From an uncultured Pseudomonadota bacterium (GTDB lineage: Bacteria > Pseudomonadota > Alphaproteobacteria > Rs-D84), in the NCBI GenBank assembly GCA_902795435.1, contig CADBLE010000007.1:1-43803 (forward strand): a DNA stretch of 43,803 nucleotides, given 5' to 3'. The position numbers were made by a program, and so were the translations under genes. The notes below the pieces were generated by a model that saw only the letters and a list, made by a program, of their open reading frames with translations, had not been told where the DNA came from and did not search any database. This document shows, piece by piece, positions 1 to 43,803 of the stretch. Numbering within the stretch: the first letter of the stretch is position 1; each line of letters begins with the position of its first letter.

Positions 1-105
1 ACACAGATAGTTTCGTTGCGTGATTGTTGTGCGAATGAAATTCGCACAAGATTGAAAACAGACAAATAACGTTGATGACGTTATTTGTCTGTTTTTTTAA
101 TTTTA
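1..105 (+). promoter_or_regulatory. Leader of surface paralog A with hairpin and intrinsic terminator
   Basis: A perfect 10-bp hairpin (27-36 with 40-49, loop GAA) is followed by a 17-bp stem (56-72 with 78-94, loop TGATG) running into a T tract, which is a very strong intrinsic terminator. It ends about 28 nt before the start codon at 127. The block matches 25458-25555 with a single mismatch over about 98 bases. In that copy it follows a (AC)16 tract and a mini-ORF. Here the window begins inside the equivalent tract (ACACAGATAG), so the upstream half is not visible. A terminator this close to a downstream gene suggests attenuation, unless an unseen promoter lies after it. Confidence 0.7.
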
Positions 106-126
106 TAAAATAAGGGAAAGAGAAAA

Positions 127-1464
127 ATGAAAAATAAAATATTTTTAAGTTCTATGTTGATAATGTCGGTTGCACCGGCAATGGCGGAAAATTTTCCAAC
201 CGACGGTTTGATGCAGGAAAACAAAACATACGATAATGCCGCCACATCAACCAACATGGACGGCGTATATTCGGGAACCGTAAATGCAACCGCAGAATAT
301 GACACAATAGATTATATATTGTCCGCAGGACAATATTTACCAGCAGACAGCGAAACAAAAACAACATGTCCAGTGGGGTCTTTCTGTCCGGGTGGTTCAA
401 CCGTGCAATATAATCAAACAACGGCCCAGGGTATACAAACATGTCCAACGGGCTATGCGAGTTCCATTGCGGGGGCCAGCAGTGATACCGAATGTTATCG
501 TCAATGCAGTGGTAATGTAACAATTGCGCACGCAACTGGTGTAACCGGAAACGATTATTATGGAAACGGGGTTGACACCTGTGAACCAACCGGATGCGTC
601 AACGGTTATCATAAAAATGAAGCTGACGTAGTTGCAAAAACACCAATTGTTCCGTTTGATTATAACGATGCAGGATTAGGATATGAATATATTAATGCAA
701 ATGGTGTTTTTGGTGATGATGGTGATGGTATATCAGATTTATCGTTGACGGATAATAATACATGGGCGATGGTTGATGATGATGGAATTCTTTATGGTAA
801 AGCAAGTTGCCAACCGGATAATGATGCTGCTTCGCTGTATCTTGAATCTAATGGTGGAAAAGTTTTAAATGGCAATATGTCTGTTCAGGAATTTATGGCT
901 GGTTTTATACCTATTGTTGGTCAAGAAAAAGCAAATTGGGTACTAAGTTTATTTCAACAATATGCCAATGGACAATTAACACAGATAGATATGGCTGCAA
1001 AGCTGGCTTTAATGTTCAATACACATTACAATACTAATTATTCAACATCAGATAAAGGTAGGTATTGTTTTTGTCAAGTGGATGGCTACAAGCCAAATAA
1101 TGACGTTAGACAAAATATAAACAATGCTCCATGGGTTTACAAGGAAATCATGTCTGATATATCAGGATGTGATAATAGGTGTGCAAGTTATTGTGCAGAA
1201 CTTAGTATTACTCAGAATTTAAATTTGCGTGGTATGCTTGCTGCAATGATAGGGGCATTTGATAAAGTAAACGCATCATGTGAAGCGAACACAATTACAA
1301 TTAATTGGTCTGATGTTGACCCAGAATATGCGGGTCAAAACAACGAAGGTACCGCAACATACGGAAGTGACGTTCGTACCCCAGTTAAGGCACAAACCAT
1401 TAAGGGTAAGACATTCCGCGGTTGGCGTTTTAGTGCACCAACACAAACAACAACTGGTAATTAA
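127..1464 (+). CDS. Secreted cysteine-rich surface protein, paralog A (445 aa)
   Basis: A signal peptide (residues 1-20, cleavage after APAMA) is followed by a conserved N-terminal module. That module contains a cysteine motif around residues 81-90 (CPVGSFCPGG) and a second one near 104 (QTCPTGYASS), resembling the GCC2/GCC3 ephrin-receptor-like repeat. The central part (about 150-385) differs from the paralogs at 25583 and 42418. The last 60 residues (TITINW ... KTFRGWRF) are nearly constant across the family and resemble an InlB-type B repeat. The GGGAAAGAG upstream and the good signal peptide fix the start. Export is predicted; the role (surface antigen or adhesin) is inferred. It lies behind a terminator-containing leader and converges on polA. 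Confidence 0.85.
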   Translation: MKNKIFLSSMLIMSVAPAMAENFPTDGLMQENKTYDNAATSTNMDGVYSGTVNATAEYDTIDYILSAGQYLPADSETKTTCPVGSFCPGGSTVQYNQTTAQGIQTCPTGYASSIAGASSDTECYRQCSGNVTIAHATGVTGNDYYGNGVDTCEPTGCVNGYHKNEADVVAKTPIVPFDYNDAGLGYEYINANGVFGDDGDGISDLSLTDNNTWAMVDDDGILYGKASCQPDNDAASLYLESNGGKVLNGNMSVQEFMAGFIPIVGQEKANWVLSLFQQYANGQLTQIDMAAKLALMFNTHYNTNYSTSDKGRYCFCQVDGYKPNNDVRQNINNAPWVYKEIMSDISGCDNRCASYCAELSITQNLNLRGMLAAMIGAFDKVNASCEANTITINWSDVDPEYAGQNNEGTATYGSDVRTPVKAQTIKGKTFRGWRFSAPTQTTTGN

Positions 1465-1480
1465 TTTTTATGTTTATAAA

Positions 1481-1505
1481 AAAAACGCCCAAACGGGCGT
1501 TTTTA
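1481..1505. terminator. Bidirectional intrinsic terminator between paralog A and polA
   Basis: AAAAACGCCC, loop AAAC, GGGCGTTTTTA forms a GC-rich stem with A tract on one side and T tract on the other. It can serve the plus-strand gene ending at 1464 and the minus-strand polA, whose stop codon (1503-1505) lies within it. Confidence 0.85.
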
Positions 1506-4274
1506 TTTTTCCCATAATTTTGATATGGATGCTTCTGCAACCAATGGAACGGACAGGGTTGTTATGTTTTCCATAACCTGTTTTATTTTTTGTGCGAATT
1601 GTTCAGATTCATCTGCGATACATTCAAACACGATTTCATCATGAACCTGTAATACCATTTTGATTTTGTCTGAATTTGGAACAATGATTTCATCATAAAT
1701 TTTTACCATGACGCGACGCATAATGTCTGCCTCAAAACCCTGAATCGGTGCGTTTATGGCGGCACGGGTTGCGTATCCACGCATACGTGGGGTTTTTGCC
1801 TCTGGTATTTCTATGCGACGGTGCCATGGGGTATACACGCAATAATTATCAAAAACAAATTTTGTTATGTATTCAATGTATTCACGAATTTCAGGTAATC
1901 CCGCCATATAAGAATCTATGATTTTTTTTGCTTCTTCGCGGGTGATGTTTAATTGGTTTGCCAAACCGAACGCAGAAATTCCATATATGATAGAAAAGTT
2001 TATAGTTTTTGCCGCGCGTCTTAAATCTTTTGGGACTTCTTCATTTTCTGGAATATTAAATATCTTGCGTGCGGTTTGTGCGTGCACGTCCAGACCACGG
2101 TTAAATGTATCTTTGAACATAGAAACATTTGCAACATCTGCCAATAATCTTAATTGAATTTGTGAATAATCAACCGATATTAAATTATATCCGTCGCGTG
2201 CGCTGAAACATTTTCTGATTTCTTCGCCCAATTCTGTTTTTACCGGAATATTTTGCAGATTTGGATTACGGCTGGATAAACGACCGGTGTTGGTGCTGGT
2301 CTGTAAAAATGTTGTATGAATACGGCCGTCATCTGCAATTTGGTGAGGCAGGGCGTCCGCATATGTTGTTGCCAATTTAGATACAGAACGCCAATTTAAT
2401 ATTTTTTCAATTACAGGGTGTGTTTCCAATAATTCAGTCAATGTATCTGCATCGGTTGAACGCTTTTTTGATGATGGCAAATTCAATTCATCAAATAAAA
2501 CGGTTGATAATTGTTTCGGACTGCCAATGTTAAATTCGTGTCCGACCAATTCATAAATTTCAGATTCTAACGCGGTCAATTGTTTATGAAAAACACTGGA
2601 CAATTGGTTTAATTTTTCGCGGTCTGCATAAATTCCATTTCGTTCCATTATGCACAGGACAAGGCACAATGGTAAATCGCAACTTTCATACAATTCACGT
2701 AAATTGTGGTTTGCGTCCAATTGTGGTCTGAATAATTTATAAAGTGCCATTGTGACAACGGAATCTTCGCCTGAATATTTTGTAGCGGTTTCAATGGACA
2801 ATGTTTCAAAATGTTTGTCTGAATCTTTTGTTTTCGCATCAAACAATTCATTGAAAGATATATTATTATGACCCAAATATCGCATTGCCAATTCGTCCAG
2901 CCCATGTCCGTGTATAGAACCATACAGCGCATAAGACAACAACATTGTATCATCAACAGGTTTGATTTTTATTATATCCCAACCCTCGTTTTGCAAAATG
3001 TGTAAATCGTATTTCAGATTATGTGCAATTTTAACTATGTTTGGGTTTGTGAATATTGGCCATAATTTTTCATAAACATCTGACATTTTCATTTGATTTT
3101 CAGCCAAAGAATCAGACCCAAATAAATCCATAGATTTTGTTATATGACGAATTGGAATATATGCACCATGTGTTTCATTATACGCCAATGAAATTCCAAC
3201 TATTTTATCGCTGATTTGATTTAAGCCAGTTGTTTCGGTGTCAAATGCGATAACATCATTTACATTTTTCAAGAATTCATCTAATTGTTCTGGGGTTGAA
3301 ATTGTTTTTATATCCATTTCACCAAAATTTGCAGTTTTTGGTGTGTTTTCTGGAATTTCAACAACAGGGCAGATAGATTTTTCATATTCTGTTATATTTG
3401 GTTCACAGGTTTGTGTGTTGCCTGGAAATAATTTTTCAATTTTTGCGATTAAAGATTTGCTTTCTATTTTATTTTTTACGAAATCAAGTGCGCTGGTTTT
3501 ATCAAAGCAAAATGGTTGTATAATCAAACCGTCCAAATCAACATCACATTTCAGAGATACCAGTTTTTTAGAGATATATGCCAATTCGCGATTTTCAATC
3601 AGCAAATTTCTTGTTCTGTCGTTTTTTACATTGTCAATATTTGCATATAAATTATCAAGAGAACCAAATTCGTTGATAAGTTCAGATGCTTTTTTGGGGC
3701 CAATTCCACGAACGCCCGGAACATTATCCGCGCTGTCGCCCATCAGAGATTGGACATCTATGACCTGGTTCGGTTTTACGCCAAATTTTTCAAGAACTTC
3801 TTTTTCACGAATTTCTTTCTGTTTCATACCGTCATACAAAAATGTGCAATGAGATACCAATTGCATTAAATCTTTGTCGCCAGTAATTATTCGTGTGCCC
3901 CCGTCATTATTACAATTTGCCGTTGCAATTGTTGCGATAACATCATCTGCTTCCACCCCTGGAATACATAATACCGGCATACCCATTGCATGTGCGCCGA
4001 TTCGTATCAATTCTATTTGGGCTAATAAATCAGCAGGTGGTTCGGTACGATTTGCCTTGTATTCAGGGTATATGTCTTGACGGAAAGAGATTCTTGATGC
4101 GTCAAATATACATACAAAAGAATCATTTTCTTTCGCTTCGGACAGCAGGGGTAATACCATATTAAAGAAACCATATATCGCCCCCACAGGCAATCCATCA
4201 GAACGAGTCAGGTTTCCATGAACCCCATAATATGCACGAAATACCAAAGAATTTCCGTCAATTAATGTCAGCAA
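1503..4274 (-). CDS. polA: DNA polymerase I
   Basis: Full-length family A polymerase (923 aa) for gap filling, Okazaki primer removal and repair. The N-terminal 5' nuclease has the Asp motifs (LIDGNS, DKDLMQLV, GDSADNVPG). The 3'-5' exonuclease appears active: FDTETTGL, NLKYDL and YSGEDSVVT retain the acidic residues. The polymerase domain has motif A (DYSQIQLR), motif B (RRAAKTINFSIIYG) and motif C (QVHDEIVFE). Motif A has Gln at residue 707, where family members almost always have the Glu steric gate (E. coli Glu710). The start is a TTG preceded by AAAGG about 8 nt upstream; the protein then begins MLTLIDGNS as expected. The gene lies 17 bp downstream of the barrel gene at 4292-4840 and is probably co-transcribed with it. 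Confidence 0.97.
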   Translation of the reverse strand: MLTLIDGNSLVFRAYYGVHGNLTRSDGLPVGAIYGFFNMVLPLLSEAKENDSFVCIFDASRISFRQDIYPEYKANRTEPPADLLAQIELIRIGAHAMGMPVLCIPGVEADDVIATIATANCNNDGGTRIITGDKDLMQLVSHCTFLYDGMKQKEIREKEVLEKFGVKPNQVIDVQSLMGDSADNVPGVRGIGPKKASELINEFGSLDNLYANIDNVKNDRTRNLLIENRELAYISKKLVSLKCDVDLDGLIIQPFCFDKTSALDFVKNKIESKSLIAKIEKLFPGNTQTCEPNITEYEKSICPVVEIPENTPKTANFGEMDIKTISTPEQLDEFLKNVNDVIAFDTETTGLNQISDKIVGISLAYNETHGAYIPIRHITKSMDLFGSDSLAENQMKMSDVYEKLWPIFTNPNIVKIAHNLKYDLHILQNEGWDIIKIKPVDDTMLLSYALYGSIHGHGLDELAMRYLGHNNISFNELFDAKTKDSDKHFETLSIETATKYSGEDSVVTMALYKLFRPQLDANHNLRELYESCDLPLCLVLCIMERNGIYADREKLNQLSSVFHKQLTALESEIYELVGHEFNIGSPKQLSTVLFDELNLPSSKKRSTDADTLTELLETHPVIEKILNWRSVSKLATTYADALPHQIADDGRIHTTFLQTSTNTGRLSSRNPNLQNIPVKTELGEEIRKCFSARDGYNLISVDYSQIQLRLLADVANVSMFKDTFNRGLDVHAQTARKIFNIPENEEVPKDLRRAAKTINFSIIYGISAFGLANQLNITREEAKKIIDSYMAGLPEIREYIEYITKFVFDNYCVYTPWHRRIEIPEAKTPRMRGYATRAAINAPIQGFEADIMRRVMVKIYDEIIVPNSDKIKMVLQVHDEIVFECIADESEQFAQKIKQVMENITTLSVPLVAEASISKLWEK

Positions 4275-4291
4275 TTTTTATGCCTTTATGT

Positions 4292-4840
4292 TTAGAATAT
4301 AAAGCGTGCTTTTAAGCGAACGTTGTATTCCAATAAATCTGGTTTTACAGATTCTACTTCATATACGTTTGCTGCGTATAATACGCGACCTTCGATATCA
4401 AATTTTACAGGAAGTAATGGAACATCAACTGTTACACCCATCATACCTTGATATGCGGCAACTGTGTCCATATCAATTGTTTTGTTGTCAATTTCGTGTT
4501 CTCCGCTAAACAATACACCGAAACCTGCACCGACATAAGGCATAATAAGTGTTGAAGGCATTTTGAAATATGCATTTACCATAGCTGTGTTTGCATGAAT
4601 GTCAGATGATGTTAAATAATTATATTCACCTTCGATTCTGAATAATGGGATATCAACACCAGCAATAGCTCCCAAAACTAATGAAGAATCAGATTTATTG
4701 TTATGGTCTGCAAATAATGTGTGTCCGCCGGCACCCAACATACCACCTACATAAAAATCTGCGATTGCACCAGCATTTGCAGATGTAGTGATTGTAAGTG
4801 CTGAAACCAAAGAAATTAAAGAAATTGAATTTATTTTCAT
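4292..4840 (-). CDS. Small outer-membrane beta-barrel protein
   Basis: A 182-residue protein with a signal peptide (1-23, ending TSANA) followed by alternating amphipathic strands and glycine-rich turns. Phrases such as FYVGGMLGAGGH and MPYVGAGFGVLFSG are typical of OmpA/Opa-like 8-stranded barrels, and the C-terminus is ARFIF, ending in Phe as BAM substrates do. Its specific role is unknown. The start has an AAGGAG-type site (GGAGAAAAAT) just upstream. It is divergent from pth with only 47 bp between starts, and lies directly upstream of polA on the same strand. Confidence 0.8.
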   Translation of the reverse strand: MKINSISLISLVSALTITTSANAGAIADFYVGGMLGAGGHTLFADHNNKSDSSLVLGAIAGVDIPLFRIEGEYNYLTSSDIHANTAMVNAYFKMPSTLIMPYVGAGFGVLFSGEHEIDNKTIDMDTVAAYQGMMGVTVDVPLLPVKFDIEGRVLYAANVYEVESVKPDLLEYNVRLKARFIF

Positions 4841-4887
4841 ATTTTTCTCCTTTATATGATATTATAGTATAAAATAAAGGTCAGAAT

Positions 4888-5403
4888 ATGCAAGAAAATA
4901 AACCTGTTTTAGTGGTCGGTTTGGGCAATCCAGGCGACGAATATAAACTTACCCGTCATAATGTTGGTTTTATGGCAATAGATTTCTTGTGTGGCCCAGA
5001 TTCCGTATGGAAGAAAGAAAAACAGGCGTTGACCACACGCAGTGCAGATAACAAAATTATTTATGCTAAACCACAGACATTTATGAATAACAGTGGCGAT
5101 TCGGTTTCTGCAATTATGAAGTTTTATAAAATACCGCTTGAAAATCTGGTTGTGATTCATGACGACATGGATATCAAGGTCGGTGAAAAACGCGAAAAAG
5201 TAGGCGGGTCCAGTGCCGGTCATAATGGTATTAAATCTATAGATGCGCTGGTTGGAAACGATTACAGAAGAATTCGTATTGGCATTGGTCATCCACGTGA
5301 TTTTAATTCGCCAATTCCACCGGTTGATTGGGTGTTGGGTAAATTTGATAAAGACCAATTAAAAGCAATAGAATCTGTTATAAAATCTATCAGTATTTTA
5401 TAA
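4888..5403 (+). CDS. pth: Peptidyl-tRNA hydrolase
   Basis: Releases tRNA from peptidyl-tRNA that drops off ribosomes. The sequence carries the family signatures GLGNPGDEY, TRHNVGF (catalytic His), TFMNNSG, HDDMD (Asp) and GHNGIKS (Asn). At 171 residues it is about 20 shorter than usual: the C-terminal lid helix ends early at KSISIL. The start has AAAGG about 8 nt upstream. The gene is divergent from the barrel gene at 4292-4840 and converges, with a 13-bp gap, on the large secreted protein gene. In many alphaproteobacteria pth follows rplY and precedes ychF; neither is here. Confidence 0.96.
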   Translation: MQENKPVLVVGLGNPGDEYKLTRHNVGFMAIDFLCGPDSVWKKEKQALTTRSADNKIIYAKPQTFMNNSGDSVSAIMKFYKIPLENLVVIHDDMDIKVGEKREKVGGSSAGHNGIKSIDALVGNDYRRIRIGIGHPRDFNSPIPPVDWVLGKFDKDQLKAIESVIKSISIL

Positions 5404-5416
5404 ATTATTAGTTATT

Positions 5417-8350
5417 TTAAAAAGAATAAGATACATTTAATTCGGCACTGGTATTATTTACATTATATGTAGAGCAGGTCCCGTCGTATCCCCATTTGTT
5501 GGTGGTATCATTAAATTTATATGTGCATATATTTCCCATTGTATCGGAATAGTAGAACATATTTACAGATGGTGGCAGAAGTTCTTGTTCAGAGCCATTG
5601 GTATATCTTGGCATATAATAATCGCCGTATGAATTTATCAACAGGAAAAATCCTGGACAATACAATGTGCCAGATTGAACTTCTAGCGTTTGTATATTGG
5701 CATTTTGGTCTGAATTTTCAATAACACAGAATAATTCAGAAGCCATTCCAGATACGCCATTGCAATAATATGGATCCAGACTAATATTGGCTCCTTCGCT
5801 TGAACTTCTATTTGCACATGATAATGTTGTTAAATATATAGCATAATGGTTTTCTGGAATACAGATTTTCTTGAATTTGTTATTGCTAGAGTATGGTGCT
5901 GCATATATATAACCGCCATCTGTACAACAATTGTTATCAGAATCTTTGTTTGCATTACCACCTTTGCAATAATTTCTAAGATTTTCAGATATAGTAATAT
6001 ATATAAGTTCATCAATGGTATCAGGTACTTGTTCACCATCTGGACCATAGATTTTATCGTCTTGTGCAGGCGTGTATATTTCAACACATTTGCCGTTTTT
6101 CAAAACAGTATTCATAGGACATGTATAAGCAGAACAACTGTTTCTTTGATTTGTTGTTCCGGTATTGTACGCCAACCAAGATAGCAAAGTTTCACCAGAT
6201 GTAGGTGTGAAAATTCTGTTGCTTAATTTATAATCTGGTTTGTTTTCTTTTAATGTATAAACCAATGCCGTTTGTGCATCATATTCACATTGTCCCCAAA
6301 TATATTCTGTTATTTCACAGGCAATATCATTTTCTTGACAATATTTTTTTGGTGTAGGATTTGTATCGGTATTATCAGTATTAGAATTTGCTGTATTATT
6401 TGCTGATATCACAGGTAATGTTTCCCATTTGTGTTGCAGGTCAAATTTAGAAAATACACCCTGTTGAACACAAGTTTTGATTTCATTCCAGCATGCTTGT
6501 TTTGTCAAAATTGCACGACGTGGTTGGTCTGTGTATTTTTCACACAGAGCAAAGTTTCCAGATGTTCCATTGCATTGTTGTATTATACAATCTTTGCCAA
6601 CGGTGGTACATGTTTCAAGAATTTTATCAATAGTTGTATCTTGGGCAATTCCATCCATTCCTGTTTCCCAATAATCTTCACCACCACCTGTTTGTGCCAT
6701 CAAATCAGAACAAGACGTTTGGACATCTGCACACAATGCATTGACGGTTGTATCTGCAATAACACCAAATGTTGATAATGCACGTGCATCAAAATCAGAA
6801 AGATTTTTTGTTTGATTTGTTTTACATTCTGCAACCAATGTTGTGCAACTCTGTCTGATTTCTTCTAATTTTGCGTTTTGTGCTAATTTAATTTTTCCCA
6901 AAGCATCATTCAAGAAATCTTTCCATACAACTGTCGCCATTGATTTACATTGTTCGGTTGCAGTTTCAAGATAAACTTTTTTAGAATTCAAGAACTTTAC
7001 AAATTTTTCGTTTTGTTTCATACCGGACCATGTTTCATTACCAGTAGGTGTCGTCAATAATGTTGTCAAATTGTATAAATTTGTAGATAAAAATGCTTCC
7101 CCAGTGGCTGGGTTTATATATTGTCCCGTTGTATCCAAACATTTGTATAAATCTTTACCACAGACAGATTCGTCATTTAATTGTTCCAATATCTTCTTTT
7201 TACAGGTTAAAATATCATCTGAATTTTGTTGTTGGTATGTGTTTAATCTGGCCATATCAAGCAGGGCGCCACTTTCGTGGATTTTGCTGATTGCTTGGTT
7301 ATATTGTGTTGTGTAAGATTTAGATACGGTATTACAATCTTGTTGGATTGCCAATTTATAGTTGCCTTGGACAATGTTTAATTCATCTTCGGAACAAACT
7401 TCTTTTGCCATTTCAATACATACAGGTGTAGCGGCGTTATACAATTCAATACCGTTTTTAGATGTGGTTGCAATACCTGATGTTGAATCAATGCTGTCCC
7501 ATGCGGAATCCACATCTAAATCGAGAGATATAGCAGACATTTCATTGTTGAATTTTGAATCAGAAGAATTGTTCAGAGAATCTGTAATTTTAGATAATAA
7601 TTTTTCTGATTCGGACCTGTCTTTTGTATTAAAACCAAGTTCGCCTTCGCTAGCTTTGTTTATGGCCGCAGCATCTTCTTTCTTCATAGAAACAGTCAAT
7701 AAACGTTGGTTGAAATCTAACATTTTGTCTTCAACGTTAGACAACTGCTTTTTTATACTATCAAATTCATGTATTCGTGAAGAACAAGAACATCTGCGTA
7801 AATTTGTGTCTTTGTTTGCGCAAAATTCATCCATACAATCGTAAAATACAGTTTTACATTGGGAATAATTTTTAGATTTGATATTTGCAATTTTATCGTT
7901 GTTCAAAATTGCCTGGGTTCGTGTAGCACGTGAAACAGCGGTTTTATTTGTAGATGTGCGTGCACTGGTTGTTTTTTTTGCAGATTTTGATGTGTTTGCA
8001 ACCCTGGAAGATGCAGCGTTTCTGGATACGGTAGAAATTTTTTTCTGGGTTGTTGGACGCTGTTTTACAACATGATTTTTTATAGCGGTTGTAGCAGCGG
8101 TGCGGTTTTTTACAGCATTTTGAGATGAACGTGTAATTGTTGTTGTGCGGGCATGTTCTTTGTCTTGTTGAGATTCTTTTGCGGATTGTTTAGATGTCGC
8201 GTTTGAACGTGACGAATTTTTTGCCGTTGAAACAGTTGTCGCAGTATCACGTTTTGATTGTGTTTTTTGTGTTTCTGCACTAAAAACGACCCCCGTCTGA
8301 AATACAGACAGAGCAAGGCATACAACAAAAAATCGTATTATCCTTTTCAT
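5417..8350 (-). CDS. Large secreted cysteine-rich protein of unknown function (977 aa)
   Basis: I do not recognise the family. Residues 1-25 form a signal peptide (MKRIIRFFVVCLALSVFQ then VVFSAE). Residues about 26-150 are a low-complexity Ser/Thr/Lys/Arg/Gln linker with many TTT, SKS and KKT runs, likely disordered. From about 155 the protein is rich in paired cysteines (CKTVFYDCMDEFC, RRCSCSS), with helical segments up to about 600. The C-terminal third is Tyr/Asn/Cys-rich (CSAYTCPMNTVLKNGKC and later repeats). This suggests a disulfide-stabilised envelope or extracellular protein. It stands alone on the minus strand with tRNA-Leu upstream. Confidence 0.75.
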   Translation of the reverse strand: MKRIIRFFVVCLALSVFQTGVVFSAETQKTQSKRDTATTVSTAKNSSRSNATSKQSAKESQQDKEHARTTTITRSSQNAVKNRTAATTAIKNHVVKQRPTTQKKISTVSRNAASSRVANTSKSAKKTTSARTSTNKTAVSRATRTQAILNNDKIANIKSKNYSQCKTVFYDCMDEFCANKDTNLRRCSCSSRIHEFDSIKKQLSNVEDKMLDFNQRLLTVSMKKEDAAAINKASEGELGFNTKDRSESEKLLSKITDSLNNSSDSKFNNEMSAISLDLDVDSAWDSIDSTSGIATTSKNGIELYNAATPVCIEMAKEVCSEDELNIVQGNYKLAIQQDCNTVSKSYTTQYNQAISKIHESGALLDMARLNTYQQQNSDDILTCKKKILEQLNDESVCGKDLYKCLDTTGQYINPATGEAFLSTNLYNLTTLLTTPTGNETWSGMKQNEKFVKFLNSKKVYLETATEQCKSMATVVWKDFLNDALGKIKLAQNAKLEEIRQSCTTLVAECKTNQTKNLSDFDARALSTFGVIADTTVNALCADVQTSCSDLMAQTGGGEDYWETGMDGIAQDTTIDKILETCTTVGKDCIIQQCNGTSGNFALCEKYTDQPRRAILTKQACWNEIKTCVQQGVFSKFDLQHKWETLPVISANNTANSNTDNTDTNPTPKKYCQENDIACEITEYIWGQCEYDAQTALVYTLKENKPDYKLSNRIFTPTSGETLLSWLAYNTGTTNQRNSCSAYTCPMNTVLKNGKCVEIYTPAQDDKIYGPDGEQVPDTIDELIYITISENLRNYCKGGNANKDSDNNCCTDGGYIYAAPYSSNNKFKKICIPENHYAIYLTTLSCANRSSSEGANISLDPYYCNGVSGMASELFCVIENSDQNANIQTLEVQSGTLYCPGFFLLINSYGDYYMPRYTNGSEQELLPPSVNMFYYSDTMGNICTYKFNDTTNKWGYDGTCSTYNVNNTSAELNVSYSF

Positions 8351-8442
8351 TCCTCAAATAGATGTTAGCAAATTTATGATTTTGTGGGCAAGTGGAAAAT
8401 TAAAAAAAATTACAAAAAATATACAAAAATTTTACTTTTTGA

Positions 8443-8527
8443 TGGTGCGGACGGGGGGACTTGAACCCCCAAGGATTTCTCCACAGCATCCTTAGTGCTG
8501 CGCGTCTACCAATTTCGCCACGACCGC
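8443..8527 (-). tRNA. tRNA-Leu (anticodon AAG)
   Basis: The complement folds as a class II tRNA. The acceptor is GCGGTCG/CGTCCGC with one T5-T68 mismatch, and A73 plus CCA is encoded. The D arm contains TTGGTAGA. The anticodon stem CAGCA/TGCTG closes the loop CTAAGGA. A long variable arm (GGA-GAAA-TCC) is typical of Leu, and the T arm is GGGGG-TTCAAGT-CCCCC. The anticodon (complement of 8491-8493) reads AAG, with A at the wobble position, whereas bacteria normally use GAG for the CUY box. Confidence 0.93.
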
Positions 8528-8570
8528 ATATTTTTTTCATAAGATATTATAAAAGTATTTTTTTTTCAAC

Positions 8571-8587
8571 CTTTTTTGTGATATAAT
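8571..8587 (+). promoter_or_regulatory. Extended -10 promoter of the 8616 operon
   Basis: A T-rich run is followed by TGATATAAT (8579-8587), a perfect TATAAT with an upstream TG. No clear -35 element is seen. It lies 28 bp before the start codon at 8616. The same TGATATAAT arrangement occurs upstream of the genes at 20312, 35275 and 39717. Confidence 0.6.
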
Positions 8588-8615
8588 AAGGAAGAAATTA
8601 AAGAAGGAAAAACCT

Positions 8616-10103
8616 ATGAAAAAAACATCTTGTGCTTTATTTAACATAGTTGCTTTATCGCTAATACCGGCTGTGGCTGGGGCTGCGGGGACTTATTATA
8701 ATGGTTTGGGATACCAAAAAAATACCAGCAGTTATTACGATAATTATTCCAATTCACGTGGTGGAAATTATGCCTCTATGTACAAAAATGGTTATCAACA
8801 AAAAACAACTACTTCACGTAAAGTGGTAAAGAAAACAACCAAGAAAACATCTGAAAATGCATCTGCAAAATCTGGTCTTGTCCTTGGTGGTGCTTTAAGT
8901 CATGAATTTGGTTCATGGGATTTTGAAATGAGAACTGCTGGTTCAAAATTGGCCTATGATAAATTATCTTGGAATGTTATTGGTGGTGAAGGCGCTTATT
9001 ATTTTGGTGATTCAACACCTATGCAAATCAAATTTGGTGCCAGATATGGTAAACAATTTGGTGAAACATCTATGATTGACGATGATATTACCAAAGGTGG
9101 CTATCTGAACATGGAATGGACAGATGAAAATGGTAATGTTATCGCAAATCAAACGGGGCATGCGCTGTCTGTTGGTTCCAGCAAAGGTGGAACACAAATG
9201 GGCTTTAATGCTGCGTTTGGTTTAACAGATTTCTTTAAATGGGGTAAGGTAAAAATCACACCATCTGTTGGTTTTCGTTATTTGAAATATGAATTGTCAA
9301 CAAAACAAAATTATGGTTTATCAATAGATATATTGGAATCAAGTTCGTCTTATCCATATATAACATGTATAAATGGTTATAATGGCGAATTACAATGTGA
9401 TCCATTCTTGTTATTCTATTCGTCAAATGGTGCGGTAACAATTACAGGGCGTGTTGAAGAAGATACTGATGGTGATGGACAAAATGAAGTTTCTGAAATG
9501 ATTCAAATTCCTTCTATTGCAGGGTTTAATGTTTCTGGTGTTGGAACCGGTGGTACATATTATTATGAGCAATCTGGAACCAGCCATAAATATGAAACAA
9601 CATGGATGGGGCCTTATGTAGCATTTGATGCTGAATATGAAATAAATAAAGATAACTTTGTTTATGGTGGTGTTGAAATTGGTTTGCCATTATATCGTTC
9701 CGAAGGTGATCAACCATATCGTTATGATTGGCAACATCCAAAGAGTGTAGAAGACAAAGGTTCTTTCGGTGATGCATATCATATTGGTTTAAATGCAAAT
9801 TGGTCAACAAATATTACTGATACAACTGCATTTACATTGGGTGTAACATACGATTATTATACAGTATCAAAAGCAACTGCGAAAACATATATGAATTCTG
9901 CACATTACACAGAATTATATGATGATTATACAGACGCTTTGGAAAACAATGTTTTGACCGAATATCAACGTGCAATTTTGGAAGACGAAGTTGCCAAGAT
10001 AGAAGAATATAAAGCAGCAAATTGGGTTCTGGAAGATAAAGACGAAATCAAATCTATCTATAAAGCAATGGGAATCCGTGCTGGTATAAATGTTAAATTC
10101 TAG
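8616..10103 (+). CDS. Outer-membrane beta-barrel protein, possibly omptin-like
   Basis: A signal peptide (1-23, ending VAGAA) is followed by a Tyr/Ser/Lys-rich segment (about 25-85), then strand-rich sequence ending in NVKF, a typical barrel C-terminus. The order of motifs resembles omptins: KLAYDKLSWNV early, a SMIDDDI segment where OmpT has its Asp83/Asp85 pair, then WTDENGN and GPYVAFDAEY. The Asp-x-His pair of omptins is not evident (YDWQHP is the nearest), so proteolytic activity is doubtful. At 495 residues it is longer than omptins (about 300). It is the first gene of a likely operon with 10112 and 10742. The GAAGGAAAAACCT ribosome site supports the start. Confidence 0.7.
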   Translation: MKKTSCALFNIVALSLIPAVAGAAGTYYNGLGYQKNTSSYYDNYSNSRGGNYASMYKNGYQQKTTTSRKVVKKTTKKTSENASAKSGLVLGGALSHEFGSWDFEMRTAGSKLAYDKLSWNVIGGEGAYYFGDSTPMQIKFGARYGKQFGETSMIDDDITKGGYLNMEWTDENGNVIANQTGHALSVGSSKGGTQMGFNAAFGLTDFFKWGKVKITPSVGFRYLKYELSTKQNYGLSIDILESSSSYPYITCINGYNGELQCDPFLLFYSSNGAVTITGRVEEDTDGDGQNEVSEMIQIPSIAGFNVSGVGTGGTYYYEQSGTSHKYETTWMGPYVAFDAEYEINKDNFVYGGVEIGLPLYRSEGDQPYRYDWQHPKSVEDKGSFGDAYHIGLNANWSTNITDTTAFTLGVTYDYYTVSKATAKTYMNSAHYTELYDDYTDALENNVLTEYQRAILEDEVAKIEEYKAANWVLEDKDEIKSIYKAMGIRAGINVKF

Positions 10104-10111
10104 GGTGTTTG

Positions 10112-10732
10112 GTGGTGAAATCAGAATTTAAGTTTTTATCTGTTGTCGCGTTGGCTGGGGCAATTTGTGGTAACGCATTTGCGGTTGAATTAAAAGGAAC
10201 CGTAAATGTTCGTGAATCCAGTGAAACCGCAGCCGAAGCGAAAACAAAGGCAATAAATTCTGCGCGCAGACAGATTTTAATTTCTGTTTTATCAAAATAT
10301 TCAGATGCAAATGCTTTGACTGAATTGGTGAATAACACATCCAGCAACGATTTGTTAAATATTATTTCTTCGTCCAGTGTTTCAAACGAACAAATTTCGA
10401 ACGATACTTATTCTGCAACGATTACTATGAATATAGATAATGATGCAGTGAAACAGTGGTTGGTTGAAAATAATGTGCAAAATTGGGTACCAAACAATGA
10501 ATACAGCGAAAAATTTTCTTTGTTCATTGTTGTGCAAAATGGTATTTCTGATTGGGCTGAAATAAAAAGATTGGTTCGTGAATCAAATATGAATATTGAA
10601 ACTGTTTCAATCCAGGGAAATCAAATTATTGCAAAAATGCCTATGAGTTACAGGTCTAAATTTACTGCAACTGTTCGTGAATACGGATGGCGGTATGCTG
10701 ATAACAGCGGTGTTTTACAAATTTGGAAATAG
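10112..10732 (+). CDS. Periplasmic protein of unknown function (about 206 aa)
   Basis: Starts at one of three adjacent codons (TTG 10109, GTG 10112, GTG 10115); AGGG at 10102-10105 favours a GTG. A signal peptide (KFLSVVALAGAICGNAFA) is followed by VELKGTVNV and a helical segment in which tandem Ala/Arg residues (ETAAEAKTKAINSARRQIL) recall FlgT/LPP20-type N-terminal domains. Two small alpha/beta-like segments follow. The C-terminus is YADNSGVLQIWK. It begins about 8 bp after the barrel gene at 8616 and ends 9 bp before the next barrel gene, so it may help assemble or partner these barrels (inference). Confidence 0.65.
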   Translation: MVKSEFKFLSVVALAGAICGNAFAVELKGTVNVRESSETAAEAKTKAINSARRQILISVLSKYSDANALTELVNNTSSNDLLNIISSSSVSNEQISNDTYSATITMNIDNDAVKQWLVENNVQNWVPNNEYSEKFSLFIVVQNGISDWAEIKRLVRESNMNIETVSIQGNQIIAKMPMSYRSKFTATVREYGWRYADNSGVLQIWK

Positions 10733-10741
10733 GGACAAAAA

Positions 10742-11602
10742 ATGAAAAAAATATTGTGCGTATTGATGGCTTTGATGCCAATGGTTTCTTTTGCAGAAGA
10801 ATCACCGAAAGATACTAAATTTAATTTGAATGTCAGACGTGTTGGTTTGGATTGGTCAAAAACGTCTATCGCAAATGCAAAAGATTATAAAAATTCTTCA
10901 ATCGCTGCATTAAAGGCAACAGACCAAGAAAATATCAAGGGTGTTTTTGATGTTGCACTTGAATACGGTTTTGAAAGATTTAAATGGGATAATTCTTTGT
11001 TTATGGAATATGGTAAACAGAAAATTAAACCTTTTGATGATAAATCTACGGTTGATGAAAGTGCGGATAAAATATTGTTGTCATCTGATTTAGCATACGC
11101 ATGTTGGGATTTTAATTCTTTTAAATTGGGACCAATTGTGCGTGCGCAATATGAAACAGAATTCCAAGGCGACCCGCGTCGTAAAATTGTTCGTCCAAAT
11201 GCCGGTTTTTCATTGTTTGACCATGATATTATAAAAAGTTTATATGTTGTGGGCGTTTACGAATATGATTTCACAGAATCTGATGCCAAAGTGAACAAAT
11301 CCGCTGTTGAAGGTGGTTGGCGTGTTGAATATCAAATTCGTGAAGGTGTAAAATTCAGCACAAATGGATATTACAGAAAATATTTGTCTTTCTCGCAAGA
11401 ATCTATAGATAACTATACATACGATTTGTTTGCAGAAGCCAGATTGGATACAAATGTTTGGGGTGATTTAACAATGGGCCCTTATGTAAAATATCGTCGT
11501 GCCCATGCAAAGGGAATATCTGATTATGGCGCAAACACTTCAATCGGTGTTTCGTTCAGTTATATTCATAATTTTGATTTGATGTATAAAAAATCAGAAT
11601 AA
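10742..11602 (+). CDS. Outer-membrane beta-barrel protein of unknown function
   Basis: A 286-residue protein with a signal peptide (MKKILCVLMALMPMVSFAEE). The rest alternates polar and aromatic residues in strand-like segments (LFMEYGKQKI, LGPIVRAQYETEF, TMGPYVKYRRAHA) with charged turns, consistent with a barrel of 10 or more strands. The C-terminus (LMYKKSE) does not end in Phe, unlike classic BAM substrates. It is the third gene of the 8616-11602 cluster and converges on the protease gene with only 3 bp between stop codons. Confidence 0.65.
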   Translation: MKKILCVLMALMPMVSFAEESPKDTKFNLNVRRVGLDWSKTSIANAKDYKNSSIAALKATDQENIKGVFDVALEYGFERFKWDNSLFMEYGKQKIKPFDDKSTVDESADKILLSSDLAYACWDFNSFKLGPIVRAQYETEFQGDPRRKIVRPNAGFSLFDHDIIKSLYVVGVYEYDFTESDAKVNKSAVEGGWRVEYQIREGVKFSTNGYYRKYLSFSQESIDNYTYDLFAEARLDTNVWGDLTMGPYVKYRRAHAKGISDYGANTSIGVSFSYIHNFDLMYKKSE

Positions 11603-11605
11603 AAA

Positions 11606-13546
11606 TTAAAACATAAATTTGGTTTTTGCCATGATATAAAATTCGTCTTTTATATCATGGTTTTTTATGTAACCAATATACAAAGATTTATATTTTGCAT
11701 TAAATTCAATAGCAGGTTGTGTTGCCAGATTTATTTTTGTTTTTTGGTAAATCATATTGCCGTTAAAATCACGACCAACAGGGGTGTTCAAGAACATGTT
11801 GCCATTGATAATTGTATCTGGAATTTCAATTCCAATATCAAATTCATCAAATGAAAAACCAAATTTTGCGTTTAATGTATATATGCTAGAAACAGAATCA
11901 ATTAACGAATTTTCATCTGCAATTGGTGTTGAAAAACCGAGTCTTGTTTTTTGATATAATTTTACATTTCCAAAATTATATTCGTTTTTATATCCGACGA
12001 AATTTATTAAATTGTTACCTTTTGTTGATAATAATCCGTTTGATTCCAAAATATTGTTTTGTTTTATTCCAAATTCCAAACCATTTGTGAAAGAAAATGA
12101 ATTGGTTTCATCTGTCTTGATTTTATCAACCAAACGTCCATAGTTTGTGATTTTAATATGGTCTGATAAATTAGTTGTAAATGTGCGTCCAAAATCATCA
12201 ACAAATGCTAATTTTACATTTGCTTTTTTTACAGCGGATGCTGCAATACCGCCAATTTTGGCCGCGCGTAATGGTTGAATATTGGTTTCAGATAATACTA
12301 TTTTAGGTTCACCAATAGGTTTAGTTGCTTTTTCCATATCTAATAAACCCCAGCCGAAAACAGAATCAATTCCCGGGGCACCAATATCTTTGGCGGTGGC
12401 AAATAATAATTGTGTTATTTGTGTTGCTGTCATATATGGAAACGCTTCTTTTATCGTGGCGATTGCACCAGAAACAACAGGAGTGGCAAAACTGGTTCCA
12501 CTTAATTTATAATCAACCACATCTGTCTGAATCAGAGAACCAGGTGCGGCAATACAATAATTTTGTGTGATTCCGCATTGGTTGCTGAACCAAGAAAGAG
12601 AATTGGTGTTTGTATCAAAAGAAACAACATTTACAAAATGTCCCTGGATTTCAGGAAACGCAATAGGTATTGCAGACAAAACGCCACTTTCAGAATATGC
12701 TTCATTCCCAGCCGCCCAAACGAAAATGCTGTCATCTTCTATGGCGTGGTTTATGATTTGGTTTATGAAATTTTGGCTGGTTGTGTTGTAAATATATTCT
12801 TGTGCCTGGGCGTAAGTTTTTATTTGGTTGCCGTTGTAAATTGCTGTTGCAGAATTTTGGTTGTCTGATGCGACTATTTGCCAACTGTTATTATATATGT
12901 GTTGGTTAGATGTCACAGAATACACATTTGCAATATCGTCATAAGACATGAATTTATTGTTGTCAGTTGTGATTCTATGTTCAGAAATATTAGATTCAGA
13001 TGCAATGTTTTGTGCTATATTTGATACGGCATAACCGTGATGTGAATAAAAATCATCCATAATTGCAATATTCACATTTTTTCCATTGAAACCGCGTGCA
13101 TTTGCCCATGCAAAATTTATAGATTCGTATTGTGAATAGTTTTTAAGATATTGTGCGGTGTTTCTGATTTTGTTTAATGTTTTCGTATCTATATCATTTC
13201 CGTTTGTCAAAGAATTCATATAGTTGCTGGCTAATCTTTGATTGTTTACAACGTCTGACAAAGAATATTCGACATACGAAGAACGGGGAAAATTAGTTTG
13301 GTTTGTTATTTTTGCGGACGGTATTGAATCAGATGAATTTTGGTGCATCAAAGCAACCGTAATACCAACCAATGCACCGGCACCGAGCAGGGTAATTGCA
13401 GTATTGTTGTAATTTACGGTTTCGCATTCTTCTGGGTTAAATTGGCGATATTTTTTGTTTTTACAATTATTTGGTGCGGCAAAAGAATTAGACGCCAAAA
13501 AAATTGTCGTTAAAAATATACTAAAAATTCTTTTTGTCCAATTCAT
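11606..13546 (-). CDS. S8 (subtilisin-like) serine protease with C-terminal barrel-like domain
   Basis: A signal peptide (1-23, ending NSFAA) precedes a hydrophobic stretch (about 51-66). The S8 catalytic set is readable: Asp164 in IAIMDD, His170 in HGYAVS, oxyanion Asn290 in VWAAGN and Ser351 in SGTSFATP. Asp and His are only six residues apart; in subtilisins about 30 residues separate them, so the substrate-side loops are strongly shortened. Residues from about 400 to 646 are strand-rich and end in TKFMF, resembling an autotransporter barrel. It is likely an outer-membrane-anchored or self-secreted protease. Substrates are unknown; it faces the barrel operon 8616-11602. Confidence 0.85.
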   Translation of the reverse strand: MNWTKRIFSIFLTTIFLASNSFAAPNNCKNKKYRQFNPEECETVNYNNTAITLLGAGALVGITVALMHQNSSDSIPSAKITNQTNFPRSSYVEYSLSDVVNNQRLASNYMNSLTNGNDIDTKTLNKIRNTAQYLKNYSQYESINFAWANARGFNGKNVNIAIMDDFYSHHGYAVSNIAQNIASESNISEHRITTDNNKFMSYDDIANVYSVTSNQHIYNNSWQIVASDNQNSATAIYNGNQIKTYAQAQEYIYNTTSQNFINQIINHAIEDDSIFVWAAGNEAYSESGVLSAIPIAFPEIQGHFVNVVSFDTNTNSLSWFSNQCGITQNYCIAAPGSLIQTDVVDYKLSGTSFATPVVSGAIATIKEAFPYMTATQITQLLFATAKDIGAPGIDSVFGWGLLDMEKATKPIGEPKIVLSETNIQPLRAAKIGGIAASAVKKANVKLAFVDDFGRTFTTNLSDHIKITNYGRLVDKIKTDETNSFSFTNGLEFGIKQNNILESNGLLSTKGNNLINFVGYKNEYNFGNVKLYQKTRLGFSTPIADENSLIDSVSSIYTLNAKFGFSFDEFDIGIEIPDTIINGNMFLNTPVGRDFNGNMIYQKTKINLATQPAIEFNAKYKSLYIGYIKNHDIKDEFYIMAKTKFMF

Positions 13547-13652
13547 TTAATATGATAATAAACACAAAAACAATATTTGTCAATATTTTTATCATAAAAA
13601 TAGGTTTGATATCGGTGTTTATGGTAAAAAACAACACAAAAAATAATAAATA

Positions 13653-13681
13653 TTGACAAATAAAATATTTTGTATTATATT
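13653..13681 (+). promoter_or_regulatory. Sigma70-type promoter for the 13707 gene
   Basis: TTGACA (13653-13658), a 17-bp spacer and TATATT (13676-13681) lie 25 bp before the start codon. This is the best -35/-10 pair in the region. Confidence 0.75.
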
Positions 13682-13706
13682 TTGTGCAAAATAAAGGATG
13701 TTTTTA

Positions 13707-14546
13707 ATGGATTTTATTCCAGATCATAAAATTGCGCGAGACAGTGTGCATGATGAAGGCAGTGGGACTTTCGGCACTTATTCTATGGCATATACTGTAT
13801 CAAACGAAGATTTGCGTAAAACAATGCAATTTATCCCAAAAAAATGTGATAATGCGTTGGTTGTTGCGGCATCTGGCGATCATCCTTTGTTTTGTTCTTT
13901 ATACGGCGCAAAATCTGTTGACACTTTCGATGTCAGTTATAATGCAAAATGTTTTATGGATATCAAAGTTGAGGCAATAAAAAAATTGGGGTATATCGCA
14001 TATCTTGAATTTTTGAAAAGTATTTATATGTTAAAAGTAAAACCTTTTTGCACGATTAAAGATGTAAAACATATGCCAGAAATTCTTGAAAAAATACCAA
14101 AAATTGAATCTGAATATATTTATGCATTGCAGGATAAGGTTTTGTTTTCGCGTGGGGCACATCCGATTTCAGCGGCATCTCGTCCAAGTATTTTGGAATA
14201 TTATAGAATGCGAGCCAAGGTCAAAGAACCATATAATTTTATTATGACAGACGCGTGTAATGTATCTAAATATTTAACAAAATCTTATGATTTTATACAT
14301 TTATCTAACATTTTTGATTATATTCCGGGTGGAAAACATGAAAAAATTATTGCTGGTTTGATGGACCATGTTAATATCGGTGGCCGTATAGTAACCCAAT
14401 GTGTAAATGACGGTTATGACGAAGTATTTGGTTTTTATATGTATTTAATGTCTAAACGTTATGATAATTGGAAATTTGAAAAGAAATTTATAGAAACAAA
14501 AAGTGTTTTCCAAAATGGCGTTTGGGTTTTGGAACGAATCAGATAA
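13707..14546 (+). CDS. DUF3419-like SAM-binding protein
   Basis: About 279 residues. An early Rossmann-like segment (ALVVAASGDHPLFCSLYGA then VDTFDVSYNAKC) matches the SAM-binding pattern of DUF3419/BtaA-type aminocarboxypropyl transferases, and a later DFIHLSNIFDYIPGG with GGRIVTQC resembles the following strand-loop. BtaA makes betaine lipid headgroups from SAM; I cannot tell whether this member does so. An in-frame ATG at 13698 exists, but AAAGG abuts it; 13707 has the proper 9-nt spacing. A strong TTGACA/TATATT promoter precedes it. It is upstream of, and separate from, rpsB-tsf. Confidence 0.6.
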   Translation: MDFIPDHKIARDSVHDEGSGTFGTYSMAYTVSNEDLRKTMQFIPKKCDNALVVAASGDHPLFCSLYGAKSVDTFDVSYNAKCFMDIKVEAIKKLGYIAYLEFLKSIYMLKVKPFCTIKDVKHMPEILEKIPKIESEYIYALQDKVLFSRGAHPISAASRPSILEYYRMRAKVKEPYNFIMTDACNVSKYLTKSYDFIHLSNIFDYIPGGKHEKIIAGLMDHVNIGGRIVTQCVNDGYDEVFGFYMYLMSKRYDNWKFEKKFIETKSVFQNGVWVLERIR

Positions 14547-14562
14547 AAAAATCAAAAAAAAC

Positions 14563-14634
14563 TTGATTTTCCTTGAAAAATTGTTTAATATGTGCTCACG
14601 CGCTTGCGCGAAGAACACAGTTAGCGGATATAAT
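14563..14634 (+). promoter_or_regulatory. rpsB upstream region: candidate promoters and hairpin
   Basis: TTGATT (14563) with a 17-bp spacer to TAATAT (14586-14591) is one candidate promoter. A perfect TATAAT (14629-14634) closer to the gene is another. Between them lies a stem-loop (14591-14619: TGTG, internal loop, CGCG-CTTG-CGCG, internal loop, CACA) with no T tract. If transcription starts at the first site the hairpin is in the rpsB 5' UTR, where an S2-responsive leader would be expected. That function is inference only. Confidence 0.4.
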
Positions 14635-14705
14635 TTCTGTCCAAAATTATGTTTTGGTTTTTTACATCTGCTGACGAGGATAATAACAGAAAAAAAGGAT
14701 AAATC

Positions 14706-15545
14706 ATGGCATTGCCTACATTTACTATGAAACAACTGATGGAAGCAGGCGTTCATTTTGGACACCACACACGTCGTTGGAACCCACTTATGACACCATA
14801 CGTTTATGGCGTTAAAGATAAAATTCACATTATCAATTTGAATAAAACAGCACCTTTGTTGCACCGTTCTTTGGTTGCATTGGAAGCAATCGCAGCCGCT
14901 GGCGGTAAAATTTTGTTTGTTGCTACAAAACATCAAGCAAAAGAAATCGTTAAAGATGCAGCAGAAAAATGCGGCCAATATTATGTAAATAATCGTTGGT
15001 TGGGTGGTATGTTGACAAACTGGACAACAGTTTCTCAGAGTATCCGTCGCTTGAAAAAAATGGAAAGCGATATTGCTAATGCTGATAAATTGGGTTTAAC
15101 CAAGAAAGAAGTTGGTGTTATGACAAAAGAAGTCGCTAAATTACGTGATATATTTGGCGGTATTTTGGAAATGCACGGTATTCCTCAGGCAATGATTGTT
15201 ATTGATGTTCCACGTGAATTGAATGCAGTTCACGAAGCAAGAAATTTGGACATCCCAACAATTGCTATCTGTGATACAAATGCTAACCCAGAATTAGTAG
15301 ATTACCCAGTTCCAGGTAATGATGACGCATCTCGCGCAACACAATTGTATTGTGATTTGTTTGTTGATGCTATCTTGTCTGGTATTGAAAAAAGATTGGG
15401 TGGTGCTGCTGGTAAAAAAGCAGAATCTGATAACGCAGAAGCTGCTGCTGAAGAAATCGAACACGATTTGAAAGTTAAAGAAGCAAAACAAAAATCTAAA
15501 ACTTCCGAAGCTCGTGAAGTTCGTCGCAGCAAATTAGCAAAATAA
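14706..15545 (+). CDS. rpsB: 30S ribosomal protein S2
   Basis: 279 residues. The family sequence starts at LPTFTMKQLMEAGVHFGHHTRRWNP and includes the coiled-coil insertion (SIRRLKKMESDI), the zinc-free globular core GGMLTNWTTV and DTNANPELVDYPVPGNDDA. A lysine- and alanine-rich C-terminal tail (about 240-279) extends beyond the E. coli protein, as in many alphaproteobacteria. AAAGGATAAATC precedes the ATG. It is followed 25 bp later by tsf, the usual pair; pyrH and frr, which normally follow in alphaproteobacteria, are absent. Confidence 0.98.
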   Translation: MALPTFTMKQLMEAGVHFGHHTRRWNPLMTPYVYGVKDKIHIINLNKTAPLLHRSLVALEAIAAAGGKILFVATKHQAKEIVKDAAEKCGQYYVNNRWLGGMLTNWTTVSQSIRRLKKMESDIANADKLGLTKKEVGVMTKEVAKLRDIFGGILEMHGIPQAMIVIDVPRELNAVHEARNLDIPTIAICDTNANPELVDYPVPGNDDASRATQLYCDLFVDAILSGIEKRLGGAAGKKAESDNAEAAAEEIEHDLKVKEAKQKSKTSEAREVRRSKLAK

Positions 15546-15570
15546 CAATTATAAAAGAAAGGGAAAAACA

Positions 15571-16440
15571 ATGGCAGAAGTAACAGCAAAATTGATTCAA
15601 GAACTGCGTGAAAAAACATCCGCAGGTATGATGGATTGCAAAAAAGCTTTGGTTGAAAACAACGGTGATATAGAAGCCGCTGCCGATTGGTTACGCCAAA
15701 AAGGTATCGTCAAAGCTGCATCTAAAGCAGGTCGTGTTGCTGCATCCGGTTTGGTTACAGTTGTCAAATGCGACAATATGGGTTGCGTTGTTGAATTGAA
15801 CGCAGAAACAGATTTCGTTGCTAAAAATGATAAATTCCAAACATTGGTTGCAAATGTTGCAAAGAAAGCTGCTGAATTGCAGGGTGATTTCGAAGCAACT
15901 TTGAACGCTGTAAAAGATGATATTGCTGCAACAATTTCTACTATCGGTGAAAATATGAGTTTGCGCCGTATTGCAAAGGTTAATGGTGATCATATCTTTA
16001 CATATGTTCATAATGCCTTGGTTCCAGGTATGGGACAAATCGGTGTTGTCGTTGCTATCAATGGTGATGACGCTCGCATTGATGAAATCGGTAATAAAAT
16101 TGCAATGCACATTGCTGCTAATAAACCAGAATTTATGACAATTGCAGATGTTGATCCAAATGCAGTTGCACGTGAAAAGAAAGTTTTCATTGAATCTGGC
16201 GCAACAGCAGGCAAACCTGAAAACATTGTTGAAAAAATGGTAGAAGGTCGTATCCAGAAATGGTATGCCGAATCCGTTTTGGAAGAACAACCTTTCGTTA
16301 TGGACCCTTCCAAGAAAGTCAAAGATGTTATCGCAGAACACGGTGGTAAATTGGCCGGTTATGCATTCTATGTCTTGGGCGAAGGTATCCAAAAACGTGA
16401 AGACAACCTGGCTGACGAAGTAGCAAAAATGTTAGCATAA
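15571..16440 (+). CDS. tsf: Elongation factor Ts
   Basis: 289 residues; exchanges GDP for GTP on EF-Tu. The N-terminal UBA-like domain has LREKTSAGMMDCKKAL and the core signature ELNAETDFVAKND. The C-terminal part has the conserved LEEQPFVMDPSKKV before the final helix. AAAGGGAAAAACA is the ribosome site. It is co-transcribed with rpsB. The transcript meets overlapping hairpins at 16442-16490 directly after the stop codon. Confidence 0.98.
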   Translation: MAEVTAKLIQELREKTSAGMMDCKKALVENNGDIEAAADWLRQKGIVKAASKAGRVAASGLVTVVKCDNMGCVVELNAETDFVAKNDKFQTLVANVAKKAAELQGDFEATLNAVKDDIAATISTIGENMSLRRIAKVNGDHIFTYVHNALVPGMGQIGVVVAINGDDARIDEIGNKIAMHIAANKPEFMTIADVDPNAVAREKKVFIESGATAGKPENIVEKMVEGRIQKWYAESVLEEQPFVMDPSKKVKDVIAEHGGKLAGYAFYVLGEGIQKREDNLADEVAKMLA

Positions 16441-16441
16441 G

Positions 16442-16490
16442 GTTTCAAAGCAGTTAAAAAACGTGCTTTGAAACGAAGCACGTTTTTTTA
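16442..16490 (+). terminator. tsf terminator with an overlapping alternative hairpin
   Basis: The terminator stem AAAAAACGTGCTT (16456-16468) pairs with AAGCACGTTTTTT (16476-16488) and leads into T's. An 11-bp stem GTTTCAAAGCA (16442-16452) with TGCTTTGAAAC (16464-16474) uses the same bases as the terminator's 5' arm. Only one can form at a time. Confidence 0.75.
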
Positions 16491-16521
16491 ACCTTTATAA
16501 AATATAAAAAGGAAACATAAA

Positions 16522-16701
16522 ATGAGTAAAGTAATTGGTAGACAAAATGCTACATTCTATGTTGACAGAGATGGTTCTATTAAACCGTTTGGCGTATTGT
16601 TGGTTGACAGTATGAACAGAATGAGAGCATTTTATAAAAAACAAAGACAAAAATATAACATTGTCAGATTACAATGGCAAAAAGACGGTTTGGTTAAATA
16701 A
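16522..16701 (+). CDS. Small basic protein of unknown function (59 aa)
   Basis: ATG preceded by AAAAGGAAACATAAA. It codes for MSKVIGRQNATFYVDRDG ..., with FGVLLVDSMNRMRAFYKK in the middle and ending QWQKDGLVK. It is rich in Lys, Arg and Gln, with no signal peptide, cysteines or membrane segment. Codon use matches its neighbours. It lies between two terminators (16442-16490 and 16705-16747), so it is probably made from readthrough of rpsB-tsf or from its own weak promoter. Its basic character and translation-gene setting hint at RNA or ribosome association (inference). Confidence 0.7.
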   Translation: MSKVIGRQNATFYVDRDGSIKPFGVLLVDSMNRMRAFYKKQRQKYNIVRLQWQKDGLVK

Positions 16702-16704
16702 TAA

Positions 16705-16747
16705 AAACTGCGGTGCTATTACTAGCATTTGCAGGACCGAGTTTTTT
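16705..16747 (+). terminator. Terminator after the 59-residue protein gene
   Basis: An outer stem AAACT-(g)-CGGT with ACCG-AGTTT runs into T's, enclosing an inner hairpin GCTA-TTAC-TAGC (16715-16726). It is long for a simple terminator and may be the structured end of the small transcript. Confidence 0.65.
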
Positions 16748-16770
16748 AATATACATAAATAAGCAATTTA

Positions 16771-16779
16771 TGTTATAAT
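16771..16779 (+). promoter_or_regulatory. Extended -10 promoter of tyrS
   Basis: TGTTATAAT (16771-16779): perfect TATAAT with an upstream TG, 30 bp before the tyrS start codon. There is no convincing -35. Confidence 0.5.
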
Positions 16780-16809
16780 TATGTCTGAATTGAAATAGAG
16801 GCTTTTGAC

Positions 16810-18027
16810 ATGGCAGAAAAATTATTTGATATGTTGCAAGAACGCGGATTTGTAAAGGATATGACTCATCCTGAACAAATAAAAGAATTGTTGAATAGTG
16901 ATAAAAAAATCACTTTCTATTTGGGTATAGATCCAACCGCTGACAGTTTGCATATTGGACATTTCTTTGCTTTGCGTATGTTCAGACATCTTCAGAATGC
17001 TGGTCATCGTGGTATATTGGTAATTGGTGGTGCAACATCTATGATTGGTGATCCAACTGGTAAATCCGATATGCGTAAAATGTTGACAAGCGAACAGGTT
17101 GAACACAATCTTAATGAAGTCAAAGCTTTGGCAAGTCATTTTGTATTGCCAGGCACAGAAATCTTAAATAACGCAGATTGGATGAATAAATTCACATATG
17201 TAGATTTTATGCGTCTTGTATGCGTTCATTTTAATGTAAATACTATGTTAGCAAGTGAGGCATATTCACGTCGCCGTGAAAACGGTGGTTTGACTTTCTT
17301 AGAAATGGGATATATGCCTATGCAGGCTTTTGATTTTGTGCATTTGCATAATGAAAAAGGTTGCGTATTAGAAATTGGTGGTTCTGACCAATGGGGCAAT
17401 ATTGTTGCAGGTACAGAATTATTCAGAAAGATGAATATTGAATCTGGAAATGAAAAGTCAGAAATTTATGGTTTGACATCACCTTTGTTGATGACTGCTG
17501 ATGGTAAAAAGATGGGTAAAACAGAAAAAGGAACCTTGTGGGTTGCCCGTGATAAAACAACTCCATTTGACTTTTACCAGTATTTTTACAACACAGCCGA
17601 CGAAAACACAGAAATGTTATTGGCTTTGTTCACAGATATTCCAATGAACGAAATAAAATCTATGTGTGCGTCTGATATTATCGCGGCCAAGAAACGTATG
17701 GCATATGAAATCACAAAATTGATTCATGGCGAAGAATTAGCCCAACAGGCCGTAGATACTGCAAGTTCTTTGTTCAGCGGTGCTGCAAATTCTGAAAATG
17801 CACCAAGTTTTGATTTAGAAATGACAGAACCAATGGGAATTGTTGATTTCTTGGTTGCTGTGAAATTGTTTGATTCTAAATCAGAGGCACGCCGTATGGT
17901 AGAACAGGGCGGAATCCAGATAGACGGAACAAAAATAACAAGCAAAGATTACATTGTTGAACCAACAGATTCATTATTGGTACAACGTGGTAAAAAAACA
18001 TTTTTGAAAGTAAATATCAAAAGATAA
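16810..18027 (+). CDS. tyrS: Tyrosyl-tRNA synthetase
   Basis: 405 residues; class I synthetase charging tRNA-Tyr. The HIGH-type motif is DSLHIGHFFALR, the Tyr-binding region is FDFVHLHNEKGC with GGSDQWGNI, and the KMSKS-type loop is KKMGKTEKGTL. The C-terminal S4 RNA-binding domain (about 345-405) includes KSEARRMVEQGGIQIDG. GAGG sits about 9 nt before the ATG. It is followed by tRNA-Arg with a 43-bp gap. Confidence 0.97.
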   Translation: MAEKLFDMLQERGFVKDMTHPEQIKELLNSDKKITFYLGIDPTADSLHIGHFFALRMFRHLQNAGHRGILVIGGATSMIGDPTGKSDMRKMLTSEQVEHNLNEVKALASHFVLPGTEILNNADWMNKFTYVDFMRLVCVHFNVNTMLASEAYSRRRENGGLTFLEMGYMPMQAFDFVHLHNEKGCVLEIGGSDQWGNIVAGTELFRKMNIESGNEKSEIYGLTSPLLMTADGKKMGKTEKGTLWVARDKTTPFDFYQYFYNTADENTEMLLALFTDIPMNEIKSMCASDIIAAKKRMAYEITKLIHGEELAQQAVDTASSLFSGAANSENAPSFDLEMTEPMGIVDFLVAVKLFDSKSEARRMVEQGGIQIDGTKITSKDYIVEPTDSLLVQRGKKTFLKVNIKR

Positions 18028-18070
18028 AATATTTGCATTTGAAAATGTTTTAGTATAGAATCCAAGACAT

Positions 18071-18147
18071 GCGCCCATGGCTCAATTGGATAGAGCAACA
18101 GATTTCTAATCTGTGGGTTGCAGGTTCGAGTCCTGCTGGGCGCGCCA
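18071..18147 (+). tRNA. tRNA-Arg (anticodon TCT)
   Basis: Acceptor GCGCCCA/TGGGCGC with G73 and encoded CCA. The D arm contains AATTGGAT, the anticodon stem ACAGA/TCTGT encloses TTTCTAA (anticodon TCT at 18105-18107), and the T arm is GCAGG-TTCGAGT-CCTGC. A terminator follows at 18156-18180. Confidence 0.96.
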
Positions 18148-18343
18148 GAAAAAATACGACCGTTCAGGTCGTTTTTTTTTGTGCCCGCAGGACGAGAACC
18201 GGAAAAAGTTGCGTCAGCAACGAAGGTTCGACAAAGAGTAGATTTTGCAAACGAAGTAAAGCAAAATCGTTACGAATGCCGCGCAGGGGACCGAGCGAGT
18301 CTGCTGGGCGCGCCAGAAAAAAAACGACCAAAAAGGTCGTTTT
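18133..18343 (+). repeat. Duplicated tRNA-Arg 3' end plus terminator flanking a structured 150-bp element
   Basis: A 22-base direct repeat (CTGCTGGGCGCGCCAGAAAA plus two A's) occurs at 18133-18154 and 18301-18322, each followed by an ACGACC/GGTCGT terminator stem. The DNA between is full of pairable segments: GCCC-GCAG-GAC (18183-18193) with GTC-TGC-TGGGC (18299-18309); GAACC (18196-18200) with GGTTC (18225-18229), enclosing GTTGC-GTCA-GCAAC (18208-18221); and GATTTTGC (18241-18248) with GCAAAATC (18261-18268). It could be a structured RNA, a palindromic repeat or the scar of an integration at the tRNA. The open frames across it look spurious. Confidence 0.65.
18156..18180 (+). terminator. 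tRNA-Arg terminator
   Basis: ACGACC, loop GTTCA, GGTCGT and a nine- to ten-base T tract. The same stem recurs at 18324-18343. Confidence 0.85.
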
Positions 18344-18365
18344 ATTATTTTTTTGCAATAATATA

Positions 18366-18394
18366 TTGACAAAATATATTTTTTGTGTTATATT
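18366..18394 (+). promoter_or_regulatory. Sigma70-type promoter of the 18418 gene
   Basis: TTGACA (18366-18371), 17-bp spacer, TATATT (18389-18394), 23 bp before the start codon. Confidence 0.8.
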
Positions 18395-18417
18395 TTAGTG
18401 TGTAAAAAAGGATTGAT

Positions 18418-19347
18418 ATGCAAAATAATAAAAGTTTTGATATTGTTGGTACAACCATTTTGGTAGGTGGGTTGGGATTTTGTCTTTCACATATTGTGCG
18501 TGATAGCAAACAACAACAGATGCCAGAAAACCCAGAAATATCAACAACAATTACTTTGAATAAATTGAAATTGGAACGTGATTCTGTGAATGATGTTGCC
18601 AGAGAATACAAAGACAAAAGAAATTATTCTGTTGAACAGCAAGAAATGTATAAAAATTCATATAAAACATACGATGATATGGATTCTTTGTATTTATTAT
18701 CCAGAAAATTGTATTTGACTATGAATCAAAATTATTCTGTGGCACAGCAAGATTTTGAAAAGAAAATTGCCAAAATTGGAAAAAGATTTTGCAAGAAAAA
18801 TGGAAAATATGTTTTTACACAATCTGATGCAATGGGAAAACCAATACGTGTTGCATGGAAACCTGTGGATGTAACAGATTGGTTGATTATATTAGAAGAA
18901 AACAAAGACAAAATTCCAAACTATAAACAAATTCAATATGAAAATGCTGTTTTAGATAATATTGGTGGCGTATTATATGGTTTTTCTGAATTTTTGAAAA
19001 ATGATTTCAAACAATATGTTAAAACCAGCAAATCTCAGAAAAACAAAGATAAAAAAACACTCGTTTTGTCGTTTGATGGAAAAATGAATACTGTTGATAA
19101 TGTAAATCAAGACAAAATCTTAAATGTTTTGATAAACGACTATATGAATAAATTCATTGTTTTTGATCAAAACAAACAAATGTTAGACAAAGATTTATAC
19201 GCAAACATAATGCAAATTGCATTGTCTGTTAAAAAACACAATGAAATTGAATCTGATGTCGTCACTTGTGATGAAGAATACACAAAAACATTAAATGTTT
19301 TAGACAGTATTAAAAACGAAATTACAGAATTAAGAAAGGTCAGATAG
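18418..19347 (+). CDS. Membrane-anchored helical protein of unknown function (309 aa)
   Basis: I do not recognise it. A single hydrophobic segment (about 8-26, DIVGTTILVGGLGFCLSHIV) anchors an otherwise hydrophilic, Lys/Asn/Asp-rich protein with long predicted helices and heptad-like stretches (about 35-110 and 255-309), so coiled-coil is likely. No catalytic motif is visible. AAAAGGATTGAT precedes the ATG and a near-consensus promoter lies just upstream. It is monocistronic: the next gene has its own TTGACA/TATAAT promoter. Confidence 0.75.
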   Translation: MQNNKSFDIVGTTILVGGLGFCLSHIVRDSKQQQMPENPEISTTITLNKLKLERDSVNDVAREYKDKRNYSVEQQEMYKNSYKTYDDMDSLYLLSRKLYLTMNQNYSVAQQDFEKKIAKIGKRFCKKNGKYVFTQSDAMGKPIRVAWKPVDVTDWLIILEENKDKIPNYKQIQYENAVLDNIGGVLYGFSEFLKNDFKQYVKTSKSQKNKDKKTLVLSFDGKMNTVDNVNQDKILNVLINDYMNKFIVFDQNKQMLDKDLYANIMQIALSVKKHNEIESDVVTCDEEYTKTLNVLDSIKNEITELRKVR

Positions 19348-19366
19348 AAAGGTTAGAGTAATATAC

Positions 19367-19394
19367 TTGACAAATAAAAATAATTGTCTATAAT
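19367..19394 (+). promoter_or_regulatory. Near-consensus sigma70 promoter of the 19428 gene
   Basis: TTGACA (19367-19372), 16-bp spacer, TATAAT (19389-19394); both hexamers are perfect. The start codon is 33 bp downstream. Confidence 0.85.
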
Positions 19395-19427
19395 ATAAAT
19401 ACAAGAAAACAAAAAAAGGGTAAAACA

Positions 19428-20192
19428 ATGAAAGCAAATAAAGCATTGAAAATGAAAACAGCAACAAAAAATGCTCGCAGACAAAACATTAAAAATGTTT
19501 GCAAGAAAATTTTAACATGGCCGATTCGTGCAATCAAATGGTTGTGGAATTTATTGTGTCGTGTATGTCGTTCTGTTTGGAATTGGTTGAAAAATATTGA
19601 TATCGTAGGAATGATAAATTTAACTCTGTTGGTCGCAATTATCGTATTGTTTTCATCTTTGATTGCTGATTTTGTTCGTTGCGACAGATGTGCAAGAAAC
19701 GCTGTTAAAAACAATGTTGTTGTTGCGCAAAAATCTGGTGTTAAAACAGCGGTTACACAAAAAGACAACAGAAAAGTTGTTCAACGCAAAGTAAATACAA
19801 CATTGCCTCTGCGTGCAGACCCAGAAACAGGAATCACACCAAAAATCAAAGTTGTCGGTGTAAAAAAACCTGTGGTTGTTGCTGTTGCTTCTTTGCCTGC
19901 AAAAGAATTGCCAAAGCAAAATTTATCTGGTGATGTTATTGTTGATGTTTATCCAGATTCCCCAGTTTTATCAAATGGTGTAAATGTAGATGGAAATTTA
20001 TTCATACAAAATATGCGTAAATATACATTGCCATGTGATGCACAAATAAATGGTAATTTGTTTATTCGTAATGTTCATAAATTGAATTTCTGTGGTGCTT
20101 TCACAGTTCGTGGAAATATTTATGTAAATCGTGAATCTTCATTTGGCCCTATACCAAGCAACGCGCGAATCGGTGGCCAGGTGATGTTATAA
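19428..20192 (+). CDS. Single-pass membrane protein with bactofilin-like C-terminal repeats
   Basis: 254 residues. Residues 1-20 are strongly basic, a Trp-rich amphipathic stretch (ILTWPIRAIKWLWNLL, about 28-50) follows, and a membrane helix lies at about 64-84 (MINLTLLVAIIVLFSSLIADF). A basic linker (about 90-170) leads to a C-terminal region with repeating GN/GG turns (VNVDGNLFIQN, QINGNLFIRNV, TVRGNIYVN, RIGGQVML) spaced about 20 residues apart. That pattern is typical of right-handed beta-helix or bactofilin-type polymer-forming modules. A membrane-tethered scaffold is plausible but unproven. It has a consensus promoter upstream and a terminator downstream. Confidence 0.7.
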   Translation: MKANKALKMKTATKNARRQNIKNVCKKILTWPIRAIKWLWNLLCRVCRSVWNWLKNIDIVGMINLTLLVAIIVLFSSLIADFVRCDRCARNAVKNNVVVAQKSGVKTAVTQKDNRKVVQRKVNTTLPLRADPETGITPKIKVVGVKKPVVVAVASLPAKELPKQNLSGDVIVDVYPDSPVLSNGVNVDGNLFIQNMRKYTLPCDAQINGNLFIRNVHKLNFCGAFTVRGNIYVNRESSFGPIPSNARIGGQVML

Positions 20193-20221
20193 AATCATGA
20201 AAATGATTTTGTTGCTCTGAA

Positions 20222-20253
20222 AATACTGGGGGTAAAATCCCAGTATTTTTTTA
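20222..20253 (+). terminator. Intrinsic terminator after the 19428 gene
   Basis: AAATACTGGG, loop GGTAAAAT, CCCAGTATTT, T tract. Confidence 0.85.
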
Positions 20254-20273
20254 TTTCAAGTCGTTTTTTTTAT

Positions 20274-20282
20274 GATATAATT
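20274..20282 (+). promoter_or_regulatory. Extended -10 promoter of the 20312 gene
   Basis: TGATATAAT after a T-rich run (CGTTTTTTTTA), 29 bp before the start codon. Confidence 0.6.
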
Positions 20283-20311
20283 ATAACGAATATCCAAAAA
20301 AGGAGAGAATA

Positions 20312-20581
20312 ATGGAATTCTTCAATAAATTAGGCAAAGTGTTGGCAAAGAAAATGGATTTGACAATAATGTTTATTGCCGCATTCATTTTGTTTATCTA
20401 TTTCACCGAAGGTGATTTGATTGCTGGTGTTTTGACTGCATTTTTTGCTTTGATTATGTATGTTTCTGCAACTTTGTTGTATCAAGAATATAAACAAATG
20501 TATTCTGGTAAAACGGTTGTTGCAAAACCAGTTGTAAAAAAAGCACCTGCGAAAAAGTCAGCAAAAAAATCAAAGAAATAA
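20312..20581 (+). CDS. Small two-helix membrane protein with Lys/Ala-rich tail
   Basis: 89 residues. Two membrane helices (about 15-31, LTIMFIAAFILFIYFTE, and 36-57, AGVLTAFFALIMYVSATLLY) are followed by a cytoplasmic-type tail of Lys, Ala and Pro (VVKKAPAKKSAKKSKK), which resembles histone H1-like or AlgP-like repeats. No known family is recognised. AAAGGAGAGAATA gives a strong ribosome site. It is bracketed by its own promoter and a terminator. Confidence 0.75.
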   Translation: MEFFNKLGKVLAKKMDLTIMFIAAFILFIYFTEGDLIAGVLTAFFALIMYVSATLLYQEYKQMYSGKTVVAKPVVKKAPAKKSAKKSKK

Positions 20582-20599
20582 TAAAAACAAAAAAAATTA

Positions 20600-20632
20600 A
20601 ACACCCACCGTTTTTGTTGGGTGTTTTTTTTT
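20600..20632 (+). terminator. Intrinsic terminator after the 20312 gene
   Basis: AACACCCA with TGGGTGTT and a long T tract. It lies 69 bp upstream of the paralog remnant at 20701. Confidence 0.85.
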
Positions 20633-20700
20633 ATAAAAAAAAACACTTTCTTTATATTTATATTTTTGCTAAAACAAGATAAAGGAAAGGAAAAATTCAC

Positions 20701-20829
20701 ATGAAAGAAAAAATCTTTTTAACATCGGCGCTTGCAATGGGCTTTGTTGCGCCTGTGTTTGCAGAACCAAGTAATACGGGTGATTTTCCATACGAAAGAG
20801 TTCTTTATCATTATGAAACCGATTCATAA
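20701..20829 (+). pseudogene. Remnant of a surface paralog (signal peptide only, 42 aa)
   Basis: Codes for MKEKIFLTSALAMGFVAPVF and continues AEPSNTGDFPYERV to a stop at 20827-20829. The first 22 residues are nearly identical to the signal peptides of paralogs B (25583) and C (42418), including the AAAGGAAAGGAAAAATTCAC ribosome site. After the cleavage site only NTGDFP resembles the family (NTFPNA). The rest of the cysteine-rich protein is missing. It is best read as a truncated paralog, though a small secreted peptide is possible. A short hairpin (GGACT 20837 / AGTCC 20854) follows. Confidence 0.6.
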
Positions 20830-20970
20830 TAATAAAGGACTTTCAATAAAAAGAGTCCAGAAAACTGAATAAAAAAGGGAGGTTTTAGAATAAATTCGTA
20901 CCGAAACAATTAAATATCACAATTTCAGTATAGAAAAAATGCTGAACAATTGTCAAGGGGCGAATTAAAA

Positions 20971-21576
20971 TTGAAGTTTAGACATATATCATTTTTAGCA
21001 ATGATTTTATGTACTGCAAATGCGTTTGCGGACGTAGATTCTATGTCTGTTTCAAACGAATTCCCATCTGATAAATTGATGCTTGAAAATACAATATATA
21101 AAAATTCCGCTGTGTTTGAAAATTTAGGTGTATATGAAGGTGAAATAATCGCCACTGCAATATATGATTATGATTCATATCATTGTGATGCGGGCTATTA
21201 TTTACCGAAAGATGCCAGTGAATGTGTAATCTGTGAAAAAGATTCTTTCTGTGGTGGTGGTGATTTTGCATATAATGAAACCGAAACCCAGGGTATAGAA
21301 TCTTGCCCAGAAAACACAAATTCAATCGCAGGTGCAACAAGTGCGAATGAATGTGGAAAATTATTACACGTTGGCGAAGATGTTATGTATTTAACAACCG
21401 AACAACAAACACATCCTGCGTTTGCAATCCAGAAAGATGGCATAACATATTATGCAAAAATGTCGCCTGCTGAAAACGGTAAAAAACCTTTGAATAAGAA
21501 TACTACCCGTTCAATGAAGGTTTTGTATAACAACATTGAATATTATGTACATGATAACACCGTCCCAGAAGAATAA
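20971..21576 (+). CDS. Short secreted cysteine-rich surface paralog D (about 201 aa)
   Basis: A TTG start at 20971 has AAGGGG 10 nt upstream and gives a clean signal peptide (MKFRHISFLAMILCTANAFA); an in-frame TTG at 20950 adds seven residues and is less likely. The N-terminal module matches the family (NEFPSDKLMLENTIYKNSA, then CDAGYYLPKDASECVICEKD, a CGGG motif, TQGIESCPENTNSIAGAT). The variable centre and the TITINW...FRGWRF C-terminus are absent. They are replaced by about 90 residues containing AFAIQKDGITYYAKM and ending VHDNTVPEE. It is therefore a diverged, shorter member. Confidence 0.7.
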   Translation: MKFRHISFLAMILCTANAFADVDSMSVSNEFPSDKLMLENTIYKNSAVFENLGVYEGEIIATAIYDYDSYHCDAGYYLPKDASECVICEKDSFCGGGDFAYNETETQGIESCPENTNSIAGATSANECGKLLHVGEDVMYLTTEQQTHPAFAIQKDGITYYAKMSPAENGKKPLNKNTTRSMKVLYNNIEYYVHDNTVPEE

Positions 21577-21584
21577 GGGATATG

Positions 21585-21619
21585 AAAAAAATCTGGCTTT
21601 TAAGGGCCAGATTTTTTTT
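21585..21619 (+). terminator. Terminator of paralog D
   Basis: AAAAATCTGGC with GCCAGATTTTTTT around a TTTTAAGG loop. The A tract makes it usable from the minus strand too, where secG ends at 21640. Confidence 0.85.
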
Positions 21620-21639
21620 ATTTACAAATAAAATGATTT

Positions 21640-21984
21640 TTATTCTGAAACTTTTGCAGGTGTTGGTTCAGATTGTGCAGGTATTGGTTCGCTGACGATT
21701 TCTGCACTTTCTAATTCATCACGCAATTCAGATTGTGTTGATGTTGCAACATTTGTTTTTGCAACAACCAATGAAAGCAGGGCACATAATATAAAGAATA
21801 TTGTTGCCAACCATGCTGTCATCTTGGTCAATAAATTTCCCGCTGCGGAACCAGACAATATTCCACCAAACATAGATGCAGCGGCGGAACCAGACATGCC
21901 AGAACCTTCTGATTTCTGTAATAAAATTAAGCATGTCATTAAAACGGCTACGATTATAAGCAAGATAAGTAAGATAGAGAACAT
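21640..21984 (-). CDS. secG: Protein translocase subunit SecG
   Basis: 114 residues. Two membrane helices (about 1-22 and 53-75) flank the family loop LLQKSEGSGMSGSAAASMFGG, with the usual GSAAGNLLTKMTAWLAT before helix 2. A Glu/Ser/Pro-rich C-terminal tail (about 80-114) is typical of alphaproteobacterial SecG. It associates with SecYE in the inner membrane. AAAGGAAATAAAAAT precedes the ATG. It is 51 bp downstream of rnc on the same strand; tpiA and pyrG, its common alphaproteobacterial neighbours, are absent. Confidence 0.94.
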   Translation of the reverse strand: MFSILLILLIIVAVLMTCLILLQKSEGSGMSGSAAASMFGGILSGSAAGNLLTKMTAWLATIFFILCALLSLVVAKTNVATSTQSELRDELESAEIVSEPIPAQSEPTPAKVSE

Positions 21985-22035
21985 ATTTTTATTTCCTTTG
22001 TTTAATTAGTTTTCTGAATTGTAATAACACGACCC

Positions 22036-22665
22036 TTAAATTGCAAGGATTTTTAACAATTTATCCGCGGCATCAATACTGGCTTCTTTTTTGGAAGAAC
22101 CCGTTCCGGTTGCCGTCTGTCCCATTGCTTTCACAGTTGCGGTGAATACAGGATTATGTGAAAACCCCGTTGGTTCATGATATATGTATTCTGGTAATGT
22201 GCCTTTGTCATTTTTTTGGACATATTCTTGCAGGGCGGTTTTTGCATCTTTTGGTGCAACGATTTCTGCGCGTGCTAAATCGGTCCATATTTCACAAATA
22301 ACTTGTTTTGCAACATCGAACCCAGATTCAAGAAATATTGCACCCAAGATTGCTTCCATTGCGTTGGCCAAAATATGATTTATTTTACCGCCAGTCATGT
22401 GGCCATGGTGCAAATGTTTTTCTATTTCAAGTTGTTTCGCAACCATTGCAAGTGTTTCGGTTGAAACCAATGTTGCATGTCTGCGTGCCAGACCGCCTTC
22501 GGCATCATTTGGATACATTTTATAAAGCAATTCTGCCACAGATAAACCCAAAACCCTGTCGCCAATAAATTCCAAGCGTTCATTGTTTTTTGCAGAATTT
22601 ACACCGCTTTGAGTCAAAGCCAATTCCAGCAATTTTTTATCGCGAAATTCGTAATTTAATTTCAT
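22036..22665 (-). CDS. rnc: Ribonuclease III
   Basis: 209 residues; cleaves double-stranded RNA in rRNA and mRNA processing. The nuclease signature NERLEFIGDRVLGL holds the metal-binding Glu and Asp, and AMEAILGAIFLESG holds the second catalytic Glu. The C-terminal double-stranded RNA-binding domain (about 140-209) has TALQEYVQKN and ATGTGSSKKEASIDAA. Its ATG overlaps the lepB stop codon by one base (TAATG), so the two are translationally coupled. Confidence 0.96.
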   Translation of the reverse strand: MKLNYEFRDKKLLELALTQSGVNSAKNNERLEFIGDRVLGLSVAELLYKMYPNDAEGGLARRHATLVSTETLAMVAKQLEIEKHLHHGHMTGGKINHILANAMEAILGAIFLESGFDVAKQVICEIWTDLARAEIVAPKDAKTALQEYVQKNDKGTLPEYIYHEPTGFSHNPVFTATVKAMGQTATGTGSSKKEASIDAADKLLKILAI

Positions 22666-23549
22666 TATTGTTTCTTCCTTTTTCCGAATCTGTCCCAGCG
22701 CATTTTATTGCCCCAATTCCACACAGCCAACATATTGGAATAATAGTTATGTGAATACCATATAAACCAAACATTACCCAACACATTATCGCGTGGAACG
22801 TATGATACCGCGGATGTTCTGCTGTCTGCGGAATTGTCGCGGTTGTCACCCATGAAAAAGAAGTGTTTTTCAGGAACCTTGAATTCAGGTGTGTTATCCA
22901 ATGGTGCATTATCAGCCATTTCTATGATTTTATGTTCAACACCGTTTGGTAAAATTTCTGTGTATTCGGTTGCTTCAAACACACCGCATTCATATTTATT
23001 CGCATTGCAAACATAATCAGGTTTATATTCAATTGTGTAATTAAATGGTGCAGGTTTATTGTCTATCCAGATTTTGTTTCCTTTGATAGACATATTTTCT
23101 TTGTAATAACCAACACTGCGCAGAGATTTTGGTAAATTTGCAATTATGTATGGTTTAGCATCTTTTCTTTCAACCAATTTGCCATTTATGTATAAACGAC
23201 CATCTGTCATTTTGATAGTATCGCCCGGTTGTCCGATTAAACGTTTTACATATTCAATATTGTCGTTTGGTTTTCTGAATACAATTATATCACCGGTTTT
23301 TGGTTCATGGCTTGCAAAAAAGCGTCCGTCCCACATATTCCAAGAACCAAATGGGAAAGAAAATCTGGAATAACCGTATGACCATTTTTGCACAAATATA
23401 TGGTCGCCAACATGTAATGACGGAATCATAGAACCCGATGGAATGTTAAAAGGTTCCAATAATAAACTGCGGAAAATAATAGCAATCAAACCACCATAAA
23501 ATATTGTATCAAACCATTCGCGTGCAGCATTACGATTTTTAGCCGGCAT
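22665..23549 (-). CDS. lepB: Signal peptidase I
   Basis: 294 residues; inner-membrane protease that removes signal peptides, which fits the many exported proteins nearby. One N-terminal membrane segment (about 15-32) is followed by box B with the catalytic Ser (NIPSGSMIPSLHVGD), box D with the catalytic Lys (YVKRLIGQPGDTI), and box E (GDNRDNSADSR). An insertion of about 60 residues between boxes D and E holds a Cys pair (VCNANKYECG). The order lepB-rnc matches many alphaproteobacteria (lepB-rnc-era). Confidence 0.96.
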   Translation of the reverse strand: MPAKNRNAAREWFDTIFYGGLIAIIFRSLLLEPFNIPSGSMIPSLHVGDHIFVQKWSYGYSRFSFPFGSWNMWDGRFFASHEPKTGDIIVFRKPNDNIEYVKRLIGQPGDTIKMTDGRLYINGKLVERKDAKPYIIANLPKSLRSVGYYKENMSIKGNKIWIDNKPAPFNYTIEYKPDYVCNANKYECGVFEATEYTEILPNGVEHKIIEMADNAPLDNTPEFKVPEKHFFFMGDNRDNSADSRTSAVSYVPRDNVLGNVWFIWYSHNYYSNMLAVWNWGNKMRWDRFGKRKKQ

Positions 23550-23624
23550 TGTATAAATCCTTTTTTATTATCGTTGCTTATTTTAACCCTTGAAAACAAA
23601 GTGTGCAAGTTTTAATATGCGAAT

Positions 23625-25151
23625 ATGATAAATCTGAATTCAATTATTTTTAATGGAATGGACGCTACCAAGATAGATGTTCAAATCCAATTATCAAATG
23701 GGTTTGCAAAACCTGAATTTAATATAATCGGTCTGGCGGACAGGGCGGTCAAAGAATCTGCAGAAAGAATCAGAAACGCATTGTCTGCATTGAATTTGTC
23801 TTTGCCTGCAAAACGTTTGACGGTCAATTTATCACCAGCAGATATTGAAAAGACAGGTTCTCATTTTGATTTGCCAATTTTGTGCGGAATTTTATGCGCA
23901 ATGGGAATATTGCCTGAAAACGAATTGGAAAAATATCTTATCATTGGTGAAATTGGTTTGGACGGTGCAGTTGTTCGCACGAATGGTGTCTTGGCGGCCA
24001 GTGTTTGGGCAAATAATAACGGGTTGGGTATAATTTGTCCGGCATCTCAGGGTTCCGAAGCGCGTTGGGCGGGTCAAACGAATATTCTGGCACCGGCACA
24101 TGCGCTGGATTTGATAAATCATTTTCATGGAAAACAGATTTTGCCAATGCCAGCAATGATAAATGTTGAATCTGAAAACGATTCTAAGATTGGCGATTTA
24201 TCAGAAGTTCATGGTCAAGAATCTGCCAAACGTGCATTGGAAATTGCTGCGGCGGGCGGACACGCAATGTTGATGGTTGGGCCACCGGGATCTGGTAAAA
24301 CTATGTTGGCGTCCAGATTACCTACAATTATGCCTGAAATGACTGCGGGTGAGGTTTTGGAAACATCTATCGTTTATTCAATCGCGGGTAAATTAGAAGA
24401 TAAATCTTTGATAAAACAAAGACCATTTCGCAGTGTTCATCACACCGCCAGTCCGGTTGCTTTGGCGGGTGGGGGCAGTGACGCAAAACCAGGCGAAATA
24501 TCTTTGGCGCATAATGGGGTTTTATTTTTGGACGAATTGCCAGAATTTAATCGTGCAACACTTGAAATTTTGCGTCAGCCAATGGAATCAGGCAAAATTG
24601 TTATTTCACGTGCAAAAAGAAATTCTGTTTATCCGGCACATTTTCAATTGATAGCAGCAATGAATCCATGTCCATGTGGGCATTTGGGAAATGCGGCATT
24701 GTCTTGTTCCAAGGCACCACGTTGTGCCGAGGCATACCAAAATAAAATATCGGGCCCATTATTGGACCGAATCGATTTGCATGTTGATGTTGATGCGGTG
24801 AATCCATGGGAAATGACAAAATTATCTGAAAAACCATCTGAATCCAGTGCAACCGTCCGTGCGCGTGTGGTTGCGGCACGCGACCGCCAATTAAAGCGTC
24901 AGGGATACATGAACGCATTGTTGGACGGTGGCGATATGGATAAATATGTTGTGTTAAACGATGAATTGACCGCGTTCTTGAATAGCGCGGCGGAAAAAAT
25001 GGGATTATCTGCGCGTGGTTATAATCGTATCAAACGAATTGCACGAACAATTGCAGATTTGCGTGGTGATGACAATATCATTATGTCTGATATCGCAGAA
25101 GCATTATCTTATCGTCCGATAAATCGTGGTAAATATGGCGTAAAACATTAA
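23625..25151 (+). CDS. comM: ComM/YifB-family AAA+ ATPase (Mg-chelatase-like)
   Basis: 508 residues. The N-terminal subunit-ChlI-like domain starts MINLNSIIFNGMDATKIDV and includes IIGLADRAVKES and RLTVNLSPADIEK. The AAA+ core has Walker A GPPGSGKT, Walker B LFLDELPEF and sensor 1 AAMNPCPCG, with the CxC/Cys cluster (CPCG, CSKAPRC) typical of this family. The C-terminal Mg-chelatase domain contains SARGYNRIKRIARTIADL. ComM is a helicase promoting branch migration during natural transformation. No strong ribosome site precedes the ATG. Confidence 0.94.
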   Translation: MINLNSIIFNGMDATKIDVQIQLSNGFAKPEFNIIGLADRAVKESAERIRNALSALNLSLPAKRLTVNLSPADIEKTGSHFDLPILCGILCAMGILPENELEKYLIIGEIGLDGAVVRTNGVLAASVWANNNGLGIICPASQGSEARWAGQTNILAPAHALDLINHFHGKQILPMPAMINVESENDSKIGDLSEVHGQESAKRALEIAAAGGHAMLMVGPPGSGKTMLASRLPTIMPEMTAGEVLETSIVYSIAGKLEDKSLIKQRPFRSVHHTASPVALAGGGSDAKPGEISLAHNGVLFLDELPEFNRATLEILRQPMESGKIVISRAKRNSVYPAHFQLIAAMNPCPCGHLGNAALSCSKAPRCAEAYQNKISGPLLDRIDLHVDVDAVNPWEMTKLSEKPSESSATVRARVVAARDRQLKRQGYMNALLDGGDMDKYVVLNDELTAFLNSAAEKMGLSARGYNRIKRIARTIADLRGDDNIIMSDIAEALSYRPINRGKYGVKH

Positions 25152-25152
25152 A

Positions 25153-25180
25153 AAAAACCACCGACAAAGGTGGTTTTTTT
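25153..25180 (+). terminator. comM terminator
   Basis: AAAAACCACC, loop GACAAA, GGTGGTTTTTTT. It separates comM from the paralog B leader, so the leader needs its own promoter. Confidence 0.85.
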
Positions 25181-25335
25181 AGACAAGTGAAATAACCGCA
25201 TGCCACGATTCTTTCGGTATGTATTATATCATAAAATAATGAAATAAAAAAGCCATTTTTCCCGAAAAAATACATTGAATAATAAAAAGATAATCGATTC
25301 GGTTTAATCATGATTTTTTATGTTGTAAAAAACAC

Positions 25336-25365
25336 TTGTGTTGAATATACGATTTTTGATAAAAT
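25336..25365 (+). promoter_or_regulatory. Candidate promoter of the paralog B leader
   Basis: TTGTGT (25336-25341), 18-bp spacer, TAAAAT (25360-25365). Transcription would begin near 25372, about 30 bases before the mini-ORF ATG at 25402. The stretch 25181-25335 holds nothing else I can identify. Confidence 0.5.
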
Positions 25366-25401
25366 GGGAATGAAAGGAAAAAAGAGAAGAAAGGAAAAAA
25401 C

Positions 25402-25467
<66 letters not shown>

Positions 25468-25483
25468 TTTCTTTGCGTGATTG

Positions 25484-25555
25484 TTGTGCGAATGAAATTC
25501 GCACAAGATTGAAAACAGACAAATAACGTTGATGACGTTATTTGTCTGTTTTTTT
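25484..25555 (+). terminator. Leader hairpin and intrinsic terminator upstream of paralog B
   Basis: Hairpin TTGTGCGAAT-GAA-ATTCGCACAA (25484-25506), then a 17-bp terminator stem (25513-25529 with 25535-25551) and T tract. It ends 27 bases before the paralog B ATG at 25583. It is nearly identical to 27-98. Confidence 0.85.
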
Positions 25556-25582
25556 ATTTAACAAAAAAAAGGAAGGAAGAAA

Positions 25583-26791
25583 ATGTCACAAAAAATCTTT
25601 TTAACATCCGCCCTTGCAATGGGCGTGTTTGCGCCGGCATTTGCGGAAATGACGGATTCCAATACATTCCCAAATGCGTCTCAGGGTGAATATATGCAGG
25701 AAAACACCAGATATATTGGTGCCGCAACATCAACAAATATGGCCGGTGTGTATGAAGACGGTGCAACCGTAGATGCGGTCGCAGAATACGATATCATAGA
25801 TTATATCGTAAATGCGGGACAATATTTGCCTGCGGATTCCGAAACCGTAATAACATGTCCGGCGGGCTCGTTTTGTCCGGGAATCAGCGGTAATGTAAAT
25901 TATAATCAAAATTCTGACCAGGGTATACAAACATGTCCAAACGGCTATACAAATTCAGTTGCTGGATCATCTGCAAATACAGACTGTTACAGAACTTGTG
26001 CCACAACAGATATAACACATGCAACAGCAATAACAGGTAATGTCTATTTTAACGGTACCAATGGTGACGGTGTAAAAGCATGTACCCCAACAGCATGCGA
26101 CAATGGATATCATCCAAAATCAGCCACACCAAATTTAACAACAGTAATCGGCACAAGTGAAGCAGGTACAGGATATACATCAAACGATAGTACGGGTTCT
26201 GAGTTCGGCACAAACGGTATGTCAAATTCAGTTATCTCAGGGGATTCAATGGCGTTCGCCGTGGACTATGGTAATAAAGGAATGATAAAAGGTCACGGAA
26301 GATGTAGTACACAAAGTGGAAGTCGTGGAAATATGTCGGGTGGCACATATCCTGATATAACAATACGTGCAGATTTAACAAATCAACCAGGACAATATTG
26401 CTATTGTCATTTGGATAGCTATACGCCAGTTAGTGGCAGTGCTATTGCCTTGTCGGGTCCTTGGGTGTTCTACTACGACTTCGGCCCCGCTGGCGCTTGC
26501 GCGGCTTACTGTGAGCGCGGCTGTGCGCGCAACCTGCTGTACGGCGACTCGGGCAACCTCGCGTTCCGTGCTGCGGTGTTTGGTGCAATAGAATCAAGTC
26601 CAGCCATGTGTGAAGCAAACACAATTACAATTAATTGGTCGAATGCAGATGCAAACGATATATCCGCAAACAATGCGGGTACCGCAACGTATGGCGAAGA
26701 CGTCAGAACCCCAGTCAAGGCCGCAACCAAGAAAGGTCAAACATTCCGTGGCTGGAGATTCAGCGCACCGGAACAAACCAATTTGCCATAA
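25583..26791 (+). CDS. Secreted cysteine-rich surface protein, paralog B (402 aa)
   Basis: Signal peptide 1-21 (cleavage after FAPAFA), then the constant N-terminal module: NTFPNASQGEYMQENTRY, YLPADSETVITCPAGSFCPG, GIQTCPNGYTNS. The centre (about 150-335) is unlike paralogs A and C. It includes a Gly/Ser-rich part and a Cys/Ala-rich part, AGACAAYCERGCARNLLYG, encoded by a GC-rich patch (26453-26582). The C-terminal 60 residues (TITINW to FRGWRFSAPEQTNLP) match the other two almost exactly. AAGGAAGGAAGAAA is the ribosome site. The leader upstream carries the microsatellite mini-ORF and terminator. Confidence 0.85.
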   Translation: MSQKIFLTSALAMGVFAPAFAEMTDSNTFPNASQGEYMQENTRYIGAATSTNMAGVYEDGATVDAVAEYDIIDYIVNAGQYLPADSETVITCPAGSFCPGISGNVNYNQNSDQGIQTCPNGYTNSVAGSSANTDCYRTCATTDITHATAITGNVYFNGTNGDGVKACTPTACDNGYHPKSATPNLTTVIGTSEAGTGYTSNDSTGSEFGTNGMSNSVISGDSMAFAVDYGNKGMIKGHGRCSTQSGSRGNMSGGTYPDITIRADLTNQPGQYCYCHLDSYTPVSGSAIALSGPWVFYYDFGPAGACAAYCERGCARNLLYGDSGNLAFRAAVFGAIESSPAMCEANTITINWSNADANDISANNAGTATYGEDVRTPVKAATKKGQTFRGWRFSAPEQTNLP

Positions 26792-26859
26792 TCGGCAAAA
26801 ACGAGATTGGGGCGGGGTTGTGTCCGTCCCGATAAAGGGGCATCTCTCCCTTTCCTTTG

Positions 26860-26886
26860 CACCCCGTTCCAACGGGGTGTTTTTTC
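26860..26886 (+). terminator. Paralog B terminator
   Basis: CACCCCGTT, loop CC, AACGGGGTG, six or more T's. Confidence 0.85.
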
Positions 26887-26904
26887 CCCGTCTTCGTTTC
26901 ACTT

Positions 26905-26954
26905 CGTCGCGACAGGCCGTCTCCGCTATGCTCCGTCGCGACAGGCCGTCTCCG
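26905..26954 (+). repeat. Two direct copies of a 21-bp unit
   Basis: CGTCGCGACAGGCCGTCTCCG occurs at 26905-26925 and 26934-26954 (period 29), in GC-rich DNA unlike the flanks. Confidence 0.8.
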
Positions 26955-26965
26955 TTCCACTTCGT

Positions 26966-27169
26966 TTTGTCATTGCGAATGAGTATTGTCGGCGACTGTG
27001 TTCGTCGCAATACGAATGTGGCAATCCAGGTTATAAAAGTTTCGGCAGAATGCCGATACAAATTGTAATAGGTGGTTCGGTTAAAACCGAACGCTTAAAG
27101 ATATTCTGGATCCCCACGTCATAAAATCAACAACATGGGTTGTTGTATTTTATTCCTCGGGATGACAAA
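26966..27169. repeat. Palindromic MITE/REP-like element (about 204 bp)
   Basis: Imperfect terminal inverted repeats, TTTGTCATTGCG at 26966 and CGGGATGACAAA ending at 27169, agree at 10 of 12 positions. The left arm is a nested palindrome (ATTGC/GCAAT, GTATTG/CAATAC, GCGAC/GTCGC). TCCAG at 27025 pairs with CTGGA at 27106. The centre has CGGCA-GAA-TGCCG and GTTCGGTT-AA-AACCGAAC (27074-27091). The right arm has ATAAAAT-c-AACAAC with GGTTGTTG-t-ATTTTAT (about 27121-27152). GTCATTGCG...GGCAATCC and GGATCC...GGGATGAC motifs recur in dispersed repeats of other bacteria. The frames across it are not genes. Confidence 0.75.
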
Positions 27170-27223
27170 TGGAATCGGCGGGGGGTATAAGAAATCTTTC
27201 CAATAGGTTGTTTTTTCAATAAT

Positions 27224-27232
27224 TGCTATAAT
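27224..27232 (+). promoter_or_regulatory. Extended -10 promoter of tspO
   Basis: TGCTATAAT (27224-27232), 29 bp before the start codon at 27262, with no clear -35. Confidence 0.5.
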
Positions 27233-27261
27233 TTTTTATGTAAAAAAGAAAAGGAGAAAAA

Positions 27262-27741
27262 ATGACTTTTATTAAATTTATATTTGCAATGGTGTTGTCT
27301 TTTTTGCCTGGAATTCTGGGGATTTTGGTCGCACCAATATCGGGTGGGGATAATGTTTGGTATAATACATTGAATAATTCTGTGTTCACACCGGCGGGCT
27401 GGGTTTTCAGTGCAACATGGACGGTGCTGTATTTCTTGGTCGGTTTGGCGTTGTTTTTAATTATGCAAAAACACGACAGAACGAATCGCCATGACAGAAC
27501 CAGCGCATATACTTTATTCGGATTAAATATCGCGTTTAACGCGTTGTGGTCATTCGTATTTTTTGGTGCGCAAATGCCAGAATTGGCAATAATCACTTTG
27601 ACTGCGTTGATTATAATCGCAATATTTATGGCACGTGCGTTTTACAGAATATCAAAACCTGCATTTTGGTTGGTTGTGCCGTATGTTTTATGGTTGATGT
27701 TTGCGTTTTATTTAAACGGTATGATTATTTATCTGAATTAA
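27262..27741 (+). CDS. tspO: TspO/MBR family membrane protein
   Basis: 159 residues with five hydrophobic helices, matching the translocator/benzodiazepine-receptor fold. The signature loop is DNVWYNTLNNSVFTPAGWVF followed by SATWTVLYFLVGLAL, holding the Trp and Tyr of the porphyrin-binding site. Other members bind tetrapyrroles and respond to stress or oxygen. GAAAAGGAGAAAAA is a strong ribosome site. The gene is bounded by the palindromic element upstream and the convergent ftsB-like gene 9 bp downstream. Confidence 0.9.
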   Translation: MTFIKFIFAMVLSFLPGILGILVAPISGGDNVWYNTLNNSVFTPAGWVFSATWTVLYFLVGLALFLIMQKHDRTNRHDRTSAYTLFGLNIAFNALWSFVFFGAQMPELAIITLTALIIIAIFMARAFYRISKPAFWLVVPYVLWLMFAFYLNGMIIYLN

Positions 27742-27750
27742 AAAACAGAT

Positions 27751-28083
27751 TTAATATTTCAATTCCTTGAATTCAGGGTTACCAAGATTTAATGTCTTTA
27801 ACCCTAGTTCTTGGATATAATCAGAATCTGGGTTAGGGCGCTGTAATAAATAAATGTGGTGTTGAATCTGGTTCAGATTTTTTTGTAAAACCGCCAATTC
27901 CCGACGGTCGTGATTTAATTTCCCAATATTGATAGCATAAGATTGTATGTTTTGATTTCCAATGAATATTTGGACAAAAAATACCAATGCCGCAAACATC
28001 ATTGCAATGCCAATTTTTCCGCGGGTGCTGATTGTCCATGCGCTTTTTAGAAATATAAATAAATTTTTGATTTTTTCCTTCAT
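27751..28083 (-). CDS. FtsB/DivIC-like septum formation initiator
   Basis: 110 residues: a short cytoplasmic N-terminus, one membrane helix (about 24-42, GKIGIAMMFAALVFFVQIFIG), then a heptad-rich coiled coil (about 48-80). The end has the family pattern LLQRPNPDSDYIQELGLKTL and NLGNPEF, as in alphaproteobacterial FtsB (RP..D....E..R..L..GHP). It would act at the divisome with FtsL and FtsQ. Eno and pdhA, usual neighbours, are absent. It is divergent from dus with 19 bp between starts. Confidence 0.8.
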   Translation of the reverse strand: MKEKIKNLFIFLKSAWTISTRGKIGIAMMFAALVFFVQIFIGNQNIQSYAINIGKLNHDRRELAVLQKNLNQIQHHIYLLQRPNPDSDYIQELGLKTLNLGNPEFKELKY

Positions 28084-28102
28084 GCGTTATATTATATCAC
28101 AA

Positions 28103-29017
28103 ATGTTTATGAATAATCAAATTTTTGCTGCACCCCTTGCAGGAATTACAGATAAACCGTTCAGACGAATTATAAGACAATTCGCCCCGGATGTTTCTTT
28201 GGTTACTGAAATGATATCTTGTCATTCGTTGGTTGGACAACATAAAAACTGTATCCGTAATTTTGATGAATATGGTGATGAAGGAAATATTGGTGCTCAA
28301 ATTTTCGGTGCAGATGCAGATTTAATGGGGCAGGCCGCTAAAATCTTGCAAGATGCGGGCGCAAAATGGATAGATATAAATATGGGCTGTCCTGTGCCAA
28401 AGGTGGCAACCCGTGCTGGTGCTGGGGCGTTTTTAATGAAAGACCATGTGTTGGCTGGCAAAATAATAGAACAATGCGTTAAATCTGTAAATATACCTGT
28501 GTCAATTAAAACGAGACTTGGTTGGGACGAAGCACACAAAGATTGGCAAGATTTGGTTCATGTTGCACATGAATCGGGGGCGACTTTTGTTTCTCTGCAT
28601 GGGCGCACCCGTGCCCAGGGATATACTGGGTCGGCGGTATTACCACAAAAGCCATCAAATATTGAATTGCCGATAATCGCAAATGGCGACATAAAAACAT
28701 TGGCCGATATAGAACGTGTTGAAAAATTGGGCTATGACGGGGCTATGATTGGTCGTGGTCTGTTGGGACAACCATGGATTTTGGGTGTTATATGCGGAAC
28801 ATGTGAGATACCAAAAAATGTTGGTGAAATTGCAATGCAACATCTGGATTTAATCATAGATTATTATGGTGCAAAAGCGGGCATTCCAATGTTCAGAAAG
28901 CATGCTGCATGGTATTCGGCGGGTATGCAAAATTCCGCTCAATTCAGAATAAAAGTCAATCAAATTACAGATGAAAAAGAATTGAAAGATTTAATGAAAG
29001 AATTTTGGTCTCTTTGA
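28103..29017 (+). CDS. dus: tRNA-dihydrouridine synthase (DusB-like)
   Basis: About 304 residues; an FMN enzyme reducing uridine in tRNA D loops. The TIM-barrel starts IFAAPLAGITDKPFR. The active-site motif NMGCPVPKVATRAGAGAFL carries the catalytic Cys. SIKTRLGW, SLHGRTRAQGY, IIANGDIKT and the phosphate-binding MIGRGLLGQPWILG follow in order. Starts are ATG 28103 or 28109; longer frames would overlap the divergent ftsB-like gene. A TATATT-like box lies just upstream and there is no ribosome site, so the mRNA may be nearly leaderless. Ntr genes that often follow dusB are absent. Confidence 0.93.
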   Translation: MFMNNQIFAAPLAGITDKPFRRIIRQFAPDVSLVTEMISCHSLVGQHKNCIRNFDEYGDEGNIGAQIFGADADLMGQAAKILQDAGAKWIDINMGCPVPKVATRAGAGAFLMKDHVLAGKIIEQCVKSVNIPVSIKTRLGWDEAHKDWQDLVHVAHESGATFVSLHGRTRAQGYTGSAVLPQKPSNIELPIIANGDIKTLADIERVEKLGYDGAMIGRGLLGQPWILGVICGTCEIPKNVGEIAMQHLDLIIDYYGAKAGIPMFRKHAAWYSAGMQNSAQFRIKVNQITDEKELKDLMKEFWSL

Positions 29018-29071
29018 TTTGACAATGGGCATAAACTATCATAACATAACGGCAAAGCAAAGGATTTAGTT

Positions 29072-29950
29072 ATGGAAGAAAAACAAGAAGTAATATCACC
29101 AATTATGGAAATGACTGCGGGCGAAATGTTGCGTAATGCACGCACCACAGGACGCAGAAAACGTGAAATTTCTACAATTGCAAAATTGCTGTGTATCAAA
29201 GAAGAATTTTTAGAAGCATTGGAATCTGGCAATTATCGTGTTATCCCAGAAGATGTTTATATTTTAGGTTTTGCACGCAGTTATGCTGTTGAATTGGGTT
29301 TGAACCCAGATGAAGTTATCCAAAAACTGAAAAAAGAATTGGGTATCGTTCCAGAAGAAAAAGATGACGAAGAAGAAAAAAGCGAACCTTGTGCAAAGGC
29401 ACCTTGCAAAATCAACAAAGAAATGATGTTGAAATACGCAAAATCATCATACGAATATGTTAAAAAACATTGGGTTTGGTTTGCATCTGGATTATTGGGT
29501 GTAATTGTTGTTATTTTGTTATGTGTAATTTTATTTTCTGCGAAACCAACATCTGAATCAGAATCTGTCAATGATGCAACCGTTGCAGAAGAAAATGTTG
29601 TTCAAGTTGTAAAGAAAGAACCAGATTTCAGATATCCTGTTCATGAAAAATTTGATGCGAAAAACAAAAAAACTTGGGCTGATTCCCGCGTTGTATTACA
29701 GGCGGAAAAAGAATCTTGGATTCAAATAAAAGACGCACGTGGAAACACAGTATTTACACGCGTTTTGGTTCCAGGTGATGTTTATTACATGCCACTTAGC
29801 GATAATTACAAGGGAACATTTGGAAACGCGGGTGCAATAGATGTTTGGGTTGATGGTCAATTGTTAAAGAAAATTGGACCTGCAAACACCAGAAAAGAAG
29901 GTGTTTCTATGTCGCCTGATGCGTTGAAATCATTTGGCTTTGCAGAATAA
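29072..29950 (+). CDS. rodZ: RodZ-like helix-turn-helix membrane protein
   Basis: 292 residues. The N-terminal Xre-type HTH (about 10-90: AGEMLRNARTTGRRKREIST then EALESGNYRVIPEDVYILGFARSYA) is followed by an acidic linker with a Cys pair (CAKAPC), a membrane helix (about 135-157, FASGLLGVIVVILLCVILF), and a DUF4115 periplasmic domain (SWIQIKDARGNTVFTRVLVPGDVYYMPL). RodZ links MreB to the cell-wall elongation machinery. AAAGGATTTAGTT precedes the ATG. It lies between dus and uvrA on the same strand, with modest gaps. Confidence 0.88.
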   Translation: MEEKQEVISPIMEMTAGEMLRNARTTGRRKREISTIAKLLCIKEEFLEALESGNYRVIPEDVYILGFARSYAVELGLNPDEVIQKLKKELGIVPEEKDDEEEKSEPCAKAPCKINKEMMLKYAKSSYEYVKKHWVWFASGLLGVIVVILLCVILFSAKPTSESESVNDATVAEENVVQVVKKEPDFRYPVHEKFDAKNKKTWADSRVVLQAEKESWIQIKDARGNTVFTRVLVPGDVYYMPLSDNYKGTFGNAGAIDVWVDGQLLKKIGPANTRKEGVSMSPDALKSFGFAE

Positions 29951-30004
29951 TTTATTATTACGCAAGCGCCTTGAAAACTTAACAAAAATAACTATCTAAA
30001 AAAT

Positions 30005-32863
30005 ATGTCTGGATTTATAAAGATTCGTGGTGCTCGCGAAAATAATCTTAAAAATATTGATTTAGACCTGCCAAAAAATAAATTGGTGGTGCTGACTGGT
30101 ATGTCGGGGTCGGGCAAATCGTCGTTGGCGTTCAATACCATTTATGCCGAAGGTCAAAGAAGATATGTTGAATCTTTGTCCAGTTATGCGCGTCAATTCC
30201 TGGACATGCAGAAAAAACCAGATGTTGATTCCATAGAAGGTTTATCACCTGCAATTTCCATTGAACAAAAAACAACTTCTAAAAATCCGCGTTCAACCGT
30301 TGGAACCGTTACGGAAATTTATGATTATTTGCGTTTGTTGTGGGCGCGTATCGGGGTGCCTCATTCACCGGTGACTGGGTTGCCAATTAAATCACAAACT
30401 ATTGCGGAAATGGTGGAAAGAACGCTGACATTACCAGAAGGAACAAAATTCTATATCATGGCACCTTATATTCGTGAACGAAAGGGTGAATACAAGAAAG
30501 AAATTGCTTTCCTGATTAAACAGGGTTATCAACGTGCAATAGTTGATGGTGAATTATATGATTTGTCATCTGTGCCACCTTTGGATAAAAATAAAAAGCA
30601 CACAATTTATATTATCATTGACCGTGTCGCAATGAATTACAAAGATTTAAATGAAGATGATGCAGAAGAATTTCGTTCCCGTATTTATTCTTCATTTGAA
30701 GCATCTCTGCGTTTGATTTCTGGTTCTGTGATTTTGCGTCGTTTGGATACAAATGAAGATGTTTTATTTTCACAAGAATATGCGTGTCCAGTCAGTGGAT
30801 TCACAGTTCCAAAGATAGAACCAAGATTATTTTCATTTAATGCACCAATGGGCGCGTGCAGTGGTTGTGATGGTTTGGGTGTTCAATTAAATATTTCGCC
30901 TGATTTGGTTGTGCCAGATCCAACAAAATCTATATTGGGTGGTGCAATCGCACCATGGTCGCGTGGCGGTATGTTAAGCCAATATGAACACATAATGGAC
31001 GCGTTGCATAAAAAATACAAAATACCTTTGTCAAAGCCATGGCACACATTATCTCAGAAAGAAAAAGATATTATTTTATATGGCACAGGTGACGAAGATA
31101 TTAAAATAAATTGGAACGGTTATATTTATGAAAAACCGTACGAAGGCGTTATTCCAAATCTGGAACGCAGATTGCGTGAATCTGATTCAGAAGCAACCAG
31201 AACAGAATTATCAAAATATCAATCTGAAAAACCATGTCCAATGTGTCATGGAAAAAGATTAAATATCCAGGCATTGTGTATAAAAATCAACAAATGCGAC
31301 ATTATGGATGTTTGTGATATGCCTGTTGATGAATCTTTGCGCTGGTTCCAAGAATTGCCACAACATTTATCTGAAAAAGACAATGAAATCGCAGGTATGG
31401 TTTTGCGTGAAATTACATCCAGATTATATTTCTTGCAAAATGTTGGATTGGGATATTTAACATTATCTCGTATGGCGGGAACTTTATCTGGTGGTGAAGC
31501 ACAAAGAATCAGATTGGCATCTCAGATTGGCAGTGGTTTATCAGGTGTTTTATATGTATTGGACGAACCGTCTATTGGTCTGCATCAAAGTGATAATGAT
31601 AAATTGATAGACACATTGAAAATGTTGCGCGACAAAGATAACACAGTTATCGTTGTGGAACACGACGAAGATATGATGCGTTCCGCAGATTATTTGGTTG
31701 ATATTGGTCGTGGTGCGGGGATAAACGGTGGAAATGTTGTCGCCAAAGGAACCCCAGCGGAAGTTATCAAAAATCCTGATTCTTTGACCGGTATGTATTT
31801 ATCTGGCAAAAGAAAAATAGAAGTTCCAAAAAAACGCAGAAAGGGAAATGGTAAATTCATAACAATTCACGGGGCGCGTGAAAACAATCTGAAAAATATA
31901 GATGTAGAATTTCCATTGGGTAAATTTATCGCGCTGACCGGGGTTTCGGGGTCTGGAAAATCAACTCTGTTATTGGATACTTTGTATCCTGCGATAATGC
32001 GTATTTTGTATAATTCTAAATTAGAAACGGGTGCGCATGATGTTATAACCGGTATGGAAAATATAGACAAAGTTGTAGATATTGACCAATCTCCGATTGG
32101 ACGCAGCCCACGCAGTAATCCTGCGACATACGTTGGTGTATTTAATAATATTCGTGATTTTTATGCAGGTCTGCCAGAAGCAAAAGCGCGCGGATATGAT
32201 GCGGGTCGTTTTTCATTTAATGTCAAAGGTGGCCGTTGCGAAGCGTGTCAGGGTGATGGTCAAATCAAAATTGAAATGAATTTCTTGGCTGATATTTATG
32301 TGGAATGTGATAAATGTCATGGTCAAAGATATAATGAAGAAACTTTACAGGTTAAATACAAGGGTAAATCTATTGCCGATGTATTAAATATGACGGTTGA
32401 AGAAGCGTACAGATTCTTTGTAAATGTACCACAAATTGCCAGAAAACTTGAATTGTTAAAACGCGTTGGTCTGGATTATATTAAATTGGGACAGAGTTCG
32501 CTTGATTTATCGGGTGGTGAAGCACAAAGAATTAAATTATCCAAGGAATTGGCTGCACGCAGTACTGGTCAAACAATATATATTTTAGATGAACCAACAA
32601 CGGGACTTCATTTTGAAGATATTCGTTCGCTGTTGTCTGTATTGCATGAATTTGTAGACCAAGGAAACACAGTTATTGTTATTGAACATAATTTGGAAGT
32701 TATCAAGACAGCCGATTGGATTATAGATTTGGGGCCAAATGGTGGTGCTGGTGGTGGTCAGGTTGTGGCCGTTGGAACCCCAGAAGATATTGTTAAAATT
32801 CCTGAATCTTTGACGGGAAAATATCTTAAAAAGTATCTTGATAAACCAAAGAAAACAAAATAA
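30005..32863 (+). CDS. uvrA: UvrABC excinuclease subunit A
   Basis: 952 residues; damage-recognition ATPase of nucleotide excision repair. It has two ABC modules: Walker [13 protein letters not shown] and [12 protein letters not shown], signatures LSGGEAQRI (both), and Walker [13 protein letters not shown] and [12 protein letters not shown]. The second zinc module CEACQGDG...CDKCHGQR is complete, and CPMCHGKR is present. In the first zinc module, the first CxxC reads Cys261-Pro-Val-Ser264, so one ligand is lost; the partner pair ([10 protein letters not shown]) remains. I recall the same CPVSGF variant in other alphaproteobacterial UvrA. No clear ribosome site precedes the ATG. Confidence 0.98.
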
Positions 32864-32898
32864 AATTAAAACATAAACAAACAACAAGGAGACATATA

Positions 32899-33420
32899 AT
32901 GTTCGGATTTGGAAAAAAGAAACAAGAAGTTAAAAACGAAAATATTGATTTGGAAAAAGAAGCCGCAAAAATGCCATCTGGTATGAAAGAAACCGCAGAA
33001 CGTATGATGGCTGGTCAATTTGATATGAATGATATGTTGGCTCAATTGAAACAAATCAAAAAGATGAGCAATTTTAGTGGTCTGTTGAAAATGGTACCGG
33101 GTATGAGTGGCGCTGTGTCTGCTATGAAAGAAAAAATCAAAGACGGCAGTGTTGATGCACAAATCAAAATACTTGAAGCAATGACAGTTGAAGAACGCGC
33201 AGACCCAGAAAAAATATTCGCAAATGCAAAGGCACGTATTGCAGAAAGTGCGGGTTGCACAGTGCGTGAAGTTGAACATATCATTAAACAATATCTGAAA
33301 ATGAAACAGCAAATGGCTATGATTCAACGTATGGGTGGAATGGAAGCGGTTATGCAGCGTATGCAAGCAAATGGTGGTTTCCCAGGTGCAAAACCAACAA
33401 CACCGGCGGGAAATAAATAA
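32899..33420 (+). CDS. Stand-alone SRP54 M-domain protein
   Basis: 173 residues aligning with the C-terminal methionine-rich domain of Ffh/SRP54. It includes the finger-loop region (FDMNDMLAQLKQIKKMSNFSGLLKMVPGM, read in two parts) and the SRP-RNA-binding helix-turn-helix (RIAESAGCTVREVEHIIKQY), then a Met/Gln-rich end (MKQQMAMIQRMGGMEAVM). Typical Ffh has a GSG where SAG stands here. The NG GTPase domain, about 300 residues, is missing: the gene starts with MFGFGKKKQEVKNENIDLEK after a strong AAGGAGACATATA site. It lies 35 bp after uvrA and 5 bp before rlmE, not beside rpsP-rimM-trmD. It may be half of a split Ffh or a paralog. Confidence 0.8.
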   Translation: MFGFGKKKQEVKNENIDLEKEAAKMPSGMKETAERMMAGQFDMNDMLAQLKQIKKMSNFSGLLKMVPGMSGAVSAMKEKIKDGSVDAQIKILEAMTVEERADPEKIFANAKARIAESAGCTVREVEHIIKQYLKMKQQMAMIQRMGGMEAVMQRMQANGGFPGAKPTTPAGNK

Positions 33421-33425
33421 TAAAA

Positions 33426-34085
33426 ATGAAAATCCTGAACAAAAAAATTGCAGCACATAAATCGTCTGTTGCGTGGCTTCAACGCCAGGCACATGACCCG
33501 TATGTTGCACGTGCCCAGAAAGATGGTTATCGTGCGCGCGCTGCATATAAAATCATAGAAATGAATGAAAAATATCATTTCTTGAAAAATGGTCAGGTTG
33601 TTGTTGATTTAGGTGCTGCGCCGGGTTCTTGGTCGCAATATGTTGCACGTGATTTTCCTAAATCGAAAATATTTGCTATGGATTTATTGGAAATCAAGGC
33701 TATAAACGGTGTTGAAACATATCAGGGTGATTTTACCAGTGATGAAGCGTTACGCTGGCTTGAAACAAAATTAAATTTACCACATGATATTGAAGGATGC
33801 GGAACGGCTGATGTTGTTATGTCTGATATGGCACCAAATACGGTTGGACATAAAAAGACAGACCATCTGCGTCAAATGGTTTTATTAGAGTATGCTTTTG
33901 ATTTCGCATTAAAGGCATTGAAAGTAGGGGGGACATTTGTTGCTAAATCTTTCACAGGTGGCACAACAAATGATTTAATCAAACAAATCAACGCACGTTT
34001 TACAAATGTGCATCATATTAAACCCCCGTCTTCACGTAAAGATTCTGTTGAAATGTTTATCGTGGCCACGGGATTCAAGGGTTAA
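33426..34085 (+). CDS. rlmE: 23S rRNA 2'-O-ribose U2552 methyltransferase
   Basis: 219 residues of the FtsJ/RrmJ family. It contains RAAYKIIEMNEKYHF, with Lys of the catalytic tetrad, the SAM motif VVVDLGAAPGSWSQY, VVMSDMAPNTVGHK with the Asp, the Lys in GGTFVAKSFTG, and a final Glu in SVEMFIVATGF. It matures the large subunit. It starts 5 bp after the M-domain gene, so both likely share a transcript. Confidence 0.96.
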   Translation: MKILNKKIAAHKSSVAWLQRQAHDPYVARAQKDGYRARAAYKIIEMNEKYHFLKNGQVVVDLGAAPGSWSQYVARDFPKSKIFAMDLLEIKAINGVETYQGDFTSDEALRWLETKLNLPHDIEGCGTADVVMSDMAPNTVGHKKTDHLRQMVLLEYAFDFALKALKVGGTFVAKSFTGGTTNDLIKQINARFTNVHHIKPPSSRKDSVEMFIVATGFKG

Positions 34086-34110
34086 ACATTTTTTCAAAAG
34101 GCTTTTTGAT

Positions 34111-34236
34111 ATGATTAAACAAGAAATGAATACTTGCTGTTACAAAGCAATGAAACACGGTGACTTGATTTGTCCTGTGTGTGGATTAAGATTACAAAAA
34201 ATTATCAACAGTCAATATGGACAACACACACTTTAA
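34111..34236 (+). CDS. Small zinc-ribbon-like protein (41 aa)
   Basis: MIKQEMNTCCYKAMKHGDLI, then CPVCGLRLQKIINSQYG and QHTL. Four Cys (Cys-Cys ... CPVC) and two His could bind zinc, as in small ribbons of ribosomal or RNA-polymerase-associated proteins. AAAAGGCTTTTTGAT precedes the ATG. It starts 25 bp after rlmE on the same strand. No family was recognised. Confidence 0.6.
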   Translation: MIKQEMNTCCYKAMKHGDLICPVCGLRLQKIINSQYGQHTL

Positions 34237-34316
34237 TTATGTTGGGACGCAGATAAAATTCTTGAAATAAATCTGTATGTGTGATATTTATATTATGTCA
34301 AACGAAAGGATGAAAA

Positions 34317-34766
34317 ATGGCTGTAAAAAAAGCAAATTCTAAAAAAACAACTGCAAAAGTTTCCGAACAACAAATGGTTTCTTTTGAACAATCATTTAAA
34401 AATTATTGGATAAAATATTTTGATTTCAAAGGATGCGCACAACGCAGTGAATTCTGGTGGATGTGGTTGTTCAATATGGGTATCTCTTTGTTTGTATATT
34501 TAATTGAAATTGGAATCAGCAAACAGTTGGCTGGCGGATTAAATATTGCATGGTCGCTGGCTACATTTATTCCAGGAATCAGTTTATTAGTCAGAAGATT
34601 GCATGACGTTGCATTTTCTGGTTGGTGGGTTTTATTATTCATGGTTTTGATGTTATTAGGCACATTCAGTCCAATATTCGCATTTATATGGTTGGGTATG
34701 TCTATTGTCGTATTGGTATTGTTGGTATTGCCATCTAAATTTGATGGTAATAAATACAGAAAATAA
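34317..34766 (+). CDS. DUF805 family membrane protein
   Basis: 149 residues. A Lys-rich start (about 1-20) precedes the family signature: FKNYWIKYFDFKGCAQRSEFW, then WMWLFN, and later GISLLVRRLHDVAFSGWW, the hallmark RRLHD-SGWW motif. Four membrane helices follow the usual plan, ending LPSKFDGNKYRK (typical G.N.Y/F). Function of the family is unknown; inner-membrane location is predicted. CGAAAGGATGAAAA precedes the ATG. Confidence 0.9.
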   Translation: MAVKKANSKKTTAKVSEQQMVSFEQSFKNYWIKYFDFKGCAQRSEFWWMWLFNMGISLFVYLIEIGISKQLAGGLNIAWSLATFIPGISLLVRRLHDVAFSGWWVLLFMVLMLLGTFSPIFAFIWLGMSIVVLVLLVLPSKFDGNKYRK

Positions 34767-34786
34767 TTTATCAAAAAAACTAATAA

Positions 34787-34811
34787 AAAAAACGCCGTTT
34801 GGCGTTTTTTT
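34787..34811. terminator. Bidirectional terminator between the DUF805 gene and rnhA
   Basis: AAAAAACGCC, loop GTTT, GGCGTTTTTTT. The rnhA stop codon (34810-34812) overlaps its edge, the same arrangement as polA at 1503. Confidence 0.85.
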
Positions 34812-35238
34812 ATTTATAACTTTCTGCGGCGGTTCGCGCCAAATCATCAACGCGTTCATTGAATTCTTCGCCGGCGTGTCCTTTGACCCAAACCCAATGA
34901 ATTTTTATATTAGAAGCCAATTCGTCCAATTGTTGCCATAATTCTTTATTTTTTACAGGTTTCTTGTCCGCAGTTTTCCAACCCTTTGCCTTCCAATTTT
35001 TTATCCAAGATTCCATACCATTTTTGACATATTGGCTGTCGGTATGAATTTCAACCTCTGCATGTTTTTTTGCAGCGGTCAAAGCCTTGATAACCGCGGT
35101 CAATTCCATTTTATTGTTTGTAGTATTTTTTTCACCGCCACAACGTTCTGCGGTATTTTTTCCGTCTGTTGCGATAAACCCCCATCCGCCCGGACCAGGG
35201 TTTCCAAGACAACTGCCATCTGTCCAAATTTTTAACAT
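34810..35238 (-). CDS. rnhA: Ribonuclease HI
   Basis: About 142 residues; cleaves RNA in RNA-DNA hybrids. The DEDD set is intact: [17 protein letters not shown] (Asp), [13 protein letters not shown] (Glu), [12 protein letters not shown] (Asp) and [11 protein letters not shown] (Asp), plus the His of VKGHAG. The start at 35238 has AAGGATACGAATAAA upstream and begins MLKIWTDGS as in the family. A longer frame to 35295 would run into the divergent tkt gene. Confidence 0.95.
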
Positions 35239-35257
35239 TTTATTCGTATCCTTTTTG

Positions 35258-35266
35258 TGATATAAT
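35258..35266 (+). promoter_or_regulatory. Extended -10 promoter of tkt
   Basis: TGATATAAT after CTTTTTG. The TATAAT ends only 8 bp before the tkt ATG (35275), which implies a leaderless or nearly leaderless tkt mRNA. Confidence 0.55.
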
Positions 35267-35274
35267 ATCATAAA

Positions 35275-37050
35275 ATGAAGTTCAATGCCAAACAATTACA
35301 AATAATGTCTAATACAGCCCGCGCGAACGCGTTGTCGGGCGTGTTGTCTGCACACAGTGGTCATATTGGAATTATAATGGACGGTGCAGAAATGATTACA
35401 TGTATTTATGCGAATCATTTACGTCGTGGAATTGACAGGTTTGTTTTGTCTGCGGGGCATGGCAGTGCATTGTTGTATTCAGTATTAAAATTGGCTGGTT
35501 ACGAAATTCCAGATTTGCATACTTTCCGTAAAATTGGCGGTTTGCCGGGGCATCCTGAATATGGAATTGACGGGGTTGATGCGACAACTGGTCCATTGGG
35601 TCAGGGTGTTGGTAATGCGGTTGGTTTGGCGCTATCCCAAAAAATACGCGGAATAAGGGCGCGAACATATTGTTTTGTATCTGATGGCGATTTGATGGAA
35701 GGTGTATCTTTTGAATCTCTGTCATTTGCAGGTCGTATGGGGTTAAATAATTTAATAGTTTTATGGGACGATAATAAATTATCCATAGATGGCACCGCAC
35801 AAACAGATTTGGATATAAACGCGCGCATGCGTTCAATGGGATTTAATGTGATGTCTGTTCGTGGTGATGATGTTTCCGCGATAGAACACGCGTTGGAACG
35901 TGCTGAAAAATCAATTTCGCCTGTGTTTATACAATGTAAAAATATTTTGGGTCGTGGCACATCTTTGCAGAATAAACCAAAGGCACATGGTTTGGCATTA
36001 TCTGATACCGAAATAATGGAAATAATTTCTAAAAATATCAGTGAAGAAGGTATTAAATTATGGCGTGTAGTTGGGGCGCGACCAATTGCAAATGTTATGC
36101 GTGGTGTATTTAATTGTAATCGTATTAAAATTCCAAAAATACCAGAACGTATTTCCACGCGTGAATTATCTGGAATATACCTTGATTTGTTGATGAAATC
36201 GGGTTGTGATTTGATAACCGGTTCCGCAGATTTATCTGGGAATACAAATGTTAAAACCAGTGTATCAAAAGATATCACAAAATCAGATTTTAACGGTAAT
36301 TACATAAACTATGGTGTTCGCGAACATGGTATGGGTGCAATAATGAACGGATTGGCAATTGGCGGAATTAAAAATGCCGGTTCTACATTTTTAGTTTTCA
36401 GTGATTATATGCGTCCTGCGATTCGTATGGCGGCCATGTCAAAATTGCCGGTTATCTATGTTTTCACACATGACAGTATTTGTGTCGGCGAAGACGGACC
36501 AACGCATCAACCAATTGAACAATTACCATCTCTGCGTATGATTCCGAATTTAAGCGTTTATCGTCCATGTAATATAAATGAAATTGCGTATGCGTGGAAT
36601 ACGGCTATCAAAGAAACAGAAAAACCAACTGCAATTATATTATCGCGTCAAAAATTCACACAAATTCCAACCCCATTGGAGGCAGATTTATCGCGTGGCG
36701 GATATGTGATATACAAATCAAAATCAAATCGGGTCAGGGCGACTTTGATTGCAACGGGTTCTGAAATACCATTGGCGGTTGCGGTTGCACAGCGTTTCAA
36801 AAATGTCCAGGTTGTATCTGTGAACGAATTGAAAACTTTCCAGAATCAAGATAAAAAATACAAAAATTCATTGTTGCGTGGCTGTGTCATAGCAATAGAG
36901 GCATCGTCCCCAGAATCTTGGTTTTCAATCGCAGATGCCGTAATTGGTGTTGATAAATTTGGTTTGTCTGGCAATGGTGAAGATGTTTATAAAGAATATG
37001 GTTTTGATGTTGATAAAATCGCCAATGAAATAAAAGATTATGTGAAATAA
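35275..37050 (+). CDS. tkt: Transketolase
   Basis: 591 residues, about 70 shorter than the common 660, with a shortened C-terminal domain. It moves two-carbon units in the pentose phosphate pathway. The TPP-binding part has [31 protein letters not shown], then the metal motif [15 protein letters not shown] ... [15 protein letters not shown]. The pyrimidine domain has [16 protein letters not shown], and [19 protein letters not shown] is the family motif. It overlaps no neighbour but lies 36 bp from the divergent rnhA start. The metallopeptidase gene starts 1 bp after its stop. Confidence 0.94.
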
Positions 37051-37051
37051 T

Positions 37052-37759
37052 ATGAATGTATCCGAATATGTTTTTACATTATCATCTGGGCAAGAAGTTC
37101 CTGTTTTCATAGAAACAAAACGCGGTTTGCGTAATATGACTTTGCGACCAAAAACATTACCAAAATTGGAAATTCATATTTCAAAGCCATGGACAACATC
37201 TGAAAAATCTGCTCTGCGATTTTTGGAATCAAAACAAAGATGGGTTGAATCTATATTTAACAGCGCACCACAAAAACAGGCGTTAAAACCAAATGATACA
37301 ATTGAATTTTTGGGACGAACGGTTTTGTTGGTTCATGATTCTGCGATGCGTTCTAATAAATATATGAATTCAGATAAAACAACATTGTGTATTGGTGGCG
37401 ATATAAATATGTTTGAAAGTCGCGTTCGTGAATTTATAAAAACTGAATTTTTGGCATCTGTCAAAGAAATTGTTCATAATGCACCGCACGAATTTTGGCC
37501 AAAACATATATCTTTGCGTGATACGACATCGCGTTGGGGTTCGTGTTCAAGTACGGGGACAATATCTCTGTCATGGCGATTGGCATTTGCGCCGTATGAT
37601 GTAATGCGTTATGTTGTTTGTCATGAAATGGCACACCGGCAACACATGGACCATTCTGCTGAATTTTGGATGACCGTATCAAAATTATATGGTTTTGGCG
37701 TGGAAAGGGCGAAAAGATGGCTGGCCAGAAACGGTGGTGAATTATATAAACACTTTTAA
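37052..37759 (+). CDS. YgjP-like zinc metallopeptidase (DUF45 / M48-like)
   Basis: 235 residues. The catalytic segment reads RYVVCHEMAHRQHMDHSAEFW, giving HExxH with a downstream His/Glu ligand. Before it comes the family signature SLRDTTSRWGSCSSTGTISL. N-terminal beta-strand segment (about 1-60) contains RNMTLRPKTLPKLEIHIS, as in other YgjP proteins. The substrate is unknown. It follows tkt by one base (TAATATG), so it is likely translationally coupled. The last codons are part of an AT-rich triplicate repeat. Confidence 0.9.
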   Translation: MNVSEYVFTLSSGQEVPVFIETKRGLRNMTLRPKTLPKLEIHISKPWTTSEKSALRFLESKQRWVESIFNSAPQKQALKPNDTIEFLGRTVLLVHDSAMRSNKYMNSDKTTLCIGGDINMFESRVREFIKTEFLASVKEIVHNAPHEFWPKHISLRDTTSRWGSCSSTGTISLSWRLAFAPYDVMRYVVCHEMAHRQHMDHSAEFWMTVSKLYGFGVERAKRWLARNGGELYKHF

Positions 37760-37802
37760 TAAAAAAACACTTTTAATAAAAAAAACACTTTTATTAAATA
37801 AA
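37748..37802 (+). repeat. Three AT-rich tandem units after the metallopeptidase gene
   Basis: AAACACTTTTAATAAAA repeats from 37748, 37765 and 37783; the third copy reads ...TTTTATTAAA and can pair with the second (TTTAATAAAA) as a hairpin. The first unit contains the stop codon of the metallopeptidase gene. Confidence 0.75.
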
Positions 37803-37853
37803 TGTTTATGATAAAATGAATACAGAATGAATTATAACTGAAGGAAGGAAGTT

Positions 37854-39494
37854 ATGAAAAAAATAGCAATTTGTTCTTTATTATTAGCATTAGGAATTTG
37901 TTTTAATGGTTTTGCGGAACCAAATTTTGATAAGTATAAGTGTAAGACTACATCTTGTGGTGCCGGTGGTGATGATGGTGGTTATAACCAGGGTTTGTTG
38001 AGAACAGACGGTAAAGTTGGAAACGAATTTTCTTCTGGTAGTTGTTATAGATGTAATTGGGGTGATGATGATTATGAATGCCCTGTTGGTGCAGTTATTG
38101 CAATTGGAGCCAAAGATTATCGTGTTACGGGGGAAATTAAGGGTTTTTGGACCTGTACAGAAGATGGAAAAGCAGATGACGATTGGATAAATACAAATCC
38201 TAATTATACATGTCCTGCGGATAGTAGTGCAATGGCTGATTTTGCTAGGAAAATGCGTAGGGATTATATTATTGTGTCGGGTGATTCGCATGCAACAGCA
38301 CATTTTATATTAGGTGATGGATTTAAAACTGGTGAAGAAAAAGACCGTTCGGGCGACAATCTTGTTTTAAGTAGTGGTGAAGATGGTTGTGTGGTATATT
38401 TGTGTGAAAAAGGCTATAAAGCAGATGGAGATCGTCGTGAATGTATAAAAGATGGACAATCTCCTCAACAGCCAGGTGGAGGCGCTGGTGGTGTTAATAA
38501 TACCGTTATTATCAATAATAATGTACAAGGTGGTGGGCAGCAAGGTGGGCAGCAAAGCGGTTTTGATTGCACAACACCTGGTAATGAATTGGCTACAAAA
38601 ACTATCAGTGGTGTTACCGCTTGCTCTGGTGGTGCTTGTCTTGTAATTGAAGCGGGTCAATGTTATCCATATAAATACTTAAGATGTATGGAAGCAATTG
38701 CCGAAGGTAAAGAAACAAAAATTACATGGAATACAACCGAATGTGTTTGCACAGACGATAAGAAAGAATTTGATTATGACGCAAGAAAGTGTGTGTCCAA
38801 AAACGCTAAAAGAACATGTGAAGAAATACATCCAAATGGCAGTCCAGAAAGATTAGCATGCTGTCGTGCTGGTTCTGCAACAAGATGGAATGGTTCTGAA
38901 ACATCTGGTACTTGCACATGTAACAACGGTACAAAATGGTTATATACTGCGGGGGACAGAACAGGTCAATGTGTTGCCCAAGAGCAACCAGTACAACCAG
39001 TTGTACCAACTACACAACAATGTTGGTATTCATTTAGTGCAGATGTAAAATGTGCAAATGGTGCGATGATATCTAAAACTTCTGGGTTCAATGTAAATAC
39101 TCAAATGTCAAGTTGTGAAGAATTTACAGCATTGTATCATAGTGATCAATCTTATATCTTGGAAATGGCTGAAAAATATTGTCGTCAACATCCAGAATTA
39201 CCAGTAATTGATGACAAAGCATTTAATGCAGCGAAAGACAGTATCAATGCGTTCTTTGGCAGTGCAAAGAGTTCTGCATCAGTATGGAAGAATTCCGAAG
39301 GTAAATTCAACACAGCACGTCTTGCATCAGATTTGACAGCGGGTGTTGTTTTGGGAACCGTTGGTGGTGTTGTTTCTGGTGTTGTAATTAAAAAGAAACA
39401 AATTGAAAAAGGATTTGAAGCATTACATTGCACCGTTGGTGGCCAGAAAGTTGCCGATTGGGGTGATGAATTCAATATCGGTTTAAGAAAATAA
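37854..39494 (+). CDS. Secreted cysteine-rich protein of unknown function (546 aa)
   Basis: Signal peptide 1-21 (ending FNGFA). The N-terminal half has scattered paired Cys (CKTTSCGAGG, CYRCNWGDDDYECPVG), then a Gly/Asn/Gln-rich linker (about 203-235: GGGAGGVNN, VQGGGQQGGQQ). A second Cys-rich part follows (CEEIHPNGSPERLACCRAG, CTCNNGTKW). Near the C-terminus (about 487-512) a Gly/Val-rich hydrophobic segment (TAGVVLGTVGGVVSGVVI) could insert in a membrane, followed by KKKQIEKGFEALHC. It is not a sequence match to the TITINW family. AAGGAAGGAAGTT is the ribosome site. Function is unknown. Confidence 0.75.
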   Translation: MKKIAICSLLLALGICFNGFAEPNFDKYKCKTTSCGAGGDDGGYNQGLLRTDGKVGNEFSSGSCYRCNWGDDDYECPVGAVIAIGAKDYRVTGEIKGFWTCTEDGKADDDWINTNPNYTCPADSSAMADFARKMRRDYIIVSGDSHATAHFILGDGFKTGEEKDRSGDNLVLSSGEDGCVVYLCEKGYKADGDRRECIKDGQSPQQPGGGAGGVNNTVIINNNVQGGGQQGGQQSGFDCTTPGNELATKTISGVTACSGGACLVIEAGQCYPYKYLRCMEAIAEGKETKITWNTTECVCTDDKKEFDYDARKCVSKNAKRTCEEIHPNGSPERLACCRAGSATRWNGSETSGTCTCNNGTKWLYTAGDRTGQCVAQEQPVQPVVPTTQQCWYSFSADVKCANGAMISKTSGFNVNTQMSSCEEFTALYHSDQSYILEMAEKYCRQHPELPVIDDKAFNAAKDSINAFFGSAKSSASVWKNSEGKFNTARLASDLTAGVVLGTVGGVVSGVVIKKKQIEKGFEALHCTVGGQKVADWGDEFNIGLRK

Positions 39495-39497
39495 TAG

Positions 39498-39525
39498 AAA
39501 AAGGCCCACGAAAGTGGGCTTTTTT
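39498..39525 (+). terminator. Terminator of the 37854 gene
   Basis: GCCCAC, GNRA-type loop GAAA, GTGGGC, T tract, with an A-rich 5' flank. Confidence 0.85.
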
Positions 39526-39526
39526 A

Positions 39527-39555
39527 TTGCAAACATTAAAAATGCAGTTTATAAT
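39527..39555 (+). promoter_or_regulatory. Upstream hisS promoter (candidate)
   Basis: TTGCAA (39527-39532), 17-bp spacer, TATAAT (39550-39555). Transcription would begin at about 39562, at the ATG of the mini-ORF 39562-39630. A second, extended -10 (TGATATAAT, 39648-39656) lies closer to hisS. Confidence 0.55.
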
Positions 39556-39561
39556 AAATAT

Positions 39562-39630
39562 ATGATGATTATGAATATTGTATCTTTTTCATCTTTCTTG
39601 CATCACGCCCACATGGGTGTGTGTTTCTAG
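39562..39630 (+). other. Possible His-containing leader mini-ORF upstream of hisS (22 aa)
   Basis: Reads MMIMNIVSFSSF, then LHHAHMGVCF and a stop. Three of four consecutive codons for His/Ala (CAT CAC GCC CAC) overlap an 8-bp complementary segment (CACGCCCA with TGGGTGTG). No ribosome site is present; it could be translated leaderless from the TTGCAA/TATAAT promoter. No terminator T tract directly follows the hairpin, so attenuation is only a possibility. Confidence 0.3.
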
Positions 39631-39647
39631 CGTATTGATATTTTTTA

Positions 39648-39656
39648 TGATATAAT
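39648..39656 (+). promoter_or_regulatory. Extended -10 promoter close to hisS
   Basis: TGATATAAT after TTTTTTA, 60 bp before the start codon; same form as at 8579, 20274 and 35258. Confidence 0.55.
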
Positions 39657-39716
39657 TACTGTTGAACAGACAACAGAAAACTTTCAGTTTATTAAATAAA
39701 AAAATAGGAATAAAAA

Positions 39717-41006
39717 ATGGACTTAAAACCAACAAAACCTTTGAGCGGATTTATAGAATTATCACCGGCACAACAACGTTGCTTTGATTTTTGTGCAAAC
39801 AAAATGCAACGCGTTTTGCGTGGCGCGGGATTTAATCGTCTGGATTTGCCGGCCATTGAACGTGCAGAGGTTTTAACTGATAAAGATAATTGGGACGAAA
39901 TTGAAACTCAAATTTTCTTGTTCCAGAAAGGCGATACAAAAATGGGGTTGCGTTATGACGGAACCGTCGGTTTATCAAGATATGTAGCGGGTCATCTGAA
40001 CGGTTTAACTTTCCCATTTCGTGCATATCAATTCGCCAGAAATTATCGTGGCGAACGCCCACAACGTGGTCGCTATCGTGAATTTTGGCAGATGGATATA
40101 GACATATTGGGTATTGAAAATTTATCTGAAAATTATGATGCAGAAATCGTTGCTACTTTGTTAAAAGTATATGATTCAATCGCAGATTATGTCGGCGGGG
40201 TCAAGGTTAAAATTGGTAACCGCAGATTTTGGAACGCAATGTTTGAATATCTGAATTTGACCGCAGAACAAAGCAGGGACGCTTTCGTTTTAATTGATAA
40301 ACGCGATAAAATCAAAGATTTCGTGCCGGCCCTGACCGAAGTTGTCGGCGAAAAATCAGCCAACGAAATCGAAGATGTTTTCGTCAATGGTTATCAAAAA
40401 TTTGCGGGTAAATCTGAAAAATTATCTGCTGCAATAACCGAAATGGACGAATTTATGGAAATATTGAAATCTATGGGTGTGAATAATGCCGAAATAGATG
40501 TTTCCATTATGCGTGGACATTCATATTATACGGGGATAGTGTTTGAATTTTTCTCTACTAAATTCCCAGAAATGTCTGCAATTGGTGGTGGCGGACGCTA
40601 TGAAAATTTAGCATCTAAATTTTCCAAAACTAAAATCGTTGGGGTGGGGGCGTCTGTCGGAATTTCAAGATTATTGGTGTCTTTGATGGACGAAGATAAA
40701 ATTGATTTATCTGAATTTGAATATAACACAGATGTTGCCGTTTTGGTTATGGGCAAACAAAATGTTAAATATTCAATGAATGCGGTTTCCGTTTTACGTG
40801 AAAACGGAATTGTCGCGGTGCCTTATTTGGATACCGATAAAAAATTCAAGAATCAAATTGAATATGCCGATAAAATAGGGGCTAAATTCAGTATGATTAT
40901 CGGTGATGACGAAGTTTCCAACAGAACCGTATCATTGAAAAATATGCAGACAGGCGAACAACAAACGCTGTCTTTGAATGACGCTATGAATATAATAAGG
41001 GGCTAA
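39717..41006 (+). CDS. hisS: Histidyl-tRNA synthetase
   Basis: 429 residues, class II. It has motif 1 at about 30-60, motif 2 NYRGERPQRGRYREFWQMDIDILG (read in two parts), motif 3 GGGRYENLASKF then GVGASVGISRLL, and an anticodon-binding domain (about 335-429). The histidine-specific loop reads RGHSYYTGIVFEF (Arg266 on) where most HisRS have RGLDYYTG, so the two residues before YYTG differ. Motif 2 is also of the GRYREFWQ.D.DI type seen in eukaryotes, archaea and some alphaproteobacteria. HisZ is an alternative, but full motifs favour HisRS. It precedes prfA by 4 bp. Confidence 0.92.
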   Translation: MDLKPTKPLSGFIELSPAQQRCFDFCANKMQRVLRGAGFNRLDLPAIERAEVLTDKDNWDEIETQIFLFQKGDTKMGLRYDGTVGLSRYVAGHLNGLTFPFRAYQFARNYRGERPQRGRYREFWQMDIDILGIENLSENYDAEIVATLLKVYDSIADYVGGVKVKIGNRRFWNAMFEYLNLTAEQSRDAFVLIDKRDKIKDFVPALTEVVGEKSANEIEDVFVNGYQKFAGKSEKLSAAITEMDEFMEILKSMGVNNAEIDVSIMRGHSYYTGIVFEFFSTKFPEMSAIGGGGRYENLASKFSKTKIVGVGASVGISRLLVSLMDEDKIDLSEFEYNTDVAVLVMGKQNVKYSMNAVSVLRENGIVAVPYLDTDKKFKNQIEYADKIGAKFSMIIGDDEVSNRTVSLKNMQTGEQQTLSLNDAMNIIRG

Positions 41007-41010
41007 TACT

Positions 41011-42075
41011 ATGATTATCGAACAAAAATTGCTTGATATCCAGGCCAGAGCGAAAGACATAGAAACCAAAATGAATTCTGGGGAAGTGTCTGGTGATGAA
41101 TTGACCAAGATGTCAAAAGAATATTCGCGTTTGTCTGAAATATTGCCACTTATCAATCAATATCTGCAAACGGTCCAGGGTATCAAAGACGCAAACGAAA
41201 TGTTAAATGACGAAGAATTAAAATCTATCGCCACCGAACAACTCGAAACATTGAACCATGAATTGCCTGAATTAGAACGCAAATTGCAAATTGCATTGTT
41301 GCCACGTGATGATGCAGACGATAACAGCGCGATTATGGAAATTCGTGCCGGTGTTGGTGGTGAAGAATCGGCACTTTTCGCGGGTGATTTGTATAACCAA
41401 TATAAATCTTATGCGTTGCGCCACGGCTGGAAAATTGAAGTTGTCGAAGAAAACGCAACTTCATTGCATGGATATAAAGAAATCATATTCAAGATAGAAG
41501 GCGATGGTGTATATGCCCGTATGAAATTTGAATCTGGTATTCACCGCGTGCAACGTGTTCCAGAAACCGAAGCGGGCGGTCGAATTCACACATCTGCGGC
41601 ATCTGTTGCTGTCATGCCAGAGGCAAAAGATATCGACGTAGTCATTGACGAAAAAGATATCAGAATTGATATTTTCCGCGCGTCTGGTGCGGGTGGTCAG
41701 CACGTAAATAAAACAGATTCTGCAATTCGTATAACCCATTTTCCAACGGGAATTGTTGTAACATGTCAAAACGAACGTTCACAATTACAGAACAAAGCAA
41801 CCGCGATGGCTGTTTTGCGTTCCAGATTATATGAAAAACAGAGAAACGAACAAATGAACGCGTCTAATTCTTCGCGTCGCAGTATGGTCGGCAGTGGCGA
41901 CAGAAGTGAAAAAATCAGAACCTATAATTTCCCAGAACAACGCGTAACCGATCACCGTATCAAATTGACATTGTATAAATTAGATGACATTTTGGCGGGT
42001 GGCGACGGTCTGGACGAAATGATAGACGCATTGATTTCCGCAGACCAATTGGAAAGATTGGCAAATATGGAATGA
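41011..42075 (+). CDS. prfA: Peptide chain release factor 1
   Basis: 354 residues; terminates translation at UAA and UAG. The catalytic loop is GAGGQHVNKTDSAIRITH (GGQ). The stop-codon tripeptide region reads RVPETEAGGRIHTS, giving PET as the P-x-T of RF1. The N-terminal coiled-coil helix (about 1-90) is normal. It follows hisS by 4 bp, an arrangement known in alphaproteobacteria. The usual next gene, prmC, which methylates this GGQ, is not downstream; a surface paralog lies there instead. Confidence 0.97.
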   Translation: MIIEQKLLDIQARAKDIETKMNSGEVSGDELTKMSKEYSRLSEILPLINQYLQTVQGIKDANEMLNDEELKSIATEQLETLNHELPELERKLQIALLPRDDADDNSAIMEIRAGVGGEESALFAGDLYNQYKSYALRHGWKIEVVEENATSLHGYKEIIFKIEGDGVYARMKFESGIHRVQRVPETEAGGRIHTSAASVAVMPEAKDIDVVIDEKDIRIDIFRASGAGGQHVNKTDSAIRITHFPTGIVVTCQNERSQLQNKATAMAVLRSRLYEKQRNEQMNASNSSRRSMVGSGDRSEKIRTYNFPEQRVTDHRIKLTLYKLDDILAGGDGLDEMIDALISADQLERLANME

Positions 42076-42099
42076 ATTGAATATTTATTACTGTTATAA

Positions 42100-42129
42100 A
42101 AATACCCCGATTATTCGGGGTGTTTTTTT
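42100..42129 (+). terminator. hisS-prfA terminator
   Basis: ACCCCG, loop ATTATT, CGGGGT, seven T's. The same stem-loop ends paralog C at 43708-43734. Confidence 0.85.
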
Positions 42130-42417
42130 GTGCGTGAAAAAAATGCTTGCGCGAAATTTGTGAATTTTTTAATATCTGTATATCAGAAATAAAAATCTGA
42201 TAATAAACAGGGCGTAAGAACCCTTCATTTTCAGTGTCCGCGGGGACAAAAAACACCTCCAACGATTATGGTTGGAGGGTTGTGAATAATATCGGCAACG
42301 ATAAAATAAGCACGCTATTTTCTGAAAATGATAGTTCTTAACCTCCAGCCGCCCTTATAGTTATAAAGGCGGTTTTTTGTTTAACCATGGAAAAAACAAA
42401 AAAAAGGAAGGAAGAAA
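42130..42417 (+). promoter_or_regulatory. Attenuator-like leader of paralog C
   Basis: In order: TATCAGA/TCTGATA hairpin (42181-42202); TGTCC-GCGG-GGACA near 42235; CCTCCAAC (42256-42263) with GTTGGAGG (42271-42278); then the terminator CCGCC(C)TTATA (42349-42359) with TATAA(A)GGCGG (42362-42372) plus T's, 39 bases before the ATG at 42418. GGTTGGAGG (42270-42278) can instead pair with CCTCCAGCC (42342-42350), which borders and shares two bases with the terminator stem. Candidate promoters: TTGCGC-17-TAATAT (42147-42175) and TTGTGA-16-TAAAAT (42280-42307). A short ORF (MIVLNLQPPL, 42328-42360) ends inside the terminator. Confidence 0.55.
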
Positions 42418-43635
42418 ATGTCACAAAAAATCTTTTTAACCAGTGCGCTTGCAATGGGCTTTGTTGCACCGGCATTTGCAGAAATGACGGATTCCAATAC
42501 ATTCCCAAATGCGTCTCAGGGTGAATATATGCAGGAAAACACCAGATATATCGGTGCCGCAACATCAACAAATATGGACGGCGTATATTCGGGAACCGTA
42601 AATGCGGTTGCGGAATACGATATCATAGATTATATCGTCAATGCGGGACAATATTTGCCGGCGGATTCTGAAACAGTAATAACATGTCCGGCGGGCTCTT
42701 TCTGTCCGGGAATTGACGGTAATGTCCAATATAATCAAAGCACACCCCAGGGTATACAAACATGTCCAACGGGCTATGCCAGTTCCGCGGCGGGCGCATC
42801 ATCAGATACACAATGTTATCGTACATGCGATATAAATAATATGGGAACATCGTTCACAAATATCGCCCACGCAACGGCGGTATCTGGAAACGATTATTAT
42901 GGTTCCGGTACCGATACATGTTCTGCTACTGGTTGTGAAAATGGTTGGCATATAACATCAGACACTTTGTTTGATATAATAGGCTGGAAAGCAGCTATAA
43001 ATAGTGTATACATAGATGATACAGGTGTATTTGATGAACAGGGTGGATCAAATGGGCAATCATACTATGGATTGACGGAAAATAATAGTTGGGCAGTAGA
43101 ATATGACGATAATAAAGGTATAGTAATAGGCAAAGCTGGTTGTAGTAATCGTAGTGCGAGCGGCTGGATAGGTAGTTGGGTATTAAAGTCAGATGATTTT
43201 GTAGATAATTTAGCTGAAGAACCAGGTGCAAGCTATTGTTATTGTAAAGTGATCGGATATAAAGATAGTGATGGTGTAATACAAAATGTATCTTCTCCGT
43301 GGGCATATCGCAGTAGTCTTATGAATTGTGATTCTACATGCGCCAGAATATGTTCTGGAAATTTTGCTTCTAACACTTACACTTTTGACGGAAACGATAG
43401 AAGGTATAAAGGAGCCGTATTAGATAAGGTTCCTTTTGGCCCAGCTACATGTGAAGCGAATACAATTACAATTAACTGGAACGATGTTGACCCAGAATAT
43501 GCAGGTCAAAATAACGAAAACACCGCTGTTTATGGCGAAGACGTCAGAACCCCAGTCAAGGCCGCAACCAAGAAAGGTCAAACATTCCGTGGTTGGCGTT
43601 TCAGCAAACCGGAACAAACCAATTTGCCAGAATAG
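42418..43635 (+). CDS. Secreted cysteine-rich surface protein, paralog C (405 aa)
   Basis: Signal peptide 1-21 (MSQKIFLTSALAMGFVAPAF then A). The N-terminal module is almost identical to paralog B (NTFPNASQGEYMQENTRY, DSETVITCPAGSFCPGI, GIQTCPTGYASSAAGAS). Its VYSGTVNAVAEYD and the GNDYYGSGTDTC segment resemble paralog A more. The centre (about 165-340) is unique, with an AT-rich composition and Cys in CYCKV and CDSTCARICSG. The C-terminal TITINW...FRGWRFSKPEQTNLPE matches the family. AAAAGGAAGGAAGAAA is the ribosome site. It ends with the terminator at 43708. Confidence 0.85.
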   Translation: MSQKIFLTSALAMGFVAPAFAEMTDSNTFPNASQGEYMQENTRYIGAATSTNMDGVYSGTVNAVAEYDIIDYIVNAGQYLPADSETVITCPAGSFCPGIDGNVQYNQSTPQGIQTCPTGYASSAAGASSDTQCYRTCDINNMGTSFTNIAHATAVSGNDYYGSGTDTCSATGCENGWHITSDTLFDIIGWKAAINSVYIDDTGVFDEQGGSNGQSYYGLTENNSWAVEYDDNKGIVIGKAGCSNRSASGWIGSWVLKSDDFVDNLAEEPGASYCYCKVIGYKDSDGVIQNVSSPWAYRSSLMNCDSTCARICSGNFASNTYTFDGNDRRYKGAVLDKVPFGPATCEANTITINWNDVDPEYAGQNNENTAVYGEDVRTPVKAATKKGQTFRGWRFSKPEQTNLPE

Positions 43636-43707
43636 GCAAAACCAATTGGCATATCATTTCGGTATGTCAATGAAAGGGAAATCATGGTTCTCTTTCTTTT
43701 TCCTAGG

Positions 43708-43734
43708 CACCCCGATTATTCGGGGTGTTTTTTT
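43708..43734 (+). terminator. Paralog C terminator
   Basis: CACCCCG, loop ATTATT, CGGGGTG, T tract. Same loop and core as 42100-42129. The final 69 bp of the window hold nothing identifiable. Confidence 0.85.
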
Positions 43735-43803
43735 ATAAATATTTTTATTGTCTTAGATTTTATTTTTTTATATTATGAATGGCATGAGAAATAAAAAGAA
43801 GAT

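Follow-up and report, generated by a model that had tools for sequence, protein, structure and literature searches.

The genomes of one alphaproteobacterial genus appear to lack the SRP GTPases and 4.5S RNA, a strong result that holds genus-wide, and they retain the M domain of Ffh as a short gene of its own. Its product (here, the M protein) is, with moderate confidence, a remnant of ffh that would act at the ribosome exit as a binder of signal sequences and transmembrane (TM) segments, free of both GTP and RNA. The gene was found in a window of 43,803 nucleotides (the whole stretch of DNA that was analyzed), which is contig C7 of a 955-kb genome in 15 contigs, estimated to be 90% complete. 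The features of the locus are as follows.

30005 to 32863, plus strand: uvrA, 5' neighbor of the M gene (NCBIfam UvrA, 1483 bits)
32886 to 32891, plus strand: Shine-Dalgarno sequence AAGGAG of the M gene (from the sequence)
32899 to 33420, plus strand: stand-alone Ffh M-domain gene, 173 aa, an intact open reading frame with an ATG start
32899 to 32922, plus strand: conserved N-terminal octapeptide MFGFGKKK (alignment A1)
32923 to 32967, plus strand: hypervariable linker from the octapeptide to the M domain (alignment A1)
33016 to 33315, plus strand: M domain proper, PF02978 match
33067 to 33123, plus strand: finger-loop region of the signal-sequence groove, near-invariant across the genus (alignments)
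33217 to 33255, plus strand: degenerate SRP-RNA-binding motif, FANAKARIAESAG, for which an example from an order Ffh is LMGRKKRIAKGAG
33426 to 34085, plus strand: rlmE, 3' neighbor of the M gene (NCBIfam RlmE/rrmJ)

Profile searches confirmed that the gene encodes a real stand-alone Ffh/SRP54 M domain, as the initial annotation had proposed. SRP_SPB (M domain, PF02978) was the sole domain over a Pfam cutoff, with an E value of 3.2e-22 and 79 bits versus a cutoff of 27, and the match spanned residues 40 to 139 of the 173-aa protein and the full profile (1 to 91). The NCBIfam ffh model (TIGR00959) was matched only at positions 314 to 427 of 428, the M domain in its last quarter, with 86 bits versus a cutoff of 473, and with the match confined to the M part, the NG GTPase domain is absent from the protein. 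Among solved structures, its closest relatives are M domains of E. coli Ffh. The gene also has the ribosome site of its own that had been read from the DNA, and the neighbors named at the same time, uvrA (stop codon 35 bp upstream) and rlmE (5 bp downstream), both had NCBIfam matches.

This arrangement is repeated across the genus. Of 33 genus loci, 31 have the stand-alone gene directly after uvrA and the remaining two begin at contig ends, and the gene is therefore not an assembly artifact; the frameshift or assembly error that might have removed an NG domain can be set aside. In 32 of the 33 loci rlmE is present (the remaining locus ends inside the M gene), at a distance from M of anywhere between a few bases and about 1 kb, and GGAG precedes the ATG in all 31 loci with upstream sequence.

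Elsewhere in the window, the stretch at 29072 to 29950, flanked by a Dus gene and uvrA, encodes a RodZ-like protein according to weak NCBIfam matches. Three long open reading frames (5417 to 8350, minus strand; 37854 to 39494, plus strand; 127 to 1464, plus strand) had no Pfam match at an E value of 1e-4, two others (25583 to 26791 and 42418 to 43635) had no NCBIfam match, and the frame at 8616 to 10103 (plus strand) weakly matched the Protochlamydia outer membrane protein family Pom (8e-10).

The comparison set comprised 59 genomes: 35 from the genus (G000 to G034), 18 from the order, and 6 from the class. Of the 35 genus genomes, 33 have an M domain. Its frame is short throughout, 150 to 232 aa from stop to stop, except in G023, where the M gene is divided between two contig ends. 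Long-frame M domains, representing full-length Ffh, were found in 18/18 order relatives (440 to 489 aa) and 5/6 class genomes (451 to 601 aa). The window genome contains a single M domain, that of the gene at 32899 to 33420, and the same search was positive in 14 of 14 control genomes. G120, a genus genome rated 100% complete, had neither an M match nor rlmE, and rlmE is also absent from the G004 and G034 assemblies; thus, the whole locus rather than the M gene alone is missing from these assemblies.

When the genus alignment was searched against named genomes, 175 relatives were found and the best 80 were kept. These 80 are metagenome-assembled genomes (MAGs) of uncultured Alphaproteobacteria or proteobacterium, many from the ruminant gut, and include three of Candidatus Enterousia. 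In 79 of these best 80 of 175 the protein begins with MFGF in an open frame of 158 to 178 aa; the remaining one is cut by a contig end. Because of the matches among these named relatives, the window genus is probably Candidatus Enterousia (Alphaproteobacteria known from rumen and gut MAGs), which is described as belonging to GTDB order Rs-D84, with genomes of around 0.75 to 1.0 Mb (PMC12306168).

Across the class, M domains were found in 346 of 385 alphaproteobacterial genomes. Among the matches listed, two frames were shorter than 300 aa (G397 and G116), each lying at most 700 bases from a contig start, and further stand-alone cases may exist beyond the matches listed. The M search was also negative in several class genomes that lie outside the genus and are well assembled, and in five of eight such genomes examined no PF00448 domain passed the cutoff either. 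Five genomes outside the genus, mostly good assemblies (G106, G127, G101, G182, and G069), lack both domains, an outcome that genuine loss of SRP, masking, or a failure of the search could each explain; two others (G162 and G135) had two GTPase matches each and no M domain. Given such absences of M and PF00448 in the class, absence from a single genome is weak evidence, and the claim of genus-wide absence is based on 156 genomes.

No SRP GTPase domain (PF00448) exceeded the cutoff in the window genome, where the best weak match, at 19 bits, is presumably Der, judged by its two GTPase motifs; the search was positive in 14/14 control genomes. None of the 35 genus genomes had a domain over the cutoff, compared with 18 of 18 order genomes (two each) and 6 of 6 class genomes. 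Extending the PF00448 search to 156 genus genomes revealed neither Ffh-NG nor FtsY after two matches were removed. These two exceeded the cutoff of 22.7 marginally (23.1 and 23.0) and were rejected as SRP GTPases, both being Der proteins 77% identical to that of the window genome. At least 90% completeness with at most 5% contamination was recorded for 103 of the 156, and one is a single-contig assembly at 99%. Order relatives such as G035, G036, G037, and G043 carry their two SRP GTPase genes on different contigs, so a single shared assembly gap cannot explain losing both.

The RNA partner was sought with two covariance models. With the Rfam model, the window genome gave no 4.5S RNA match at E values up to 10 (13 of 14 control genomes were positive), and matches were found in 0/35 genus, 15/18 order, and 6/6 class genomes. 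Because this model missed three order genomes, a purpose-built model, R1, was trained on 15 sequences from the order and 4 from the class. It detected 4.5S RNA in 17 of 18 order genomes (the exception, G044, is 72% complete) and in 6 of 6 class genomes, and it recovered four genomes outside its training set (G038, G039, G055, and G058), two of them untrained order genomes with E values of 8.1e-9 (G038) and 2.9e-10 (G039). Even so, R1 found 4.5S RNA in none of the 35 genus genomes at E values up to 1; only two chance-level matches appeared among them, at 3.6 and 4.1.

The M protein has also changed where Ffh meets this RNA. In the aligned stretch, E. coli has SRKRRIAAGSG, residues of which we take to contact 4.5S RNA, and the M protein has NAKARIAESAG. 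An Arg that is invariant in 20/20 order and class Ffh proteins is Ala in 32/32 genus M proteins, and in 80/80 of the named loci (the best 80 of 175 relatives). The mean charge of the 13-residue motif is +4.4 in order Ffh versus +1.2 in genus M. The initial annotation had singled out SAG in place of GSG; this is literally true and is not telling, as GAG already replaces GSG in 11 of 15 order Ffh proteins (L010 to L028). Order Ffh with GAG coexists with 4.5S RNA, the latter present in 17 of 18 order genomes. The decisive change in the alignments is the loss of basic residues preceding the GSG position. In plastids and protist mitochondria, too, the RNA-binding motif is mutated where the SRP RNA has been lost (PMC8321541). 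Since no such RNA was found and the contact residues are lost, 4.5S RNA binding by the M protein, which had been suggested, appears unlikely.

The rest of the domain has been conserved. Over the M region, dN/dS has a median of 0.053 and a maximum of 0.150 (110 of 496 pairs, those with dS under 1.5), indicative of strong purifying selection. The groove helices and finger loop are kept in the genus alignments, and methionine content is 11.6% in genus M versus 10.4% in Ffh. The octapeptide MFGFG[KR]KK is present in 31 of 31 rows of alignment A1 that include the N terminus, with varying Gly codons, and could be a membrane or ribosome contact. Order FtsY proteins start with MFGKLG or MFGKFG in 13 of 14 loci listed (L259 does not match the pattern); an origin of MFGFGKKK as a piece of FtsY was considered and dropped, as the likeness spans too few residues for a test.

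In a tree of 11 genus M, 15 order Ffh, and 5 class Ffh sequences (MAP67 sequences were left out), genus M formed one clade (100/100) that grouped with the Ffh of G036, an order member in which this protein is full length (97/92), a placement indicating that the M gene descends from the Rs-D84 order's own Ffh. The stem of the clade measures 1.32 changes per column and the branches inside it are short, which points to a single burst of change followed by constraint. One of six order ffh loci shown (G038, L096) has ffh directly before rlmE; M is therefore possibly at a former ffh site, and this single case hints that genus M occupies the ancestral place of ffh.

The AlphaFold model of the M protein had a mean pLDDT of 67 and a pTM of 0.54, with part of the finger loop below 50. 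Foldseek returned no match at an E value of 0.001 or below (best, 1.5e-3), and its top rows were all SRP54/Ffh. With VIA-align, the model aligned to the M domain of ribosome-bound Ffh (5gag) with a Z score of 12.5 (111 residues; rmsd, 4.0) and to mL105 (6z1p) with a Z score of 9.8 (120 residues; rmsd, 5.4).

A mechanism consistent with these observations can be proposed. As the genome searches show, the ancestor of the genus lost the Ffh NG domain, FtsY, and 4.5S RNA while the M domain of ffh remained, and this domain would then have gained its conserved MFGFGKKK start plus a variable linker. Judging by the conserved groove and finger loop, the methionine-rich groove probably binds hydrophobic signal sequences or TM segments, and it would do so without GTP and without RNA. 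As mitochondrial mL105 does, the M protein would most likely reside at the tunnel exit of the ribosome or close to it, and it could pass nascent membrane proteins to SecYEG/YidC through affinity or proximity; ribosome binding and hand-off are proposed here by analogy. The N-terminal Phe/Lys patch perhaps touches the membrane or the ribosome. As a more tentative extension, possible rather than probable, one nucleotide-free M protein may combine Ffh recognition with part of FtsY tethering across the genus, its MFGFGKKK touching the membrane, in an independent repeat of the mL105/MAP67 step.

YidC was found in 33 of 35 genus genomes. An Oxa1-like C-terminal tail was considered as a compensating ribosome anchor and rejected, as none was found in the 31 of 31 genus YidC proteins read. 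The mitochondrial analogy is therefore incomplete, and tethering, if any, would be by other means. Genus YidC (L182 to L217) has a cytoplasmic loop about 10 residues longer before the last TM stretches than that of most order relatives, centered around conserved ND and AQTQ.

Two explanations had been offered initially for the lone M domain. In one, Ffh is split, and an NG domain encoded elsewhere joins the M protein; because the genus searches turned up no NG domain, Ffh is not split. The lack of any SRP GTPase in 156 genomes, and hence of an FtsY partner, and the lack of 4.5S RNA refute this idea within the reach of PF00448 and leave it almost no credence, with room for an NG domain too divergent for that profile. 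In the other, the protein is an extra M-domain adaptor beside a normal SRP pathway. The M gene is the sole M domain in the genome, and because neither full-length Ffh nor FtsY nor 4.5S RNA accompanies it, the protein is not such an adaptor, a reading now refuted and as improbable as the split. A genome search for full-length Ffh, an NG-only Ffh, and the 4.5S RNA, which had been put forward as the way to decide, found none of them. The suggested relevance to a modified targeting system without GTP control holds. A decaying relic, or an artifact of annotation or assembly, would suit genomes reduced to about 1 Mb, but the low dN/dS, the frame kept open in 79 of the best 80 named loci, and the constant uvrA neighbor refute it, and its chances are very slim.

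Two further roles deserve more weight. The NG domain supplies part of the ribosome contact of Ffh, and the M protein has no NG domain, has lost the RNA contact, and has kept the hydrophobic groove; each of these points would fit a soluble, SecB-like holdase that acts posttranslationally in the cytosol, off the ribosome. However, mL105 likewise consists of this domain without NG and does bind at the ribosome exit, and the M domain itself is at the exit in an SRP-ribosome structure (PMC9576764), so a holdase is unlikely, if worth keeping in mind. The fold might instead have been co-opted outside targeting, for example, in ribosome assembly or in binding another RNA. Because the stem branch is long, the function of the M protein may have shifted, and this case is strengthened by rlmE, a 23S methyltransferase gene to which M is linked in 32 of 33 loci. 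Yet the finger loop and groove residues are conserved, basic RNA-binding residues were lost rather than gained, and the distance to rlmE is variable, which makes co-option distinctly improbable. Binding of signal sequences and TM segments at the ribosome exit is thus the reading carried forward here.

SRP has been called conserved in all living organisms (PMC7844537). Work on Evansia points to an absence of ffh from certain tiny endosymbionts of insects (PMC4122945), a possible precedent for the loss of SRP as such; ffh/SRP is described as retained in M. endobia and IOLA (PMC3620526, PMC8155191). The portions of the open-access literature searched contained no description of SRP loss or of a lone M domain in Enterousia, and the available text of the Enterousia study PMC12306168 does not mention SRP, signal recognition, or Ffh. 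A natural lineage without both GTPases and the RNA, in which the M domain is under strong selection, singles out the component of SRP that is least easily given up, and it makes testable whether signal-sequence binding alone, without GTP control, is enough for membrane targeting. If the proposed role is true, membrane proteins are targeted in an entire bacterial genus without the SRP GTPase cycle. The genus also offers a bacterial test case for the shedding of SRP by mitochondria.

Among known systems, bacterial Ffh has the M fold, finger loop, and methionine-rich groove in common with the M protein, but it comes with an NG GTPase, a 4.5S contact motif, FtsY, and an RNA gene, none of which the genus has. 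The RNA-free SRP54 proteins, plastid cpSRP54 and protist mtFfh, resemble the genus in their mutated RNA motif and absent RNA. Plastid cpSRP54 keeps its NG GTPase and FtsY. These RNA-free forms are described as retaining both (PMC8321541), whereas the genus studied here has neither. Laboratory loss of SRP in Streptococcus mutans and in E. coli suppressors indicates that bacteria survive without it (PMC7844537), but that loss was induced, while the present one arose in nature, extends across the genus, and spares the M domain.

The nearest likeness is to mitochondrial mL105 and its wider family, MAP67, which are also Ffh M domains without NG (PMC7326499, PMC9576764, PMC8321541). As in these proteins, the M domain makes up all of the folded part of the M protein. 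Tetrahymena thermophila mL105 (6z1p_AT) matched profile A1 in sequence with an E value of 3.2e-5. At the tunnel exit, the C-terminal helix of mL105 reaches the tunnel and bL23m (PMC7326499), and algal mL105 is held by bL24m and uL29m and contacts density that is probably OXA1L (PMC9576764). Where studied, mL105 is a resident mitoribosome protein, and MAP67 sometimes carries SecA-like C-terminal pieces. Both are nuclear encoded and mitochondrial, whereas the M gene is chromosomal and bacterial, and it differs further in its MFGFGKKK start and, among the tree rows used, in its apparent descent from Rs-D84 Ffh. The M gene is a new, bacterial version of the mitochondrial stand-alone M-domain protein, and it is ancient in its genus.
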